A stretch of DNA of 64,000 bases from Cognatiyoonia koreensis (GTDB lineage Bacteria > Pseudomonadota > Alphaproteobacteria > Rhodobacterales > Rhodobacteraceae), in NCBI RefSeq assembly GCF_900109295.1, contig NZ_FOIZ01000001.1:558001-622000 (forward strand), given 5' to 3'. A model generated the notes under the pieces. That model was not told the DNA's origin. It made no database searches and saw only the letters and a list, made by a program, of their open reading frames with translations. Of the stretch, positions 1 to 64,000 are shown piece by piece. A program made the position numbers and the translations under genes. The number at the start of each line of letters is the position of its first letter. Position 1 is the first letter of the stretch.

Positions 1-152
1 AGGTATTGTTCAACCCCATAATCCGGATTGCCAATCGTACCGAAGGTCAGTGTCCGTCCGGTGGAATAAGCGTCGAACTCTGCCCCCGACATCGGTGTTT
101 CACCAAGCGCCTGTGTCGCCAAGACCGACAGGATGGTGGCTAGCCGCATCAT
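1..152 (-). CDS. Secreted small protein, N-terminal part only (runs off the left edge)
   Basis: Read on the minus strand from an ATG at 152, this frame gives an N-terminus with a hydrophobic signal-peptide-like core (MMRLATILSVLATQALG) followed by a polar segment, and stays open to the window edge (about 50 residues visible). Its ATG overlaps the TGA of the upstream alkB-like gene (ATGA), so the two are probably translationally coupled. From memory, the visible SGAEFDAY and YGVEQYL segments resemble small periplasmic proteins common in Rhodobacteraceae, but no function is known to me. The rest of the gene is outside the window. Confidence 0.6.
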   Translation of the reverse strand, partial: MMRLATILSVLATQALGETPMSGAEFDAYSTGRTLTFGTIGNPDYGVEQY

Positions 153-1162
153 GCCCGCAACCGCCTGACGCGCGGGTTCATGACCTTGAACCAGCGCGAC
201 GGAAAAAGCGCGAGCGTCGCCATCGTCGGCAAGGAGCGTGGCAGCATTGGTCCGTCCACCGGCAGGTCGAGTGCGGGGTATTCCCGCGACGGATGTGCGT
301 GATGATCAGAATGGCGCGGCGCGTTCAGCATCAGTGCGGATGAGAACCAGTGCGGGCTGTTCCAGCTATGTTTCGCGCCGACCGGTTCCGGCTTGCCGTT
401 TTCGTCAATCTTGCGCGTCAGACCGTAGTGCTGCACGTAGTCGGACAGCATCAGTTGCGACTGGGCATATCCGGCCAACAGCACATAAATCGCCGCCCCC
501 TTCAGCCCGCCAATCACTGCCGCGATGGCGATCATCAAAACCGCACCGCCGATATAATGCGCATAAGGGTGCGTCCAAAGCGGCTGGCCCTTGCGACGTG
601 CGTTTTCGGCCTTCAGCCCGGCCTTGAACGACCCGATCCATGCGCGTGGCAGATAAGCGTAGTACGTTTCGCCCAGACGCGATGTGTTCGGGTCCATGTC
701 TGTGGCGACAAAGCGGTGATGTACCAGCGGATGCGCCGAGGTGTGATGCCCGAACAAAAGCGAGATATAGACCCATTTGCCAAGCTGGTGCAGATGCCGT
801 GCGCCGCGATGGATCAGTTCATGCGCGTTGGAATTGCCGACTTGCCCGAAATACATGCCTGCGGCGAGGAACAACGCGATCTTTGCGACCGTCGACAGCG
901 TGTCACCGGCCAACCCGAATACGATCAACCCCAAAAGCGGGAAATGCAGCACGGCCAGAACGACAGACAGGCCGTTGGCTGCTGGAAACTCGCTTTCGGG
1001 CACTGGGGGTGTCACGATCTTGATCAGCGTGTCGAGCGTGAATGTCAGACCCGTCAGATAGACAAGCGCAAGCGCTGTGCACCAGCCACCCGACACCGCC
1101 CCGAGTGCGAGCAAGGGCACGGGCAGCAGTGTCGCCAGGCTGAACAGGATCATCGATCTCAT
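149..1162 (-). CDS. alkB: Alkane 1-monooxygenase (AlkB)-like membrane di-iron oxygenase
   Basis: Integral-membrane fatty-acid-desaturase-fold protein, about 337 residues, with the AlkB histidine boxes in order: NAHELIHR, a GHH..HPLVHHRFVATDMDP stretch, SDYVQHYGL and NAPRHSDHHAHP. These match the family pattern HELxHK, EHxxGHH, NYxEHYGL and LQRHSDHHA that binds the di-iron centre. The family hydroxylates medium-chain n-alkanes at the terminal carbon in the cytoplasmic membrane, using a rubredoxin donor; no rubredoxin gene is visible nearby. A longer frame starts at 1255, but its extra 31 residues are Cys/Lys/Arg-rich and unlike the family, so the ATG at 1162 is preferred. It is a little shorter than typical alkane hydroxylases, and the substrate is not proven. 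Confidence 0.85.
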   Translation of the reverse strand: MRSMILFSLATLLPVPLLALGAVSGGWCTALALVYLTGLTFTLDTLIKIVTPPVPESEFPAANGLSVVLAVLHFPLLGLIVFGLAGDTLSTVAKIALFLAAGMYFGQVGNSNAHELIHRGARHLHQLGKWVYISLLFGHHTSAHPLVHHRFVATDMDPNTSRLGETYYAYLPRAWIGSFKAGLKAENARRKGQPLWTHPYAHYIGGAVLMIAIAAVIGGLKGAAIYVLLAGYAQSQLMLSDYVQHYGLTRKIDENGKPEPVGAKHSWNSPHWFSSALMLNAPRHSDHHAHPSREYPALDLPVDGPMLPRSLPTMATLALFPSRWFKVMNPRVRRLRA

Positions 1163-1313
1163 GGGGTCGATATAGCACGCCATTTGTTTCCGATAAGCTA
1201 TGCAAGCTGCGACAAGTTGTTTCCGGCAACGTTTGTGGCATTTGTGATGTCGCATTTGCGTCGTTTTTCGCGCGCGGCTGCGTTATCAAGGGCGCACGTT
1301 ACGGGAGCAGATC

Positions 1314-2999
1314 ATGGCATTGGACGAGCGCAAGGGTGTCTGGAAATCCGGCAAGGGCAAGGGGCGTCACCGTCCCAAGGGCCGTCAGGTCGAGGATCAG
1401 GCATGGGACGAGATCAAGGCCCTGTTGGGCGATCGTCCGCGTCGTCGTGATTTGCTGATCGAATTTCTGCATCTTGTTCAGGATGAATACGGTTGCCTGT
1501 CTGCCCCGCATTTGCGCGCGCTGGCGGAGGAAATGCGCCTGAGTCAGGCCGAGGTTTACGAGGTCGCGACCTTTTATGCCCACTTTGATGTAGTCAAAGA
1601 GGGCGAGCCCAAGCCACCCGCGCTGACGATCCGCGTCTGCGATTCCCTGTCTTGTGAATTGGCGGGTGCGCAGCAGTTGAAAGCCGCGCTGGAAGACGGG
1701 TTGGATCCGGCTGAGGTGCGTGTGATGCGCGCCCCGTGCATGGGCCGTTGCGACACGGCACCGGTTTTGGAGCTGGGCCATCTGCACATTGACAATGCCA
1801 CCCCTGAAAAGGTGAAGGCCGCGATTGCCAAGGGTGATACGCATCCGCGCATTCCAGATTATGAAAATTATGATAAGTACGTGACGTCAGGTGGTTACGA
1901 GACGCTTTTGAAGTTGCGCGATGGCGCGGACTGGGAGGCCGTTCAGGAAAAGGTTTTGTCGTCGGGCTTGCGCGGTCTTGGAGGTGCGGGTTTTCCATCA
2001 GGTAAAAAGTGGGGCTTTGTGCGTGCCAATGATGGCCCCCGCTATCTGGCCGTAAACGGGGACGAGGGCGAGCCGGGCACCTTCAAGGATCGCTATTATC
2101 TGGAACGCACCCCGCATCTGTTTCTTGAAGGCATGCTGATCGCCGCTTGGGCTGTCGAAGCGAAGACCTGTTTCATCTACATGCGCGATGAATACCCTGC
2201 CGTGCTGCATATCCTCGCCAATGAGATCAAAGCGTTGGAAGACGCAGGGCTGGTTGCCCCCGGCTACATCGATTTGCGCCGTGGTGCAGGTGCTTACATT
2301 TGCGGCGAAGAATCCGCGATGATTGAGTCCATTGAAGGCAAACGCGGCATTCCGCGACATCGCCCGCCCTTTGTTGCGCAGGTCGGTGTATTTGACCGCC
2401 CGACGCTGGTGCATAATGTCGAAACCCTGCATTGGGTTGGCCGCATCTGCCGTGAGGGTCCGGAAATCCTGTCGTCGGTTGAAAGGAATGGCCGCAAGGG
2501 GTTGCGGTCTTATTCCGTGTCGGGCCGCGTGGCGCAGCCGGGTGTTTATCTTTTGCCCGCCGGGTCCACGATTATGGATATTATCGATGCGGCAGGTGGC
2601 ATGGCGGATGGCCATGTCTTCAAGGCTTATCAGCCGGGTGGCCCGTCCTCCGGCCTATTGCCCGCGTCGATCAATGACGTGCCGCTGGATTTTGATACGT
2701 TGCAGCCTCTTGGCAGCTTCATCGGGTCCGCTGCTGTTGTCGTTCTGTCCGATCAGGACGCCGCCCGTGATGCCGCACTGAACATGCTGCGGTTTTTCGA
2801 GGATGAAAGCTGTGGCCAGTGCACCCCGTGTCGCGTCGGCTGCGAGAAGGCCGTCAAGCTGATGCAGGCTGACACGTGGGATCAGGACCTGCTGGCCGAT
2901 CTTTGCACGGCCATGTCGGATGCCAGTATTTGCGGGCTGGGGCAGGCGGCACCGAATCCGATCAAGCTGGTCATGAAACACTTCAAGGACGAAATCTGA
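1314..2999 (+). CDS. fdsB: NAD-dependent formate dehydrogenase beta subunit, NuoE-NuoF fusion
   Basis: The 561-residue protein fuses a thioredoxin-like NuoE domain (cysteines 109, 114, 142 and 146 for a [2Fe-2S] cluster) to a NuoF domain. The NuoF part has the NADH/FMN sites GLRGLGGAGFPSGKKW (about 218-233) and NGDEGEPGTFKDR (about 248-260), an SLBB segment, and a [4Fe-4S] motif CGQCTPC near residue 500 with a fourth Cys near 540. Such proteins pass electrons from a molybdenum formate dehydrogenase, or less often a hydrogenase, to NAD+. The catalytic alpha subunit normally sits next to it, but here the neighbours are alkB and ftsY. A ribosome site (GGGAG) precedes the ATG. Complex I nuoE/nuoF is unlikely because those genes are separate and inside the nuo operon. 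Confidence 0.85.
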   Translation: MALDERKGVWKSGKGKGRHRPKGRQVEDQAWDEIKALLGDRPRRRDLLIEFLHLVQDEYGCLSAPHLRALAEEMRLSQAEVYEVATFYAHFDVVKEGEPKPPALTIRVCDSLSCELAGAQQLKAALEDGLDPAEVRVMRAPCMGRCDTAPVLELGHLHIDNATPEKVKAAIAKGDTHPRIPDYENYDKYVTSGGYETLLKLRDGADWEAVQEKVLSSGLRGLGGAGFPSGKKWGFVRANDGPRYLAVNGDEGEPGTFKDRYYLERTPHLFLEGMLIAAWAVEAKTCFIYMRDEYPAVLHILANEIKALEDAGLVAPGYIDLRRGAGAYICGEESAMIESIEGKRGIPRHRPPFVAQVGVFDRPTLVHNVETLHWVGRICREGPEILSSVERNGRKGLRSYSVSGRVAQPGVYLLPAGSTIMDIIDAAGGMADGHVFKAYQPGGPSSGLLPASINDVPLDFDTLQPLGSFIGSAAVVVLSDQDAARDAALNMLRFFEDESCGQCTPCRVGCEKAVKLMQADTWDQDLLADLCTAMSDASICGLGQAAPNPIKLVMKHFKDEI

Positions 3000-3071
3000 C
3001 GCTTGCGGAGGCTTCCAAATCGGGGCGGGGCGCATTAGGTCAGTTGCAACACTGATCCAAAGGCCTGCCCC

Positions 3072-4745
3072 ATGTCGTTTTTCAAGAAACTGAAGGACCG
3101 GATGTTCCGGTCGTCGTCCAAGATCGACGAAGGACTGGACGCGATCGTCAATGACGGTGGCGAGGCGGAGGAGGTCACGGTCGATACGGCCGCCGAAGAG
3201 GCCGAGGCCGCCCGACTTCAGGCAGTGGAGGACGCTGAGCGCGAACGCGCCGCAGCGGAGGCAGAAGCCCAGCGGTTGAAGGATGATGAGGCAGCGGCCG
3301 CGCGTGAAGCGGAAGCCGCCCGCGTGGCCGAGGAGCAACGCCAGAAGGAAGAGGACGCGCGTGTGGCGGCGCAAGCGCAGGAGGCAAAAGCTGCCGAGGA
3401 ACGCGCGGCGCAGGAGCTTGAAGCAAAAGCGGCGGAGGAGCGCGCGGCGGCGCAGGCGCTTGAGGCGAAAACAGCGGAAGAGCGTGCAGCGCAGGAACGT
3501 GAGGCAAAAGCCGCCGAGGCGCGTGCGGCAGAGGAACGCGCAGCGCGTGAAGCGGCAGAGATTGAAGCCGAACGTCTGGCCGCAGAAGAACGTGCCGCGA
3601 AAGACGCTGAAGCGGCGCGATTGGCGGCTGAGGCCGAGGCTGCGCGGGTCACGCAGGAAGAAGAGGCGATCGCGCAGGCCGAAGCTGCAGAAGGGATGTC
3701 GGATACCGAGATCGAGGCGCTTGCCGAGGAGATCGAGGAGCAGGTCGAGGCCGCTGTAGACGCTGCAAACGCACCACCTGTGCGCGAGGCGGTTGTCGCG
3801 CCGATGACAACACTGACGCCATCCGCACTGGATGAAGATGAACCGAAGGCGGGCGACGCGCAGAAGGGGTTGCTGGGTCGCTTTTTCGGGCGCGAGAAGA
3901 AAACCGTCGTCCGTCGCACACTGGATGACGATATGCTTGAACAGCTTGAAGAACTGCTGATCACGGCGGATATGGGCGTGGATACCGCGCTGCGGGTGAC
4001 TGCGAACATGGCCGAAGGGCGGTTGGGTAAGAAGCTGTCTGTCGCCGAGATCAAGGAATTGATGGCGCAGGAAATCACGCGGATCATGGACGGTGTGGCG
4101 CGTCCGATGCCGCTTTATGCCCACAAGCCGCAGGTCGTGCTGGTGGTTGGCGTGAACGGGTCGGGCAAGACCACGACCATCGGTAAGCTGGCCAGCCAGT
4201 TTAAGGCGGCAGGCAAGAAGGTGGTCATCGCGGCCGGCGATACGTTCCGTGCGGCGGCAGTGGAACAATTGCAGGTCTGGGGTGACCGCGCAGGTGTGCC
4301 TGTGTTGACAGCGCCGGAAGGGTCCGATCCGGCCAGTCTTGCCTTTGATGCGATGGAAAAAGCCCAGCAGGATGGCGCTGATCTGTTGATGATCGACACG
4401 GCGGGGCGGTTGCAGAACCGGTCCGACTTGATGGAGGAATTGTCCAAAATCGTGCGCGTCATTCGCAAGAAAGACCCCGATGCGCCGCACAACACGCTTT
4501 TGGTGCTTGATGCGACCACTGGCCAGAATGCGCTGCAACAGGTGAAGGTATTTCAGGAATTGGCGGATGTCAGCGGTTTGGTCATGACCAAGCTTGATGG
4601 CACAGCCAAAGGCGGCGTGCTTGTCGCGCTGGCCGACAAGTTCGGGCTACCGATCCATGCCATCGGTGTTGGTGAACAGATTGACGACCTCGCGCCGTTC
4701 GATCCCGAGGATTTCGCCAATGCGCTGGTTGGCCTTGATCGTTAG
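3072..4745 (+). CDS. ftsY: Signal recognition particle receptor FtsY
   Basis: SRP-type GTPase that docks ribosome-SRP complexes at the inner membrane. The C-terminal NG domain carries G1 GVNGSGKTTT (about 360-369), DTFRAAAVEQL, the G3 motif DTAGRLQ (about 442) and TKLDGTAKGG (about 506). The N-terminal A-domain is long and low-complexity: residues about 40-205 are Ala/Glu-rich with recurring AEERAA-type blocks, predicted helical and acidic, which explains the long spurious antisense frames over this gene. AAAGG lies 8 bases before the ATG. It is followed closely by an EamA exporter gene and ispZ on the same strand. The 557 residues exceed E. coli FtsY (about 500) because of the acidic region. 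Confidence 0.97.
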   Translation: MSFFKKLKDRMFRSSSKIDEGLDAIVNDGGEAEEVTVDTAAEEAEAARLQAVEDAERERAAAEAEAQRLKDDEAAAAREAEAARVAEEQRQKEEDARVAAQAQEAKAAEERAAQELEAKAAEERAAAQALEAKTAEERAAQEREAKAAEARAAEERAAREAAEIEAERLAAEERAAKDAEAARLAAEAEAARVTQEEEAIAQAEAAEGMSDTEIEALAEEIEEQVEAAVDAANAPPVREAVVAPMTTLTPSALDEDEPKAGDAQKGLLGRFFGREKKTVVRRTLDDDMLEQLEELLITADMGVDTALRVTANMAEGRLGKKLSVAEIKELMAQEITRIMDGVARPMPLYAHKPQVVLVVGVNGSGKTTTIGKLASQFKAAGKKVVIAAGDTFRAAAVEQLQVWGDRAGVPVLTAPEGSDPASLAFDAMEKAQQDGADLLMIDTAGRLQNRSDLMEELSKIVRVIRKKDPDAPHNTLLVLDATTGQNALQQVKVFQELADVSGLVMTKLDGTAKGGVLVALADKFGLPIHAIGVGEQIDDLAPFDPEDFANALVGLDR

Positions 4746-4778
4746 GCATTTGGGCCCCCTTGTGGGCTGTTCGCACAA

Positions 4779-5681
4779 ATGAGCGATTGGATCGTGTCCA
4801 TCGCCGGCACACCAGAGGGCGCGCGTGTTGCGACGCTTCTTGCGCTGATGTCCGCGATTGCGCATGCGATTTTCGGCGCACTTCAGAAAGGGCGGCATGA
4901 TCCCTGGCTGACACGCGGCGCGATTGATGGCTGGTTGGTCGTCATTTCAGCGCCTGTGGCGCTGTTCCTGGTGCCATGGCCCAGCGGGCAGGTCGCTGTC
5001 CTGCTGGTCGGGGCGTTGGTCATTCATTTCGGGTACAAGGTGACCATGGCGCTGGCTTATGAGCGGGCGGCCTATACGGTGGTCTATCCAGTGGTCAGAG
5101 GGACGGGCCCACTTGTGACAGTGCTGGCCGCGTCGGTGATCTTTCAGGAGCATTTCACCGCGGTGCAGTGGCTTGGCGTTGCCTGCCTGTCGGGCGGTAT
5201 CCTGCTGCTGGCCTTGCGCAATCTGTCGGAAGAGACCATCGATCTGCGTGCGCTGAAGATCGGGCTGGCATGGGCGCTGACGGGGGGCGTGCTGGTTGCG
5301 GTCTATACAACCTATGACGCCTTTGCAATTCGCCAGAGCGCCAACCCGTTCACCTTTCTGGCGTGGTTCTTTTTCGTCACCGCGCTGGATTTTCCGGTGC
5401 TGGCGGCATGGCGGTATCGGCGCATGATCAACCCGCCTACCCTGGGGCCACTTATGTGGCGCGGTGTGATCGGTGCAGTGATCGCCTGGTTCAGTTTTGG
5501 CGGTGTCATGTTGGCGACCCGATTGGATAAAGTGGGCGAGGCGGCGGTTCTGCGCGAGACATCGACGGTTTTTGCCGCGCTGATCGGCTGGCTGTTTCTG
5601 AAAGAGAAAGTCGGCCCGCGCCGCACCGTGCTGATGGCACTGGTTGCACTTGGTGCCGTGATCGTGGAAATGGGAGGCTGA
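4779..5681 (+). CDS. EamA/DMT-family inner-membrane exporter
   Basis: A 300-residue protein with about ten hydrophobic segments arranged as two EamA repeats, typical of drug/metabolite transporters. The second half contains the conserved pattern of a near C-terminal LIGWLFLKEKVGPRR segment. Substrate cannot be read from sequence. It begins 33 bases after ftsY and ends 11 bases before ispZ, so all three are probably co-transcribed. Confidence 0.85.
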   Translation: MSDWIVSIAGTPEGARVATLLALMSAIAHAIFGALQKGRHDPWLTRGAIDGWLVVISAPVALFLVPWPSGQVAVLLVGALVIHFGYKVTMALAYERAAYTVVYPVVRGTGPLVTVLAASVIFQEHFTAVQWLGVACLSGGILLLALRNLSEETIDLRALKIGLAWALTGGVLVAVYTTYDAFAIRQSANPFTFLAWFFFVTALDFPVLAAWRYRRMINPPTLGPLMWRGVIGAVIAWFSFGGVMLATRLDKVGEAAVLRETSTVFAALIGWLFLKEKVGPRRTVLMALVALGAVIVEMGG

Positions 5682-5692
5682 GAGGGAGACCC

Positions 5693-6295
5693 ATGGCCGA
5701 AATCAAGAAGATCAATCCGTTTACAAAGCAGGTTCTCGAACTGGGGCCGACCATTGTGTATTTCGTGCTTTATATGTGGATCAAGGACGAAACCTACACT
5801 TTCCGCGGGGTCGAATATTCAGGCTTTATCGTGGCTGCCCTTGTTTTCATTCCGCTTTTGCTGGCCGCGATGGCAATCCTTTGGGCCATGACGGGCAAAC
5901 TGTCCCGCATTCAGATATTCACGGGGTTCATGGTCATCGTGTTCGGCGGTCTGACCGCCTATTTCAACGACGAGCGCTTTTTCAAGATGAAGACCTCGAT
6001 CGTTTACGGGTTCTTTGCGGGTATTCTTGGATTGGGATTACTGCAGGGGCGCAGCTATTTGCAGTGGGTGCTTGAGGATTTTCTGCCGATGCAGCCAGCG
6101 GGCTGGATGATCCTGACGCGGCGCATCACCTTCATGTTCATAGCACTCGCGATTGCCAACGAGTTGGTCTGGCGCAATATGTCCGAGGAAGCCTGGGTCA
6201 AGATCGAGACTTTTGCCTTTCCCGCCGTGCTGTTCCTGTTTCTTTGGTCACAGATTATTCTGCTTCAAAGATATCTGATCGAACCCAAGCAGTAG
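5693..6295 (+). CDS. ispZ: Inner-membrane septation-associated protein IspZ/YciB
   Basis: A 200-residue polytopic membrane protein with the family hallmarks near the N-terminus (LELGPTIVYF), in the middle (FFKMKTSIVYGFF, then LLQGRSYLQWVL) and WRNMSEEAWVKIETF toward the end. YciB/IspZ proteins are linked to cell envelope integrity and septation; their biochemical role is not settled. A strong ribosome site (GAGGGAGA) precedes the ATG. It is the last gene of the ftsY group; the following SAM-II leader starts a new unit. Confidence 0.93.
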   Translation: MAEIKKINPFTKQVLELGPTIVYFVLYMWIKDETYTFRGVEYSGFIVAALVFIPLLLAAMAILWAMTGKLSRIQIFTGFMVIVFGGLTAYFNDERFFKMKTSIVYGFFAGILGLGLLQGRSYLQWVLEDFLPMQPAGWMILTRRITFMFIALAIANELVWRNMSEEAWVKIETFAFPAVLFLFLWSQIILLQRYLIEPKQ

Positions 6296-6330
6296 CTTGA
6301 CCTGAATCGGGCAGGAGTCTATCCCCGACA

Positions 6331-6386
6331 ACGTGGCGATTTGTTACCGGATTGCGGGCCACGTTAAATATGCTGCTAAAGAGGGG
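6331..6386 (+). ncRNA. SAM-II riboswitch (metA-type aptamer)
   Basis: The P1 stem forms between ACGTGG (6331-6336) and CCACGT (6359-6364). The segments CGATTTG after the 5' arm and TTAAA after the 3' arm, and the GCTAAAGAGG pseudoknot strand (6375-6384), match the SAM-II consensus I know from alphaproteobacterial metA and metZ leaders. It senses S-adenosylmethionine and turns the gene down when SAM is abundant. It lies 65 bases upstream of metZ, with a terminator hairpin in between. Confidence 0.92.
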
Positions 6387-6397
6387 TCAGGGCGCAG

Positions 6398-6433
6398 CCC
6401 CGATACCTTTGACGGGTATCGGGGTTTTGTTTT
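6398..6433 (+). terminator. Intrinsic terminator between SAM-II aptamer and metZ
   Basis: A perfect 10-bp stem CCCCGATACC (6398-6407) / GGTATCGGGG (6415-6424) with a 7-base loop is followed by TTTTGTTTT. Its place directly after the aptamer and before the metZ ribosome site suggests SAM-controlled transcription attenuation rather than simple masking of the ribosome site. Confidence 0.85.
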
Positions 6434-6450
6434 GGCAGAGAGGGTCAGCC

Positions 6451-7629
6451 ATGAAAAACGAATGGAACAAGCGCACCAAGGCGGTTCACGCCGGCACGCG
6501 GCGCAGCCAATATAACGAGGTCAGCGAGGCGATCTTTCTGACGCAGGGCTTTGTTTATCCCACCGCTGAGGCTGCCGAAGCGCGGTTTATCGAAAGCGGT
6601 CCGGATGAATTTATCTATGCCCGCTATGGCAACCCGACCGTTGCGATGTTCGAGGATCGGATTGCCGCCATTGAAGGGGCCGAGGATGGCTTTGCCACGG
6701 CTTCGGGCATGGCTGCTGTCAACGGTGCATTGATGTCGATGCTGTCCGCTGGCGATCACGTGGTCAGCGCACGTGCCTTGTTCGGGTCCTGTCTTTATAT
6801 TCTTGAAAACATCCTGACCCGTTTCGGTGTCGAAGTGACATTTGTCGATGGCACCGATCTGGACCAATGGGCCGCTGCGATCCGTGCCGATACGAAGGCT
6901 GTGTTCTTTGAGTCTATCTCCAATCCCACCTTGCAGGTGGTGGATATCACGGCTGTTTCCAAGCTGGCCCATGCTGTTGGTGCGAGCGTGGTTGTGGATA
7001 ACGTGTTTTCCACGCCGATATACTCGAACGCCATCGCGCAAGGCGCTGATGTTGTTGTTTATTCCGCGACCAAGCATATCGACGGGCAGGGCCGTGCGCT
7101 GGGCGGCGTGATCCTTGGGACGAAGGCGTTCATTCGTGGCACTGTCGAGCCGTACCTGAAGCATACGGGTGGCGCGATGTCGCCGTTTACCGCGTGGATG
7201 ATGCTGAAGGGGCTGGAGACTATGGATTTGCGCGTGCGCGCCCAGACCTTTGCCGCGACGCGCATTGCTGACGGTCTGGTTGGCCATTCGAAGCTGGCAC
7301 AGGTGATTTATCCGGGTCACGACAGCCATCCGCAGTATCAGCTGACCATGGATCAGCTGGGGGCTGGCGGCACGGTCATCGCGATTGATTGCGGTTCGCA
7401 GGCGGCGGCGTTCAGCCTGATGAATGCGCTGGAGATCTTTCTGATTTCCAACAATCTGGGCGATGCGAAATCCATTGCGACCCATCCAGCGACAACCACG
7501 CACCAGCGGCTGAGTGACGCACAACGCGACAGCCTTGGCATCACGCCCGGTCTGATCCGGCTGAGTATCGGGCTGGAAGATGCGGAAGATCTGCTGGCCG
7601 ATCTGATGAATGGTCTGAAAACCCTGTAA
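6451..7629 (+). CDS. metZ: O-succinylhomoserine sulfhydrylase
   Basis: PLP-dependent Cys/Met metabolism enzyme of 392 residues that makes homocysteine from O-succinylhomoserine and sulfide in methionine synthesis. It shows TKAVHAGTRRSQ at the N-terminus, the YARYGNPT segment and the PLP lysine K208 in SATKHIDGQGR. The ATG at 6451 is chosen because GAGAGGG sits 7 bases upstream; the longer frame from 6352 runs through the riboswitch and terminator and cannot be the true start. Regulation by the SAM-II element is expected. Cystathionine gamma-synthase is a related alternative, but the riboswitch and GQGRALGG context favour MetZ. Confidence 0.93.
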   Translation: MKNEWNKRTKAVHAGTRRSQYNEVSEAIFLTQGFVYPTAEAAEARFIESGPDEFIYARYGNPTVAMFEDRIAAIEGAEDGFATASGMAAVNGALMSMLSAGDHVVSARALFGSCLYILENILTRFGVEVTFVDGTDLDQWAAAIRADTKAVFFESISNPTLQVVDITAVSKLAHAVGASVVVDNVFSTPIYSNAIAQGADVVVYSATKHIDGQGRALGGVILGTKAFIRGTVEPYLKHTGGAMSPFTAWMMLKGLETMDLRVRAQTFAATRIADGLVGHSKLAQVIYPGHDSHPQYQLTMDQLGAGGTVIAIDCGSQAAAFSLMNALEIFLISNNLGDAKSIATHPATTTHQRLSDAQRDSLGITPGLIRLSIGLEDAEDLLADLMNGLKTL

Positions 7630-7641
7630 ACGCAGGGTTTT
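7618..7641 (+). terminator. Intrinsic terminator overlapping the metZ stop codon
   Basis: A 9-bp perfect stem AAAACCCTG (7618-7626) / CAGGGTTTT (7633-7641) encloses a 6-base loop, TAAACG, which contains the metZ TAA stop. The 3' arm ends in TTTT. Confidence 0.7.
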
Positions 7642-7829
7642 CGCGCACTTGATCCGGTGGCGCTGTCCATGCGACGCTGATCACCGTGCCGCCACGGCGC
7701 ATTGCGAGGAGAATGCCGATTCCTAATGATCCACGTGCGGGTCTGTTGCGTATCTATGAACAAACGATTGGAAAATCGTCAACGAAGGCCCAGTTTGAGG
7801 GGTCGGATGCACGACAGAAAGCTGCCGAT

Positions 7830-8930
7830 ATGAACATTCACTCCCCGGACTTTGACCGCGATCCCAGCCGTGAAGAGGCAGAGGCCGCGCTTGCGATGCT
7901 GCGCCGTTGGGTCGGCAATGTGACCCCTGAAGAGGTCGCAACACTCGACCCGCTGGTCGCCCGCCTGATCCCAGGTCAGGAAGTATCGAACTATCCTGCC
8001 CTGGCCCGTGCCTATCCCGAGGATTTTGCTGTCGATGACGCCTACAAGGCGTCGATGCCGGATTTGCAGAACGGTCCTGCCAGCCTGATCCGTGGCGCCA
8101 AGCAGCAGATTCAACATGTCGGCATATCGAATTTCCGTCTGCCGATCCGGTTTCACACCCGCGACAACGGCGATCTGACGCTGGAGACGTCTGTCACCGG
8201 CACCGTATCGCTGGAGGCCGAAAAGAAGGGCATCAACATGTCCCGCATCATGCGGACATTCTACAAGCATGCCGAGGAAACATTCAGCTTTGACGTCATC
8301 GAGAAGGCGCTTGATGCCTATAAATCCGATCTGGAAAGCTTTGATGCCCGCATCCAGATGCGGTTTTCCTTTCCGATGAAAGTTCAGAGTTTGCGGTCCG
8401 GTCTGGAAGGCTATCAGTATTACGATATTGCGCTGGAACTGGTTGAAACAGCAGGTGTGCGCAAGAAGATTGTCCATCTGGATTATGTCTATTCATCGAC
8501 CTGCCCATGTTCGCTGGAACTTTCGGAACATGCCCGTCAATTCCGCGGCCAGTTGGCGACGCCGCATTCGCAGCGGTCTGTCGCGCGCATTTCGGTTCTG
8601 GTCGAGGATGGACCTTGCCTGTGGTTCGAGGACCTGATCGACCGTGCCCGCGCAGCTGTGCCGACTGAAACGCAGGTCATGGTCAAACGCGAGGACGAGC
8701 AGGCATTCGCCGAATTGAATGCAGCGAACCCGATCTTTGTTGAGGATGCTGCGCGGCTGTTCACGCAGCAGCTTCAGCTTGATGCGCGTATCAGTGATTT
8801 CCGCGTTATCGCGAGCCATCAGGAAAGCCTGCACAGCCATGATGCGGTGTCCGTGCTAACCGAAGGCACGACCTTTGCCGCTGAAAGCCTTGATCCGCGT
8901 CTGTTTGCATCGCTGTTCCACGTCGGCTGA
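7830..8930 (+). CDS. folE2: GTP cyclohydrolase FolE2 (type IB)
   Basis: Catalyses GTP to 7,8-dihydroneopterin triphosphate at the head of folate (and queuosine) synthesis. The family is metal-flexible and not homologous in sequence to FolE. Visible marks are SSTCPCSLELSEHAR (catalytic Cys, about residue 224), the QHVGISNFRLPI segment and SHDAVSVLTEGT near the C-terminus. The ATG at 7830 starts like other FolE2 proteins (MNIHSPDF) but has a poor ribosome site; an in-frame ATG at 7713 has a good one (GAGGAGA) and would add 39 residues, so the start is open. No Zur-type operator was recognised upstream. folB and folP lie 15 kb away. Confidence 0.93.
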   Translation: MNIHSPDFDRDPSREEAEAALAMLRRWVGNVTPEEVATLDPLVARLIPGQEVSNYPALARAYPEDFAVDDAYKASMPDLQNGPASLIRGAKQQIQHVGISNFRLPIRFHTRDNGDLTLETSVTGTVSLEAEKKGINMSRIMRTFYKHAEETFSFDVIEKALDAYKSDLESFDARIQMRFSFPMKVQSLRSGLEGYQYYDIALELVETAGVRKKIVHLDYVYSSTCPCSLELSEHARQFRGQLATPHSQRSVARISVLVEDGPCLWFEDLIDRARAAVPTETQVMVKREDEQAFAELNAANPIFVEDAARLFTQQLQLDARISDFRVIASHQESLHSHDAVSVLTEGTTFAAESLDPRLFASLFHVG

Positions 8931-8942
8931 CGCGGCTTAGGC

Positions 8943-9758
8943 TTAGCGTGCGGCTAAATCGCGTCTGACCGCGACCGCGATCTGATCAAGGACGACCTTG
9001 CCGTAGGTCGCGTTCGCGTGGAGTATATCGTCTTTTGGCTGCGCATAGCGCCCTTTCATCGTCAGGCGGATTGCGCCCTTGGTGAAAGGATCGGCTGTCA
9101 GCACATGGTCGGTGATTGTGCGTGCGTTCTGCGCGATGTAGCGCACGCCAAGGGCGTCCCCAGCCCGTTCTGCCGCCGTTTCATACAGGTCTGACAAAGC
9201 TGCTGCATCGCCTGAATTGATCGCAAAGGGCAGCACGTCAAGGCTGTGCTTTCCGACCGTCAGGATGCCTGTTGTGGTGCGCGGTTGGCTGCACAAGTAG
9301 ATCGGCACATCGGTGCCTTGGCGCAGGACACGGATAAACCGTCCCGCCAGTTCGTCGGTCAGTTTTTCTGTCGCCATGGCAAGGAATGCCGGTCGGGACA
9401 CGAGTGACCATGCTTTCGTTGGGGCCGGGTCGGATTGGACCGAGGGCAGGGCGGCCCAGCGGGCCTTGCGGTAAAGCCATGCGATACGTGACAGTGCGAA
9501 CCCGCATCCGGTGATGACGATTGCATCGGTATCGCGCAGATCGACCTGGTCCAGACCGGCAAGTCGCGAAAACGAGAATTTTGCGTCTTCGGATTCCGGC
9601 GTCAGTATTCCGTCCGTGCAGGACGTTTCCGCAAGCCCGTTCTTGTGCGCGCCGACAAAGGTCAGGTTCAGGTCGGGCCAGCGCCCTTCGTGACGTTTGA
9701 ACCCGTCGCGCACTGCCGCGAGGTGCGAATTGCCGAACACGCAGACGTTCAATGTCAT
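8943..9758 (-). CDS. SGNH-hydrolase-like protein, function unknown
   Basis: A 271-residue protein beginning MTLNVCVFGNSHLAAV. The GNSH at the first strand resembles the GDS/GxSH block I of SGNH esterases, and DDILHANATYG near the C-terminus resembles the DxxH block V that supplies the Asp and His. These are visual matches only. The ATG overlaps the TGA of the upstream GSCFA gene by 4 bases (ATGA), so the two are coupled. Related proteins often de-esterify or acylate surface glycans, but no glycan gene is adjacent and no signal peptide is seen. Confidence 0.6.
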   Translation of the reverse strand: MTLNVCVFGNSHLAAVRDGFKRHEGRWPDLNLTFVGAHKNGLAETSCTDGILTPESEDAKFSFSRLAGLDQVDLRDTDAIVITGCGFALSRIAWLYRKARWAALPSVQSDPAPTKAWSLVSRPAFLAMATEKLTDELAGRFIRVLRQGTDVPIYLCSQPRTTTGILTVGKHSLDVLPFAINSGDAAALSDLYETAAERAGDALGVRYIAQNARTITDHVLTADPFTKGAIRLTMKGRYAQPKDDILHANATYGKVVLDQIAVAVRRDLAAR

Positions 9759-10804
9759 TTGGCGAAGGCTTGCAGCAGCAATTCGTCGCAGACCAGATCG
9801 TCATCTTCGTCCGGGTCGTCATCGGGTGTCGACTCGTCAGGTGGTGCCGGATCGAACAGACCGTGCGCGGCAAGAAAGATCCCCATGACCTTTTCCACCC
9901 CTTCTGCAGAGACACTGCGCATGTTGGGCGCGAACCACGGGCCGCCCGATGCGGGCGCGGTGATGATTTCGTAGGACGGGAAGTAGTCGACGTCGTCCGT
10001 CGCCGCCACGAATGCGCCCGCTGCGCTGCGCAATGTCGCCTTGGAATAGGTCGTTGCGCTTAGCACGTGTTCTGGTGTCGCCGTCGCTGTGAGTGGCACG
10101 GGCGAGACCGTCAGGAGGAGTTCCATTGCCGGATTGAACTGGCGCAGTAGGTCGCGGATTTGCGCGAGGTCTGCCAGAACATCGGCATGTGTCTGGTTGT
10201 AGAACCGGTGACGGTCCGGATCGAACGTGCCGCCTGCCACACCGGGGCTAAGTGGAAAGACCCGCCCTGTCTGCACGTCTTCCCAGGTTTCGGTCAGGCC
10301 AAGCGTGAAGACGAAGACATCGGTTTTCTTCAGCATGTTCCCCAGCCGCAAAAGGTGATGGCGGCGGTGCAGCAACACCTCTTCCACGCTGTCGAGACCT
10401 TCGGGTTCGACCGTCGGGCGGAACGCATCGACAAAGCGGTCGCCCAGTGGCCAGACGTGGTCTTTGGACGGGTCAGGTGCGACGGCGTCCTGCAGCAGTT
10501 GGCGCATTTGTCGCGCGGTATAGACGTTTCCGTAGCGTGCCGAGAATAGCCCGTAGCCGAACCGTTTGGCTGTCTTTTCCGTCATCCCGCGCGGGGCTTT
10601 TTCACAATCCAGCACCTTGCAACCCGCAGCGCGCAGATAGGTTCCGATGTGTTGGGCGAAACAGCTTCCTGCGGTCGCAACGCGCGTTGTCGGGTCGATT
10701 CCGAAACGTGGCGCATAAAGCCCCGGAAATTGCGTGCGGTCCGCGTCGGTCACAGCCGTGCGCCAGAAGGCACGGGTTGGAAGGTCGCGGTAAGGATGGG
10801 ACAT
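9755..10804 (-). CDS. GSCFA-domain protein
   Basis: About 349 residues. The motif that names the family is present as VATAGSCFAQHIGTYLR near residue 40, followed by a conserved FGYGLFSARYGNVYTARQ segment and VFTLGLTETW. GSCFA proteins belong to the SGNH/PC-esterase superfamily and are mostly uncharacterised. The C-terminal tail is very acidic (Asp/Glu-rich). The ATG at 10804 is preferred over a frame start at 10852 because GAAAG precedes it and the family begins near this point. It is coupled to the downstream SGNH-like gene. Confidence 0.82.
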   Translation of the reverse strand: MSHPYRDLPTRAFWRTAVTDADRTQFPGLYAPRFGIDPTTRVATAGSCFAQHIGTYLRAAGCKVLDCEKAPRGMTEKTAKRFGYGLFSARYGNVYTARQMRQLLQDAVAPDPSKDHVWPLGDRFVDAFRPTVEPEGLDSVEEVLLHRRHHLLRLGNMLKKTDVFVFTLGLTETWEDVQTGRVFPLSPGVAGGTFDPDRHRFYNQTHADVLADLAQIRDLLRQFNPAMELLLTVSPVPLTATATPEHVLSATTYSKATLRSAAGAFVAATDDVDYFPSYEIITAPASGGPWFAPNMRSVSAEGVEKVMGIFLAAHGLFDPAPPDESTPDDDPDEDDDLVCDELLLQAFAK

Positions 10805-10911
10805 GCGCATCTTTCGTTTTGCGGTTGCTGCAAAGATACGGCGGCAGGTCACAGGCTTGCAAGGGGGCGGGTGCGCTTGACTTGGCCTTTGGCACAGGCC
10901 AACCCTGCGAC

Positions 10912-12360
10912 ATGATAGATTTGCGCCCGGTTGGATATGTGATTGGCCTGCTTGTGGCCGCGCTGGGCGCGACGATGTGCGTGCCGCTGATTGCCGACCT
11001 GATGGCGGGAAACGGGCATTGGCCTGTCTTTGTTGAAAGCGCGATTTTCACCATCCTGACCGGCGGTCTGATCGCGCTGGCCTGCGCCAATGGTGTCAGC
11101 GAGGGGCTGAGCCTGCGCCAGACCTTTTTGCTGACGGCGCTGGTTTGGTGGATGTTGCCGGTCTTCGGGGCGATCCCTTTTGTGCTGGGGGCGACGAACG
11201 CCAGTTTCACTGATGCCTTCTTTGAAGCGATGTCGGGTCTGACGACAACAGGGGCGACGGTGTTTTCCGGGCTGGAGGCGTTGCCAGACGGGTTGAAACT
11301 ATGGCGCGGCATGTTGCAGTGGCTGGGCGGTGTCGGGATCATCGTCGTTGCCATGGTTTTCCTGCCAGAGCTGCGCGTCGGGGGTATGCAGATTTTCCGG
11401 TCAGAAGCCTTTGATACGATGGGAAAAATCTTGCCGCGCGCCGGTGAGATCGCCAAGCAGATTTCGTTTATCTATATCTTTCTGACGGTGTCCTGCATCC
11501 TTTGTTATGTAGCGACCGGGATGCCCACGATTGACGCGATCGTGCACGGGATGACGACCGTGTCGACAGGTGGCATGGCGAATTCCGATGCGTCATTCGG
11601 TGCATACGGGGCAGCGGCGCATTACGTCGCTGTTGTCTTCATGTTTCTGGCTGCATTGCCTTTCGTGCGTTTTGTCCAGTTTGTCGCGGGAACGGCACGG
11701 CCCATATTGCAGGATAGTCAGATCAGGACGTTTTTCACGATCCTGATGATTTGTGTCCTTCTGATTACCTCATGGCTATGGGGACGGCAGGGCGAAATCA
11801 GTGAAGTCGCCTTCCGCGAGTCGCTTTTCAACGTCCTGTCGATCATGTCCGGCACCGGCTATTCGAGTGCCGATTACATGCAATGGGGCACATTTCCCGT
11901 CGTTCTGTTCTTTTTTGTCGGTTTGATTGGTGGTTGCGCGGGGTCGACTGCCTGTTCGATCAAGGTGTTTCGCTATCAGATCCTGATTGCCTCCATCAAA
12001 TCGCAGATCCGCCAGATCCACGCGCCGCACGGTGTGTTCGCCCCGCGCTATGAGGGCAGGCCTATTGGGGACGACGTCATCAACTCGGTTATTTCGTTCT
12101 TCACCATCTTCATCCTGACGCTGGGTGTCATCGCGGTATTGCTTGGGCTGACAGGTCTTGATTTCATTACGTCTGTCAGTGGTGCCGCGACGGCCCTTGG
12201 CAATATCGGTCCCGGTCTTGGCCCGGAAATCGGACCGGCGGGGAATTTTGCGGGGCTCAATGATATTGCAAAGTGGATTTTGCTGCTGGCGATGTTCATC
12301 GGCCGTCTGGAAGTTCTTGTCGTGTTCACAATCCTGTCTGTCCGTTTCTGGAGAAACTGA
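10912..12360 (+). CDS. trkH: TrkH-family potassium uptake protein
   Basis: A 482-residue membrane channel subunit with four pore-like repeats. The selectivity-filter segments are visible as LTTTGATVF, TTVSTGGMAN, MSGTGYSSAD and ATALGNIGPG. It would work with a cytoplasmic TrkA regulator, which is not in the window. The ATG at 10912 gives the normal family length; the frame from 10447 reads antisense through the GSCFA gene. Its TGA overlaps the ATG of the next gene. Confidence 0.93.
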   Translation: MIDLRPVGYVIGLLVAALGATMCVPLIADLMAGNGHWPVFVESAIFTILTGGLIALACANGVSEGLSLRQTFLLTALVWWMLPVFGAIPFVLGATNASFTDAFFEAMSGLTTTGATVFSGLEALPDGLKLWRGMLQWLGGVGIIVVAMVFLPELRVGGMQIFRSEAFDTMGKILPRAGEIAKQISFIYIFLTVSCILCYVATGMPTIDAIVHGMTTVSTGGMANSDASFGAYGAAAHYVAVVFMFLAALPFVRFVQFVAGTARPILQDSQIRTFFTILMICVLLITSWLWGRQGEISEVAFRESLFNVLSIMSGTGYSSADYMQWGTFPVVLFFFVGLIGGCAGSTACSIKVFRYQILIASIKSQIRQIHAPHGVFAPRYEGRPIGDDVINSVISFFTIFILTLGVIAVLLGLTGLDFITSVSGAATALGNIGPGLGPEIGPAGNFAGLNDIAKWILLLAMFIGRLEVLVVFTILSVRFWRN

Positions 12361-13979
12361 TGCAACGTCCCCTTGGTGCCCAGATTTCCCATATGCTGAA
12401 AGATCGCGGGGTCGAGGTAATCTTTGGCATTCCCGGCGTGCATAATCAGGAGCTTTATCGCGGGATCGAAGAGGCCGGTTTGCGCCATGTTCTTGCCCGC
12501 CACGAGCAAGGTGCCGGGTTCATGGCCGACGGCTATGCGCGGGCGACGGGCAAGCCGGGCGTCGCATATGTGATCACCGGGCCGGGGCTGTGCAACATCA
12601 TGACACCGATGGGGCAGGCCTATTCGGATAGCGTGCCAATGCTGGTGATTTCGTCGTGCTTGGATGAGACAGCGGCGACGCGCGGGCAGTTGCACCAGAT
12701 GAAGGATCAGGAAGGGGCGGCACGGGCGGTTTGTGATTGGAGCGAGACAGCACGGACGGCAGAGGCGGCTTATGCGTTGATTGATCGCGCGTTAGCCGAG
12801 ATGCGTACTGATCTGTCCAAACCCAAGCACATCAGCGTGCCGATTGCACAGCTTGAGGGAAAAGCAGACAAGGGATGGCAGACGCGCGCGTTCCTTGGCC
12901 CCCGACCCACACCGCCGGAACCGGAGTGGCCTGCATATGTGGCTGACCGATTGAAGAACGCGCACCGCCCGGTCTTTATCTTTGGTGGCGGGGCAAAGCA
13001 GGTCGGATTTCCTGACATGGGCGAAGCACTGCCCAAAACCCTGATGCGTGTTCTTGAACGAACCGTTGCGGCCAGTTTCACGACCTACGCCGGACGCGGC
13101 ATCGTTCCTGATGACGCGCCGCTGCATTTTGGCGCAACACTTGCTCGTCCAGCGAGTGCTGACGTCTTTGCCCGCGCCGATCTGGTCATTGCCGTGGGCA
13201 CGCAACTGTCTGAAGTCGATTTGTGGCGCGCCCATCCGGGACATGATTGCCCGACGATCCGCGTCGATATCGATCCGGAGGTCTTGTCCGCAACGTCCAA
13301 TCAGCAGATCCCCGTGCGCGCAGATGCGGCGACATTCATGGCGTTGTTGTCGGAAGAACTGAGTGAAGGCGGAACATCTGAATGGACCCCCACCGAAGTC
13401 GCCGACTTTCGCGCCCGTGTGCGTGCTGAAATCGACGCAGAACGCCCCGGCATACTGCCTGTCGCGGATGCGCTCAAAGAAGCGCTCCCTCCCGACACTA
13501 TGATCTACTCCGACATGACCCAATTCGCCTATGCCGCCAAAGAGGTTTACCCCATGGACCGCCCCGGGCACTGGCACCACCCCTACGGCTTCGGCACGCT
13601 CGGCTACGCGCTGCCTGCGGCCATCGGTGGCAAGATTGGTGTCGGCGATAAGCCCGTCATCGCCATCGCTGGCGACTATGGCTTTCAATATACGTTGCAG
13701 GAACTGATGGTCGCAGTGGAACTGGAACTGACCCTGCCCATTATTATCTGGGACAACGGCAAGCTGGGTGAGATCGAGGACAGCATGGTGCGCGCCCAGA
13801 TCGCACCAAACGCCGTGATCCAGAAGAACCCCGATTTCATCAAGCTGGCTGAGGCTTATGGTGCCGATACGGCGGCACCTGAAACCTTGGATGCGTTCAA
13901 GGCTGCCGTGCGGACCGCACTAGGTGCGAAAGGGCCGACATTGATTTACGTGCGCGCGGATATTGCCTCAAGTCCCTAA
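12360..13979 (+). CDS. aruI: ThDP-dependent decarboxylase, probably 5-guanidino-2-oxopentanoate decarboxylase
   Basis: A 539-residue enzyme of the acetolactate synthase / pyruvate oxidase fold. The activating Glu is in RHEQGAGFMADGYARATG, and the ThDP motif appears as GDYGFQYTLQELMVAVE with the Asn of IIWDNGKLGEI. The opening FGIPGVHNQELYRG looks most like AruI, which decarboxylates the keto acid made from arginine by transamination; this assignment is from memory and weaker than the fold. The ATG overlaps the trkH TGA (TGATG), and GGAG lies just upstream. No transaminase partner is adjacent. Confidence 0.75.
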   Translation: MQRPLGAQISHMLKDRGVEVIFGIPGVHNQELYRGIEEAGLRHVLARHEQGAGFMADGYARATGKPGVAYVITGPGLCNIMTPMGQAYSDSVPMLVISSCLDETAATRGQLHQMKDQEGAARAVCDWSETARTAEAAYALIDRALAEMRTDLSKPKHISVPIAQLEGKADKGWQTRAFLGPRPTPPEPEWPAYVADRLKNAHRPVFIFGGGAKQVGFPDMGEALPKTLMRVLERTVAASFTTYAGRGIVPDDAPLHFGATLARPASADVFARADLVIAVGTQLSEVDLWRAHPGHDCPTIRVDIDPEVLSATSNQQIPVRADAATFMALLSEELSEGGTSEWTPTEVADFRARVRAEIDAERPGILPVADALKEALPPDTMIYSDMTQFAYAAKEVYPMDRPGHWHHPYGFGTLGYALPAAIGGKIGVGDKPVIAIAGDYGFQYTLQELMVAVELELTLPIIIWDNGKLGEIEDSMVRAQIAPNAVIQKNPDFIKLAEAYGADTAAPETLDAFKAAVRTALGAKGPTLIYVRADIASSP

Positions 13980-14001
13980 TTGGTCACCGTGGCCCGCGCA
14001 T

Positions 14002-14034
14002 TGATTCACGTACCAAAAAGGAATTTGTGAATCA
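14002..14034. repeat. 8-bp inverted repeat TGATTCAC/GTGAATCA
   Basis: Arms at 14002-14009 and 14027-14034 with a 17-base spacer lie between the converging decarboxylase and protease-like genes. The right arm overlaps the last bases of the minus-strand gene. No T-run follows, so it is not a clear terminator. Confidence 0.5.
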
Positions 14035-15804
14035 CCAGCAGCTGACAAGTACGGTTTGATCGGCGGCGCGCAGCGTCAGTGTTTCGGGCGGCATGAAAGC
14101 GACCGTGTCAGTGGTTTGCACTGCGATTCCTGCGGCATCGAGCGAAGCGAGGATGACTTCTGCATCGACTGAAAAGCTGACCTCTGGTGGCAGAACCTGC
14201 CCGTTCTGGTTTTCGCGCGGTAGCAACATCCCGAGAACAGAGCCGCCGTTATCAAAGACCGGGCCACCAGCATCACCGGGCTGCGCGGTCAGATCGAGCC
14301 GTTTGACTTCTTCTTCACCGTTCAGGCCACGGATGTCTGCCAAGCGCCCGAAGGTAAGGGACGGAGTCACAAGGATGCCACCATAGGGATATCCCGCGAC
14401 CGCGACTTCGGATTGCAGGCGTGGCACGCCAAGCTGGAAAGCGGCAACCGCAAGCGGGGCAAGCGGTTCATCAGGGCGCAGGACGGCGATGCCCGCCTCT
14501 GTATCTGTATAGGCGACTGTTGCCTCATGTTCGGAGTTGATCGTCACACGGTCGCAAGAGCCGATTGCCTCTGCCGTGGTCAGCACCGTGCCTTGGGCGT
14601 CGATGTAGAACCCGCTGCGCGAGAGCTTTGGTTTGCGCACTTCGAGGCCCGCGACCAGATCAATCGCCTGATCTTCGCCGGGCGTGGCAAGTGCCGGGTC
14701 CAGCACGCCGTCGATGGCTTCAAAGCTGTCCAACATTTCCTGCAGAATACGGCGGCGGCGTTCGTCGTCACCTTCGGGCCAGATCAGCGCGAAGCCTTTG
14801 ATCTGTCCATTATCAAGCCGTGCCGTCACATAGGAATGGATGCCCTCGCCGATGCCTTCGATCTGAAAGCTGCTGTCGCGGCGTGATCGTTCACCTTCTG
14901 TTGGCATGATTGCGAGCGTCTGGAGGATTTCGTACAGGCCGAACAGGCGGTTCTGGTCACCTTGCTGGCTGATGAACAGGACCGTTGCATCAAGGTCGCC
15001 CTTGGCGTCAAAGCGCACGAAAGGCGGTTCGTATTCGCTGAACGCCACAACGCCCGTCGGCACGAGCATCTGGATGCCGGATGCGTCGTCGCGCACCAGT
15101 TGCAAATCCATCCCGTCAAGCACAGCGTTGTAGGCACCGAGCAGTTCGACGCGTTGCGCTGACGTCAGGATACCTGTCACTTCGTGGTTGTTGGCGGCCT
15201 GCCATTCGCCCATGGCGCTGCGGGTTCCGCGTCCGAACGCACCGTCGATGGCGGCGTTGTAATAGCCCGCCCATTGCAGCGCGACTTGCAGGTCTTCGCG
15301 TGCGGCGCGATCAAGGAGTGCTTCGGAGGCGCGCGCTTCCTGCGGTGTTTCATCTGCAGGTGTGATCGGGTCGGGTTCGACAGGGGCGACCACGAGTTCG
15401 GTCGGCTCATCAGTTGGTGCGTCCGGTGTCAGGGCGGGTGGCTGCGGTGTGCCGGGCAGGGGTTGTGCCGTTGTCTGTGCGCCAACCCCGACTGGCCAGA
15501 ACTGCTGACGGAAGTTGCGCCCGAGCGCGATGAAGCTGTCGGCGGGAATGCGCCCTTCGCGTTTGTACTGGCGCAAAAGCGTGTTGGCATCTGCGCGACT
15601 GTAAGGCCCCAGAACGATGCCATACCATCCGCCACCGATGGAATAACCCGACACGTCTTCAAGCTGGCCGGCATAGGCGCGGACACGGTCCTGTGCCTGA
15701 CTGAGTGTCGGTTGGGCCTCGATCTGGACCCAGACGGGTTGCTGGGCATGGGCCGCACCGGTCAGCCAGAGTGTCATCAGTAGAGCAGCAAACGCGCGTA
15801 TCAT
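14032..15804 (-). CDS. Trypsin-fold envelope protein with degenerate catalytic triad; SPOR-like and peptidoglycan-binding domains
   Basis: A 590-residue exported protein. It has a signal peptide (FAALLMTLWLTGAAHA), an N-terminal SPOR-like region (about 24-100), a Pro-rich linker, a peptidoglycan-binding-1-like domain near 170-215 (LQWAGYYNAAIDGAFGRGTR), a middle domain, and a C-terminal trypsin-like fold (about 395-560). The fold landmarks are intact, but the catalytic positions are not: Glu412 stands where VLTNAHxV has His, Gly438 where DLALL has Asp, and Ala512 in PGDAGGPVF where the family has PGNSGGPVF. It is therefore expected to be proteolytically inactive and may bind wall or peptide in the periplasm. 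It runs divergently from glyQ. Confidence 0.8.
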   Translation of the reverse strand: MIRAFAALLMTLWLTGAAHAQQPVWVQIEAQPTLSQAQDRVRAYAGQLEDVSGYSIGGGWYGIVLGPYSRADANTLLRQYKREGRIPADSFIALGRNFRQQFWPVGVGAQTTAQPLPGTPQPPALTPDAPTDEPTELVVAPVEPDPITPADETPQEARASEALLDRAAREDLQVALQWAGYYNAAIDGAFGRGTRSAMGEWQAANNHEVTGILTSAQRVELLGAYNAVLDGMDLQLVRDDASGIQMLVPTGVVAFSEYEPPFVRFDAKGDLDATVLFISQQGDQNRLFGLYEILQTLAIMPTEGERSRRDSSFQIEGIGEGIHSYVTARLDNGQIKGFALIWPEGDDERRRRILQEMLDSFEAIDGVLDPALATPGEDQAIDLVAGLEVRKPKLSRSGFYIDAQGTVLTTAEAIGSCDRVTINSEHEATVAYTDTEAGIAVLRPDEPLAPLAVAAFQLGVPRLQSEVAVAGYPYGGILVTPSLTFGRLADIRGLNGEEEVKRLDLTAQPGDAGGPVFDNGGSVLGMLLPRENQNGQVLPPEVSFSVDAEVILASLDAAGIAVQTTDTVAFMPPETLTLRAADQTVLVSCW

Positions 15805-15817
15805 CGTTATTCCATTA

Positions 15818-15844
15818 GTGAATCACTTGGCCCTTGAAAGGGCC
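15818..15844. repeat. GTGAATCAC copy and 16-base palindrome in the protease-like/glyQ intergenic region
   Basis: GTGAATCAC at 15818-15826, itself a GTGA-A-TCAC dyad, repeats the 9-mer found at 14027-14035 at the other end of the gene. Next to it lies the perfect palindromic hairpin GGCCCTTGAAAGGGCC (15829-15844). This is just upstream of the minus-strand start at 15804 and 140 bases before glyQ, so it may be an operator region. Confidence 0.45.
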
Positions 15845-15984
15845 TCCCCGGCGGGATGTGTATCACAGCGGACAAGGGGTGCAGCAGAAATCAACCCGTA
15901 TCCTCAGGAATTAAGCGAACGTGGCCTGATTGACCCTTCCGGCTGGCCCGCCTATTGACACATCCAGAGAGAAACGAGGGCGAA

Positions 15985-16905
15985 ATGGCCGAGAAACCAC
16001 GCAGTTTTCAAGATATCATCCTGCAGCTGCAAAGCTATTGGGCGGCCAAGGGCTGCGCGATCATGCAGCCTTATGACATGGAGGTCGGGGCAGGCACGTT
16101 TCACCCGGCAACCACGCTGCGGTCCTTGGGCGCGAAACCCTGGGCTGCGGCCTATGTCCAGCCGTCGCGTCGCCCGACGGACGGGCGCTATGGCGAGAAT
16201 CCGAACCGCTTGCAGCATTATTATCAGTATCAGGTGCTGATCAAACCGAGCCCGCCGGATTTGCAGGATCTTTATCTTGGATCACTGGCCGCGATCGGCA
16301 TTGATGCTGCGATGCACGATATCCGCTTTGTCGAGGATGACTGGGAAAGCCCGACCCTTGGCGCATGGGGCCTGGGCTGGGAGGTCTGGTGCGACGGCAT
16401 GGAAGTCAGCCAATTTACCTATTTCCAACAGGTTGGTGGCCATGACTGCAAGCCGGTGTCGGGCGAATTGACATACGGGCTCGAACGGCTTGCGATGTAT
16501 GTGCTGGGCGTCGATCACGTGATGGACATGCCCTTCAACGATCCACAGACACCGATCGCGCTGACCTATGGCGACGTCTTCAAGCAGACCGAGGAAGAAT
16601 ATGCGCGCTGGAACTTTGATGTCGCGGATACCGAAACGCTGTTGCAGCACTTTAAGGATGCCGAGGCCGAATGCGCCCGCATTCTGGAGCAGCCGCATGT
16701 TGATCCCAAGACCGGCAAGAAGATCATCATGGCGCATCCCGCCTATGATCAGGCCATCAAGGCCAGCCATGTCTTCAACCTGCTTGATGCCCGCGGTGTG
16801 ATTTCGGTGACCGAGCGGCAGGCCTACATCGGGCGCGTGCGTGCGCTGACCAAGGCCTGCGCGGATGCCTTTGTGCAGACCGATGCAGCGGGGGCGGCAG
16901 CATGA
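15985..16905 (+). CDS. glyQ: Glycyl-tRNA synthetase alpha subunit
   Basis: Class II synthetase subunit, 306 residues, that charges tRNA-Gly as part of an alpha2beta2 enzyme. Typical stretches are [33 protein letters not shown] and [18 protein letters not shown]. The ATG at 15985 is chosen because GAGGGCG precedes it; an upstream in-frame ATG at 15955 lacks a site. The stop overlaps the next gene's ATG (ATGA), the first of three such junctions through to glyS. Confidence 0.97.
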
Positions 16906-17342
16906 GCCGGATCGAACTGACGACGCTTGTGCGGCCGATCAGGCAGGTCGGATCGCCGCGTTATGCCGAACTCGACGGGTTGCAGAACCTTGTTTATTCG
17001 GCGGACGTTGTCGACGATGAGACCCCTGATTTCTGGGCGGAGATGGCACAGGGATCATTCGCCAATTTCGACCGCAAGATGGTCGTGATTTACGAAAGAC
17101 CCAATCATGGCGATGAATCCCATCGCCCGTTGTTGCGCGTGACCGAACGCGCCCGCAACACGTTGGATTGTACCGCAATCATCCCTGTTTCAGTGTCGTT
17201 CTTTCAGTATTGCGCGGGGCTGCCCGGTGCGCTGAAAGTGCGGATGGCCTTTGAAGGCACACAGGATGCGTGGTGGCCCGAAGCGGGCGCCGCCCCAAAG
17301 ACCAGCATCGCCACACGCTATCACGTGATTGCTGCCTCATGA
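16902..17342 (+). CDS. Unknown 146-residue protein in the gly operon
   Basis: I do not recognise this protein. It is soluble, without signal peptide or membrane segment, and mixed alpha/beta in appearance, with [23 protein letters not shown] cut here to its key features: a DFW motif near residue 43 and an aromatic [13 protein letters not shown] segment near 100. It overlaps glyQ by 4 bases and the following gene by 4 bases, so its expression is tied to the synthetase subunits. Codon use looks like its neighbours, so recent transfer is not suggested. Confidence 0.75.
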
Positions 17343-17869
17343 ACGTCGGTCGTATCTACATAGGATTTCTGCTCATGTCTGCTCTCGTTGCCGGGATCGC
17401 GATGTATTATCTTCAGGTCTATGCCTTCTATGAAGAAGTGCCGGTCGATGAAGAGAATGTGCAACTGACCTCACTGATGTCGGGCACCCCCGAAGTCATT
17501 CTGTCGGAGAATTTTCAAGGCATCGACAGCGACAGCAGCCCGGTGCGCTATCGCGCATGTTTTGAAACCGACCTGTCGCTTGCCTTGTTGACCGAAACCT
17601 ACGTCGGGATTGACGACGCTGTGCCCCTGGTTGCGCCCGGTTGGTTCGATTGTTTTGATGCCGCCCAGATCGGTGGCGATCTTGAAGACGGGACGGCGCT
17701 GGCATTCATGGGTGTCGAGAACGTTACCTATGGCATTGACCGCGTCGTCGCCGTTTACCCAGATGGGCGCGGCTATGTCTGGAACCAGATCAATTTCTGC
17801 GGCGAGGTCGTCTTTGACGGTGATCCTGTTCCCGAAGAATGCCCAACACCACCCGAAAGCCTGAATTAA
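17339..17869 (+). CDS. DUF6446-like membrane-anchored small protein
   Basis: A 176-residue protein with one N-terminal transmembrane segment (IYIGFLLMSALVAGIAMYYL) and a periplasmic domain containing paired Cys (YRACFET, WFDCFDA, NFCGEV, EECP). From memory, genes of this kind sit between glyQ and glyS in many Rhodobacteraceae (DUF6446). The ATG overlaps the preceding TGA, and the TAA overlaps the glyS ATG (TAATG). No enzymatic motif is visible. Confidence 0.8.
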   Translation: MNVGRIYIGFLLMSALVAGIAMYYLQVYAFYEEVPVDEENVQLTSLMSGTPEVILSENFQGIDSDSSPVRYRACFETDLSLALLTETYVGIDDAVPLVAPGWFDCFDAAQIGGDLEDGTALAFMGVENVTYGIDRVVAVYPDGRGYVWNQINFCGEVVFDGDPVPEECPTPPESLN

Positions 17870-19977
17870 TGCCTGATCTTCTGATTGAACTTTTTTCTGA
17901 GGAAATTCCGGCGCGCATGCAGGGCAAGGCCGCCGATGATTTGCGCCGTTTGATGACGGATGGCCTTGTCGAGGCCGGGCTGACGTATGCTGCCGCTGCC
18001 GCCTTTGCCACACCGCGCCGTCTGGCATTGTCGGTGGAGGGGTTGCTGGCCGAAAGCAAGCCTGTGCGCGAAGAGCGCAAAGGTCCGAAGGTCGGCGCGC
18101 CGGATCAAGCTATTGAAGGATTCTGCCGCGGGGCTGGCGTGGACCGTGATGTCCTCGAAGTACGCGATGACAAGAAGGGGCAGGTCTATTTTGCGGTGAT
18201 CGAAAAGCCCGGTCGCAAGGCTGCGGATATCGTCGCAGAGGTGCTTGAAGCGACGGTTCGCGGTTTCCCATGGCCCAAATCGATGCGCTGGGGTGATGGC
18301 AGCTTGAAATGGGTGCGCCCGCTTCATTCCATGATCTGCATACTGACCGACGAAACCGGGGCGGAGGTGGTGCCGCTGGATATTGACGGGATCACAACAG
18401 GTGCGGTGACATACGGCCATCGTTTCATGGGGCCTGCGCCGATAGTTGTAACGTCTTTCGAGGATTATGAAGCGAGCTTGAAGAGGGCCAACGTGATCCT
18501 GCGGGCCGACGAACGTGCCGATGCGATCTGGCAGGAGGCAACCAATCAGGCCTTTGCAATTGGCTGTGAGGTGGTCGAGGACAAAGGTCTTTTGACCGAA
18601 ATCGCGGGGCTGGTTGAATGGCCGGTCGTGTTGATGGGCGAGATCGACGCGACGTTCCTTGGCTTGCCGCCCGAAGTCTTGCAGACGTCGATGAAAGAGC
18701 ATCAGAAGTTCTTTTCCGTGCGTAACAGCAAGACGGGCCGGATTGAACGCTTTGTGACGGTCGCGAATATCGAAACGGCCGACAACGGGGCGACCATCAT
18801 TGCCGGAAACCAGAAGGTACTGTTTGCCCGCCTGTCAGATGCAAAATTCTTTTGGGAGAACGACTTGCGTGTGGCCAAGGCCGGTATGGGGCCGTGGCTG
18901 GACAGTCTTGCGAATGTGACCTTCCACAACAAGTTGGGAAGCCAGCGCGACCTGATCGACCGCATCGAGGCGCTTGCGCGCGAGATTGCGCCGATTGTGG
19001 GTGCTGATCCAGATGAGGCTGCCGCCGCGGCGCGCGTGGCCAAGGCTGATCTATCGTCCGAGATGGTCTATGAATTCCCGGAAATTCAAGGGCTTATGGG
19101 TCGTTATTACGCGAAAGAGGCGGGGATGTCGGATGCCATCGCCAACGCCGCGCAGGAACATTATTCGCCGCTTGGGCCGTCAGATGATGTGCCGACAGCA
19201 CCCGTGTCGGTGGCTGTTTCATTGGCCGAGAAGCTGGATAAGTTGACAGGCTTCTGGGCGATTGATGAGAAGCCGACTGGGAGTAAGGATCCGTTTGCAC
19301 TGCGGCGCGCCGCGCTTGGGGTTATTCGGTTGGTGTTGGAGAATGACTTATCGCTTGATATTTCAGCCATTACCTCAAAGGGCTTTGAACTGAATGGTAG
19401 TGCTGAGCCTCGTCAAAATGATGAGGACGACTATTCGGGCATGAAAGAAAGATTCGAGCTACTCGCCTTCTTCCACGACCGCCTCAAAGTCTACCTCAAG
19501 GACCAAGGCATTCGCCATGACATCATCGATGCCTGCATCGCGACGCCGGGGGATGATGATCTGACGTTGCTGGTCAAACGCGCCAAGGCGCTGGCGGAAA
19601 CGCTGGCGACGGATGACGGTGAGAACCTGATCCAGGGCTTCAAGCGCGCCAATAATATTCTGGCGCAGGCCGAGGAAAAGGACGGGGTTGAATATTCCTA
19701 TGGGGCCGATTTGAAATTCGCGGAAGACCCGGCGGAAAAGGCGCTGTTTGCGGCCCTGGACGAAGCAGAGGCGACGATCGCGCCGGCGATGGCGCAAGAG
19801 GATTTCACGACAGCAATGGCGGCGATGGCCGATCTGCGCGGGCCGATTGATGCGTTTTTCACCGAGGTGCAGGTCAATGCGGACGGCGAGGTGATCCGCC
19901 GCAACCGGCTTAATCTGCTGAACCGTATCCGCACGATCTGCCTGTCTGTGGCTGATTTGACGAAAATCGAGGGCTGA
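17869..19977 (+). CDS. glyS: Glycyl-tRNA synthetase beta subunit
   Basis: 702 residues, the tRNA-binding and processing partner of GlyQ. Characteristic segments are LLIELFSEEIPARMQ at the start, FPKSMRW-like FPWPKSMRWGDG, SMKEHQKFFSV, and the DPFALRRAALGVIRL block near residue 475. The frame can be extended to 17839, but the ATG at 17869 fits the family and overlaps the preceding stop. A separate promoter follows for ppdK. Confidence 0.97.
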   Translation: MPDLLIELFSEEIPARMQGKAADDLRRLMTDGLVEAGLTYAAAAAFATPRRLALSVEGLLAESKPVREERKGPKVGAPDQAIEGFCRGAGVDRDVLEVRDDKKGQVYFAVIEKPGRKAADIVAEVLEATVRGFPWPKSMRWGDGSLKWVRPLHSMICILTDETGAEVVPLDIDGITTGAVTYGHRFMGPAPIVVTSFEDYEASLKRANVILRADERADAIWQEATNQAFAIGCEVVEDKGLLTEIAGLVEWPVVLMGEIDATFLGLPPEVLQTSMKEHQKFFSVRNSKTGRIERFVTVANIETADNGATIIAGNQKVLFARLSDAKFFWENDLRVAKAGMGPWLDSLANVTFHNKLGSQRDLIDRIEALAREIAPIVGADPDEAAAAARVAKADLSSEMVYEFPEIQGLMGRYYAKEAGMSDAIANAAQEHYSPLGPSDDVPTAPVSVAVSLAEKLDKLTGFWAIDEKPTGSKDPFALRRAALGVIRLVLENDLSLDISAITSKGFELNGSAEPRQNDEDDYSGMKERFELLAFFHDRLKVYLKDQGIRHDIIDACIATPGDDDLTLLVKRAKALAETLATDDGENLIQGFKRANNILAQAEEKDGVEYSYGADLKFAEDPAEKALFAALDEAEATIAPAMAQEDFTTAMAAMADLRGPIDAFFTEVQVNADGEVIRRNRLNLLNRIRTICLSVADLTKIEG

Positions 19978-19999
19978 TCGCCGCATCTGTCACTTTTCG

Positions 20000-20029
20000 T
20001 TTACACTCTGCGCACCACCTCCCTATGCT
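20000..20029 (+). promoter_or_regulatory. Sigma-70-type promoter for the PPDK-like gene
   Basis: TTTACA (20000-20005) and TATGCT (20024-20029) are separated by 18 bases (17 if the -35 is read as TTACAC). The -10 overlaps the ATG at 20025, which argues that translation begins downstream. Confidence 0.5.
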
Positions 20030-20054
20030 GCAGGTGAACAAAGGACGTGCCGCA

Positions 20055-22604
20055 GTGCAGCAGCAGACGACATATCAAGCCGTGACGTTGATCACGCCAA
20101 CCGCAGCGATGCATGGCGAGGTGCACGGTGGTCGCGCGAAATGTCTGCAGCGTTTGATCCGGCTGGACATGCCGGTGCCAACCACGGTGGCGTTGTCTTT
20201 TGATCAGGTCATGTGGATCGCGCGGGGCGAGATGCCCGATCTGGATCAGGTCCTGACACATTTCGGCAAAGACCCGCTGTTGTCCGTGCGCCCGTCCAGT
20301 CAGGACCCTGATTGGGGCGGCCCGGGGGCGGTTCTAAATATCGGCATGAACGATGCCCGCCATGCCGCGATGTGTGAAACCGTCGGCGAGGCTGCGGCCA
20401 CTGCGCTTTATCTGCGTTTCGTCCATTCTTATGCCACAGACGTCGCGCGCCTTGATCCCGAGGCTTTTGACTTTCCAGACCTGCGAGGCGCGGATGCCCT
20501 GAGGGCGAGCCTTGAAGCGTATGAATTCGAAGCTGATGAACCTTTTCCCCAGGATGTCCGCGAACAGCTGTCTGAAGTGTTGCGCGCGATGGCGCGGGCA
20601 TGGGATGGCACCTCGGCCCGCCTATTGCGCGAGGCGAAAGGTGCGCCTGCTGATGCTGGTCTGGGACTGGTGGTGCAGGCCATGGCGCTGGGTGTCGGGC
20701 AGGGCGAAAGCGGGTCGGGTGTGATCCAGTTTGTCGACAGCGAGAGCGGCAAGCCGCAGATTACCGGCCGCTACCTGAGCCAGAGCCAAGGGCGCGAGGC
20801 GCTGAATGATCAGGAAGGCGCGTTCTATCTGACGCATGATCCGCGCGGTCCGTCGCTGGAAGATGCCTGTCCTGAGGTTTTTGCCGAATTGGTGGCCCAC
20901 GGGGCCGTCTGCCGCGCGCGTCTGCGCGAAGAGATGCAGGTAGAATTCACGCTGGAAAACGGTCAGTTGCGTATTCTGGATGCGGTCCGTGTGCAGCGAT
21001 CGTCGCGCGCGGCGATCCGTATTGCCGTGGCCTTGGCTGAAGATGCGGTGATTCCCCGCGAAGAGGCGGTCTTGCGCGTGCAGCCGGCGGCATTATCCGA
21101 ATTGCTTCACCGTCAGGTCGACCCGCGCGCCAAGCGCGACACGCTGGTCAGCGGTATCCCTGCCAGCCCCGGTGCTGCATCCGGCCGTATTGTCTTTACC
21201 GCGAATGAAGCGCAGGCAAGTGCCGCGCGCGGGGAAGCCTGCGTTCTGGTGCGCCGCGAAACGACGCCAGAAGATATCCGCGGCATGCACGCCGCACAGG
21301 CCGTTCTGACAGTGCGTGGCGGGATCACCAGCCACGCCGCCGTGATCGGGCGCGGTCTGGGTGTGCCTTGCATTGTGGGTGCTTCCAATTTGATGATTGA
21401 TCGCAAGAAAGGTGTCATCGTTACACCTGATGGCCGCCATTTTGCGGCCGGTGATATCCTGACCGTGGATGGCACGAAGGGCGAAGTGCTTGCCGGTGAA
21501 GTCGACATGCTCGAAGCCTCGCTTGATGGTCCGTTCGAAAAGCTGCTGACCTGGGCCGATGATTTCCGCGATATCGGCGTGCGTGCGAATGCCGACACGC
21601 CTGCTGATGCGCAGACAGCGCAGAATTTCGCGGCTGAAGGCATCGGGCTGTGCCGGACAGAGCATATGTTTTTCGAAGGCGACCGCCTTGGTGTCATGCG
21701 CGAGATGATCTTTGCGGAAACACCTGAAGATCGCCGCGCGGTCCTTGATCGCTTGTTGCCCATGCAGCGCGCTGATTTCAAAGAGCTTTTTTCGATCATG
21801 GCGGGGCGTCCCGTGTGCATCCGCCTGTTTGATATGCCGCTGCACGAATTCCTGCCTTTCGATAAGGCAGGCCAGCGCGACCTGGCGTCACAGCTTGCCT
21901 TGCCGCTGCCAGCTGTGACGGAGCGCGTTGCAGCCTTGTCGGAATACAACCCGATGCTGGGGATGCGTGGCGTGCGACAGGGTATTTCGATCCCCGAGAT
22001 CTATGAAATGCAGGCCCGCGCCATTTTCGAGGCAACCGTCGAGTCTGCTCGTGACGGTACCGATGTGGTGCCCGAGATCATGATCCCGCTTATCAGCGCG
22101 GTGCGTGAAGTCGAGCTGGTCAAGGCCCACATCGATTCCGTTGCAAGTGCCGTGCAGGCCGAAAGCCGCACCCCGTTCCGCTATAAGCTGGGCGTCATGG
22201 TCGAGACACCGCGTGCCGCCCTGCGCGCCGAGGATATTGCGCAGCAGGCCGAGTTCCTGTCCTTTGGCACGAATGATCTGACACAGATGACCTATGGTCT
22301 GTCTCGTGATGACGCGGGCCGCTTTATGTCGGCCTACGTCCAGCAGGGCGTTTATGAAGAGGATCCGTTTCATACGCTGGACATTGAAGGCGTCGGTGAG
22401 TTGCTGTCGATCGGCGCTGCACGTGGCCGCAAGGGCCGCGCTGATGTTGTTCTGTCGATCTGTGGCGAACATGGCGGCAGCCGCACTGCAATTGCGTTTT
22501 GTCGCGCGCAGGGGTTTGACTATGTCTCTTGCTCACCGTTCCGTGTTCCAGTTGCGCGACTTTCCGCCGCCCAATTGGCCCTTGAAAATGAGACTTCTGC
22601 CTAG
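20055..22604 (+). CDS. ppdK: Pyruvate phosphate dikinase-like PEP-utilising enzyme
   Basis: Interconverts pyruvate, ATP and phosphate with PEP, AMP and PPi. The C-terminal two thirds are canonical: phospho-His loop GGITSHAAVIGRGLGVPCIVG shortened here to GGITSHAAVIGR, GIGLCRTEHMFF, FGTNDLTQMTYGLSRDD and CGEHGG with the catalytic Cys. The N-terminal ATP-grasp region is shorter and more divergent than in standard PPDK, with HGGRAKCLQRL in place of the usual GGKGANL. A GTG at 20055 has AAGGA 9 bases upstream and lies beyond the promoter; the ATG at 20025 would add ten residues and sits in the -10. PEP synthase is less likely given the TSHAAV and GTNDLTQ context. Confidence 0.85.
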   Translation: MQQQTTYQAVTLITPTAAMHGEVHGGRAKCLQRLIRLDMPVPTTVALSFDQVMWIARGEMPDLDQVLTHFGKDPLLSVRPSSQDPDWGGPGAVLNIGMNDARHAAMCETVGEAAATALYLRFVHSYATDVARLDPEAFDFPDLRGADALRASLEAYEFEADEPFPQDVREQLSEVLRAMARAWDGTSARLLREAKGAPADAGLGLVVQAMALGVGQGESGSGVIQFVDSESGKPQITGRYLSQSQGREALNDQEGAFYLTHDPRGPSLEDACPEVFAELVAHGAVCRARLREEMQVEFTLENGQLRILDAVRVQRSSRAAIRIAVALAEDAVIPREEAVLRVQPAALSELLHRQVDPRAKRDTLVSGIPASPGAASGRIVFTANEAQASAARGEACVLVRRETTPEDIRGMHAAQAVLTVRGGITSHAAVIGRGLGVPCIVGASNLMIDRKKGVIVTPDGRHFAAGDILTVDGTKGEVLAGEVDMLEASLDGPFEKLLTWADDFRDIGVRANADTPADAQTAQNFAAEGIGLCRTEHMFFEGDRLGVMREMIFAETPEDRRAVLDRLLPMQRADFKELFSIMAGRPVCIRLFDMPLHEFLPFDKAGQRDLASQLALPLPAVTERVAALSEYNPMLGMRGVRQGISIPEIYEMQARAIFEATVESARDGTDVVPEIMIPLISAVREVELVKAHIDSVASAVQAESRTPFRYKLGVMVETPRAALRAEDIAQQAEFLSFGTNDLTQMTYGLSRDDAGRFMSAYVQQGVYEEDPFHTLDIEGVGELLSIGAARGRKGRADVVLSICGEHGGSRTAIAFCRAQGFDYVSCSPFRVPVARLSAAQLALENETSA

Positions 22605-22732
22605 ATATTGTCTTAAGAACCTCTGCTAACGCCTTATTCTGTCATTTTAAGTTATTCTTTGGATATGCACTGTTTCCCGTTCGTGCACAATGCATTCGCC
22701 CCGCTTTACGCCCCCGTAAAAACCGCCTAAAG

Positions 22733-22753
22733 AGCCCCCGCCTGCGTGGGGCT
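22733..22753 (+). repeat. Leader hairpin before the SleB-type gene
   Basis: AGCCCC (22733-22738) and GGGGCT (22748-22753) can pair around a 9-base loop, 28 bases before the ATG at 22781. No T-run follows. The rest of the 176-base gap after ppdK shows nothing I can name. Confidence 0.3.
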
Positions 22754-22780
22754 GGACCGCGCGGAGATTAAGGTGGGACG

Positions 22781-23449
22781 ATGCGTTTCGGTTTTGGTGG
22801 CCTGGTGGCCGGTTTTGTAGTTTCTTGTTTAATCCCGGTGGCTGGTGCTGCCGATGAAGTTTTGGCGAGCCGTCTTGGCGCATTGTTGGGGCAGGAACGT
22901 GCCGCCCTTGCCACGGTGCCCGACAGCCGTCTGTCTGCCCTGACTGTTTTGCCGTCGCCCGAAGAGCGCGGCGTCGCAACGGCCCCGAAGACTGTATCCT
23001 ATTCCAGCGCGTTTCTGGCCAGCATGCCGGTCGCATCCGGTGGCCCGCAGTGGCGCTGTCTGGCCGAAGCGCTCTATTTCGAGGCGCGTGGTGAAACCAC
23101 ACAAGGTCTGTTTGCGGTTGGTGAAGTCATCATGAACCGCGTCGACAGCGCGAATTATCCCAACAGTGTCTGCGCAGTGATCAATCAGGGCACTGGCCGG
23201 AAGTATGGCTGCCAGTTCACCTATACCTGTGACGGCCGTCCTGAAAACATCAGCGAGCCGCGCGCGTTCACCCGTGTTGGCAAGGTTGCGCGCCTGTTGA
23301 TTGACGGTGCGCCACGCGGCCTGACTGACGGGGCAACCCATTATCACACGAAGGCTGTCAGCCCCTCGTGGGCCCGTCGCTATCCGCGCACGGCCGCGAT
23401 CGGTTCTCACCTGTTCTATCGCCAGTCTTATCGGACAGCGTCGAACTAA
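22781..23449 (+). CDS. SleB-type cell wall hydrolase
   Basis: A 222-residue exported protein with a signal peptide (FGFGGLVAGFVVSCLIPVAGA) and a C-terminal Hydrolase_2 domain. The catalytic Glu lies in LAEALYFEARGE, followed by VGEVIMNRVDS, FTYTCDG and GATHYHTKAVSPSWAR. The family cleaves peptidoglycan as lytic transglycosylase or amidase; in non-sporing bacteria it serves wall remodelling. It stands alone, with a 91-base gap before folB. Confidence 0.9.
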   Translation: MRFGFGGLVAGFVVSCLIPVAGAADEVLASRLGALLGQERAALATVPDSRLSALTVLPSPEERGVATAPKTVSYSSAFLASMPVASGGPQWRCLAEALYFEARGETTQGLFAVGEVIMNRVDSANYPNSVCAVINQGTGRKYGCQFTYTCDGRPENISEPRAFTRVGKVARLLIDGAPRGLTDGATHYHTKAVSPSWARRYPRTAAIGSHLFYRQSYRTASN

Positions 23450-23540
23450 GGTCGCAAATGCACGCAGGCGTGCCGCCCCGCATCTTGTGATGGCGGCTGG
23501 CCTGCCTTATCGACGGGCGTGAAGAACGAAAGCGCGCCTC

Positions 23541-24461
23541 ATGTCCGACGATATCCGCCTGGCCTTTGCACATCCGTCTGAACGGGCTGAAGCCAGCAGC
23601 ACAATCCCTTATGACCGGATTTCTTTGCGGGATTACACCGTTGAAGTGGAAATCGGTGCCTTTCAGGCAGAACGCGGCAAGTTGCAGCGCGTCCGCTTTA
23701 ACGTCGTGGTCGAGGTGTTGCCGGATCGTGGGCCGATCGAGGACGATGTTGACCGGATCCTGTCTTATGACCGCGTCACCGAGGCGATCGGTGCGGAGTT
23801 GAAGGCCGAACGCATCAACCTGCTGGAAACGCTTGCCGCCCGCGTGGCCGAACGTATCCTGCTTGAGCCACAGGCCGAGCGCGTTTTTGTGCGCATCGAA
23901 AAGCTGGATCGGGGTCCTTTTGCCCTTGGCGTTGAAATCGTGCGTGCCCGTGACGGTTTTTCGCCCGATGCGCTGACCCATGAAGAGGCCCCGCATCCGC
24001 GCATCATGTATCTGTCCAATGCCGCTGTTGGGTCTGAGAACCTGACCGGATGGATTGATGAGGCTGAAGCGATGGATGCCCCGCTGATCATTTGTGTTGG
24101 TGCAGGCGACATCGCTGCCCCGCGCACGGGCCACGCGCTGACACAGCGACGTATCGACCTGCTTGCCATTGAACAGAACGCCTGGGTGCTGGCCGCCCGC
24201 GATCATCGCTGCAAGGTCGTGGCGACCCGTACAGAACTCGACTGGGCGATGAAGAATGGCCAAATTTGCGTTTGGGCCCCGTCCAAGATCGTGTTGGATG
24301 CCGTTGATGGCCCCTCTGCCAGCCCGCGTGATGCGGTGGCCCTTGTGGGATGGTTCGCGGACATGATGCAGGCAAAGGAGTTGGTTGTAGTTGGTGATGC
24401 AGCCCCAAAAATCAGCACGCCGTGTCGCACCTGCAATGTCGAGGCGACCAGCCTCACATGA
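23541..24461 (+). CDS. folB: Dihydroneopterin aldolase with a C-terminal extension
   Basis: Residues about 25-135 form the FolB domain (DRISLRDYTVEVEIGAFQAE, then LLETLAARVAERIL and VRIEKLDRG) that splits dihydroneopterin to hydroxymethyl-dihydropterin in folate synthesis. A further ~170 residues follow that I do not recognise; they contain repeated hydrophobic strands (LIICVGAGDIAAP, KELVVVGDAAP) and look like a separate alpha/beta domain. Standard FolB is about 120 residues. Its TGA overlaps the folP ATG, so the pathway steps are coupled. Confidence 0.88.
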   Translation: MSDDIRLAFAHPSERAEASSTIPYDRISLRDYTVEVEIGAFQAERGKLQRVRFNVVVEVLPDRGPIEDDVDRILSYDRVTEAIGAELKAERINLLETLAARVAERILLEPQAERVFVRIEKLDRGPFALGVEIVRARDGFSPDALTHEEAPHPRIMYLSNAAVGSENLTGWIDEAEAMDAPLIICVGAGDIAAPRTGHALTQRRIDLLAIEQNAWVLAARDHRCKVVATRTELDWAMKNGQICVWAPSKIVLDAVDGPSASPRDAVALVGWFADMMQAKELVVVGDAAPKISTPCRTCNVEATSLT

Positions 24462-25453
24462 CGTACTTTCGTCCATTGGTGCAGACCGACGGGGCGTTTG
24501 TGTTGGCTGGCGGGTGGGCTCGGTTTGATCGGGTCGAGGTTCTGACACGCGGCGCGGCCCCCCGCATCGTGGCAGCGGCAGACATTCCTGATGAAATCCG
24601 GACCAGACTGACCGCCCCGCGGCCTGCGATCATGTCCGTGTCACTCGATCAGCCGCGTGTCATGGGCATTTTGAATGTCACGCCGGACAGTTTTTCGGAT
24701 GGCGGTGATTTCGTTACGACGGCCGACGCTGTTTGTCGCGCGAAAGAGATGCTGACGGATGGTGCGCAGTTTATCGATATCGGTGGCGAAAGCACGCGAC
24801 CCGGTGCGCGCGAGGTGCCGGTTGCGGAGGAATTGCAGCGTGTCGCCCCCGTGGTCGAACGCGTCGCCGCGTTGGAGCATGCTGTCGTGTCTGTTGATAC
24901 CCGCAAGGCCGCTGTCGTCGCGGGTATCACGGCGGATGTTCTGGTGAACGATGTGTCCGCGATGCGCTTTGACAGTGACATGGCCCGGACTGTTGCGGGC
25001 AAGGGTGCCCCCGTCTGCCTGATGCATTCCATTGCCACGCCAGAAACCATGCAGGCCAATGCGGCCTATGACGACGTCCTGCTGGATGTCTATGACCATC
25101 TTGAAGAGCGCATTGCCTTTGCAGAAAAGAACGGCATCGCGCGCGCCAAGATTATCGTCGATCCAGGGATCGGTTTTGGCAAGACGCTGGAACACAACCT
25201 GATCCTGATCCGCGGCCTTTCGCTGTTTCACGGTCTTGGGTGCCCGATCCTATTGGGTGCGTCGCGCAAGCGGTTCATCGGGACCATCGGCAACGCGCCC
25301 GAAGCGAAAGACAGGCTCGGCGGAAGTCTGTCCGTCGCTCTTGAGGGCGTAAGACAGGGCGTGCAAATCCTGCGCGTTCACGATACATTTGCCACCAAGC
25401 AGGCGCTTGACCTGCAGATGGCGATGATCGGGACTGCGGGCAATGACACGTAA
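24458..25453 (+). CDS. folP: Dihydropteroate synthase
   Basis: Joins p-aminobenzoate to hydroxymethyl-dihydropterin pyrophosphate; target of sulfonamides. The TIM-barrel motifs are [46 protein letters not shown] and [11 protein letters not shown]. The ATG at 24458 overlaps the folB stop; an extra ~65 residues precede the first barrel strand. The 3' end overlaps glmM by 11 bases, the gene order commonly seen as folP-glmM. Confidence 0.96.
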
Positions 25454-26786
25454 ACTTTTCGGCACGGATGGCGTTCGCGGCAAGGCGAATACGTACCCGA
25501 TGACGGCGGAAATGGCGCTTCAGATCGGGGCGGCGGCGGGCCGCTATTTTCGTAACGACGGATCGAACGGCCACCGGGTCGTGATCGGCAAGGACACGCG
25601 CCTGTCCGGTTACATGTTCGAGAATGCGCTGACCGCAGGATTGACCAGTACGGGCATGAACGTGCTGTTGCTTGGCCCCGTGCCGACACCGGCGGTCGGA
25701 TTGCTCACCACCTCCATGCGCGCCGACGTGGGCATCATGATTTCCGCCAGTCATAATCCGCATCAGGACAATGGCATCAAGTTCTTTGGTCCTGACGGTT
25801 TTAAGCTGTCCGATGAGGCCGAAGCCGAAATCGAAACACTGATTGCCGGCAAGATCGAACCGGCGCAGGCCAATAATATCGGTCGCGCCAAGCGGATCGA
25901 TGACGGTCGGTTCCGCTATGCCGAGCGTGTGAAGTCCACCTTTCCAAGCGGGATGCGTCTGGATGGGCTGAAGGTGGTGATCGATTGTGCCAACGGCGCC
26001 GCATACAAGGTCGCGCCCGAAGTTCTGTGGGAGTTGGGGGCCACGGTCATTCCGGTTGGTGTCACCCCGAACGGTTTCAACATCAATGATGGGTGCGGGT
26101 CGACCAAGCCGCAAACCGCAGCCGAGACGATTGTGACTCACGGGGCCGACGTGGGAATCTGTCTGGACGGTGACGCGGATCGCGTGATGATCCTTGATGA
26201 ACACGGGCGCGTGGCAGACGGTGACCAGATCATGGCGCTGCTCGCGACGCGCTGGGCGCTCCAGGACAGGCTGGCCGGTGGCACGCTTGTGGCGACGGTC
26301 ATGTCCAATTTGGGTCTTGAACGGCATTTGGAAGCAAACGGGCTGCGCCTTGAGCGCACGGGCGTTGGCGATCGCTATGTGGTCGAGGCGATGCGCGCGG
26401 GCGGTTACAATCTGGGTGGTGAGCAGTCGGGCCATATCGTCATGACTGACTACGCTACCACGGGGGACGGTCTGCTAGCGGGATTGCAGTTCCTGTGCGC
26501 GATGATCGAAACCGGTCAGAAGGCCAGTGCGCTGACCCAGACCTTCGAGACTGTTCCGCAGATGCTGAAGAATGTCCGTTATGGCACCGGGCAGGCCCCG
26601 CTGGAGGCCGCGAACGTCAAATCAGCCATTGCTGACGCAGAGTCCAAGCTTACAGGCAAGGGGCGTCTGTTGATCCGCAAATCCGGCACCGAACCGTTGG
26701 TTCGGGTCATGGCCGAGTGCGAGGACGCCGATCTGCTGGCACAGGTCGTGAACGGAATTGTAGCAGAAGTGGAGGCCGCAGTTTAA
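25443..26786 (+). CDS. glmM: Phosphoglucosamine mutase
   Basis: Converts glucosamine-6-P to glucosamine-1-P for peptidoglycan and LPS precursors. The phosphoserine loop is [11 protein letters not shown] with Ser103 as the phosphorylated residue. The metal loop is DGDADRV and the C-terminal phosphate loop is [14 protein letters not shown]. The N-terminus [11 protein letters not shown] is standard, and the 447-residue length is normal. A terminator hairpin follows directly. Confidence 0.97.
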
Positions 26787-26791
26787 GCTGG

Positions 26792-26815
26792 TCCTATTTT
26801 CAACAATAGGATTTT
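26792..26815 (+). terminator. Hairpin with T-run between glmM and the EEP gene, overlapping the EEP ribosome site
   Basis: TCCTATT (26792-26798) and AATAGGA (26805-26811) form a perfect 7-bp stem with loop TTCAAC, then TTTT. The AGGA of the 3' arm is also the only Shine-Dalgarno candidate for the ATG at 26820, so the hairpin could end glmM transcripts and mask that site. Confidence 0.6.
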
Positions 26816-26819
26816 CATC

Positions 26820-27848
26820 ATGACCGCGCATTTTCTCGCTTTCTGGAACCTCGAAAACCTGTTTGGTCCAGAGGATCATCCGCCCCGTATCGAATGGATC
26901 AAGAGCCGCGTCGCCAATGATTTGCGTGGTTGGACGCCGGAGCTTTACCAGACCAAGCTTGACCAGCTTGCCCGTATCATTGCCCAGATGAACGGTGGTG
27001 CGGGCCCTGACATTCTTGGGGTCTGCGAAGTCGAAGACGCCTTTGTTCTGAATGACTTGGTTGCCACATTGAATGTACCCAACCGCATCTATGGCGTGGC
27101 CCATGCCAATAGCGAACGTGACCGCCGCGGCATTGATACCGCGTTTCTGTTCGATACGGCGATGTATGATGTGGACCCTGATCTGATCTTCAATCACTTC
27201 GTTTTGCGGCGCACCGGTACGCGCGATATTTTGCAGGCGACATTCAAGACCGGTGCAGGTCAGGATCTGATCGTTCTGTGCAATCACTGGCCGTCGCGGT
27301 CAGGTGGCACCGTCGAAAGCGCCGGTTTTCGCGCGACGGCTGGCGAAACGCTTGGCTATTGGCACCAGCGTATTCTGGAGGAATGCGGCGACCGCGCGGC
27401 TGTCGTTGCCTTTGGCGATTTCAATGACGATCCCTTTGATCCGTCCTTGCGGTTCAACGCCGTTGCGGGTCGCGAACGCGGCGACGTGGTGCGCGGGCGG
27501 TCGGCACAGTTTTACAATTTTGCCTGGGAGTATTTGCAGTATCAAGCCACGGATGCAGAGGGTAATCCGAAGACGCTGGATGGTACGTTGTACTTTCGCG
27601 GGGACGGGAATGTCTTTGATCAGGTGCTTGTCAACCGGTCTGTGCTTGACGGGAAGGGCCCGTTTACCGTGGTGGATGGTTCGGCAGGTGTGCTTGCCTT
27701 TGCAGAAATGGTCAGTCCGTCCGTCAGCTTTGGCCCGATCCGGTTCGGATTGCCAAAGGGCGATGCAGACCGGAACGTCAATACCGCCGGGTTCAGCGAT
27801 CACTTTCCGGTATCGATCACCCTGACCGAGGCCGCGCCGATCGCATGA
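26820..27848 (+). CDS. Endonuclease/exonuclease/phosphatase-fold protein
   Basis: A 342-residue cytoplasmic-looking protein of the EEP (DNase I-like) superfamily. It has FWNLENLFG at the first strand, CEVEDAFVLNDL with the metal-binding Glu, CNHWPSRSGG, AFGDFNDDPFD and the terminal SDHFPVS. The substrate may be DNA or a phosphodiester; the NHWPSR pattern recalls Mg-dependent nuclease-like enzymes. Its 3' end overlaps the converging EamA gene by 32 bases. Confidence 0.88.
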   Translation: MTAHFLAFWNLENLFGPEDHPPRIEWIKSRVANDLRGWTPELYQTKLDQLARIIAQMNGGAGPDILGVCEVEDAFVLNDLVATLNVPNRIYGVAHANSERDRRGIDTAFLFDTAMYDVDPDLIFNHFVLRRTGTRDILQATFKTGAGQDLIVLCNHWPSRSGGTVESAGFRATAGETLGYWHQRILEECGDRAAVVAFGDFNDDPFDPSLRFNAVAGRERGDVVRGRSAQFYNFAWEYLQYQATDAEGNPKTLDGTLYFRGDGNVFDQVLVNRSVLDGKGPFTVVDGSAGVLAFAEMVSPSVSFGPIRFGLPKGDADRNVNTAGFSDHFPVSITLTEAAPIA

Positions 27849-28740
27849 ACAGCGACCGCAAACCCAACCATTGGCTGATCGCCAGACCGGTGAGGATCAT
27901 GCCAAGTGCTACGAAAAAACGCAGGGGCAGGTCTTCCTTCAGGATCAGCGCCCCGAATACGACTGCCCAGAGCGGGACCTGATAGTTCACCAGAGTCATG
28001 AATACCGCCCCTGCCGTGCGGATCGTCACGACCCGGATCAGTGCGGCGAGTGCTGTCGGGATCAGGCCAAGGAAGATGATCGCATAGGATGCGCGCGTGC
28101 CATCCCATGCGGGAATGCCTTCGAACAGGAACATCGCGGGCAACAAAGCTGCTGCGCCGACTGTCAGTGTCAAAGCCGCCATGACGATCGAGTCAATGGG
28201 TGGGCAACGCCGGGTCATGATGCTGGACACCGCATAGGACAGTGACGCGAGAATGCAGGCGATCTGGCCAAGCGGTTCAAGCCCTGAGCCGATCCGCAAG
28301 ACGCCCGGACCGATCAGAACAAGTGCCCCGATAAATCCCAGCACCACCCCGACCAGCTTGCGCGATGACATTTTTTCATCCGTGAAAACATGGGCGAGGG
28401 GCAGAACAAACAGCGGCAAGGCGGCCATCGAAATTCCGGCAAAGGCGGACGGCACATACTGTTGTCCCCAGCTGAGCAGCGCGAAGGGCAGGGCCGTGTT
28501 CAACAGGCCGATCAGGACAAGATATTTCACGAGGCGGCCAGAAATATCCGGCATGGGTCGTCCCATGGCGAACATCAGGCCCAGCAGCGCGACCGCACCC
28601 AAGGTTGTGCGCGCGCAGGCGACCGTCAGCGGTCCGAACCCTTCGAGTGCAATGGACACTACCATGAACGTGCCGCCCCAGATGACGCCGAGCGCCAGAA
28701 TGGACAGCCAGTTTGTCAGGGTGGGAGAGTCAGTCATCAA
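27817..28740 (-). CDS. EamA/DMT-family exporter
   Basis: A 307-residue, ten-segment membrane protein with two EamA repeats: WGGTFMVVSIALEGFGPLTV in the first, and a second repeat ending LPLRFFVALGMILTGLAIS. Substrate unknown. It is only distantly similar by eye to the exporter at 4779. It converges on the EEP gene with a 32-base 3' overlap and diverges from the hydrolase-like gene at 28917. Confidence 0.87.
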   Translation of the reverse strand: MMTDSPTLTNWLSILALGVIWGGTFMVVSIALEGFGPLTVACARTTLGAVALLGLMFAMGRPMPDISGRLVKYLVLIGLLNTALPFALLSWGQQYVPSAFAGISMAALPLFVLPLAHVFTDEKMSSRKLVGVVLGFIGALVLIGPGVLRIGSGLEPLGQIACILASLSYAVSSIMTRRCPPIDSIVMAALTLTVGAAALLPAMFLFEGIPAWDGTRASYAIIFLGLIPTALAALIRVVTIRTAGAVFMTLVNYQVPLWAVVFGALILKEDLPLRFFVALGMILTGLAISQWLGLRSLFMRSARPRSG

Positions 28741-28852
28741 GATGCCTTTGGGTTCCCTGTCTTGTGGGGCTTTCCGCGAAAGGCGGCAAGATCAAATAGA
28801 TGCGGTGCCGATTGTCCACTGTTTGCGACTTGTTTGTTTCTGGTTCTGACAG

Positions 28853-28879
28853 TGCTTGTGAAGATGTTCACCACAAGCA
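28853..28879. promoter_or_regulatory. 8-bp inverted repeat, candidate operator
   Basis: TGCTTGTG (28853-28860) and CACAAGCA (28872-28879) are perfect arms with an 11-base spacer, 37 bases before the ATG at 28917. Spacing of about two helical turns between arm centres suits a dimeric repressor. The remaining gap to the EamA gene shows nothing else recognisable. Confidence 0.45.
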
Positions 28880-28916
28880 TAAGTTGACCTAACGCAAACG
28901 CCCGAAGGAGTTCCCC

Positions 28917-29981
28917 ATGTCGATCAAGGTCAAGGATGGCAGCAATGCCCCGATTGGCGATGGTGATATCAACCGCTATATTTCGGCCGAAGGGTCCCAG
29001 CAAAGCTGGTTCAACCGGTCCCGCGAAGTGGTTTTTATCAACGGCATGGCGAACAGCCCGAAAAACCACATGGAAAGCGCGCTGGGGTTGTCTTTGATCC
29101 AAGGCTGTCCTGTCGTGGGCGTCTATAATCAGACCAATGGCTTTTGGGCCGATCTGGGTCAATGTCTGCGGGACAAAGGCGTCTTGGTCTTTGCGCAGGC
29201 GGGCGATTATGATTCTTGGGAAACAGGGTTCAATATCGCCTATCAGGCGGCAAAACTGAAATATCCAAGTGTCAGCAAGGTCGATTTCATGGAAGGCCTG
29301 ATTTCGGGCAATCCTGCGACGGTCAGCCTGTATCGCTATGTCTGTTCACGTACCTCAAGACAGCGCGACGCGCTCAAGCTGTTTGCGCATTCGCAAGGCA
29401 ACCTGATCACCAGCAATGCATTGACGGCTGTCGCTCTTGCCCTTGGCAAGAATGCAATCCGGGGGATGGAAGTCTACAGTTTTGGGTCACCCAGCCGCTT
29501 TTGGCCGCCGGGCATTACCCGGTATGACCATTCATTCACGTTCGATCCGGTGAGTTGGCTGAATTACCGCCACAGCTTCAAGAACATCAAGGTCGGATTT
29601 ACACCCGGCCTGATCTCTCACGGATTCGAGGTCTATATGAACCAGGATGCCGAATTCGTCGTGAACCGTTTTCGCTGGGGCGCGTTCCGGATGACGGCAA
29701 GCATGGACGAGGACGGGCTGGCCGAGTTCCTGACGACAATTGGCAACAACCCGCCGCGTTTGACCAAGATTTTCAACTGGCTGGTCAAGCATCACTATTC
29801 GGATTCAGATGATATCGCCGTTCAGTACACCGAAAAGATGCAGGCGAAACACGGTGCCCTCATGGCCAGCATCGCGCGGTCTGATCCCGCGTTTGTCCGG
29901 TTGCTGATCGCATGCATGGAAGACGGGCGGACTTTCCCGGACGAACGCCGTGCGATCACCTACCTCGAAGGATTGATCTGA
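28917..29981 (+). CDS. Unrecognised alpha/beta-hydrolase-like protein with AHSQG nucleophile motif
   Basis: A 354-residue protein I cannot place in a named family. VVFINGMANSPKNH near residue 38 looks like the first core strand with an oxyanion loop, and LKLFAHSQGNLIT puts Ser159 in a strand-turn-helix nucleophile elbow (xHSQG), as in lipases. A candidate acid and His are not certain; HSFTFDPVSWLNY (about 205-217) is a possible region. There is no signal peptide, and the C-terminal ~120 residues look helical. A strong AGGAG site precedes the ATG. It is monocistronic, with an inverted repeat upstream and a terminator downstream. Confidence 0.75.
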   Translation: MSIKVKDGSNAPIGDGDINRYISAEGSQQSWFNRSREVVFINGMANSPKNHMESALGLSLIQGCPVVGVYNQTNGFWADLGQCLRDKGVLVFAQAGDYDSWETGFNIAYQAAKLKYPSVSKVDFMEGLISGNPATVSLYRYVCSRTSRQRDALKLFAHSQGNLITSNALTAVALALGKNAIRGMEVYSFGSPSRFWPPGITRYDHSFTFDPVSWLNYRHSFKNIKVGFTPGLISHGFEVYMNQDAEFVVNRFRWGAFRMTASMDEDGLAEFLTTIGNNPPRLTKIFNWLVKHHYSDSDDIAVQYTEKMQAKHGALMASIARSDPAFVRLLIACMEDGRTFPDERRAITYLEGLI

Positions 29982-29990
29982 GACGCAAAA

Positions 29991-30010
29991 GGGCACCCAG
30001 TTGGGTGCCC
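29991..30010 (-). terminator. Bidirectional intrinsic terminator between hydrolase gene and ilvC
   Basis: GGGCACCCA (29991-29999) / TGGGTGCCC (30002-30010) form a 9-bp stem. On the minus strand it is followed by TTTT, so it ends ilvC transcripts well. On the plus strand only TT follows, so termination there is weaker. Confidence 0.8.
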
Positions 30011-30035
30011 TTCGTCGTTGTGATCCGATAAAAGA

Positions 30036-31184
<1,149 letters not shown>

Positions 31185-31186
31185 TC

Positions 31187-31642
31187 ATGTTAGATAGCGA
31201 TGATCGTGCGATTTTGCGCCAAATGCAGGCAGACCCGAGCCTGGGTGTGCCTGACATTGCTGATCGTGTGGGGATGACCGCCGCGCGGGTGACCCGCCGC
31301 ATCGAAAAGCTTGTCGCGGCTGGCGTGCTGCTGGGGCAGGAGGCTGTGATCGACTGGGCCGCCTTGGGGTTTAGCGTACATGTGTCCCTGCGCATCACAC
31401 TCGACAAGACGCAGGCGCGCGCCTTTGACGAATTCATTGCTGCTGCGCGCGCGGTCCGTGAGGTCATCGAAATCCAGACGTTTCTGGGTCGCGTCGATGT
31501 ACGTCTTTCGCTGGTTGCCCGTGATTTGGCGCATTATCAACAGCTGTACCGCGAGAACGTCCTGACCTTGCCTCATATCGCCGATATCGAGGCATTGATG
31601 GATGTGGCGAACGTGAAATCCGAACGGCGGCTGCCGCTATGA
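31187..31642 (+). CDS. Lrp/AsnC-family regulator, first of a tandem pair
   Basis: A 151-residue protein with an N-terminal winged HTH (DRAILRQMQADPSLGVPDIADRVGM, read here as DIADRVGMTAARVTRRIEKL for the recognition part) and a C-terminal ligand-binding RAM domain. The ATG at 31187 is chosen by homology; an in-frame TTG at 31151 is a weaker alternative. It is divergent from ilvC and overlaps the second Lrp gene by 4 bases. Confidence 0.9.
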   Translation: MLDSDDRAILRQMQADPSLGVPDIADRVGMTAARVTRRIEKLVAAGVLLGQEAVIDWAALGFSVHVSLRITLDKTQARAFDEFIAAARAVREVIEIQTFLGRVDVRLSLVARDLAHYQQLYRENVLTLPHIADIEALMDVANVKSERRLPL

Positions 31643-32091
31643 TGCTGGATGAGATAGACCGCGCCCTATTGAAGGCGCTGCAATTGGATGCTGCGCAATC
31701 CACCACGCGGTTGGGCAAGAAACTGGGGTTGAGCCAGCCTGCGACGTGGCGGCGCATCAAACGGTTGCAGGAAATCGGCGTGATCCGGGGCCGGCAACTG
31801 CGCCTTGATGCTGAGAAGCTCGGGTTCAGGGTGACGGTGTTTCTGGGCATCAAGCTGGCCACCAAAGGCCGCGTGAGCCTTGAGGATTTCGAGCGGGCGA
31901 TTGGTGGCATTCCCGAAGTGCAGACTGTGGATCACGTGCTGGGACTTTACGATTACCGGTTGCGTGTTGTTGCCCGTGATCTGGCGGATTTTGAACGGGT
32001 GCTGCGGCGACGGATCATGACATTGCCGGGCGTGGGCGACGTTGAAGCCAATGTTCTGCTGAGTGAAGAACGCCGGCCGGGGCCGCTTTAA
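31639..32091 (+). CDS. Lrp/AsnC-family regulator, second of a tandem pair
   Basis: 150 residues. The HTH (STTRLGKKLGLSQPATWRRI) is followed by the RAM domain with VQTVDHVLGLYDYRLRVVA. Sequence differs clearly from the first copy, so this is an old pair that could form heteromers. The ATG overlaps the TGA of the first gene. The shared unit and its position opposite ilvC point to amino-acid control. Confidence 0.92.
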   Translation: MMLDEIDRALLKALQLDAAQSTTRLGKKLGLSQPATWRRIKRLQEIGVIRGRQLRLDAEKLGFRVTVFLGIKLATKGRVSLEDFERAIGGIPEVQTVDHVLGLYDYRLRVVARDLADFERVLRRRIMTLPGVGDVEANVLLSEERRPGPL

Positions 32092-32148
32092 CCAATCATT
32101 AAGTATCCCGCGGTTAAACTCGCATGGGCTATTGTCTGATTGGAACGC

Positions 32149-32904
32149 ATGTCACGAATCCTTACCACCTGGCCCGGAGTCGTCTTTATTGCATTCCTGA
32201 CGACCCTGGCTGCGATCTTTGTCGCATCGGTGCTTGCCTTCATGTTGTATGCGCCGGCGCACCAGTCCGAGGCCATGCGCAATACGCCGTCCATCGCTTT
32301 TCTGACGGCATTTCCCTTTTGCATCTTTGTCTGGGCGCAGGTTCGCAAGAACATTCATTTGAGCCGCGAACTGCAGCGTATGGTGAACCGCGACCGGCTT
32401 ACCGATGTTGCGACCCGTGATTTCTTTTTCCGCCACATCGGCAAGATCTCGCAGTGTCAGGGGATTATTCTGATGGTGGACATCGATCATTTCAAAACGG
32501 TGAATGACACCCATGGCCATTTGGCTGGTGACGGCGTGATCCAGCACACGGCAAATGTGCTGCGCCGCAATCTGCGCCAGAGCGATATCGTTGCCCGTTT
32601 TGGCGGAGAGGAATTTATCGTCTTTCTCGCCAAACGGGACATGGAATCCGGATTGCGGGTTGCTGAGCGGATGCGAAAGGCGATTTCCGCTGAACCGCCC
32701 GTAAGTGACGGCACGCCGATTGCGGTGACTGTGTCGATTGGCGGGGCGCAGAAACGGGTTTGCGATTCGCTGGAGAAAGTGATCAAGGCCGCTGATGTGG
32801 CGCTTTATGCGGCGAAGAACGCCGGACGGGACCGGTCGGTCTTTGCGGATGATGTCCTGCCCACCGCGGCCCCCGGCATCGGAAGCGCTGCGAGCGCGAC
32901 CTGA
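32149..32904 (+). CDS. Membrane-anchored diguanylate cyclase
   Basis: 251 residues. Two N-terminal membrane segments (WPGVVFIAFLTTLAAIFVAS and PSIAFLTAFPFCIFVWAQV) are followed by a GGDEF domain. The active site is GGEEF at 152-156, and an inhibitory RxxD site (R143-D146) lies exactly five residues before it, so product feedback is expected. The domain makes cyclic di-GMP. There is no sensor domain apart from the membrane part. The ATG at 32149 is preferred to the TTG at 32140. No phosphodiesterase gene is adjacent. Confidence 0.93.
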   Translation: MSRILTTWPGVVFIAFLTTLAAIFVASVLAFMLYAPAHQSEAMRNTPSIAFLTAFPFCIFVWAQVRKNIHLSRELQRMVNRDRLTDVATRDFFFRHIGKISQCQGIILMVDIDHFKTVNDTHGHLAGDGVIQHTANVLRRNLRQSDIVARFGGEEFIVFLAKRDMESGLRVAERMRKAISAEPPVSDGTPIAVTVSIGGAQKRVCDSLEKVIKAADVALYAAKNAGRDRSVFADDVLPTAAPGIGSAASAT

Positions 32905-33003
32905 ATTAGCAACTGCCTTGGCATTGGGCTGTATACCGAAATAGACTTTGCTTTGCGCGGCTTGGCAGCATACGTCTGAGCCCGTTGCGAGGGAGGATCT
33001 GAC

Positions 33004-34131
33004 ATGGACGGCAATCAAACAGCGGTTGACCCTGACGGGCTGATGGAATTTTCAGTGGTCTTTACCGACCGGTCGCTGAACCACATGTCCAAGGCGTTTC
33101 AGGGTGTCATGAACGACATCCGCGAGATGCTGAAAGAGGTTTATAACGCCGATAAGGTCGCGCTTGTCCCAGGTGGGGGCACCTACGCGATGGAAGCGGT
33201 CGCACGCCAGTTCGGCAACGGCGCGCATGCGTTCGTTGTGCGCAACGGTTGGTTTTCCTACCGCTGGTCGCAGATTTTCGAGGCCGGTGATTTCACGGCA
33301 AAAACGACAGTGATGAAGGCGCGACAGGCGGGCAACGACACACGCGCCCCCTTTGCGCCAGCCCCGATCGAAGATGTGACCGCGGCCATTCGCGACGCCA
33401 AACCCGATGTTGTCTTTGCGCCGCATGTCGAAACATCGGCCGGGATCATTCTGCCCGATGACTACATCACCGCCCTTGCAGACGCGGCGCATGACGTTGG
33501 GGCGATCATGGTGCTGGATTGCATCGCGTCTGGTTGCGCATGGGTGGATATGAAGGCGACCGGTGTTGATGTCCTGATCTCTGCCCCGCAGAAAGGATGG
33601 TCCGCGACACCATCCGCCGGTCTGGTCATGATGTCCGACCGCGCGGTCGCGCGCATGGCGGATACGAACTCGAACAGCTTTACCGTCGATTTGAAGAAAT
33701 GGTCGGCGATCATGGACGCCTATGAAAACGGCGGCCATGCGTATCATGCCACGATGCCGACAGATGGTCTGAGGGCGTTTCGCGATACAATGCAGGAAAC
33801 CCGTGATTTCGGGTTTGCGAAACTGAAAGAGGCGCAATGGGCGCTGGGCAATGCTGTGCGCAAGGCGCTGGCCCACAAGGGCATCAAATCGGTCGCGGCA
33901 GACGGGTTTGGTGCACCGGGTGTCGTGGTCAGCTATACCGATGATCCGGATATCCAGAACGGCAGCAAGTTCGCAGCCCAGGGCATGCAAATTGCGGCGG
34001 GGGTGCCGCTGCAATGTGATGAGCCAGAAGATTTCCGCACCTTCCGCATTGGACTGTTCGGTCTGGACAAGCTTTACGATGTTGACGCGACATTGCAGCG
34101 GTTGTTGCCGGTGCTGGACAAGGTGCTTTAG
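33004..34131 (+). CDS. Class V aminotransferase (serine/alanine-glyoxylate type)
   Basis: A 375-residue PLP fold type I enzyme. The PLP lysine is Lys197 in SAPQKGWSATPSAG, after the cofactor-binding Asp of IMVLDCIASGCA. The overall pattern (LVPGGGTYAMEAVARQF at the start) fits the alanine/serine-glyoxylate aminotransferase group used in glyoxylate or photorespiration-like metabolism. Exact substrates are not determinable. A GGGAGG site precedes the ATG. Its stop overlaps the converging UbiH-type gene by 4 bases. Confidence 0.88.
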   Translation: MDGNQTAVDPDGLMEFSVVFTDRSLNHMSKAFQGVMNDIREMLKEVYNADKVALVPGGGTYAMEAVARQFGNGAHAFVVRNGWFSYRWSQIFEAGDFTAKTTVMKARQAGNDTRAPFAPAPIEDVTAAIRDAKPDVVFAPHVETSAGIILPDDYITALADAAHDVGAIMVLDCIASGCAWVDMKATGVDVLISAPQKGWSATPSAGLVMMSDRAVARMADTNSNSFTVDLKKWSAIMDAYENGGHAYHATMPTDGLRAFRDTMQETRDFGFAKLKEAQWALGNAVRKALAHKGIKSVAADGFGAPGVVVSYTDDPDIQNGSKFAAQGMQIAAGVPLQCDEPEDFRTFRIGLFGLDKLYDVDATLQRLLPVLDKVL

Positions 34132-35318
34132 CGGGCACCCAATCCCATTTGCATCAGGGTTGTGCGGATCGGTTTGATTCCGTGCAGCGCCTTGATTCCG
34201 AAGCCGCGCAGATCCTGCATGACCGGTTGTCCAGCGATGGATGCGCGGTTGAGCAGGTCGATCCCTGTCACGCGGAGCTTGATGTCGGCATGGCGCAGTT
34301 GCTGGTAGCGATCCAGCAGGGCGGGCACGCCGGGATCCGCGCGATGCGCCTCTGCCAGATCAAGCAGGCAAGCCAGATCCTTGAGCGACATGTTCAGCCC
34401 CTGCGCGCCGATCGGCGGCATGACATGGGCGGCTTCTGCCACAAGGGCCGTCCGCGGGCCGATGATGGTGTCGGCAATCTGGCTGACGATCGGCCAGCCC
34501 GTGCGCCGGGTGGCCAGATGCAGCGGGCCGTAGAAATGGCCGCTTCGCTCTGTCGCGGCATTCTCAAAATCCTGATCGGACAGCGTCAGCAGATGGTTCG
34601 CCGTCGCCCCATCCGTCATCCAGACCACTGCGGAACATGGCTTTCCATCGTGGTCGGGCAATGGGACGAGTGTGAAAGGGCCGCCCGAGCGATGGATTTC
34701 GGTCGATATATTGTTGTGCGGGGCGTCATGTGTCACGGCGAATGTCAGCGCCTTTTGCCCGTAGCGATACGTTTTCACATTGATGCCAATCGCGCTGCGC
34801 ACAGCCGACTGGCGCCCGTCCGCGCCGATTACCAGCTTGCCCGCGACAGTCGTTCCGTCGCTGAGTTTGACCAAAGCTGCTTGTGTGCGTGACAGCATCG
34901 CCGCAAAGCCGACACCGGGGCGGAAATCGACGTTTGGCAAGTCCTTCAGGCGCGCAACCATTTCGCGGCGCAGCAGCCAGTTCGGCAAGTTCCATCCAAA
35001 TGGTTCGGCGGAAATATCGCTGGCGTTGAAATCACGTTGGATCGCGGGATCGTTGCCCGCGTCGATGATCCGCATCGTTTCAAGCGCTGTCGCGTGCGGC
35101 TGAAGTGCATCCCACAAACCTGCCCGCGCAAGGAAATCCCGCGCCGGTTGCAGGAAAGCCGTGGTGCGCAGGTCTGCGCCGCTGTCGGATTGCGTGGTGA
35201 TCGGTGGGGCAGGGTCCACGATCACGACGCTAAACCCGGCGCTGCCAAAGGCTGCGGCGGCGGTCAGCCCGGCGACGCCGCCGCCTGAAATCAGAATGTC
35301 GGTTTGTTCTCGTGTCAT
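34128..35318 (-). CDS. UbiH/UbiF/Coq6-family FAD hydroxylase
   Basis: A 396-residue flavoprotein monooxygenase. FAD-binding motifs are ILISGGGVAGLTAAAAFG at the N-terminus, VIGADGRQSAVRSAIGI (the DG motif) and LVAEAAHVMPPIGAQGLNMS (the GD-type motif, here AE in place of GD). The family hydroxylates the ubiquinone ring at the membrane. Which ring position is served is not clear. It diverges from the GntR gene with a 116-base gap. Confidence 0.88.
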   Translation of the reverse strand: MTREQTDILISGGGVAGLTAAAAFGSAGFSVVIVDPAPPITTQSDSGADLRTTAFLQPARDFLARAGLWDALQPHATALETMRIIDAGNDPAIQRDFNASDISAEPFGWNLPNWLLRREMVARLKDLPNVDFRPGVGFAAMLSRTQAALVKLSDGTTVAGKLVIGADGRQSAVRSAIGINVKTYRYGQKALTFAVTHDAPHNNISTEIHRSGGPFTLVPLPDHDGKPCSAVVWMTDGATANHLLTLSDQDFENAATERSGHFYGPLHLATRRTGWPIVSQIADTIIGPRTALVAEAAHVMPPIGAQGLNMSLKDLACLLDLAEAHRADPGVPALLDRYQQLRHADIKLRVTGIDLLNRASIAGQPVMQDLRGFGIKALHGIKPIRTTLMQMGLGAR

Positions 35319-35434
35319 ATGCCAGACATAGCTTGCGCAAATGGCGCGGGAAAGGGGTTGCGACAGAACGCCTGTGCTTGCCCGACGGGGGTCTGCGGGA
35401 CTAGGGTAGGGTACGATGTGAAAGGTTTCGACAG

Positions 35435-36088
35435 ATGAACGATCCGCGCCAACCGCAGAAAGACGCCTATGCGTTGATTCTTGAGGCGATCGACAGCCAT
35501 ATCTACAAGCCGGGCGACAGGCTGGTCGAGAGTGAGCTGGCCGAGCGTTTGGGTGTCAGCCGCACACCGGTGCGCGAGGCGCTGCAGCGTCTTGAAACCC
35601 AGTCATTGCTGACACGTGACGGTCGATCCCTGATCGTGGCCTCGCTCGACCATTCGCAATTGTCAGAGCTTTACGTGGTGCGCGGCGAGTTGGAGGGTCT
35701 TGCCGCCCGTCTTGCCGCCCGCCATGCCACCCCAGAAGAGGTGACGGTGCTGCGCTCTATGCTGGACGCCGATCAGGCGTTGATCAACGATCCCGACGCC
35801 TTGAGCCGTGCCAATCGCCGCTTTCACAAGCAAATACATCTGGCATCGCATAACCGGTTTCTGGTGCAGCAACTGGACCTTGTGCACCGGTCCATGGCAC
35901 TTTTGGCGACGACTTCTATTTCCGCCGAAGGGCGCGGTGCGGATACACTAAAGGAACACGCGACCATTGTTGCGGCGATCGAGGCGGGCGATGGCGATGC
36001 GGCCTACAAAGCGCTGCGCGATCACATCAGTGAGGCATTTGTTGTCCGTCTGAAGCTGGATGCGCAGGCCGTCGAGGCGGCAGAGTAG
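35435..36088 (+). CDS. GntR-family transcriptional regulator (FCD/VanR type)
   Basis: 217 residues: an N-terminal winged HTH with GDRLVESELAERLGVSRTPVREALQRL truncated here to ESELAERLGVSRTPVREAL, then an all-helical FCD ligand domain with metal-binding positions in RRFHKQIHLASHN, and ISEAFV near the end. Such proteins respond to small organic acids. The 3' end overlaps the converging glycosyltransferase by 62 bases. Target genes cannot be assigned; the divergent UbiH-type gene is a candidate. Confidence 0.92.
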   Translation: MNDPRQPQKDAYALILEAIDSHIYKPGDRLVESELAERLGVSRTPVREALQRLETQSLLTRDGRSLIVASLDHSQLSELYVVRGELEGLAARLAARHATPEEVTVLRSMLDADQALINDPDALSRANRRFHKQIHLASHNRFLVQQLDLVHRSMALLATTSISAEGRGADTLKEHATIVAAIEAGDGDAAYKALRDHISEAFVVRLKLDAQAVEAAE

Positions 36089-37937
36089 CATCCGGCATCA
36101 GCACGCCGTGGGTCGTCTTGTCCCAATAAAACGGTTTCCACGTCAGTTCGACCAATCCCTTGTACACGGCGGCGACGGCCAGCGAAAAATATAACTGCAG
36201 TGTCGGGGCCCAGAACGCCAGCCTTGGCTTGCCCGCACGCCGCGCGCCGATGATGTAGATTGCGAGGTTGATCAAGCCCGCCGCGATGAATGCACCTGCA
36301 AGTCCCCAGATGACTGCCGGCGGGACGACGGCTTGCAGCGGATGCGGAATGCCCAGCGGCATCAGCCAGAATGACCAGACCACGGGTGCCAGCGCGAATT
36401 GCAGCAACGTCCCCAGAAACAGCAGTTGCACGCCGAAGAACCGCCATGCCCCAAGGTCGCGCCAAAGGGCGAACGGGTCACGCATATGGACGGCGTAGGT
36501 GATCGCATACCCCTTGAGCCAGCGCGAGCGCTGTTTGACCCATGGCCACATACGACCGTTCGCTTCTTCCTCGGTCACGGACGCCATGAATTCGGTCCGG
36601 TATCCCCGCCGCGCGAGTCTGACGCCAAGGTCCGCGTCTTCTGTCACGTTGTGCGCATCCCACCCGCCCAGTTTTTCAAGAACCGTGCGGCGGAAAAAGA
36701 GCGTCGTTCCTCCTAGTGGCACGACCAGTCCCAATTTCGCGAATCCGGGCAGGATCACACGAAACCAGCTGGCGTATTCGAGCGTGAAACAGCGGGTTAG
36801 CCAATTGGCAGTCGGGTTGTAGTAATCCAACGTGCCCTGGAGACAGGCGACGTCATGCGTGGCATTTGCAAAGTGATTGGCCACCGTGCGCAATTGGTCG
36901 GGGGCCGGTGCATCTTCGGCGTCATAGACCCCGATGATACTGCCATGCGCAAAGGTCATGGCGTAATTCAAGGCGCGGGGCTTGGTTTTCAGCGTGCCTT
37001 CGGGCACCGCGATGGGGCGCATCCAGGAAGGCAGCGCCACCGCATCAATGGCTTGCCGCGTTGTTGTATCGTTTGCTTCAAGAACCAGACAAACGTCAAG
37101 CAGGCTGCGCGGGTAGTCCAGGGCATCCAGCCGCCTGATCAGATGGGCGGTGATGTCACGTTCTTTATAGAGCGGGACGAGCAGCGTGATCGTTGGCAAC
37201 CGCACGGGAAGAGCGGCGGACCGGTGTTCCGTGCCAGATGCGGTTTTCCAACCCGCGATTGTCGCCGCAAGTTTCAGCGCTGTCGTGAGGATGACCAGCG
37301 CGCTGACAAGCAGACAGAAAAGCGCCGCCATGACAACCGGTGCAGTCAGCAGAGCTGCCCCGAGGAATGTCGCCATGCCAAAGACCCAGCGCTGTGCAAC
37401 GGCGCTGTTCCAGCAGCGTGAACTGTCCCTTTCAGGCAGTTGCGTTTCGGCGGCATGGGTCAGATGCGGGTCGCGTAATTGCCGCATCGCTTTTGCAAGC
37501 TGGGTCGGCGTTGTCAGCGCAAGGCGCACGGGCCCCAGATACGCCGCGAGCGCGTCGCGGTGGCGCATGAACCCGGCGACGCTGGTGCAAAGCACGACCG
37601 TCGCGGCACCCGCATTGCGCCAAGGCAACAGGCCGGTTTTCAGGATACGTTGTGCACCAAAGGCCGCGATCAGCCGTGGGTCTGGCGGGGCCGCGACAGG
37701 GTCGATCCGCAATGCATCAAAGGCCGTCGCCTGCGCGCTGCAAATTTCGTCTTCTGACAGGTGCCAGTCCGCGCAAAGCACTGTTTCAAGCGGCACATTC
37801 TGACGTTTCGCTGTCCACATCGCGGTAAGCAGATCATCGACGCAAAGCGTTCCGCGGTTCAAAAGTTCCTGCCCAAGCGGGGTAAATGCCACGGCACTGC
37901 TGGCCGTTGGCAAAGCGATGTTGGAAACCAGACCCAT
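36027..37937 (-). CDS. Membrane GT2 glycosyltransferase with N-terminal GspE-type domain
   Basis: About 636 residues. The N-terminal ~150 residues (LGQELLNRGTLCVDDLL, LCADWHLSEDEICSAQA) resemble the GspE/MshEN N-domain, which in other proteins binds c-di-GMP. Then come membrane segments and a processive GT2 domain with VPLYKE, DAEDAPAPDQL (DxD), TEDADLG and the QRSRWLKG (QxxRW) motif, and C-terminal membrane helices. This is the layout of beta-glycan synthases. ATG 37937 has GAAGG upstream; a GTG at 37958 would add seven residues. A diguanylate cyclase lies 3 kb away. Confidence 0.85.
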   Translation of the reverse strand: MGLVSNIALPTASSAVAFTPLGQELLNRGTLCVDDLLTAMWTAKRQNVPLETVLCADWHLSEDEICSAQATAFDALRIDPVAAPPDPRLIAAFGAQRILKTGLLPWRNAGAATVVLCTSVAGFMRHRDALAAYLGPVRLALTTPTQLAKAMRQLRDPHLTHAAETQLPERDSSRCWNSAVAQRWVFGMATFLGAALLTAPVVMAALFCLLVSALVILTTALKLAATIAGWKTASGTEHRSAALPVRLPTITLLVPLYKERDITAHLIRRLDALDYPRSLLDVCLVLEANDTTTRQAIDAVALPSWMRPIAVPEGTLKTKPRALNYAMTFAHGSIIGVYDAEDAPAPDQLRTVANHFANATHDVACLQGTLDYYNPTANWLTRCFTLEYASWFRVILPGFAKLGLVVPLGGTTLFFRRTVLEKLGGWDAHNVTEDADLGVRLARRGYRTEFMASVTEEEANGRMWPWVKQRSRWLKGYAITYAVHMRDPFALWRDLGAWRFFGVQLLFLGTLLQFALAPVVWSFWLMPLGIPHPLQAVVPPAVIWGLAGAFIAAGLINLAIYIIGARRAGKPRLAFWAPTLQLYFSLAVAAVYKGLVELTWKPFYWDKTTHGVLMPDATLPPRRPAHPASDGQQMPH

Positions 37938-38007
37938 ATGCACCTTCAAGTTGTTCACCCTGAAGATGCATGTCCCGCATTAATGTGGGGTTAACGTTGA
38001 TAAAGAA

Positions 38008-39153
38008 TTAAGCGGCCCGTTCCGCCATCGCGGCTGCGAAGCGTTCGAACAGATAGTAGCTGTCCATTGGTCCGGGGCTTGCCTCGGGGTGGTATTGCAC
38101 CGAAAACACCGGCCGGTCGGCCATGCGAATCCCGCAGTTCGATCCATCAAACAGGGATACATGGGTTTCGATCACACCCTCGGGCAGCGTTTGCGCATCA
38201 ACCGTGAACCCGTGGTTCATCGAGGTGATTTCAACCTTGCCCGTGTCATGGTCCTTTACCGGATGGTTCGCGCCGTGGTGGCCGTGGTTCATCTTGATCG
38301 TTTGCGCCCCAAGCGCCAGCGCCAGCATTTGATGGCCCAGACAAATCCCGAAGACAGGAATATCTTTATCCAAAACGCCTTGGATCATCGGCACGGCGTA
38401 TGCGCCTGTCGCGGCCGGATCCCCCGGGCCGTTCGACAGAAAGACACCGTCGGGGTTCAGCGCAAGCACATCTTCTGCCGTGGCAGACGCTGGCAGAACC
38501 GTTACGTCGCAACCCGCGGATGCAAGACAGCGCAGGATGTTGCGCTTTGCACCGTAGTCGATGGCGACAACCTTGTGCACGGGGTTGGTTTGCGGCTTGT
38601 AGCCTTCCGGCCATGCCCAGCGCATTTCGTTCCAGTGATAGGACTGTCTGCAGGTGACGGTCTTGGCAAGGTCGAGGCCTTCCAGCCCTGAAAATGCGCG
38701 AGCTGCCGCGACGAGCGCTTCGATATCGAAATTGCCATCCGGATCATGGGCAAGCGCAACATGTGGTGCGCCTTGTTGCCGGATCGCCCGTGTCAGCCGC
38801 CGTGTGTCGACACCGCCCATCCCGATGCGCCCGCGTTTGGCCAGGTACGTGGTCAGTTCGTCGGTCGCGCGCCAGTTTGAAGCATCCGTCGGATCCCACT
38901 TGACGATCATGCCATCTGCAACCGGGTCGGCGGTTTCATCGTCTTCGGGGTTCACGCCGGTGTTGCCGATATGCGGGAAGGTGAATGTCACGATCTGCCC
39001 GGCGTAGGACGGGTCGGTCATGATTTCCTGATACCCGGTCATCGCCGTATTAAAGCAGAGTTCCGCGACCGTTTGTCCGGTCGCCCCGAACCCCATCCCA
39101 TAGAAGATTGTTCCATCGGCGAGGGCAAGACAGGCTGTCGGTTTGGTTGGCAT
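38008..39153 (-). CDS. carA: Carbamoyl phosphate synthase small subunit
   Basis: Glutaminase subunit supplying ammonia to CarB for pyrimidine and arginine synthesis. It has the N-terminal FYGMGFGATG and NTAMTGYQEIMTDPSY block, then the triad glutamine amidotransferase domain with GICLGHQ (nucleophile Cys) and QYHPEASPGP (His/Glu). The ATG at 39153 has GGGGGA 8 bases upstream; ATGs at 39159 and 39222 are less well placed. It is divergent from the YqeY gene, a common alphaproteobacterial pairing. carB is not in the window. Confidence 0.97.
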   Translation of the reverse strand: MPTKPTACLALADGTIFYGMGFGATGQTVAELCFNTAMTGYQEIMTDPSYAGQIVTFTFPHIGNTGVNPEDDETADPVADGMIVKWDPTDASNWRATDELTTYLAKRGRIGMGGVDTRRLTRAIRQQGAPHVALAHDPDGNFDIEALVAAARAFSGLEGLDLAKTVTCRQSYHWNEMRWAWPEGYKPQTNPVHKVVAIDYGAKRNILRCLASAGCDVTVLPASATAEDVLALNPDGVFLSNGPGDPAATGAYAVPMIQGVLDKDIPVFGICLGHQMLALALGAQTIKMNHGHHGANHPVKDHDTGKVEITSMNHGFTVDAQTLPEGVIETHVSLFDGSNCGIRMADRPVFSVQYHPEASPGPMDSYYLFERFAAAMAERAA

Positions 39154-39255
39154 GTGCATTTCCCCCGCGGTTGCGCAAACTTGGCCGTGAATAGGCCCCT
39201 GTGCGGGGCGGGTCAAGGCCATAGAAACAAGGGATTGACGTTGCGTGCACTCTGC

Positions 39256-39284
39256 TTGTCAGTGCTGTGCGGCATGGCTATGGT
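39256..39284 (+). promoter_or_regulatory. Sigma-70-type promoter for the YqeY gene
   Basis: TTGTCA (39256-39261) and TATGGT (39279-39284) with a 17-base spacer lie 37 bases before the ATG at 39321. Confidence 0.4.
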
Positions 39285-39320
39285 GCGCCCTCGGGATACT
39301 GACATGGATAGGGACATCCA

Positions 39321-39782
39321 ATGGATATGCGCAGCCGGGTCAACGCGGCCCTCAAGGACGCGATGAAAGCAAAAGAAGCGGACCGCCTTGCGACGCTTCG
39401 GCTGATCAATGCCGCAATCAAGGACAAGGATATCGCCTTGCGTGGTACCGATCAGGAAGAAGAAGGCGTGAGCGATGCCGACGTTCTTGCGATCATGGGG
39501 CGCATGGTCAAGCAGCGTCAGGAAAGCGCGCGTGCCTATGAAGAAGGTGGCCGTCTGGAACTGGCCGAGAAAGAACTTGAGGAAATCAAGATCATCGAGG
39601 AATTCCTGCCAAAGCAGCTGGATGAAGACGAAGCCGCTGCCGCCGTTGATGCCGCGATCGCCGAAGTTGGTGCGGAAAATATTCGCGACATGGGCAAAGT
39701 CATGGCCGTGCTCAAGGGCAAGTACACAGGGCAGATGGATTTCGCCAAGACCGGCCCGATGGTGAAGGCCCGTTTGGGCTAG
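39321..39782 (+). CDS. GatB/YqeY-domain protein
   Basis: A 153-residue soluble helical protein. Recognisable segments are RVNAALKDAMKAKEADRLAT, LRLINAAIKDKDIA, KQRQESARAYEEGGR and a C-terminal GKVMAVLKGKY helix, matching the tRNA-binding tail domain of GatB as a free-standing protein. Its role in amidotransferase or tRNA metabolism is not established. It stops 11 bases before the converging DUF2244 gene. Confidence 0.93.
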   Translation: MDMRSRVNAALKDAMKAKEADRLATLRLINAAIKDKDIALRGTDQEEEGVSDADVLAIMGRMVKQRQESARAYEEGGRLELAEKELEEIKIIEEFLPKQLDEDEAAAAVDAAIAEVGAENIRDMGKVMAVLKGKYTGQMDFAKTGPMVKARLG

Positions 39783-39793
39783 GTCGCCCCTGG

Positions 39794-40285
39794 CTAAGGG
39801 CCTTTCAGGCTGCGTTTCAGATCACCATAAAGCGCGAGCCGTTCGGCTGAATCCAGAAAACTGCCAATTTCCACCTCGCGGTCACCGCCGCGCAGGGTGA
39901 TGTAGTTTTCAACCGGACCGCCTTTCGGGTGCAGATGCACACTGACCCAATAGCGGTTCGCCTTCCAATCTTGCCGTTCCCCGTCCGGATTGTGACGCGT
40001 CAGATGCGCGGTGTCGTCCGTCACCGTGAGTTCTTCAAGAACCTCGCCTCGTTTGTAGCTCACGTGCAGGGCATACCAGAGGCCACCGAGCATCATCGCG
40101 AAAAACGGCAGCAGGCCCCACAGGACAGCTGTCCCGATGACGACGAAAAGCGGCAGCGATATGATTGCCGCTGTTCCGCCGATAAACAGCACGAAGTCCT
40201 TGCGCAGCAAAGACCGGTACGGCCAGAGGCTGAGTTGCCAGTCCGGATTTGCGTGTGGCGGTTCTGATGACCATTCGTAAGGCAT
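39794..40285 (-). CDS. DUF2244 membrane protein
   Basis: 163 residues with two adjacent membrane segments (about 31-75, FVLFIGGTAAIISLPLFVVI and the following helix) after WQLSLWPYRSL, and a cytoplasmic domain with RYWVSVHLHPKGGPVENYITLRG shortened here to WVSVHLHPKGG. DUF2244 proteins are often found near cytochrome oxidase genes in alphaproteobacteria, consistent with ctaD 2.3 kb away. Function unknown. Confidence 0.87.
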   Translation of the reverse strand: MPYEWSSEPPHANPDWQLSLWPYRSLLRKDFVLFIGGTAAIISLPLFVVIGTAVLWGLLPFFAMMLGGLWYALHVSYKRGEVLEELTVTDDTAHLTRHNPDGERQDWKANRYWVSVHLHPKGGPVENYITLRGGDREVEIGSFLDSAERLALYGDLKRSLKGP

Positions 40286-40434
40286 ATAAAGGAATTATCC
40301 CGTTTCTGCTGCTTGGCAAATGCGCGAAGTCGTCGCGCTTTTGTCGCGTGCCTTGTTATGGCGATATGGCCGTTTCCTGCAATAAGGTGCAGGATGCGAA
40401 CCGGATGGGTTTGTCAAACGGGAGTGATTGCGCA

Positions 40435-41289
40435 ATGGACCGGATTGTCCTTCTGGGTGTCAAAGGCGGCCCCGCTGTCCGCAAGAACAGCCAGATGCCG
40501 ACGGCGTCGTTGTTGCAACTTGTTGGCCACAACATCGTTATCGACTGCGGGATCGGCGTCTCGCGCAGCTGTGTCGAGGCTGGCGTCTCGCTTTTGCAGA
40601 TCGACGTGATTTTCATCACGCACCTTCATTCGGATCATGTGCTGGAGCTTGGCCCTTTGCTTTATACGGCCTGGACCACTGGCCTGAACCGTCAGATCAC
40701 GGTCTACGGTCCCCCGGGGATTGCGGAATATTGGGATGGTTTTTTGCAATCCATGGCGTTCGATCAGCAGATACGTATTGCCGACGAAGGCCGTCAGCCC
40801 ATTCGTGACTTGGTTGCATTTCATGTCTTTGGAGAGGGCCCAGTTGCGAGCATTGATGAAATTGATGTTTCGGCCTTACGTGTGGACCACCCGCCGGTTA
40901 CCGATTGTTTTGCCCTGCGGTTCCAGACTGCGGACAAGAACGTCGTGTTTTCATCCGACACCTGCTATTTCCCGCCGCTTGCCGACTTTGCGAAAGCGGC
41001 TGATGTCCTCGTTCATGAGGCGATGCTGGTTGCGGGCGTGGACGCCCTTGTGCGCCGCACACCAGGTGCAGATCGCCTGCGCGCACATTTGATGGCGTCG
41101 CACACGCCAGCCGCCGATGTCGGACGTATTGCGGCGGATGCCGCTGTTAGGCGTCTCGTCTTGAACCATATGGTGCCGATTGACGATCCTGACTTCGGGG
41201 ATGCCGATTGGCTGGCCGAAGTTGCGAAGACCTATTCTGGCCCGGTGCAAGTGGGCAAAGATGGCATGGAGATCATCCTTAATCCCTGA
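40435..41289 (+). CDS. Metallo-beta-lactamase-fold hydrolase (RNase Z-like group)
   Basis: 284 residues. Metal-binding motifs are THLHSDHVLELG (HxHxDH), SSDTCYFPP with the bridging Asp, and a late LNHMVP His. The layout resembles the RNase Z/arylsulfatase (AtsA) group rather than beta-lactamases. There is no visible signal peptide from the chosen start. The ATG at 40435 has GGAG about 10 bases upstream; the longer frame from 40249 is antisense to DUF2244. The 3' end overlaps the converging QueC-like gene by 11 bases. Confidence 0.85.
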   Translation: MDRIVLLGVKGGPAVRKNSQMPTASLLQLVGHNIVIDCGIGVSRSCVEAGVSLLQIDVIFITHLHSDHVLELGPLLYTAWTTGLNRQITVYGPPGIAEYWDGFLQSMAFDQQIRIADEGRQPIRDLVAFHVFGEGPVASIDEIDVSALRVDHPPVTDCFALRFQTADKNVVFSSDTCYFPPLADFAKAADVLVHEAMLVAGVDALVRRTPGADRLRAHLMASHTPAADVGRIAADAAVRRLVLNHMVPIDDPDFGDADWLAEVAKTYSGPVQVGKDGMEIILNP

Positions 41290-42409
41290 CCATGCCAAGC
41301 CGTTTACGCAGCGCATAAAACAAGTTTGCGATTGCATAGGGCCGCTGGGTCTGAAGGCTCGCGTCGCGGAACGCAATGACAGCTGCGCGTAGTTCTGGGT
41401 CAGTGATGTAGGGCAGCATTTCCCCTGCACGGATCGGGGCACCGCGCGATTTCACGACCGATCGTTGTTTGGACAAAGCGGTGATTTGTTTGGCCAGATC
41501 GGGCATTGCCTTGAAGATCGGCGGGCAGGGCATGCCGCCACATTCGAAGGCAACACGTGTCATTACGCATTTCGAACACACGCCGCAGTTGCCCCCTTGC
41601 TCCTTCTGTGCGGCACACACGCCGATGTGGTTCAGAAAGCGGGCGTCTTTTTGAATGGCTTTGACCTTGTGGTATCGCGTTGTGTCTTTGCCGATGTAGT
41701 GCGTTGTATTCGTTCCGCTTCCGACATGGGTCCCGATCGCGAAATTGTTGCCCCACGGAAACCTGATCAGATCCTGTGCAATGGTTTTATCCGCCGCAAA
41801 TGCGACATCAGAAAATTGCGGACCAAGAAAATGCATGCAGGCTGCAAGTTGTCCGATGTGATGCATGCGCCAATCGAAACCGATACGACGCAGGTTCGTT
41901 TTTACGACCACTGGTTTGAGCCCGGCAATGTCAGACATCGCCGTGACCCGGTTCAGAAGTGTTTGGAACCCAACCTTATGGCTTGGCCGGTAATCCGCAC
42001 CGTGGACAACCATCGCGTGGGTGAATTCGATTTCCGCCTGCTTGCTGACCAATGCATAGGTGGAGTCAATCCCTGTGCTAAGGCACAGCGCTTTGATATC
42101 TCCCGTTGCAGGTTGATCAGGGACGATCGTGGTGGGGCGCACGCGATACGCCGTATCTTCGTTGCGGGCCATGCGATGAAATTCGCTGAGGTAGCCGCAA
42201 TTCTGCGTGGCCGTTTGCGTGACAGCCGCGTGCAAGGTGACGTCGGTTTCAAAGTTCTGCGCGATGACTTGCGCAGCAAAGGCGGCGAAATCCCAAACCA
42301 CGGGTGCGCGATGATCGGGGTGTGCGCATTGAAAATAGACACGTTTCGCGGGGTCCTTGCCGAAGATCAGATCGGCGCGACCCTTTTTGTATTTGACAGT
42401 GATATCCAT
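41279..42409 (-). CDS. QueC-like PP-loop ATPase with Cys4 zinc site, function unknown
   Basis: A 376-residue protein. CLSTGIDSTYAL at 109-120 matches the SGGxDS PP-loop of ATP-pyrophosphatases, and C265-x9-C275-x2-C278-x2-C281 matches the zinc cluster that closes QueC (7-cyano-7-deazaguanine synthase). The protein is about 60% longer than QueC, with extra N-terminal (1-105) and C-terminal (about 290-376) parts, so it is a paralogue rather than the housekeeping enzyme. No other queuosine or deazaguanine gene is adjacent. It may adenylate a carboxylate or amide on a small molecule or macromolecule. Confidence 0.7.
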   Translation of the reverse strand: MDITVKYKKGRADLIFGKDPAKRVYFQCAHPDHRAPVVWDFAAFAAQVIAQNFETDVTLHAAVTQTATQNCGYLSEFHRMARNEDTAYRVRPTTIVPDQPATGDIKALCLSTGIDSTYALVSKQAEIEFTHAMVVHGADYRPSHKVGFQTLLNRVTAMSDIAGLKPVVVKTNLRRIGFDWRMHHIGQLAACMHFLGPQFSDVAFAADKTIAQDLIRFPWGNNFAIGTHVGSGTNTTHYIGKDTTRYHKVKAIQKDARFLNHIGVCAAQKEQGGNCGVCSKCVMTRVAFECGGMPCPPIFKAMPDLAKQITALSKQRSVVKSRGAPIRAGEMLPYITDPELRAAVIAFRDASLQTQRPYAIANLFYALRKRLGMVRD

Positions 42410-42566
42410 AGAAATTGCCTACCTCTACTGTCGTTTTCTTCTGGGGCATTCATGGCCAACCAAAGCTGTAACGCATGGCGCAATTCGGACGAACGAGTCG
42501 ATGAACAGGCTCGCCGCAATTGGAGAGTTGTCAGGATTGCACGATGCATGTCCGACGAGGTACGAA

Positions 42567-42597
42567 AAAAGGGCCCGCTTTTGAAGCAGGCCCTTTT
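42567..42597 (-). terminator. Intrinsic terminator downstream of ctaD
   Basis: AAAAGGGCC (42567-42575) pairs with GGCCCTTTT (42589-42597), with an extra GC/GC pair inside. On the minus strand the stem is followed by a run of T. It lies 18 bases after the ctaD stop and upstream of the QueC-like gene on the same strand, separating the two transcripts. Confidence 0.8.
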
Positions 42598-42614
42598 CCA
42601 ACAAATCCAGCAGA

Positions 42615-44288
42615 TTAATGTGCGTGCTGCTTGTCCCAGTCAGACTGCTTTGGCAGCTGCTCGAACGTATGCTCTGGCGGCGGGGATGGGAGTGTCCATT
42701 CCAGCGTATCGGCATATTCGTTCCATGGGTTCGCCTCTGTGCACTTACGTCCCCAGATCAGCGCATAGAAGATCACGCCGATGAAGAAGAGGAACGAAGC
42801 AAACGACAGGAACGCGCCCCAAGAGGAGATGTAGTTCCAGTACGCGAAGGCTTCCGGATAGTCGATGTAGCGGCGTGGCATGCCCTGACGACCCAGGAAG
42901 TGCTGCGGGAAGAAGGTCACGTTCGCGCCGATGAACATCGCCCAGAAGTGCAGCTTGGCTGCCCATTCAGGATACATCTTGCCGGACATCTTGGGGAAGT
43001 AGAAGTAGATCCCCGCGAAGATACCGAACACAGCGCCCAACGACATCACGTAGTGGAAGTGCGCCACGACATAATAAGTGTCGTGATAAGCCCGGTCGAC
43101 GCCAGCCTGTGACAGGACGATCCCGGTCACACCGCCCACGGTGAAGAGGAACAGGAAGCCGAAGGCCCAAAGCATCGGTGCCTTGAATTCAACGGAGCCG
43201 CCCCACATCGTTGCAATCCACGAGAAGATTTTCACCCCTGTCGGGACCGCGATCACCATTGTCGCCAGCATGAAGTAGGACTGCTGTGTCAGTGACATGC
43301 CAACAGTATACATGTGGTGCGCCCAGACGACGAAGCCCAGAACACCGATTGCAACCATCGCATAGACCATCGGCAGGTAGCCGAAAATCGGCTTGCGCGA
43401 GAATGTCGCGATGATGTGGCTGATGATCCCGAATGCGGGGATGATGATGATATAGACTTCCGGGTGACCGAAGAACCAGAGAATGTGCTGGTACAGGATC
43501 GGATCGCCGCCGCCGGCCGGATCAAAGAAGGTTGTCCCAAAGTTCCGGTCTGTCAGCAGCATCGTAATCGCGCCGGCCAGGACAGGCAGGGCCAGAAGGA
43601 TCAGCCAGGCTGTGACGAAGATCGACCAGGAGAACAGCGGCACCTTGTGCAGTGTCATGCCCGGTGCGCGCATGTTCAGGAACGTCGTGATCATGTTGAT
43701 CGCGCCAAGGATCGAGGACGCACCCGACACGTGAACCGCGAAGATCGCCAAATCCATCGACATACCGGCTTCGGTCGTCGAAAGCGGTGGGTAGAGCACC
43801 CAACCCACGCCAGAACCAAGCTGTCCGTTGCCGCCCGGTGCAAGCATCGACGCAACGCCAAGGCCTGTACCTGCAACATACATCCAGAAAGACAGGTTGT
43901 TCATCCGCGGGAACGCCATGTCCGGCGCGCCGATTTGTAGCGGCATGAAGTAGTTACCAAAGCCGCCAAACAGCGCCGGAATAACCACGAAGAACATCAT
44001 CAGGACGCCGTGGTACGTGATCATCACATTCCAGAGGTGCCCGTTTGGCGTACATGGGTTTGCCGCATCGGCAATAAACCGTGCGCCTTCGACGCACATG
44101 TATTGCACGCCAGGTTCCATGAGCTCCAGTCGCATATACACCGTAAATGCAACCGAAATGAACCCGACGACACCTGAAACGAACAGGTACAGGATCCCGA
44201 TATCTTTGTGGTTTGTGGACATGAACCACCGGGTAAAGAAACCGCGGTTGTCTTCATGCTCGTGGCCGTGGATGGCTGCGTCTGCCAT
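42615..44288 (-). CDS. ctaD: Cytochrome c oxidase subunit I (aa3 type)
   Basis: The 557-residue catalytic subunit of the proton-pumping aa3 oxidase, with 12 membrane segments. Heme a ligand His93 is in [12 protein letters not shown]. The CuB/cross-linked Tyr and proton-channel Glu lie in [10 protein letters not shown], CuB histidines in [10 protein letters not shown], and the heme a/a3 histidines in [16 protein letters not shown] ribosome site (GAGGGAGA) precedes the ATG. Subunits II and III and the assembly genes are not adjacent, as is common in Rhodobacterales. Confidence 0.98.
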
Positions 44289-44356
44289 GTGGCTCTCCCT
44301 CGCGTTGGCTACCTCTGTCGATGGTCGAGTCGGACTGCGCCCATCGGTTTGGCATG

Positions 44357-44385
44357 CTTCTAGTGGACCCCTTGGGGTAGAGCAA
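44357..44385 (-). promoter_or_regulatory. Candidate ctaD promoter with a palindrome in the spacer
   Basis: On the minus strand, TTGCTC (44385-44380) and TAGAAG (44362-44357) are 17 bases apart. The spacer holds the perfect 12-base palindrome ACCCCTTGGGGT (44367-44378), placed where a repressor or activator dimer could act. It lies about 70 bases upstream of ctaD. Confidence 0.4.
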
Positions 44386-44431
44386 GATGCGAAGGGTCCG
44401 TAGACATGGGTAAAATTGGCGCAGGTGCCTT

Positions 44432-45517
44432 TCAGTCTTCCCAGTCTGTTCCGATGGGTTTGCGTGACCGATTCGTCTCTTCCGAGATCATTTCCTTGAC
44501 GTCTTCCTTTTCCTCGGCGTCAGCTTCCGGCACCGGATTTTCCGCCTTTGGTTCCGGCCCCAAGGTCAAGCGATAATACATCGGAAAGTGGTCTGACCCG
44601 ATTTTGCCCAGCCGATCCATCGAAATGAAGCGGAACCGCTGATCATGAAAGAGGTGATCCAGAGGCCAGCGAAAGACGGGATAGAACGCATTGAAAGTAT
44701 TGTAAAAACCGCGTCCAACACGGGGATCAAGAAGCCCTGATAGTCGCTGGAATCGCCGTGTTGTCGTTGACCAGGCCACATCGTTCAGGTCTCCCGATAC
44801 GATCGCGGGCAGCGGATGGGATTTCGCGAGCAGGCCGACCTTGGCAATTTCGCTGTCACGTCCAAGCGTATCGTGACTTGCAACAGGTGGTTCCGGGTGC
44901 ACGACATACAGGCGGAATTGCGACCCGTCCCGCAAGGTAACGTTCGCCTGAATCGATGGAACACCTTCCGTGACCAGATCCTTTACCTCTTTGTTGGACA
45001 GGTACAGTTTCGAGAACAGGCACATCCCGTAGCCTGTTTCCTTGGCGCAGATCACGCTGTCGTCATAGTGTTCGTTTAGCGGGGCAAGTGCCTCGATCCA
45101 GCGGTCATTCGTTTCCACAAGCATGAGGATATCGGGCTTGTATTCATCGACCATCCGCAAAACCGCGTCGTAATTGTCATTGGATTGCTTGACGTTCGCG
45201 GCAATCAGGCTGACTTCGCTTTCTTCATTACCGTCTGACCGATCTTCCGGTGGTCGTGATTGCCACGGCCAAAGTGGTGTGAACTTGGCGATAAAAAACG
45301 CATTCGTTACGGCCGAGAGGCCGAGGATTGTCGCGCCGAAGATCAGTGCTTTGCCCTCGAGCAGGTAAGGCAGCGCGACCAGCGCGGCCATGGCAAGCCA
45401 GAACCACTGAAGCCGCGGGAATGCCAGACCCCTGATGATTCCGTGTGGAATCTTGCTGAAAGGCGCAAGCGTGAAGGCCGCAATGATGACGACGATGGAC
45501 CAGCCGAGAATGCTCAT
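44432..45517 (-). CDS. Membrane-anchored endonuclease/exonuclease/phosphatase protein
   Basis: 361 residues. Three N-terminal membrane segments (about 1-85) are followed by an EEP domain with [26 protein letters not shown] (metal-binding Glu), [18 protein letters not shown] and [10 protein letters not shown]. The C-terminal tail is acidic and charged. This layout is common in alphaproteobacteria, and the substrate is unknown. Its ATG overlaps the lipB TGA by 4 bases, so it is translated from the lipB transcript. Confidence 0.87.
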
Positions 45518-46221
45518 GCCGGTTGCGGTGTCGCAAACACCGTTGAAAAGGTTTTCTTGAGCGCGACATCCACGTCATCCATCGTCACGGGCAAACCCAG
45601 ATCGACAAGGGACGTCACGCCGTGTTCGCTGATTCCGCAGGGCACAATGCCTGAGAAATGTTCTAGATCGGGTTCGACGTTGATCGAAAGCCCGTGAAAG
45701 CTGACCCATTTGCGCAATCTTATCCCCAGTGCGGCAATCTTGTCTTCCGGTTTTTGTCCCGCTGCGGTGAGTGGTTTGTCATCACGCACAACCCAGACGC
45801 CGACGCGGCCTGTACGTCGTTCACCGCGCACATTGAACTGCTCCAAGGTGGCGATAATCCAGTCTTCCAGGTCGGCGACGAACTTACGCACGTCATGTCC
45901 ACGCGCGGCGACGTTGAGCATGACATACGCCACGCGCTGACCGGGGCCATGGTACGTGTATTCACCACCGCGGCGGGCTTCGTAAACGGGAAATCGTGCA
46001 GGATCGACAAGATCGGCGGCCTTTGCGGATGTGCCGGCGGTGTAGAGTGGCGGATGTTCGACCAGCCAGACCAGTTCGTCTGCCGTGCCCGCAGCAATGG
46101 CGTTCGCCCGCGTTTCCATCACTGAAAGCGCCTTTTCATAGTCAGTCAGCCCGGGGGACGTAATCCATTCAACCATATCCCAGATATGGGCCAAGTCGTC
46201 AGGCAATGCAAAGGGGGTCAT
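45514..46221 (-). CDS. lipB: Octanoyl-ACP:protein octanoyltransferase
   Basis: Transfers octanoate from ACP to lipoyl domains of 2-oxoacid dehydrogenases, the first step of lipoylation. 235 residues from the ATG at 46221. It has [12 protein letters not shown] (84-95), catalytic Lys151 in [10 protein letters not shown] and Cys185 in [15 protein letters not shown] frame start at 46266 adds 15 unlikely residues and would run into the divergent RTX gene's leader. lipA is not in the window. Confidence 0.97.
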
Positions 46222-46281
46222 TAACCTAGAATTCGTTTGTTTGCGGTAATTGCTATGTTCGAACACCGGGCGAGGAGTGCC

Positions 46282-48555
46282 GTGCCGTCATATCGTTTCA
46301 ACGGATTTGCAAACGACAGTTTCGTCGTCCTTGGCGGGGGCGGTTTCACTGTCGGCGCGTTTGTTCGTCTTGATCCGCTTTGGACTGTGGAAAGCAACAG
46401 CTACGATTTTGATATTACAGATGGCGGAATCGGGACCGACTTTGACGGCGATCAAATGTCGGACGAAGTCGGCGACGACAGCGACCAGATCGGGACAGTC
46501 ACGGACACCAATGGCACGATCATCGGGTCGGGCCGCATATATCTAGAAAGCGGGATGCGGCTAGATGACGGGGCCGGGAACACCGTTTCAGTCTGGTTCG
46601 TTGAAATTGCGGGCGTACCTGTCGGGATGGTGGCGAACGGGCCAATCGATCCGGGCGTGACCTATGAGATCACCAGTGTGTTCAATGTGGCGTCTGTGAA
46701 CGTCCCGCAAAGCGCGGGAATGGTATCGCAGGATTACTCCACTGCGTCTGATGAAACTGTCAATGGCAGTGACTTTGATGACGATGTAACGGCTGGCGCA
46801 GGCAACGACACGGTTTTCGGTGGCGCGGGTGACGACATGCTACGCGGGGATGACGGATCGGACACGCTGTATGGCGGCAGCGGCAATGATACGTTCTTCG
46901 GCGGTGCTGGAAGTGACACATTATCAGGCGGCTTGGGTGCCGCGGATCTTGTCGTTTATGGGGGATCCTATACCGACTACACCTTCCAGATTGACGCGTC
47001 CGGTGCGCTTGAAGTCACGGAGACTGCGACGGGCGACACGGACACACTGACCGGTATCGAACGTATCCAGTTCGCCGAGGGCACTTTTGATCTGGTCGTC
47101 GGGACCAACGACGCAAATTCGCTTGGCGCGCCCGGCGGTGCCCCAGCGTTCATCGTCGCGGGTGAAGGCGCAGATGGCGTCGGTGGGGGCAGCGGCGGCG
47201 ATGTCATTTTTGCCGGTGCAGATCAGGACATGGCCGGTGGTGGTGATGGCAACGACTCGATCTATGGTGGTAGCGGCAATGATGGGTTTGGCGGTGATGC
47301 CGGGGATGACCAATTGTTCGGCGGCGCTGGCGAAGACGCGATTGGCGGCGGTGACGGTGACGATACGATTTATGGCGGCGAAGATTCCGATGCTATCGGT
47401 GGAGATGCAGGGAACGACACCGTTTTTGGCGGATCGGGAAATGACACGATCGGCGGCGGCACTGGCAACGATAGTCTGTCGGGCGATGCGGGGAACGATA
47501 CGCTTTATGGTGACGCTGGCGCGGATATCCTTTCTGGTGGCGATGGACGGGATACCCTTTTTGGAGGAAGCGGCGATGACACTTTGTTCGGCGGTGCGGG
47601 TAACAACGAACTGGCGGGCGATGATGGCAATGACACCCTGATTGGAGGAGCGGGCAGCGAAACCTTTAGCGGTGGTGCCGGTAACAATGTTTTTGTCGCT
47701 TCAGAAGGGTCCGCCGAAGACGTTATCATTGACTTTGATACCGGAGATGCCGACGGCGACGGGTTTTACAACGATCAGCTGGACGTCAGCGGGTTACGCA
47801 ATCTTGACGGCAATCCCGTCAATGTAAGCGATGTCACGGTGTCGGTGACAGGCCTTGGTTTTGCCCGGCTAGGTTTTCCAGAGGGTGAGTCGATCGTTTT
47901 GCAAGGCGTTCCCGCTGCCTTGATGCTGACCCCGATGCAGTTGAGAGCGGCTGGCATCCCCTGTTTTACAGCCGGAACACCCATTCTGACGCCAAAGGGC
48001 GAAATTGCTGTCGAACACCTGAAAGCCGGCGACCTTGTCATGACCCGCGACACTGGCCTGCAGCGCATTATCTGGGCCGGGCAGCGTCGCCTGTGCCGCA
48101 AGACACTGCTGGCGAATCCGAAACTGCGCCCGATCCGCGTTGATGCTGGTGTGTTTGGCAACGAGACACCTGTTATGTTCTCTCCACAACACGGGTTGTT
48201 GCTGCGTGACAGAGGCGGTGGCGGGTCCGAACAGTTCGTGCGCGCGCGCCACTTGGCCCGCATCAACGGCGGGAAAGTCCGGATCGCACACGGCACATCC
48301 GAAGTGACCTATGTCCATCTGATGTTCGAGTCGCATCAAGTCATCCTGTCTGCCGGGATCTGGACCGAAAGTTTTTATCCCGGACCGCAGGCGATGGCAT
48401 CCTTGCGTCAGGAGGAAATGGCTGAAATGGCCGTTCTTTTTCCCGATCTATTCAGCGCGGGAGTGCAGGCTGCCTATGGCCAGCAGGCAAGGGCGTTCGC
48501 GCCGTTCCGCACGCTTTCTGCGCATATTGCGGACTTCGATCCGGTCATGGGATAA
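46282..48555 (+). CDS. RTX-repeat calcium-binding protein with C-terminal Hint domain
   Basis: 757 residues from a GTG at 46282 that has GCGAGGAG just upstream ([19 protein letters not shown]); the frame opens at 46237. An N-terminal beta region (1-150) is followed by two blocks of GGxGxDxUx nonapeptides (about 160-225 and 315-490, e.g. [20 protein letters not shown]), which form calcium-dependent beta-rolls and mark type I secretion substrates. A Hint (Hedgehog/intein) domain follows from about 562 ([20 protein letters not shown]) with the nucleophile Cys and a later SPQHGLLL. There is no signal peptide and no secretion gene nearby. Confidence 0.88.
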
Positions 48556-48583
48556 ACCGCTAACGGAATGGATTGATTTTCTC

Positions 48584-48611
48584 TTGGCAAGGGCAGGGGC
48601 CTGTTCTATAC
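48584..48611 (+). promoter_or_regulatory. Promoter for tRNA-Leu
   Basis: TTGGCA (48584-48589), a 16-base spacer and CTATAC (48606-48611), ending 19 bases before the tRNA. Confidence 0.55.
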
Positions 48612-48630
48612 GCCACGCAGCCTGACAAAT

Positions 48631-48717
48631 GCGGTCGTGGCGGAATTGGTAGACGCGCAGCGTTGAGGTCGCTGTTCTTTAACCGGAGTGGGGGTTCGAG
48701 TCCCCCCGACCGCACCA
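48631..48717 (+). tRNA. tRNA-Leu (anticodon GAG)
   Basis: The 87-base gene includes an encoded CCA. The acceptor stem is GCGGTCG/CGACCGC. The D-arm contains the GGTAGACGCG leucine pattern. The anticodon stem CAGCG/CGCTG carries loop TTGAGGT with anticodon GAG, a long variable arm follows as in class II tRNAs, and the T-loop is GGTTCGAGTCC. Confidence 0.95.
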
Positions 48718-48942
48718 AGGTATCCCTTGTCCCCCGATGAACTGACGCTTTTCATCCGCGTCATGGTGCGGATGCAGCCGGTCAACATGCGATTCTGGCA
48801 GATGCACACGGTCTGACAGGTCAGATCGCCCGTTCAAAAGGAACACATCAGGCAAAATTCCTTAGTCAGTTTGGTTCTGGCGGAAATACTGTAAAGCTGC
48901 TTGCAATCAATTCCGGTCGTTGCTTTAGTTTCGCAAACGCGA

Positions 48943-48958
48943 GCACCGCTGCCGGTGC
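48943..48958 (+). repeat. Leader hairpin before the ABC transporter operon
   Basis: GCACCG (48943-48948) / CGGTGC (48953-48958) around CTGC, 19 bases before the GTG start at 48978. The 260 bases between the tRNA and this operon hold no supported gene. Confidence 0.35.
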
Positions 48959-48977
48959 CGCCATAAAGGGGGTTTGC

Positions 48978-50075
48978 GTGTCTGAATCAAATCACGCCGC
49001 ATTTGTTGAGTTTGAGCGTGTCCAGAAGAGCTATGACGGTGAAAATCTTGTCGTCAAAGACCTGAACCTATCCATGCCCAAAGGTGAGTTCCTGACGATG
49101 TTGGGGCCATCCGGTTCGGGCAAAACGACTTGCTTGATGATGTTGGCTGGGTTTGAAACTGCAACACATGGCGAAATCAAATTGGACGGGGTGTCGATCA
49201 ACAACATCCCGCCACATAAGCGCGGCATCGGGATGGTTTTCCAGAACTATGCTCTGTTCCCGCACATGACTGTCGCCGAAAATCTGGCATTTCCCTTGCA
49301 GGTCCGCAAGCTAAGCAAATCGGTGCAGGAAGAAAAAGTCGCCCGTGCGCTGGGCATGGTCCAGATGGACAAGTTCGGTGGCCGGCGTCCTGCACAGCTT
49401 TCGGGCGGTCAGCAACAGCGTATCGCGCTCGCACGTGCCCTTGTCTTCGAGCCGGAGCTCGTCTTGATGGACGAACCGTTGGGAGCATTGGACAAACAGC
49501 TGCGCGAAACACTGCAATTCGAAATCACGAACCTTGCGCATGATCTGGGCATTACCGTCGTTTATGTGACGCACGACCAGACCGAAGCGCTGACGATGTC
49601 CGACCGTGTCGCTGTTTTCGATGACGGTCGTATTCAGCAACTGGCCCCGCCGGACGAGCTTTACGAGGCTCCACAAAACAGCTTTGTTGCCCAATTTATT
49701 GGTGAAAACAATACGTTGGACGGTGTCGTCCAGGAAATCCGGGGTGAGACCTGTATCGTCAAACTTGATAGCGGTGACATCATTGATGCCATGCCGGTCA
49801 ATGTTTTTACGGTCGGGGAGCGCACTAAGGTGTCGATCCGCCCCGAACGGGTGGAATTCGACAAAAGCAGATTGTCGCCGGATGCCCATACGCTCAAGGC
49901 TGAAGTGTTGGAGTTCATCTACATGGGCGATATTTTCCGGACACGTCTGCGTGTTGCGGGATCTGATGATTTTATCATCAAAACCAGAAATGCCCCGGAT
50001 CAGGTTCGCCTTGAGCCGGGCGCGCAGATCGAAATCGGCTGGCTTGCGCGCGACTGTCGCGCGCTTGATGCCTAA
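48978..50075 (+). CDS. potA: Spermidine/putrescine-type ABC transporter ATPase
   Basis: 365 residues from a GTG with GGGGG upstream. Walker A is GPSGSGKTT (43-51), Q-loop Gln89, signature LSGGQQQ (141-147), Walker B LVLMDEP (161-167) and switch His199. A C-terminal TOBE domain follows. The family energises uptake of polyamines or related compounds. It is first in a four-gene unit with a binding protein and two permeases. Confidence 0.93.
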   Translation: MSESNHAAFVEFERVQKSYDGENLVVKDLNLSMPKGEFLTMLGPSGSGKTTCLMMLAGFETATHGEIKLDGVSINNIPPHKRGIGMVFQNYALFPHMTVAENLAFPLQVRKLSKSVQEEKVARALGMVQMDKFGGRRPAQLSGGQQQRIALARALVFEPELVLMDEPLGALDKQLRETLQFEITNLAHDLGITVVYVTHDQTEALTMSDRVAVFDDGRIQQLAPPDELYEAPQNSFVAQFIGENNTLDGVVQEIRGETCIVKLDSGDIIDAMPVNVFTVGERTKVSIRPERVEFDKSRLSPDAHTLKAEVLEFIYMGDIFRTRLRVAGSDDFIIKTRNAPDQVRLEPGAQIEIGWLARDCRALDA

Positions 50076-50148
50076 CAGTTACGGATTGCGCGCGCCCGGC
50101 GTACGATCCTTCAAGAACCTAAACCGGGTATTCTAACGGGAGAACTAC

Positions 50149-51258
50149 ATGAAACTGACCAAAACTCTGATGGCAACAACGGCCCTGTCCGCTGCGGCAT
50201 CAATGGCTGGTGCTGACGGCCACATGGCGTCTAACATGACGCTGGTGAGTTGGGGTGGAGCCTATCAGGCCAGCCAGGACAACGCCTACGTCAAGCCATA
50301 TCTGGAAATGAATCCGGGCGTGACGGCTGTCTGGGATGAATCTTCGGCTGAAGCCGTGGCAAAGCTGCGTGCGATGAACGAAGCTGGCAACATCACGTGG
50401 GACGTCGTTGACGTCGTTGCGTCTGATGCCATCCGTCTGTGCGACGAAGGTCTGGCGATGGAAATCGACCACGACGAAATGCTGGCACCGGGTGATGACG
50501 GATCAACTGCATCCGATGACTTTGGTGAACTGATCGTATCCGACTGCTTTATTCCGCAGATCGTCTATTCCACGACAGTCGGCTACCGCACAGACCTTGT
50601 CGGTGACACGCCACCAACAGACATTTGCGCGATCTTCGACACCGACACCTATCCGGGCCAGCGTTCGCTTGAAAAGCGTCCGATCGGCAACCTGGAATGG
50701 GCATTGCTTTGCGACGGTGTTGCAAAGGAAGACATCTATGACGTTCTGGAAACTGACGAAGGTCAGGCGCAGGCATTTGCCAAGCTGGATACAGTCAAGG
50801 ACAGCGTCGTCTGGTGGTCCGCCGGTGCTGACACGCCACAGCTTCTTGCTGACGGCGAAGTCATCATGGGCTCGACCTACAATGGTCGTCTGTTCAGCCT
50901 GATCGAAGAGCAGGACCAGCCGGTCGCGATGCTTTGGGACGCGCAGGTCTTTGACCTTGACGGTTGGATCATTCCAGCCGGTCTGAGCCCGGAGCGTCAG
51001 GCGCGAGCACTCGACTTTGTCCGCTTTGCGACAGACACACAGCGCCTTGCTGACCAGTCCAAGTACATCTCGTACGGTCCTGCACGCATGTCGTCCGCAC
51101 CGCTTGTCGGCCAGCACGCTGACCTGGGTATCGACATGGCGCAGCACATGCCGACTGACCCTGCAAACGCGACGAACACCTTCCTCTACAACTATGAATG
51201 GTGGGCTGATTATCGCGACGACCTGGACGCCAAGTTCCAGGCGTGGTTGGCACAATAA
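50149..51258 (+). CDS. potD: Periplasmic substrate-binding protein (polyamine-type)
   Basis: 369 residues with a signal peptide (LMATTALSAAASMAGA) and the PotD-like bacterial SBP fold (MTLVSWGGAYQASQDNAYVKP near the start, WWSAGADTPQLLADGEV in the hinge region). It delivers substrate to the two permeases. The binding residues cannot be matched firmly to spermidine or putrescine, so the ligand is open; 4-aminobutyrate-like or other amines are possible. Signal peptide and codon bias suggest high expression. Confidence 0.9.
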   Translation: MKLTKTLMATTALSAAASMAGADGHMASNMTLVSWGGAYQASQDNAYVKPYLEMNPGVTAVWDESSAEAVAKLRAMNEAGNITWDVVDVVASDAIRLCDEGLAMEIDHDEMLAPGDDGSTASDDFGELIVSDCFIPQIVYSTTVGYRTDLVGDTPPTDICAIFDTDTYPGQRSLEKRPIGNLEWALLCDGVAKEDIYDVLETDEGQAQAFAKLDTVKDSVVWWSAGADTPQLLADGEVIMGSTYNGRLFSLIEEQDQPVAMLWDAQVFDLDGWIIPAGLSPERQARALDFVRFATDTQRLADQSKYISYGPARMSSAPLVGQHADLGIDMAQHMPTDPANATNTFLYNYEWWADYRDDLDAKFQAWLAQ

Positions 51259-51347
51259 GCCAAGGCAGGACGCGCCCCGGTGCGTCCTTTGCCTGAAAAA
51301 ACGTGCACGGGCGACACTGTTGCCCGCGCAACATCAGGGGGACATGA

Positions 51348-52976
51348 ATGACAGACGCAACTACATCGGGGCCGATGATGGCGGCAGATGGCCGTCCGCT
51401 GAAATCCAGCCTCAATCGCGCATTGCGCCGGCAGAAAATCCGCGCGCTGCTGTTGATCGCCCCACTTTTGCTTTTCATCATGATCACCTTCATTGTGCCG
51501 ATCGGGCAGATGCTGTTCCGGTCGGTCGAGAACAACATCGTTGCCGACACGCTTCCCCGCACGGTCGCCGCATTGGCGTCATGGGAGGTCGAGCAGTCCG
51601 ACGTGCCGGATCAGGACACATTCCGTGCGCTCGCGCAGGACATGGTTGTTGCGGTCGAAAAGAAAGACCACACGCGTCTTGGCTCGCGTTTGAATTATGA
51701 ACTGACAGGCGTTTCATCGCTGTTCCGCAAGTCTGGACGTGCCGTTGACGAATTCGGTGAAACGGCGCAGGAGCAATTCGAAGACATTGATCCGGCGTTC
51801 GCAGAGCCCGCAGCATGGGTGAACACATTCGGGTCTGATACCTGGGCAGACCGTCTGGCTGAGTGGTCCGCTGGTGGTGAAGAAGGTCGCGTGCCGGCCT
51901 TCGCGGCCGATGCCGACATCCGCGCCGTCTTGCCGGAGACAACAAGCATCTACGCCGATTTCGTCAGGTTCGTTGCGTCCGAAGGCGACAACCCAGCCGA
52001 GGAAGACGTATGGCCGATCATCTATCACACATTGGCTGTCGAACTGTCGAACGCTGACCTGACCGGTTTGCAGCCCGCACTTCCTTTGGCTGAAGTGCAG
52101 GGGGTATCCGCTGATTTCGAACTGGAAGACTTGCGCGCCGCCTTTGCGGATGTCGACGAGGACTGGCTGTCGACCGATGTCTGGGAAACAATCCAGACCT
52201 ATAGCGGTCCCTACACCAGCGGCTATTTCCTGACATCCGTTGATCGCCAGCTGACACCGGATGGGGTGGAACTGCGCGCTGAGGACGAACGCATTTACCT
52301 GACCCTGTTCCTGCGCACGATGATCATGTCCGTCGTGATTACGGTGTCCTGCATATTGCTAGGCTATCCTGTCGCATGGCTGCTGGCGAACCTACCAATG
52401 CGCACAGCGAACGTGTTGATGATCCTTGTGCTGTTGCCATTCTGGACGTCACTTCTTGTGCGTACCTCGGCATGGAAGGCGTTGCTGCAAAATCAAGGTG
52501 TGATCAATGATTTGCTTGTGTGGATCGGAATCGTGGCTGACGACAACCGCCTTGCGCTTATCAACAATGCCACCGGTACCATCATCGCGATGACGCATAT
52601 CCTTTTGCCGTTCATGATCCTGCCGCTTTATTCGGTGATGAAGACGATTCCGCCAAGTTATCTGCGGGCCGCGAAATCGCTTGGGGCGACAAACTTTACG
52701 GCCTTCTGGCGCGTCTATTTTCCGCAGTCGGTCCCGGGTATTGGCGCGGGGTCAATCCTCGTTTTCATTCTGTCGATCGGTTACTACATCACGCCGGAAA
52801 TCGTCGGCGGCACCAAAGGTGTCTTCATTTCCAACCGGATCGCCTATCACATCTCGACCTCTTTGAACTGGGGGCTTGCGGCGGCGCTCGGGTCGATCCT
52901 GCTGGCGTTGGTGCTGATATTCTACTGGCTCTACGACAGGATCGTGGGCATCGACAACGTGAAGTTGGGGGGCTGA
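51348..52976 (+). CDS. potB: ABC permease PotB-like, with a large periplasmic insertion
   Basis: 542 residues, against about 280-310 for usual PotB. TM1 (about 33-55, LLLIAPLLLFIMITFIVPIG) is followed by a hydrophilic, acidic stretch to about residue 312. The five-helix permease core comes after it, with the EAA motif LRAAKSLGATNFTAFWRV. The insertion sits where MalF has its P2 loop and would lie in the periplasm near the binding protein. It is 90 bases after potD and 4 bases before the second permease. Confidence 0.88.
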   Translation: MTDATTSGPMMAADGRPLKSSLNRALRRQKIRALLLIAPLLLFIMITFIVPIGQMLFRSVENNIVADTLPRTVAALASWEVEQSDVPDQDTFRALAQDMVVAVEKKDHTRLGSRLNYELTGVSSLFRKSGRAVDEFGETAQEQFEDIDPAFAEPAAWVNTFGSDTWADRLAEWSAGGEEGRVPAFAADADIRAVLPETTSIYADFVRFVASEGDNPAEEDVWPIIYHTLAVELSNADLTGLQPALPLAEVQGVSADFELEDLRAAFADVDEDWLSTDVWETIQTYSGPYTSGYFLTSVDRQLTPDGVELRAEDERIYLTLFLRTMIMSVVITVSCILLGYPVAWLLANLPMRTANVLMILVLLPFWTSLLVRTSAWKALLQNQGVINDLLVWIGIVADDNRLALINNATGTIIAMTHILLPFMILPLYSVMKTIPPSYLRAAKSLGATNFTAFWRVYFPQSVPGIGAGSILVFILSIGYYITPEIVGGTKGVFISNRIAYHISTSLNWGLAAALGSILLALVLIFYWLYDRIVGIDNVKLGG

Positions 52977-52980
52977 CCGC

Positions 52981-54204
52981 ATGGCGCTGACAGCAGCAGA
53001 ACGCGCGGTTGCGCAGAACAATCCACTGAACTTCACAGTGCCCATCACGGCGGCATTGGGCGCGGTCCTTGGGTTTCTTGGCGGACAGGCGGCGGGATTG
53101 GGACCAGTGGTTGGGCTGATCGCGGGGGCTGTTCTTGCGGCCGCCCTTTCATTCATCCTGTCATCATATCTGCCGCGCGGTCGTGGCCGGCTTACAGCGA
53201 TCGTTGTTTGCGCTGTTCTTGGCGCGATCTTCGGTTCGCTTGCGGGATTTGTCGCGGGGATTGTCGCAGGAGCGATCATCGGATGGTGTAGCTACTGGCT
53301 GTCGTTGGGTGACTATCGGAAAGGTGTTCCGCCTTATGCGACGACGGGGCAAGTGCTGTGGCACAATGGTTTCCGGTTGATCTGTGGCTTGATCTTTTTC
53401 TTCCTGATCGCGCCGATCCTGATCGTGATCCCGCTGTCCTTCAACGCCGAGAACTTTTTTACCTTCACGCCAAAAATGCTTGCGCTTGATCCGGAGGGTT
53501 ATTCGCTCAAGCACTATCGCGACTTCTTTACGAACGACGCGTGGCTGGTGCCGCTGAAGAACTCTCTGATTATTGCGCCTTTCGCGACGCTGATTTCCGT
53601 GTCCCTTGGCACGCTTGCCGCGATTGGCCTAAGCCAGAGCCACGTGCCATTTCGCCGGGCGATCATGGCGATCATGATCTCGCCGATGATCGTCCCGCTG
53701 ATCATTTCCGCCACGGGCATGTTCTTTTTCTACAGCCAGATGGGGCTGTGGATGGAAGACACCTTTGGCATGTCCAAGGCGCTCACGGGTTATATCAAGG
53801 TCATTCTCGCACACGCCGCCTTGGGTATTCCGTTCGTGATTATCACCGTCACGGCCACGCTTGTCGGATTTGACAATTCGCTGACCCGCGCTGCGGCCAA
53901 TATGGGTGCAACGCCTGTGACGACCTTTTTCCGCGTGCAGATGCCATTGATCCTGCCGGGTGTCATTTCTGGCGGTCTGTTCGCGTTTATCACATCCTTT
54001 GACGAGGTTGTCGTCGTGTTGTTCGTCGGTGCCGCGGCACAGAAAACACTGCCTTGGCAGATGTTCACGGGCCTGCGCGAGCAGATCAGCCCGACCATTC
54101 TGGCTGTTGCCACAATTCTTGTGCTGCTGTCGGTGCTGTTGCTGGCCACGCTTGAATTGCTTCGCCGTCGGTCAGAGCGTTTGCGCGGGATGTCGCCCGG
54201 CTAA
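52981..54204 (+). CDS. potC: ABC permease PotC-like, with an N-terminal glycine-rich membrane extension
   Basis: 407 residues. The C-terminal ~280 residues are a normal PotC core with EAA motif TRAAANMGATPVTTFFRVQ. Before it lie about 120 residues with three to four Gly/Ala-rich membrane segments (LGAVLGFLGGQAAGLGPVVG, VCAVLGAIFGSLAGFVAG), which ordinary PotC lacks. The start ATG follows the potB stop by 4 bases. Its stop overlaps the converging AEC gene by 4 bases. Confidence 0.87.
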   Translation: MALTAAERAVAQNNPLNFTVPITAALGAVLGFLGGQAAGLGPVVGLIAGAVLAAALSFILSSYLPRGRGRLTAIVVCAVLGAIFGSLAGFVAGIVAGAIIGWCSYWLSLGDYRKGVPPYATTGQVLWHNGFRLICGLIFFFLIAPILIVIPLSFNAENFFTFTPKMLALDPEGYSLKHYRDFFTNDAWLVPLKNSLIIAPFATLISVSLGTLAAIGLSQSHVPFRRAIMAIMISPMIVPLIISATGMFFFYSQMGLWMEDTFGMSKALTGYIKVILAHAALGIPFVIITVTATLVGFDNSLTRAAANMGATPVTTFFRVQMPLILPGVISGGLFAFITSFDEVVVVLFVGAAAQKTLPWQMFTGLREQISPTILAVATILVLLSVLLLATLELLRRRSERLRGMSPG

Positions 54205-55130
54205 GGCAGGACGGACAGCCAGATCCACGCTGACAGGATTGATCCGCCGGTGCCCAGAAGCACGGCAGAGGCGGCGACCCGTTTGGCGCGGTCGTACATG
54301 TTCGCAAAGACATAGGCGTTGATGCCTGGGGCCATGGCGGCCGTGATTACGGCCGAGCGCATTGCGTCTGTCGAAAGGTTGGTTGTTTTCCCAAGTGTCC
54401 AGACGATTGCCGGATGCAGCATCAGCGAGACACCGACAACGAAGAGGATTGTGCGCATGTCGCCTTCGGGGCGGTACTGATAGAGTACGCCCCCAAGGCC
54501 AAAAAGCGCGGCGGGCAATGCTGCCCGCACCATCAGGTCGAGCGCGTCTGTCAACACAGTTGGCAAGGCGATGCCAGTCAGGTTCACAACAAAACCAAGA
54601 CTGATTCCGAGGATCAGTGCGTTCGAGAACATCGCCTTGAGGACTTTGGCAGGCAGCGCAGAGGCGCTTGCCCCGCGATTGCGTGCGATTTCCATCGCCG
54701 TTATCCCAACCCCGTAGCAAAATGGCGAATGGATCGCGATGATGGCATAGTTGGCTTCAAGCGAGTTCGGTCCGTAGGCGCGTTCCATGATTGGCAATCC
54801 GAGGAGGACGGAGTTCGAGAACAGGCAGCAGAACCCGATCGCGATGCTGTCTTCGACGTCACGCCCGAAGATGTGGCGCGCGCCAAGGTATCCCGCACCG
54901 AAACCTGTCAGGGCCCCGGCATAAAAGCTGCCAAGGAGGGCGATATCGAAGTTCTGCCCGAGGTCGAGCGTTGATATGGCGCGAAACAGCAGGCAAGGGA
55001 TCGCGAAGTGCTGGGTGAATTTCATCAGCCCGTCGACGCCGCTTTCGCTGAAATAACCTTTCCAGACGGCAGTGTAGCCAAACCCGATCACAAGAAAGAC
55101 CGGCAGGATGACATCCAGCAGGGCGGTCAT
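54201..55130 (-). CDS. AEC-family transporter (auxin efflux carrier fold)
   Basis: 309 residues, about ten membrane segments in two five-helix halves. The first half has VILPVFLVIGFGYTAVWKG and the second LMLHPAIVWTLGK with a helix-break Pro. The fold exports or takes up organic anions such as malate or malonate; the substrate is not readable. It is preceded by a palindromic leader that overlaps its ribosome site. Confidence 0.88.
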   Translation of the reverse strand: MTALLDVILPVFLVIGFGYTAVWKGYFSESGVDGLMKFTQHFAIPCLLFRAISTLDLGQNFDIALLGSFYAGALTGFGAGYLGARHIFGRDVEDSIAIGFCCLFSNSVLLGLPIMERAYGPNSLEANYAIIAIHSPFCYGVGITAMEIARNRGASASALPAKVLKAMFSNALILGISLGFVVNLTGIALPTVLTDALDLMVRAALPAALFGLGGVLYQYRPEGDMRTILFVVGVSLMLHPAIVWTLGKTTNLSTDAMRSAVITAAMAPGINAYVFANMYDRAKRVAASAVLLGTGGSILSAWIWLSVLP

Positions 55131-55137
55131 TCATTAT

Positions 55138-55168
55138 CCTGTATTTCAGGGAAATACAGGAGGCCTCC
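55138..55168 (-). promoter_or_regulatory. Palindromic leader overlapping the AEC-gene ribosome site
   Basis: CCTGTATTTC (55138-55147) and GAAATACAGG (55151-55160) form a perfect 10-bp inverted repeat with a 3-base spacer. On the minus strand the AGGA of the proximal arm is the Shine-Dalgarno for the ATG at 55130. The perfect palindrome GGAGGCCTCC (55159-55168) abuts it. It may be a repressor operator or a translation-blocking hairpin. Confidence 0.6.
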
Positions 55169-55209
55169 GGCGGAAGTTTGAGTGGACAAAGAAAGACGGA
55201 TGGACCGTG

Positions 55210-56007
55210 TCATTGATCTGCCTGCGTGATTTGCAAACCATCGAATGCGGGAGTGATGTGATCGGGTGTTTCCGCTTCGAGTGTCGCATAGTCGAGATCA
55301 ATATGCATGTTCGTCAGGATCGCCCGCCGCGGTTTGGCTTTTGCGATCCAGTCGAGTGTTTTTGCAAGATGCGCATGCGTCGGGTGCGGGTCGCGCCGCA
55401 GTGCGTCGATAATCCAGGTGTCGAGGTTTTCCAGCTTGGCCCAGGCGGCATCGGGAATCTCGGACACGTCGGGCAGGTAGGCAAGGTCACCGATCCGGAA
55501 GCCCAGTGCTTCGATGCTGCCGTGCGCGACTTCGAAGGGGACGAAGGTGATCGGGCCACCAGCCCCGTCGATCGCGACGTCGCCGTCAATCGTGTTCAAT
55601 TCGCAGATCGGTGGATAGGGCGACCCTTTTGGTTGTACGAACGCATAGCCGAACCTGTCGAGAAGCGCGTTTCCGGTGTCGCCGTCCGCCCAGACCTGCA
55701 GCCGCTGGCGCATGTTGTAGACGATCATGCGCAGATCATCGAGGCCATGCACATGATCGGCATGTGAGTGCGTATAGATCACGGCGTCCAGTTCACCGAC
55801 CCCAGTGTCGAGCAACTGGCTGCGCATGTCGGGTGTCGTGTCGATGAGCACATTCGTGGTGCCGTTCGGCCCGGTTCGCTGCACCAGCATGGAGCAGCGA
55901 CGCCGGTAATTGCGCGGGTTATCAGGGTCGCATGCCCCCCAATGCCCGCCAAGGCGTGGCACCCCGCCGGATGATCCGCAGCCGAGAATGGTGAAGGTCG
56001 TGCTCAT
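55210..56007 (-). CDS. Metallo-beta-lactamase-fold hydrolase (PhnP-like)
   Basis: 265 residues. TILGCGSSGGVPRLGG at the start, the metal motif YTHSHADHVHGLDD (HxHxDH) and LTNMHIDLDY near the end place it in the PhnP / cyclic phosphodiesterase-like MBL group. A Cys near residue 26 (WGACDPDNPRN) is conserved in this group. Its ATG overlaps the tatD TGA, so it closes the SPOR-dac-tmk-holB-tatD unit. Confidence 0.9.
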   Translation of the reverse strand: MSTTFTILGCGSSGGVPRLGGHWGACDPDNPRNYRRRCSMLVQRTGPNGTTNVLIDTTPDMRSQLLDTGVGELDAVIYTHSHADHVHGLDDLRMIVYNMRQRLQVWADGDTGNALLDRFGYAFVQPKGSPYPPICELNTIDGDVAIDGAGGPITFVPFEVAHGSIEALGFRIGDLAYLPDVSEIPDAAWAKLENLDTWIIDALRRDPHPTHAHLAKTLDWIAKAKPRRAILTNMHIDLDYATLEAETPDHITPAFDGLQITQADQ

Positions 56008-56789
56008 GCTGCCTTCCAGAACAGGCGGTCGAAATTCGCGGTTGTCTGCGCTGCGAAGTCTGCGAAATCCATACCGAACACTTCTGCCCCCTTGCGCGCG
56101 GTATGCGCGGTGTAGGCAGGTTCGTTTCGCTTGCCCCGGTGGGGAGGCGGGGCGAGGTAGGGGCTATCGGTTTCGACAAGGATGCGATCGACAGGCGCGG
56201 CGGCAAAGATATCGCGTAGCTCCTGCGATTTCGGAAAGGCCGTGATACCTGACATGGAGAGATAGAACCCCAGATCGAGTGCCGTCTGCGCGAGCGCCGC
56301 CCCTGACGAAAAGCAGTGCATGACGCAGCTGTAGGCCCCGTTCCTGAACTCATCAGTCAGGATTTTTGCCATGTCTTCATCTGCACTGCGCGCGTGAATA
56401 ATCAGGGGCAGTTTGCTGTCACGCGCGGCGGCAATATGCGTGCGCAGGCTGTCTTGCTGCACGGCCGCGCTGTCGGATGTGTAGTGATAATCGAGGCCGG
56501 ATTCCCCGATCCCGACCATCTTTGGATGGGTGGTAAGCGCCATGAGGTCGTCATAGCTTGCCATGGGTTCGTCGGCGACGCTCATCGGATGGGTGCCAGC
56601 GGCATAGTAGACGGACTCGTAGTTTTCGGCGATGGCCTGCACCGCTGGCACATTGCGCAGTTTGGTGCAGATGGTCACCATTCGCGTCACGCCAGCGTCG
56701 TGCGCGCGTGCGATGACAGCGTCCCGTTCGTCATCGAAATCGGGGAAATCGAGGTGGCAGTGACTGTCGACAAGTATGGGTGCGCTCAT
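56004..56789 (-). CDS. tatD: TatD-family metal-dependent DNase
   Basis: 261 residues of amidohydrolase TIM-barrel fold. Metal ligands are in DSHCHLDF at the N-terminus, GESGLDYHY, IIHARSADED, VMHCFSSG and ETDSPYLAPPPHRGK. The family has 3'-5' exonuclease activity on DNA or RNA. It starts 13 bases after holB. Confidence 0.94.
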   Translation of the reverse strand: MSAPILVDSHCHLDFPDFDDERDAVIARAHDAGVTRMVTICTKLRNVPAVQAIAENYESVYYAAGTHPMSVADEPMASYDDLMALTTHPKMVGIGESGLDYHYTSDSAAVQQDSLRTHIAAARDSKLPLIIHARSADEDMAKILTDEFRNGAYSCVMHCFSSGAALAQTALDLGFYLSMSGITAFPKSQELRDIFAAAPVDRILVETDSPYLAPPPHRGKRNEPAYTAHTARKGAEVFGMDFADFAAQTTANFDRLFWKAA

Positions 56790-56802
56790 GCAAGGGCCGC
56801 TT

Positions 56803-57924
56803 TCAGGCTGCGGCGGTCTTTTGCGCCGTCTGTTCGATCTGGAAAATCATATCAAGGATCAACGCGGCGGGGTCAAGGTTGACGGCCTTGCCGTGGCGTG
56901 CCCTTGCGCTGATCCGGTGTTGCAGGTCGGCCCATTGCCGGGCGGCCCCATCATGCGGGGAAAGGCGTGCCAGCAAAAGTGCTTCGCCTTTGGCCCCTTG
57001 CGTCTGGGGCGGACCGAGCAGACCTGCCCGCGCAAGGCGGGCGATGAAGTGGTCGATCAGATCGAGCGTCAGTCCAAAGCGGACTTCGGCACCTTTGCCG
57101 GTGCAGCTGTCCGCCAGTTTGAGCGCGGCGGGACGATTTACATGCGGCAAACTTTCAAACAACTGAATCAGCGCCCCATAAAGCGGCAACCCGTCGTGAT
57201 TGAGGAGTCGGATCGCGTCCCCGGCAGAGCCACCCGACAAGGCGGCAAGCGCTTCGCTTGCTTCATTGTGCTGTTCTGCCTGTGCGAGCGCTTCTGCCAA
57301 AGCGTTTGGTGACAGCGGTGCGCATCGCAACTCGCGGCAACGCGACCGGATGGTCGGCAGCAGCCGCGACGGTTGATGCGCAATCAACATGATTGTCGTG
57401 CGTGCAGGGGGTTCTTCGAGTTCTTTCAGGATGGCGTTGGCTGCGTTCCGGTTCAGTTCGTCAGCGGCATCCACGATGACGACGCGGCGGCCGCCGTCGG
57501 TGGCGGACATCTGGAAAAACCCTTTCAATCCGCGCACCGCATCGACCGTGATTTCGGTTTTCAGCTTACCCGCTTTTTCATCAAATGGGCGGCGGACAAC
57601 ATAGAGACGCGGGTGCGCACCGGATTGCACGAGACGCGCCTCGGGGTTGTCGGGTGAGACGTCGAGGGACGTCGGCGGTGGAGCGTCACCGAAGAGGCCA
57701 TCGTCTTTTTGTTCAGACAGCAGGAATGTCGCGATTTTCCAGGCCAGGGTTGCCTTGCCGACGCCACGCGGACCGGTGATCAGCCAGCCAGAATGGAGCC
57801 GTCCGGAATTGTAGGCGGTGAGGAAGTCCTGCACCGCAGCGTCCTGACCGAATAACCGCTGCGTTTCGCGCGGGTGGGGTGCCCCTTCGATCCGATCCGG
57901 TTGTGGATGTGCGTCCTCGCTCAT
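56803..57924 (-). CDS. holB: DNA polymerase III delta-prime subunit
   Basis: 373-residue clamp-loader subunit. The P-loop-like GPRGVGKATLAWKIA is present, followed by the AAA+ core with VVIVDAADELNRNAANAILK and EEPPARTTIMLIAHQP (modified sensor 1). The N-terminus is polar. It shares a 4-base ATGA junction with tmk upstream, the usual tmk-holB pairing. Confidence 0.94.
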   Translation of the reverse strand: MSEDAHPQPDRIEGAPHPRETQRLFGQDAAVQDFLTAYNSGRLHSGWLITGPRGVGKATLAWKIATFLLSEQKDDGLFGDAPPPTSLDVSPDNPEARLVQSGAHPRLYVVRRPFDEKAGKLKTEITVDAVRGLKGFFQMSATDGGRRVVIVDAADELNRNAANAILKELEEPPARTTIMLIAHQPSRLLPTIRSRCRELRCAPLSPNALAEALAQAEQHNEASEALAALSGGSAGDAIRLLNHDGLPLYGALIQLFESLPHVNRPAALKLADSCTGKGAEVRFGLTLDLIDHFIARLARAGLLGPPQTQGAKGEALLLARLSPHDGAARQWADLQHRISARARHGKAVNLDPAALILDMIFQIEQTAQKTAAA

Positions 57925-58526
57925 GTCCTTGCAGCGTATTGGGTTGCGACATCGGCGGCGACATCGTCGATATCGCGATTGCCGTCGATGAGCACGCAGC
58001 GCTTGTGTGCTTTGGCCAAGGCAAGGAAGCCGTGGCGCAGGGTTTCCTGAAACGGCAGGCCGAAGTCTTCGAACCTGTCCTCGCCGGATTTGCGTGCTAG
58101 GCCGCGTTCGAGTGCGACAGCCGGGTCCATGTCGATCACGAAGGTCAAGTCAGGTTCACGCCCGATCATCAGTTCGTGGAGTTTATCGACCATGTGCCGC
58201 AGATCACCGCGTGTTGCACCTTGATAGACGCGGGTGCTATCGGCGAACCGGTCGGAGATCACGGTTTTCCCTGCTTCAAGGGCGGGTGCGATCGTCTTTT
58301 CCAGATGATCCCGGCGGGACGCTGTGAACAGCAGGATTTCGGTTTCGGCAGACCAGCGGTCTGGGTCGCCGGTCAGGACAAGCTTGCGTATTTCTTCGGC
58401 ACCGGGGCTTCCGCCGGGTTCGCGCGTCAGCACGACGTCCTGCAAGCGGTCTGCGAGGCGGCGCGCTTGGGTGGATTTACCAGAACCGTCGATTCCTTCG
58501 AACGTGATGAAACGTCCCACTGCCAC
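57921..58526 (-). CDS. tmk: Thymidylate kinase
   Basis: Phosphorylates dTMP to dTDP. 201 residues with P-loop FEGIDGSGKST (9-19), DRFADSTRVYQG (DR motif) and a lid with the R-rich ARKSGEDRFEDFG. It abuts the dac gene: the dac TAG/TAA region ends one base away, and the two are co-transcribed. Confidence 0.96.
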   Translation of the reverse strand: MAVGRFITFEGIDGSGKSTQARRLADRLQDVVLTREPGGSPGAEEIRKLVLTGDPDRWSAETEILLFTASRRDHLEKTIAPALEAGKTVISDRFADSTRVYQGATRGDLRHMVDKLHELMIGREPDLTFVIDMDPAVALERGLARKSGEDRFEDFGLPFQETLRHGFLALAKAHKRCVLIDGNRDIDDVAADVATQYAART

Positions 58527-59714
58527 TTAGGCGGGTTCTTCTTCAGGGGCGTTGCGCCATGCCATCAGCTTGCCAAAGGCGACTTCGGCCGCAACCCGCA
58601 GGCGCGTTTCGAAACCGCCGGCAGGGACGGCGGACGTCGTGACAAGCGGAAACCTGTTGTCGGGCAGACCATCAAGCGAAATGACAAGTTCGCCGACTTC
58701 TTGTCCGGCTGTGACAGGGGCTTCAATCGGGCCTGTATAAACGATGTTTGCATCGACCTTGTCTTCGGACAGGACCGGCACGAGGAGCGAGATATCTTCC
58801 GGTACGGTCAAGCCGACACTGGGCCGTTCACCCATCCAGACCTCGGCCTGGGCGATTTCGGTGCCCGCTTTCAGAACATCCTTTTGTGCAAACTGGCGGA
58901 ACGCCCAATTCACGATCTTTGCAGATTCCTCCGCGCGTTCTTCAGCGGTTTCCAAACCGGTGATGACAAAGATGATGCGCCGATCACCCTGCTTGGCAGA
59001 GCCGACAAGCCCGTAGCCTGCTTCTTGGGTATGACCCGTTTTCAACCCATCAGCACCAATTCCCATTTGCAGGATCGGATTGCGGTTACGCGAATTGGAC
59101 GGCACGCGACCGTCAAATTCGAATTCGGTCTCAGCAAATAGTGGGTAGTAGGTAGGATAGTCGACAATGATCCGTTCGGCGAGCAGGGCGAGATCGCGCA
59201 TCGACATGCGATGCCCGGCCGCTGGCCATCCGTTGGAATTGGTGAAGGTCGAATTGGTCATGCCCATTTGGCGGCCACGCTCGGTCATATAGCGGGCGAA
59301 GCCGGCCTCGGACCCGTCGGGAGACAAGGCTTCTGCGAGAACCGCGCTCGCATCATTGCCGGATAGAACGATGACGCCGCGCAACAGGTCCTCGACGGTG
59401 ACGCGGTCGGTCGTGTCCAGAAACATCGACGACCCGCCATAACCGGCGGCATGGGCCGAGACCGGCAGTTCTTCATCAATGATCAGGCGTCCGTCCGCCA
59501 CGGCCTCGAACGCCATGTAGATCGTCATGAGTTTCGACATGGAGGCCGGTGGCAGAGGTTCGTCAGCGTTCTTTTCCAGCAGGATCGTGCCTGTTGTCTG
59601 ATCGATGATAAACGCCGCAGACGCGCGGGTTTCGAACGCGCTTGCGGTCGTGGCAAGCGCAAGCAGCCAAGCTGCGATCAAACTGGAAATGACGGTGCGT
59701 GTGGCAGCGCGCAT
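58527..59714 (-). CDS. dacC: D-alanyl-D-alanine carboxypeptidase (PBP5/6 type)
   Basis: 395 residues with a signal peptide (ISSLIAAWLLALATTASA). Penicillin-binding motifs are Ser58-x-x-Lys61 (SMSK), Ser118-Gly-Asn120 and KTG in LKTGHTQ. A C-terminal PBP5-like beta domain follows, ending in an amphipathic FGKLMAWRNA anchor. It trims peptidoglycan pentapeptides in the periplasm. The preceding gene encodes a SPOR protein, linking this block to envelope work. Confidence 0.95.
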   Translation of the reverse strand: MRAATRTVISSLIAAWLLALATTASAFETRASAAFIIDQTTGTILLEKNADEPLPPASMSKLMTIYMAFEAVADGRLIIDEELPVSAHAAGYGGSSMFLDTTDRVTVEDLLRGVIVLSGNDASAVLAEALSPDGSEAGFARYMTERGRQMGMTNSTFTNSNGWPAAGHRMSMRDLALLAERIIVDYPTYYPLFAETEFEFDGRVPSNSRNRNPILQMGIGADGLKTGHTQEAGYGLVGSAKQGDRRIIFVITGLETAEERAEESAKIVNWAFRQFAQKDVLKAGTEIAQAEVWMGERPSVGLTVPEDISLLVPVLSEDKVDANIVYTGPIEAPVTAGQEVGELVISLDGLPDNRFPLVTTSAVPAGGFETRLRVAAEVAFGKLMAWRNAPEEEPA

Positions 59715-59731
59715 GTCGAACCTCTATCCGG

Positions 59732-60667
59732 TTAGTTGGTGACGAAGTAGGCGTCCGAGAAACCAAGCGCCTTGACCTTGGCAAGGACAGCCGCACGGTC
59801 ATCTGCGTTCGGCGAAGGACCGACGACGACCCGCCAGAAGGCACGCCCCTGGCTTTGCTGCGACAGGACGCGGGCGGAAAGCCCGTCATTGCGCAGAAGA
59901 TCAGCGGTGTTGTTGGCATTTGCTTCCACGCTGAAGATACCGATCTGGATGAACGGCTTTTCCAAAGTAGACGTCGGTGCGGCGACGGGTGCCGGCGCAG
60001 GTGCGGGTATCGGTGCTGCGGCGGGTGCTGTGGTTTGTGCGGCCGAAGCTGCGGATGCGGCAGCGATGGCAGCAGCAGCGGCATCCGCGATGTCACCGCT
60101 GGCTGTCGGGGCCGCGTCTTCATCAAGTGGCGTGGCCACGATTTGTTCGGGTGCATCGAAATTCGTGATCGCGGTCGACGCGACTTCTGCGGGGCCTTCT
60201 TCGCGGCGCAGTGCAACCACTTCGAGCTGTGTCGGCGCACCGGCCAGCATGCCAAGCGCTTCGGCTGCATCCGAGGACACCTGAAGGCTTGGTCCGGGAT
60301 TTTCGCGTTCACGGCGGAAAAGCGCGCCGATCACGAATTGCTGGTTCGCCTGATTGCGGATGATGACCCGTTCCGGGTCGGTAACGTCCGGATGTGCGAC
60401 CCAAACGCCACCAAGTGAGGGGCGTCCGTCCCAAAGGCCTGTCTCTGATACAGAGAACACCTCTGGTGCTTCGACATCACGTTCCACCAAACCCGCACTG
60501 GGTGCGGACAGCGACGGTGCTGTACCTTGCGCGGTTTCGCTGTCATCACCACCGAATGACGGCATGGCGAATTCGCCGTTTTCATCGCAGGCAGCCAAGC
60601 CCAAACCTGCTACCAAGATAAAAGAGAATCTCATTTTCGCCTGTATCATCAGTGCCTTGCCTGACAT
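59732..60667 (-). CDS. SPOR-domain lipoprotein
   Basis: 311 residues from the ATG at 60667, which has GAGGGG upstream (frame opens at 60745). A lipobox follows a short signal peptide (LVAGLGLAAC). There is a conserved central region (GLWDGRPSLGGVWVAHPDV), an Ala/Pro-rich linker and a C-terminal SPOR domain (FIQIGIFSVEANANNTADLL to the end) that binds denuded glycan strands. RlpA, a septal-wall lytic transglycosylase, is the closest known layout: its DPBB domain could be the GRPSLGGVW region, but the catalytic residues are not clear. Confidence 0.85.
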   Translation of the reverse strand: MSGKALMIQAKMRFSFILVAGLGLAACDENGEFAMPSFGGDDSETAQGTAPSLSAPSAGLVERDVEAPEVFSVSETGLWDGRPSLGGVWVAHPDVTDPERVIIRNQANQQFVIGALFRRERENPGPSLQVSSDAAEALGMLAGAPTQLEVVALRREEGPAEVASTAITNFDAPEQIVATPLDEDAAPTASGDIADAAAAAIAAASAASAAQTTAPAAAPIPAPAPAPVAAPTSTLEKPFIQIGIFSVEANANNTADLLRNDGLSARVLSQQSQGRAFWRVVVGPSPNADDRAAVLAKVKALGFSDAYFVTN

Positions 60668-60863
60668 TGCGCGCCCCTCGCTTTTATTTTGATGCCTGCG
60701 TTTTGCAGCTGTTCTTTCAGCCATTCTGAACGCAAAGACACCCACGCCGTTTGAGACCCGTTTCGTCGGGCCGCTCTCTTAGCGCGTACATTAGCCAGTT
60801 ATGCACCGCTTTGGAAGTGCGCCGACCGTTTTGTCGGCGAAAATCCCCATTGCGGGAAGGTGC

Positions 60864-60890
60864 TTGCGTCCTCAAATGCGTCACGCTAGA
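60864..60890 (+). promoter_or_regulatory. Weak promoter candidate for tRNA-Ser
   Basis: TTGCGT (60864-60869) and GCTAGA (60885-60890) with a 15-base spacer end 11 bases before the tRNA. Confidence 0.3.
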
Positions 60891-60901
60891 AGACCCGCGA
60901 C

Positions 60902-60991
60902 GGAAGCTTGGCAGAGTGGTCGAATGCACCGGTCTTGAAAACCGACGAGGGTGAAAGTCCTCCCAGGGTTCGAATCCCTGAGCTTCCGCCA
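60902..60991 (+). tRNA. tRNA-Ser (anticodon UGA)
   Basis: The 90-base class II tRNA includes an encoded CCA. The acceptor stem is GGAAGCT/AGCTTCC. The anticodon loop CTTGAAA carries TGA, between CGGT and ACCG arms. A long variable arm is present and the T-loop is GGTTCGAATCC. Confidence 0.95.
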
Positions 60992-61016
60992 CCACACTTA
61001 CTGAATGAATAATCGT

Positions 61017-61045
61017 GGGTCGCTTTGTGCGGCCCTTTTTGTTTG
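61017..61045 (+). terminator. Intrinsic terminator after tRNA-Ser
   Basis: GGGTCGC (61017-61023) pairs with GCGGCCC (61029-61035), one T-G wobble, loop TTTGT, followed by TTTTTGTTTG. Confidence 0.75.
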
Positions 61046-61412
61046 TGCGATGTCGGATCGAATTTTCACTTCAGCTGCATTTTTTCAGTAGTCGCGAGAG
61101 CGTTGCTCTCAATTGATCAGTGGTCGCTTCGATTCAAGCTAAGCGAGATCGCGTTCTTAGCGTGAACCCCGATAATCCCTGTTTTTGACATTTTTTCGGA
61201 ACTAACGATGACATTCCTGGTTCATCTCCAAAGGGCTGAGGAAAGCCGACCAACAAAAACCGCTTGTGTCGGTGGACAGAAACACGTGGGGACAAGGCCC
61301 ATCTCAAGCCACAACATACTGTTAGTTCCAGACGTGATCCGCGATGTGATCGGGCGTTTGGGTGCGATGTCTGGCGCACCGAAGCCCGAGTTTGAACGAG
61401 AAAGAGCAATAA
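61046..61412. promoter_or_regulatory. Leader of the repetitive acidic protein: direct repeats, hairpin and long-range inverted repeat
   Basis: This 367-base gap has no supported gene. TCAGTAGTCGC (61085-61095) and TCAGTGGTCGC (61117-61127) are direct repeats differing in one base. Between them lies the perfect hairpin GAGAGC-GTT-GCTCTC (61096-61110). GGAACTAAC (61198-61206) and GTTAGTTCC (61321-61329) are perfect 9-bp inverted arms 114 bases apart. AAAGAG lies 6 bases before the ATG at 61413. These could be operators or a structured leader RNA. Confidence 0.45.
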
Positions 61413-64000
61413 ATGAAATTATTCTTTGTAGACCCCGCAACCGGCGACCGCATCAACGATTTTGGGTCCGGTAGCGAACTTTCCATTCAAGCACTCGGGA
61501 CGGTATTGATTGTGCCCGACACGAAATCTTCGGTTGAGGACAGCGTCAGCCGGATCGAGTATCGCTTTAACGATCAGATTTTCACGATCACAGAAGAGCC
61601 ATTTGCCCTGACATTGGGGCCCGACGAATCTGCAGATTACAAATGGCAGACCGGACCTCTTGAAATCGAAGCGACCGCATTTGACGGCAGCGGCACAGCA
61701 GTCGACTCGACGCTTTTGAACGTCACCGTATTCCAAACACGTGTTGCTGCAGATGGCAGCGCGACGGGCGAGGGGTCTTCCGACGGGAACCTTGTGGTTG
61801 ATGGCGGTGGCACGACGACCGATGGAGATCGCCGCGAAACGCTTGGGTCGGAGTTCGAATTCGAAGCTGAAAGCGAAGCCGAAGCAGAGTCTGAGTCCGA
61901 AGCCGAGGCCGGAGCGGCAGACGGTGTTGCGACAGCGGCAGGCGCATTTGGGGCTGCAGCGGCTGCTTCGGGCTCCAACGCATTGACCTACACGCTGGCA
62001 AGCGGATCAATCGCGACAGCGGCAAACGGTGAAGCGTCTGAAAACACACCGTTCTTGCCAGAGACCGGCAACGATGAATTCGACAGCCAGCCAGGAACGA
62101 CCAATACCATCGTGCAGATCAAGACGGACTCTCCACTTGGAGAGTCTGAAGCCGAGATCGAAGCTGAAGCAGAAAGTGAAGTGGAGTCAGAGGCCGAGGC
62201 GGACATCGGGAATGGGAGTGCCGCTGCGGTGGCGGGAACGTCGATCTCACTTGCCTCGGTCGGTTCTGGTCTTGGCGGCAACGGTGATGTCTTTTTGACG
62301 GATGTCTTTGCTGCATTGGACGGTGCCAGTTCCACGTCCGTTGCGACGACCGAAAACCGCGCAGCAGACGGGCTTGTAGCCAATCAAACTGCCGCTGGGC
62401 AAACCGAAGAACGCGAAGGCATCACGCGTGTCGCGATTGCGCCGCAGGAAGGTGCTGCCGAAGCTGAGTCCGAAGTAGAAGTCGAAGCCGAGGCGGAAGC
62501 CGAAGCTGAAGCTGGTGACGGGGTGGCGGCAGCGGCTGCCAGTGGCGGTGTCGGTGCGGCGATCGTCGGTAATTATGCGATTGGTGACGCAGATACATCT
62601 GCTGGAACCGCGACAAGTGTTGGAACATACGAGTCGATTGCAGAGCTTTTAAGTGGCGTCCTGCTTGCTTCGCCCGCAGATGTTGATGATATCCGCATCG
62701 TGCGTGCAAAGGGCACGGCGACAGTCGATGACGAGGAAATCACATCGGACGTTACAGATCCGACCCCGGATACAAGTACCCCGCCATCCGATCTGGATTT
62801 TGAAAGCGAAGCAGAGGCAGAAGCTGAAGCCGAAGCAGAAGTCGAGGCGGAAGTCGGGAACAACGCTGCCGCAGTCGCTGTGATTGCGTCCGGCGGAAGT
62901 GGTGCCGCAGGTATCGGGTCTGACGCCCGCGCCGCCGCAAGCACGTCGGGTTCGGCATCAACTTACGGTCACACTGGTCAGTTCATGATCAACAATGACC
63001 TGACCCAGATACAGGGCCAGCTTTCCGATCCTGATTTTGATCGCGCCGAAGAAGTTCTGGCTGCGCGCGCGTTAGGTTCGCTTGACGAGGCAGAGGCGGA
63101 AGCTGAAGCCGAAGTTGAAAGTGAGGCAGAAGCCAGCGCGCCGGAAACGGCGCTGGGAAATAGCGTTGCGGGCGCTGCAACGACGACGGACACGACCGGC
63201 GAAAGCACATCTGAAGCGCAAGTTCAGCTGGTCTCTGGCAGCGGTCCAGATTTGCCGACCAGCGGTGTGATGGTGACAGACCGGGTTGTCGAAAACCTGT
63301 CCCCCGACTTTGAAGGCCCGACGGCCAACAGATCAGAGGATGGTCTAGAGCCAATTGAACTGGAGATCGAAGCCGAAGCGGAAGTTGAAGCCGAAGCCGA
63401 GGTTGGCGTAAACGCCGCCGCCGCGGGAGTTGCCGCCGTTGCAACCCTTGGTCATACCTATGGCAATGACACGCTTTTGGGTGCCGCATCGTCATCGGCG
63501 ACCAGCACAACCGTCTTTGATGCACCATCGGACAAGTTCTCACATGCGGCCATCAGCGCGCCAAAAGGCGACGGCGATGGCCGTGTGTTCGAAGTCGAAA
63601 CCGAAGCCGAGGCTGAAGCCGAGGTTGGCATTGGCGCGGGGGCCGCAGCAGCGGCTGCAGGTGCCGCCGGCTACGAAGGGATCAAGGCCGACTCGGCTGT
63701 CGGCGCAACAAAGAACGCCGCAGCTGCCGCAGCTGCAGCAGGGGCGCGGGTGACCACCTACGTCGTGCTACCTGAAAGCGGTTCTGCAGGCACAATCGAA
63801 GCCTACGCCGCGGCGTGGGATATTGAAGGTCGCGGTGTGGCCGCTGCGGTCGCGCTGGCTGGGACGCCGCTGAGCGATGGCAGCGAGAACGAATTCGAGA
63901 TTGAAGCTGAGGGCGACTTCTCGGTGATCCTTGATTATTCGCTCGACACATTTGCGTATGATTCAAACGCCGTGCCGACGTTCACGCTTGCGTCCGAGCC
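61413..64000 (+). CDS. Giant modular acidic repeat protein, unrecognised family (runs off the right edge)
   Basis: Translated from the ATG at 61413, the frame has no stop to the window end: at least 862 residues, no Cys. Residues 1-110 (MKLFFVDPATGDRINDFG, SVSRIEYRFNDQ, GPLEIEATAFDGSGTAVD) look like an Ig-like or beta-sandwich domain of cell-surface proteins. Then eight modules follow. Each starts with an alternating Glu tract: residues 147-167, 244-266, 350-368, 464-482, 559-574, 649-665, 727-739 and 827-834. Most tracts run into an Ala/Gly-rich hydrophobic stretch (VGIGAGAAAAAAGAAGYEG after the seventh). There is no signal peptide at the N-terminus, so type I secretion with a C-terminal signal is possible but unseen. 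I know no family with this pattern. Minus-strand Ser/Ala frames here are antisense shadows. Confidence 0.8.
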   Translation, partial: MKLFFVDPATGDRINDFGSGSELSIQALGTVLIVPDTKSSVEDSVSRIEYRFNDQIFTITEEPFALTLGPDESADYKWQTGPLEIEATAFDGSGTAVDSTLLNVTVFQTRVAADGSATGEGSSDGNLVVDGGGTTTDGDRRETLGSEFEFEAESEAEAESESEAEAGAADGVATAAGAFGAAAAASGSNALTYTLASGSIATAANGEASENTPFLPETGNDEFDSQPGTTNTIVQIKTDSPLGESEAEIEAEAESEVESEAEADIGNGSAAAVAGTSISLASVGSGLGGNGDVFLTDVFAALDGASSTSVATTENRAADGLVANQTAAGQTEEREGITRVAIAPQEGAAEAESEVEVEAEAEAEAEAGDGVAAAAASGGVGAAIVGNYAIGDADTSAGTATSVGTYESIAELLSGVLLASPADVDDIRIVRAKGTATVDDEEITSDVTDPTPDTSTPPSDLDFESEAEAEAEAEAEVEAEVGNNAAAVAVIASGGSGAAGIGSDARAAASTSGSASTYGHTGQFMINNDLTQIQGQLSDPDFDRAEEVLAARALGSLDEAEAEAEAEVESEAEASAPETALGNSVAGAATTTDTTGESTSEAQVQLVSGSGPDLPTSGVMVTDRVVENLSPDFEGPTANRSEDGLEPIELEIEAEAEVEAEAEVGVNAAAAGVAAVATLGHTYGNDTLLGAASSSATSTTVFDAPSDKFSHAAISAPKGDGDGRVFEVETEAEAEAEVGIGAGAAAAAAGAAGYEGIKADSAVGATKNAAAAAAAAGARVTTYVVLPESGSAGTIEAYAAAWDIEGRGVAAAVALAGTPLSDGSENEFEIEAEGDFSVILDYSLDTFAYDSNAVPTFTLASE

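Follow-up and report, generated by a model that had tools for sequence, protein, structure and literature searches.

The best comparison for the protein reported here is probably BapA of Paracoccus denitrificans. According to its published description (PMC5588039), BapA, which is needed for biofilm formation, a process stimulated by Ca2+, is a predicted substrate of a type I secretion system (T1SS), contains 891 Asp-Ala dipeptides in 2211 amino acids, and is encoded immediately upstream of the exporter genes bapBCD; nucleation of calcium mineral by this protein is a speculation of its authors. For an ice nucleation protein, arrays of outward-pointing Thr residues in a beta-solenoid are discussed in PMC9418140.

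In the 64,000 nucleotides of Cognatiyoonia koreensis DNA analysed here (the window), an open frame begins with an ATG at position 61413 and runs to the window end. Extending the contig to the stop codon, a check that the initial annotation had proposed, gave an intact frame of 1184 amino acids without interruption (G000:C1:619413-622967). The encoded protein, to which we refer as the nine-module protein, has a mass of 117 kDa, a pI of 4.05 and a net charge of about -183, and comprises a head (residues 1-111), a linker, a body (about 140-945), and an RTX region with a tail (about 947-1184). The initial annotation had called this protein giant, which at 117 kDa and 1184 residues is wrong, and its head free of Cys, which holds over the full length; its overall interpretation, a secreted matrix or adhesin protein of a new type, is supported in part.

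Table 1. Positions of the nine-module gene, its parts and the flanking tRNA gene in the window.
Feature	Residues	Window position	Strand	Remark
tRNA-Ser(TGA)		60902..60991	+	Invariant left boundary of the variable spot holding the nine-module gene
Nine-module protein, window part		61413..64000	+	862 of 1184 codons; continues to G000:C1:622967
Head	1-111	61413..61745	+	Ig/FN3-like domain
(E-x)n tract 1	147-166	61851..61910	+	First strand of module 1
(E-x)n tract 2	244-263	62142..62201	+	
(E-x)n tract 3	350-367	62460..62513	+	
(E-x)n tract 4	464-481	62802..62855	+	
(E-x)n tract 5	559-574	63087..63134	+	
(E-x)n tract 6	649-664	63357..63404	+	
(E-x)n tract 7	727-738	63591..63626	+	
(E-x)n tract 8	825-834	63885..63914	+	Short
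(E-x)n tract 9	897-908			Outside the window, as is the RTX tail

All eight tracts of alternating Glu that had been described in the window were found again as (E-x)5+ runs, together with a ninth past its end, at a tract-to-tract spacing of 72-114 residues. Shuffling residues 1-945 (n=10,000) produced at most one such tract per shuffle (mean 0.011, versus the nine observed). At the DNA level, a pattern of six GAR-NYN codon pairs matched the 64 kb 12 times, with overlaps (0.00 expected), each time on the + strand within 61875-63625. Codon use in the tracts is mixed (GAA 46, GAG 25; for Ala, GCC 15, GCT 11, GCA 10, GCG 5), hence nothing points to a recent duplication of DNA, which bears out the earlier claim that the pattern is not a young one. 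It had also been stated that an Ala/Gly-rich stretch follows most tracts; this is so in general, with the exception of tracts 5 and 8, where by eye a clear stretch directly downstream is absent.

As for the conformation of the tracts, a beta strand and a charged helix had both been put forward, and it is the strand that the analysis favours. In the AlphaFold2 model of the window protein, 109 of the 130 tract residues are in strand and none in helix; the tracts are predicted to be long beta strands, and most modules to consist of three strands, in the order (Glu-x)n, Ala/Gly-rich and Ser/Thr-rich, with third strands that are TSTS-rich in the family consensus. The first strands would, according to the prediction, display rows of Glu on one face. 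The two AlphaFold2 runs rested on shallow alignments (36 and 41 sequences) and reached mean pLDDT values of 65.5 and 68.3, with the other four models per run lower (52.4-60.5 and 56.2-64.4) and the linkers for the most part below 45. For the Isoptericola relative, the complete body was modelled with a pTM of 0.74. The x residues agree with the strand assignment, as those in 213 tracts of 38 relatives include 560 Val/Ile/Thr/Phe/Tyr/Trp versus 20 Leu/Met/Lys/Arg/Gln, and the x positions across all alignment columns 769 versus 104. On the strength of these strand formers, along with the lack of any helical tract residue in the model, helical tracts were rejected.

A search with residues 140-945 recovered at least 35 proteins at E<=1e-3 among 7,987 candidates scored, and an alignment search at least 37 at E<=1e-10 among 7,984, five of which were new, for a total of at least 40 distinct proteins in a set of 5.8 billion cluster representatives, plus a few genome matches; judged by sequence, this family is rare. 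Its members are found in Pseudomonadota, Bacteroidota and Actinomycetota, and include proteins of Yoonia (Rhodobacterales; P0007), Winogradskyella maritima and Aggregatimonas sangjinii (Flavobacteriia), a Saprospiraceae MAG, and Isoptericola sediminis and Ilumatobacter (Actinomycetota). In the body, two full-length relatives share 72% identity over 93-94% of its length, and a partial relative has 78% identity over 63%. The records showed few member names, namely "tandem-95 repeat protein", "T9SS type A sorting domain-containing protein" and "hypothetical protein". The profile search that had been suggested matched the tail to RTX and the body to no described domain family: residues 1-862 hit no Pfam family at E<=1, and among the proteins scanned the body had no match to any Pfam or NCBIfam model. 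A literature search, which covered few subscription papers, found neither a published description of the body nor functional data on any member, and the body appears to represent an undescribed protein family.

Against a control profile built from the bodies of 19 relatives, with the window's row left out, the native body scored 473.8 bits. When shuffling was confined to the residues outside the tracts (100 runs) the score did not exceed 46.0 bits, full shuffles (100) gave at most -78.0 bits, and the reversed body -88.1 bits; the native score being so far above these controls, what is detected is homology of the modules and not composition. An OmpA-family protein of the same genome (L008:4157-6229, - strand), which has a long EA-rich region of its own, is distinct from the body, at -42.2 bits against the body profile. 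Permuting the modules (100 runs) retained most of the score (mean 369.8, maximum 417.5 bits), so that the score is weak evidence for module order. With the near relatives set aside, the same-numbered module was the best match for 194 of 236 segments, which were cut from a collinear alignment, with only two usable segments for module 8 and module 9 left out; conservation is poor in module 5, where 9 of 33 segments match their own number best. How many acidic residues a tract contains also varies with module position, given that none of 2000 permutations reached the observed spread (module 8 left out), and in the 38 relatives the window's Glu columns hold Glu in 1638 and Asp in 115 of 2139 cases. 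With a profile match above the compositional controls and the same module order, the window's protein falls within the nine-module family.

Across that family, module order is kept but tails differ: the tail may be of RTX or T9SS type or an LPATG-type anchor, or may be missing. The T9SS sorting domain TIGR04183 occurs in 4 of the 20 rows of an RTX-free alignment (A3); one apparently T9SS-sorted member (P0036) carries tandem-95 type insertions, and another member (P0032), which also has an HYR domain, ends in LPATG, a hydrophobic stretch and Arg, which we take to be a wall-anchor signal. In a near relative (P0001) the last ~80 residues are unrelated and Arg/Gln-rich, which looks like a frame break in the metagenome record. 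In a tree of 37 of the 41 rows (those of at least 450 amino acids), where 7 of 34 inner branches are open, deep ones included, the window protein groups with its two near relatives in a clade (100/100) that is separate from the eight remaining RTX-tailed rows (94/81). An outer-membrane barrel, considered for the Tyr-x-Gly-x-Tyr-x-Phe end of tail-less members, was rejected, as T9SS members continue past the same end into further domains, and Isoptericola, an actinobacterium, has a similar end.

By fold match of its predicted model, the head has an Ig/FN3 beta-sandwich fold, in agreement with the Ig-like region annotated there, and no N-terminal signal peptide was seen in it by eye; a search with residues 1-140 returned three near relatives among 2,858 candidates. 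Beyond the window, where the initial annotation had recommended looking for a C-terminal type I secretion signal, lies an RTX region (PF00353, E 5.4e-23, 81 bits against a cut-off of 23, five stretches), and the protein contains seven GGxGxD motifs. This RTX tail is of a kind typical of type I secretion, by which the nine-module protein would be exported. The C-terminal ~230 amino acids are 37-46% identical to the tails of ORFs from four relatives, all with an HEIGHxxGLxH motif that presumably marks a zinc protease, and a tail common to protease-like ORFs points to a shared type I carrier. The Pfam scan of the whole protein found RTX and no other binding or anchor domain, and no BapA_N retention prefix was recognised with Pfam, so that the protein could simply be released. 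Protease-type RTX proteins, in known cases, often are.

The TolC/ABC genes that were to be looked for downstream are not adjacent, and no T1SS exporter adjoins the nine-module gene. The nearest set, consisting of an OEP gene, an LssB-like ABC gene (662 bits, below its cut-off of 693) and an HlyD gene above cut-off, lies at C1:636666-641399, 13.7-18.4 kb beyond the gene's end, and has its own adhesin; this cluster probably serves the Big_6 adhesin (L007) that precedes it. PrtD-type exporters (TIGR01842) scored above cut-off twice in the genome, at C2:207102 and C2:531831. The Bap-type adhesin locus itself (G000:C1 about 633.9-641.4 kb, L006 end to L007:7399) comprises a BapA_N match, five Big_6/Ca_tandemer stretches, OEP, the LssB-like ABC transporter and HlyD, and its T1SS cluster is adjoined by a gene for a 522-amino-acid protein with ankyrin and Kelch-like repeat matches (L007:7560-9128, + strand).

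In surveys that scored only two or three candidates per genome, which makes misses possible, profile A3 found the body in 1 of 394 genomes of the window's own family (its own genome, with the same result for A2), 1 of 398 of its phylum (again its own, in a sample overlapping the first), 2 of 345 of the phylum of the Saprospiraceae genome (one being that genome, with the head part only in eight), and 1 of 296 of the phylum of Isoptericola (that genome). The proposed comparison with other Rhodobacteraceae thus returned the own genome, the Yoonia member being known from the protein search. Genome contigs yielded at least two relatives among 592 stretches and viral contigs none with the body in 600, and the plasmid matches listed (20 of 488 for the window protein, 30 of 77 for P0005) were all in the RTX/tail part.

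Two other genomes of the same genus had no match to the nine-module protein. At the variable spot that holds its gene, relatives show a SPOR-type gene, the same tRNA-Ser(TGA), and then differing content (gene names by eye). In a genome of the same genus (G002) the tRNA is followed by transporter genes and then by pqiC/B/A-type, kinase and YihY-type genes, the latter three sets being found also 3' of the window's insert; an integrase-like gene follows in G008, and a recombinase-like gene a few kb on in G005 (by eye). A tblastn search with the nine-module protein found nothing at E<=1e-8 in the stretches of five relatives, out of seven matching genomes, the stretches of G001 and G008 being short. 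The GC content of the gene does not differ from its surroundings. Rarity, the variable tRNA spot and the different export tails, taken together, suggest an accessory trait, and fit an accessory gene that may move horizontally.

No conserved partner gene was seen by eye in three contexts (L039, L040, L060). Downstream neighbours of the nine-module gene encode a lipoprotein, an EamA transporter and an M10 protease. The first, a 247-amino-acid lipoprotein-like protein (L006:8980-9723, + strand; TbpB_B_D 26.7 bits, cut-off 26; a Slam-dependent lipoprotein match below threshold), starts 12 bases past the stop, close enough for co-transcription, and the last, three genes downstream (L006:11096-13321, - strand), is an RTX serralysin-like protein (Peptidase_M10_C, RTX).

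To our reading there is about an even chance that the nine-module protein is exported and, loaded with Ca2+, belongs to the cell surface or matrix, its Glu-faced strands being cross-linked through Ca2+. Type I secretion would export it via the RTX tail, which would fold in the Ca2+-containing water outside the cell; Ca2+ might then sit between Glu rows that belong to adjacent molecules, or link the protein to a polysaccharide or a charged surface, and bridges of this kind could tie cells together or to a surface, with a role in attachment or matrix. Possible, though doubtful, is a new fold in which nine three-strand modules stack with equivalent strands on one another into a layered beta structure of one chain, with Glu and Thr/Ser sheets on its two sides and Ala/Gly between them, a slab binding Ca2+ or a crystal lattice, which moves between phyla as an interchangeable surface device plugged onto RTX/T1SS, T9SS or wall-anchor tails. 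A loose, hydrated polyanionic stalk that keeps the head off the cell or holds water and ions would suit the net charge and the long, low-confidence linkers of the model; we deem it unlikely, however, because such a brush needs neither module identity and acidic counts conserved by position across phyla, nor strand formers at x, nor the pTM obtained for the Isoptericola body.

Flat sheets whose regular Glu and Thr/Ser arrays match a crystal lattice could, alternatively, bind or seed calcium mineral or ice. Such a template draws on the Glu alternation over 10-20 residues, repeated nine times, the TSTS-rich third strands, the retention of Glu over Asp, the mineral nucleation idea of the BapA authors (PMC5588039) and the Thr arrays discussed for the ice nucleation protein (PMC9418140), but no mineral or ice partner was found among the neighbour genes read by eye, and we rate it as rather improbable. 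The chances seem slim that the protein plays no structural part and is a released sponge for ions or metals, or a decoy for cations or cationic peptides: the lack of a recognised anchor or retention prefix and the sharing of its tail type with protease-like ORFs would suit this, yet P0032 looks wall-anchored and P0036 looks T9SS-sorted, with tandem-95 type domains, which suggests surface display. We give next to no credence to an artefact, that is, an untranslated or freely drifting repeat frame, since low complexity and the missing Pfam match to the body are outweighed by the identity kept in the two full-length relatives and the partial one, homology across phyla far above shuffled controls, and mixed codons in the tracts.

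Set on a known export tail, then, is an apparently undescribed protein body, as far as sequence comparison can tell, and this ordered body, present in three phyla with at least three kinds of tail, would amount to a surface device without a name in current annotation. With RTX proteins bearing an M10 (serralysin-like) protease it shares the GGxGxDxxx region and the tail identity given above, but no protease domain was found in it, and the passenger is the nine-module body. It resembles LapA/Bap-type RTX adhesins with Ca2+-linked Ig repeats in being acidic and RTX-tailed and in having an Ig-like unit, but it has only one such unit, another kind of body, and no BapA_N prefix, which is matched instead by the other adhesin (L007) of the same genome. 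Acidic alternating tracts recall aspein and other Asp-rich shell proteins of biominerals (PMC5588039), although here the residue is Glu and not Asp, the protein is bacterial, and its multi-strand modules are conserved. Like BapA, it is very acidic, with an acidic residue alternating with Ala, a predicted Ca2+ binder and a predicted T1SS substrate, and the two hosts are probably of the same order. Unlike BapA, with its long uninterrupted Asp-Ala run and its exporter next door, it has 1184 residues, nine Glu-x tracts of 10-20 residues, each in a module of its own alongside Ala/Gly and Ser/Thr strands, and no adjoining exporter; measured against the description of BapA (PMC5588039), it is not a member of that group. 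Our best reading is that the nine-module protein may work like BapA without belonging to it. Should the rows of Glu act as an ordered array in binding Ca2+, the protein would serve as a naturally occurring, gene-encoded system for testing how ions or mineral are bound by alternating acidic strands, and as a compact model of the poorly understood Asp-Ala protein BapA.
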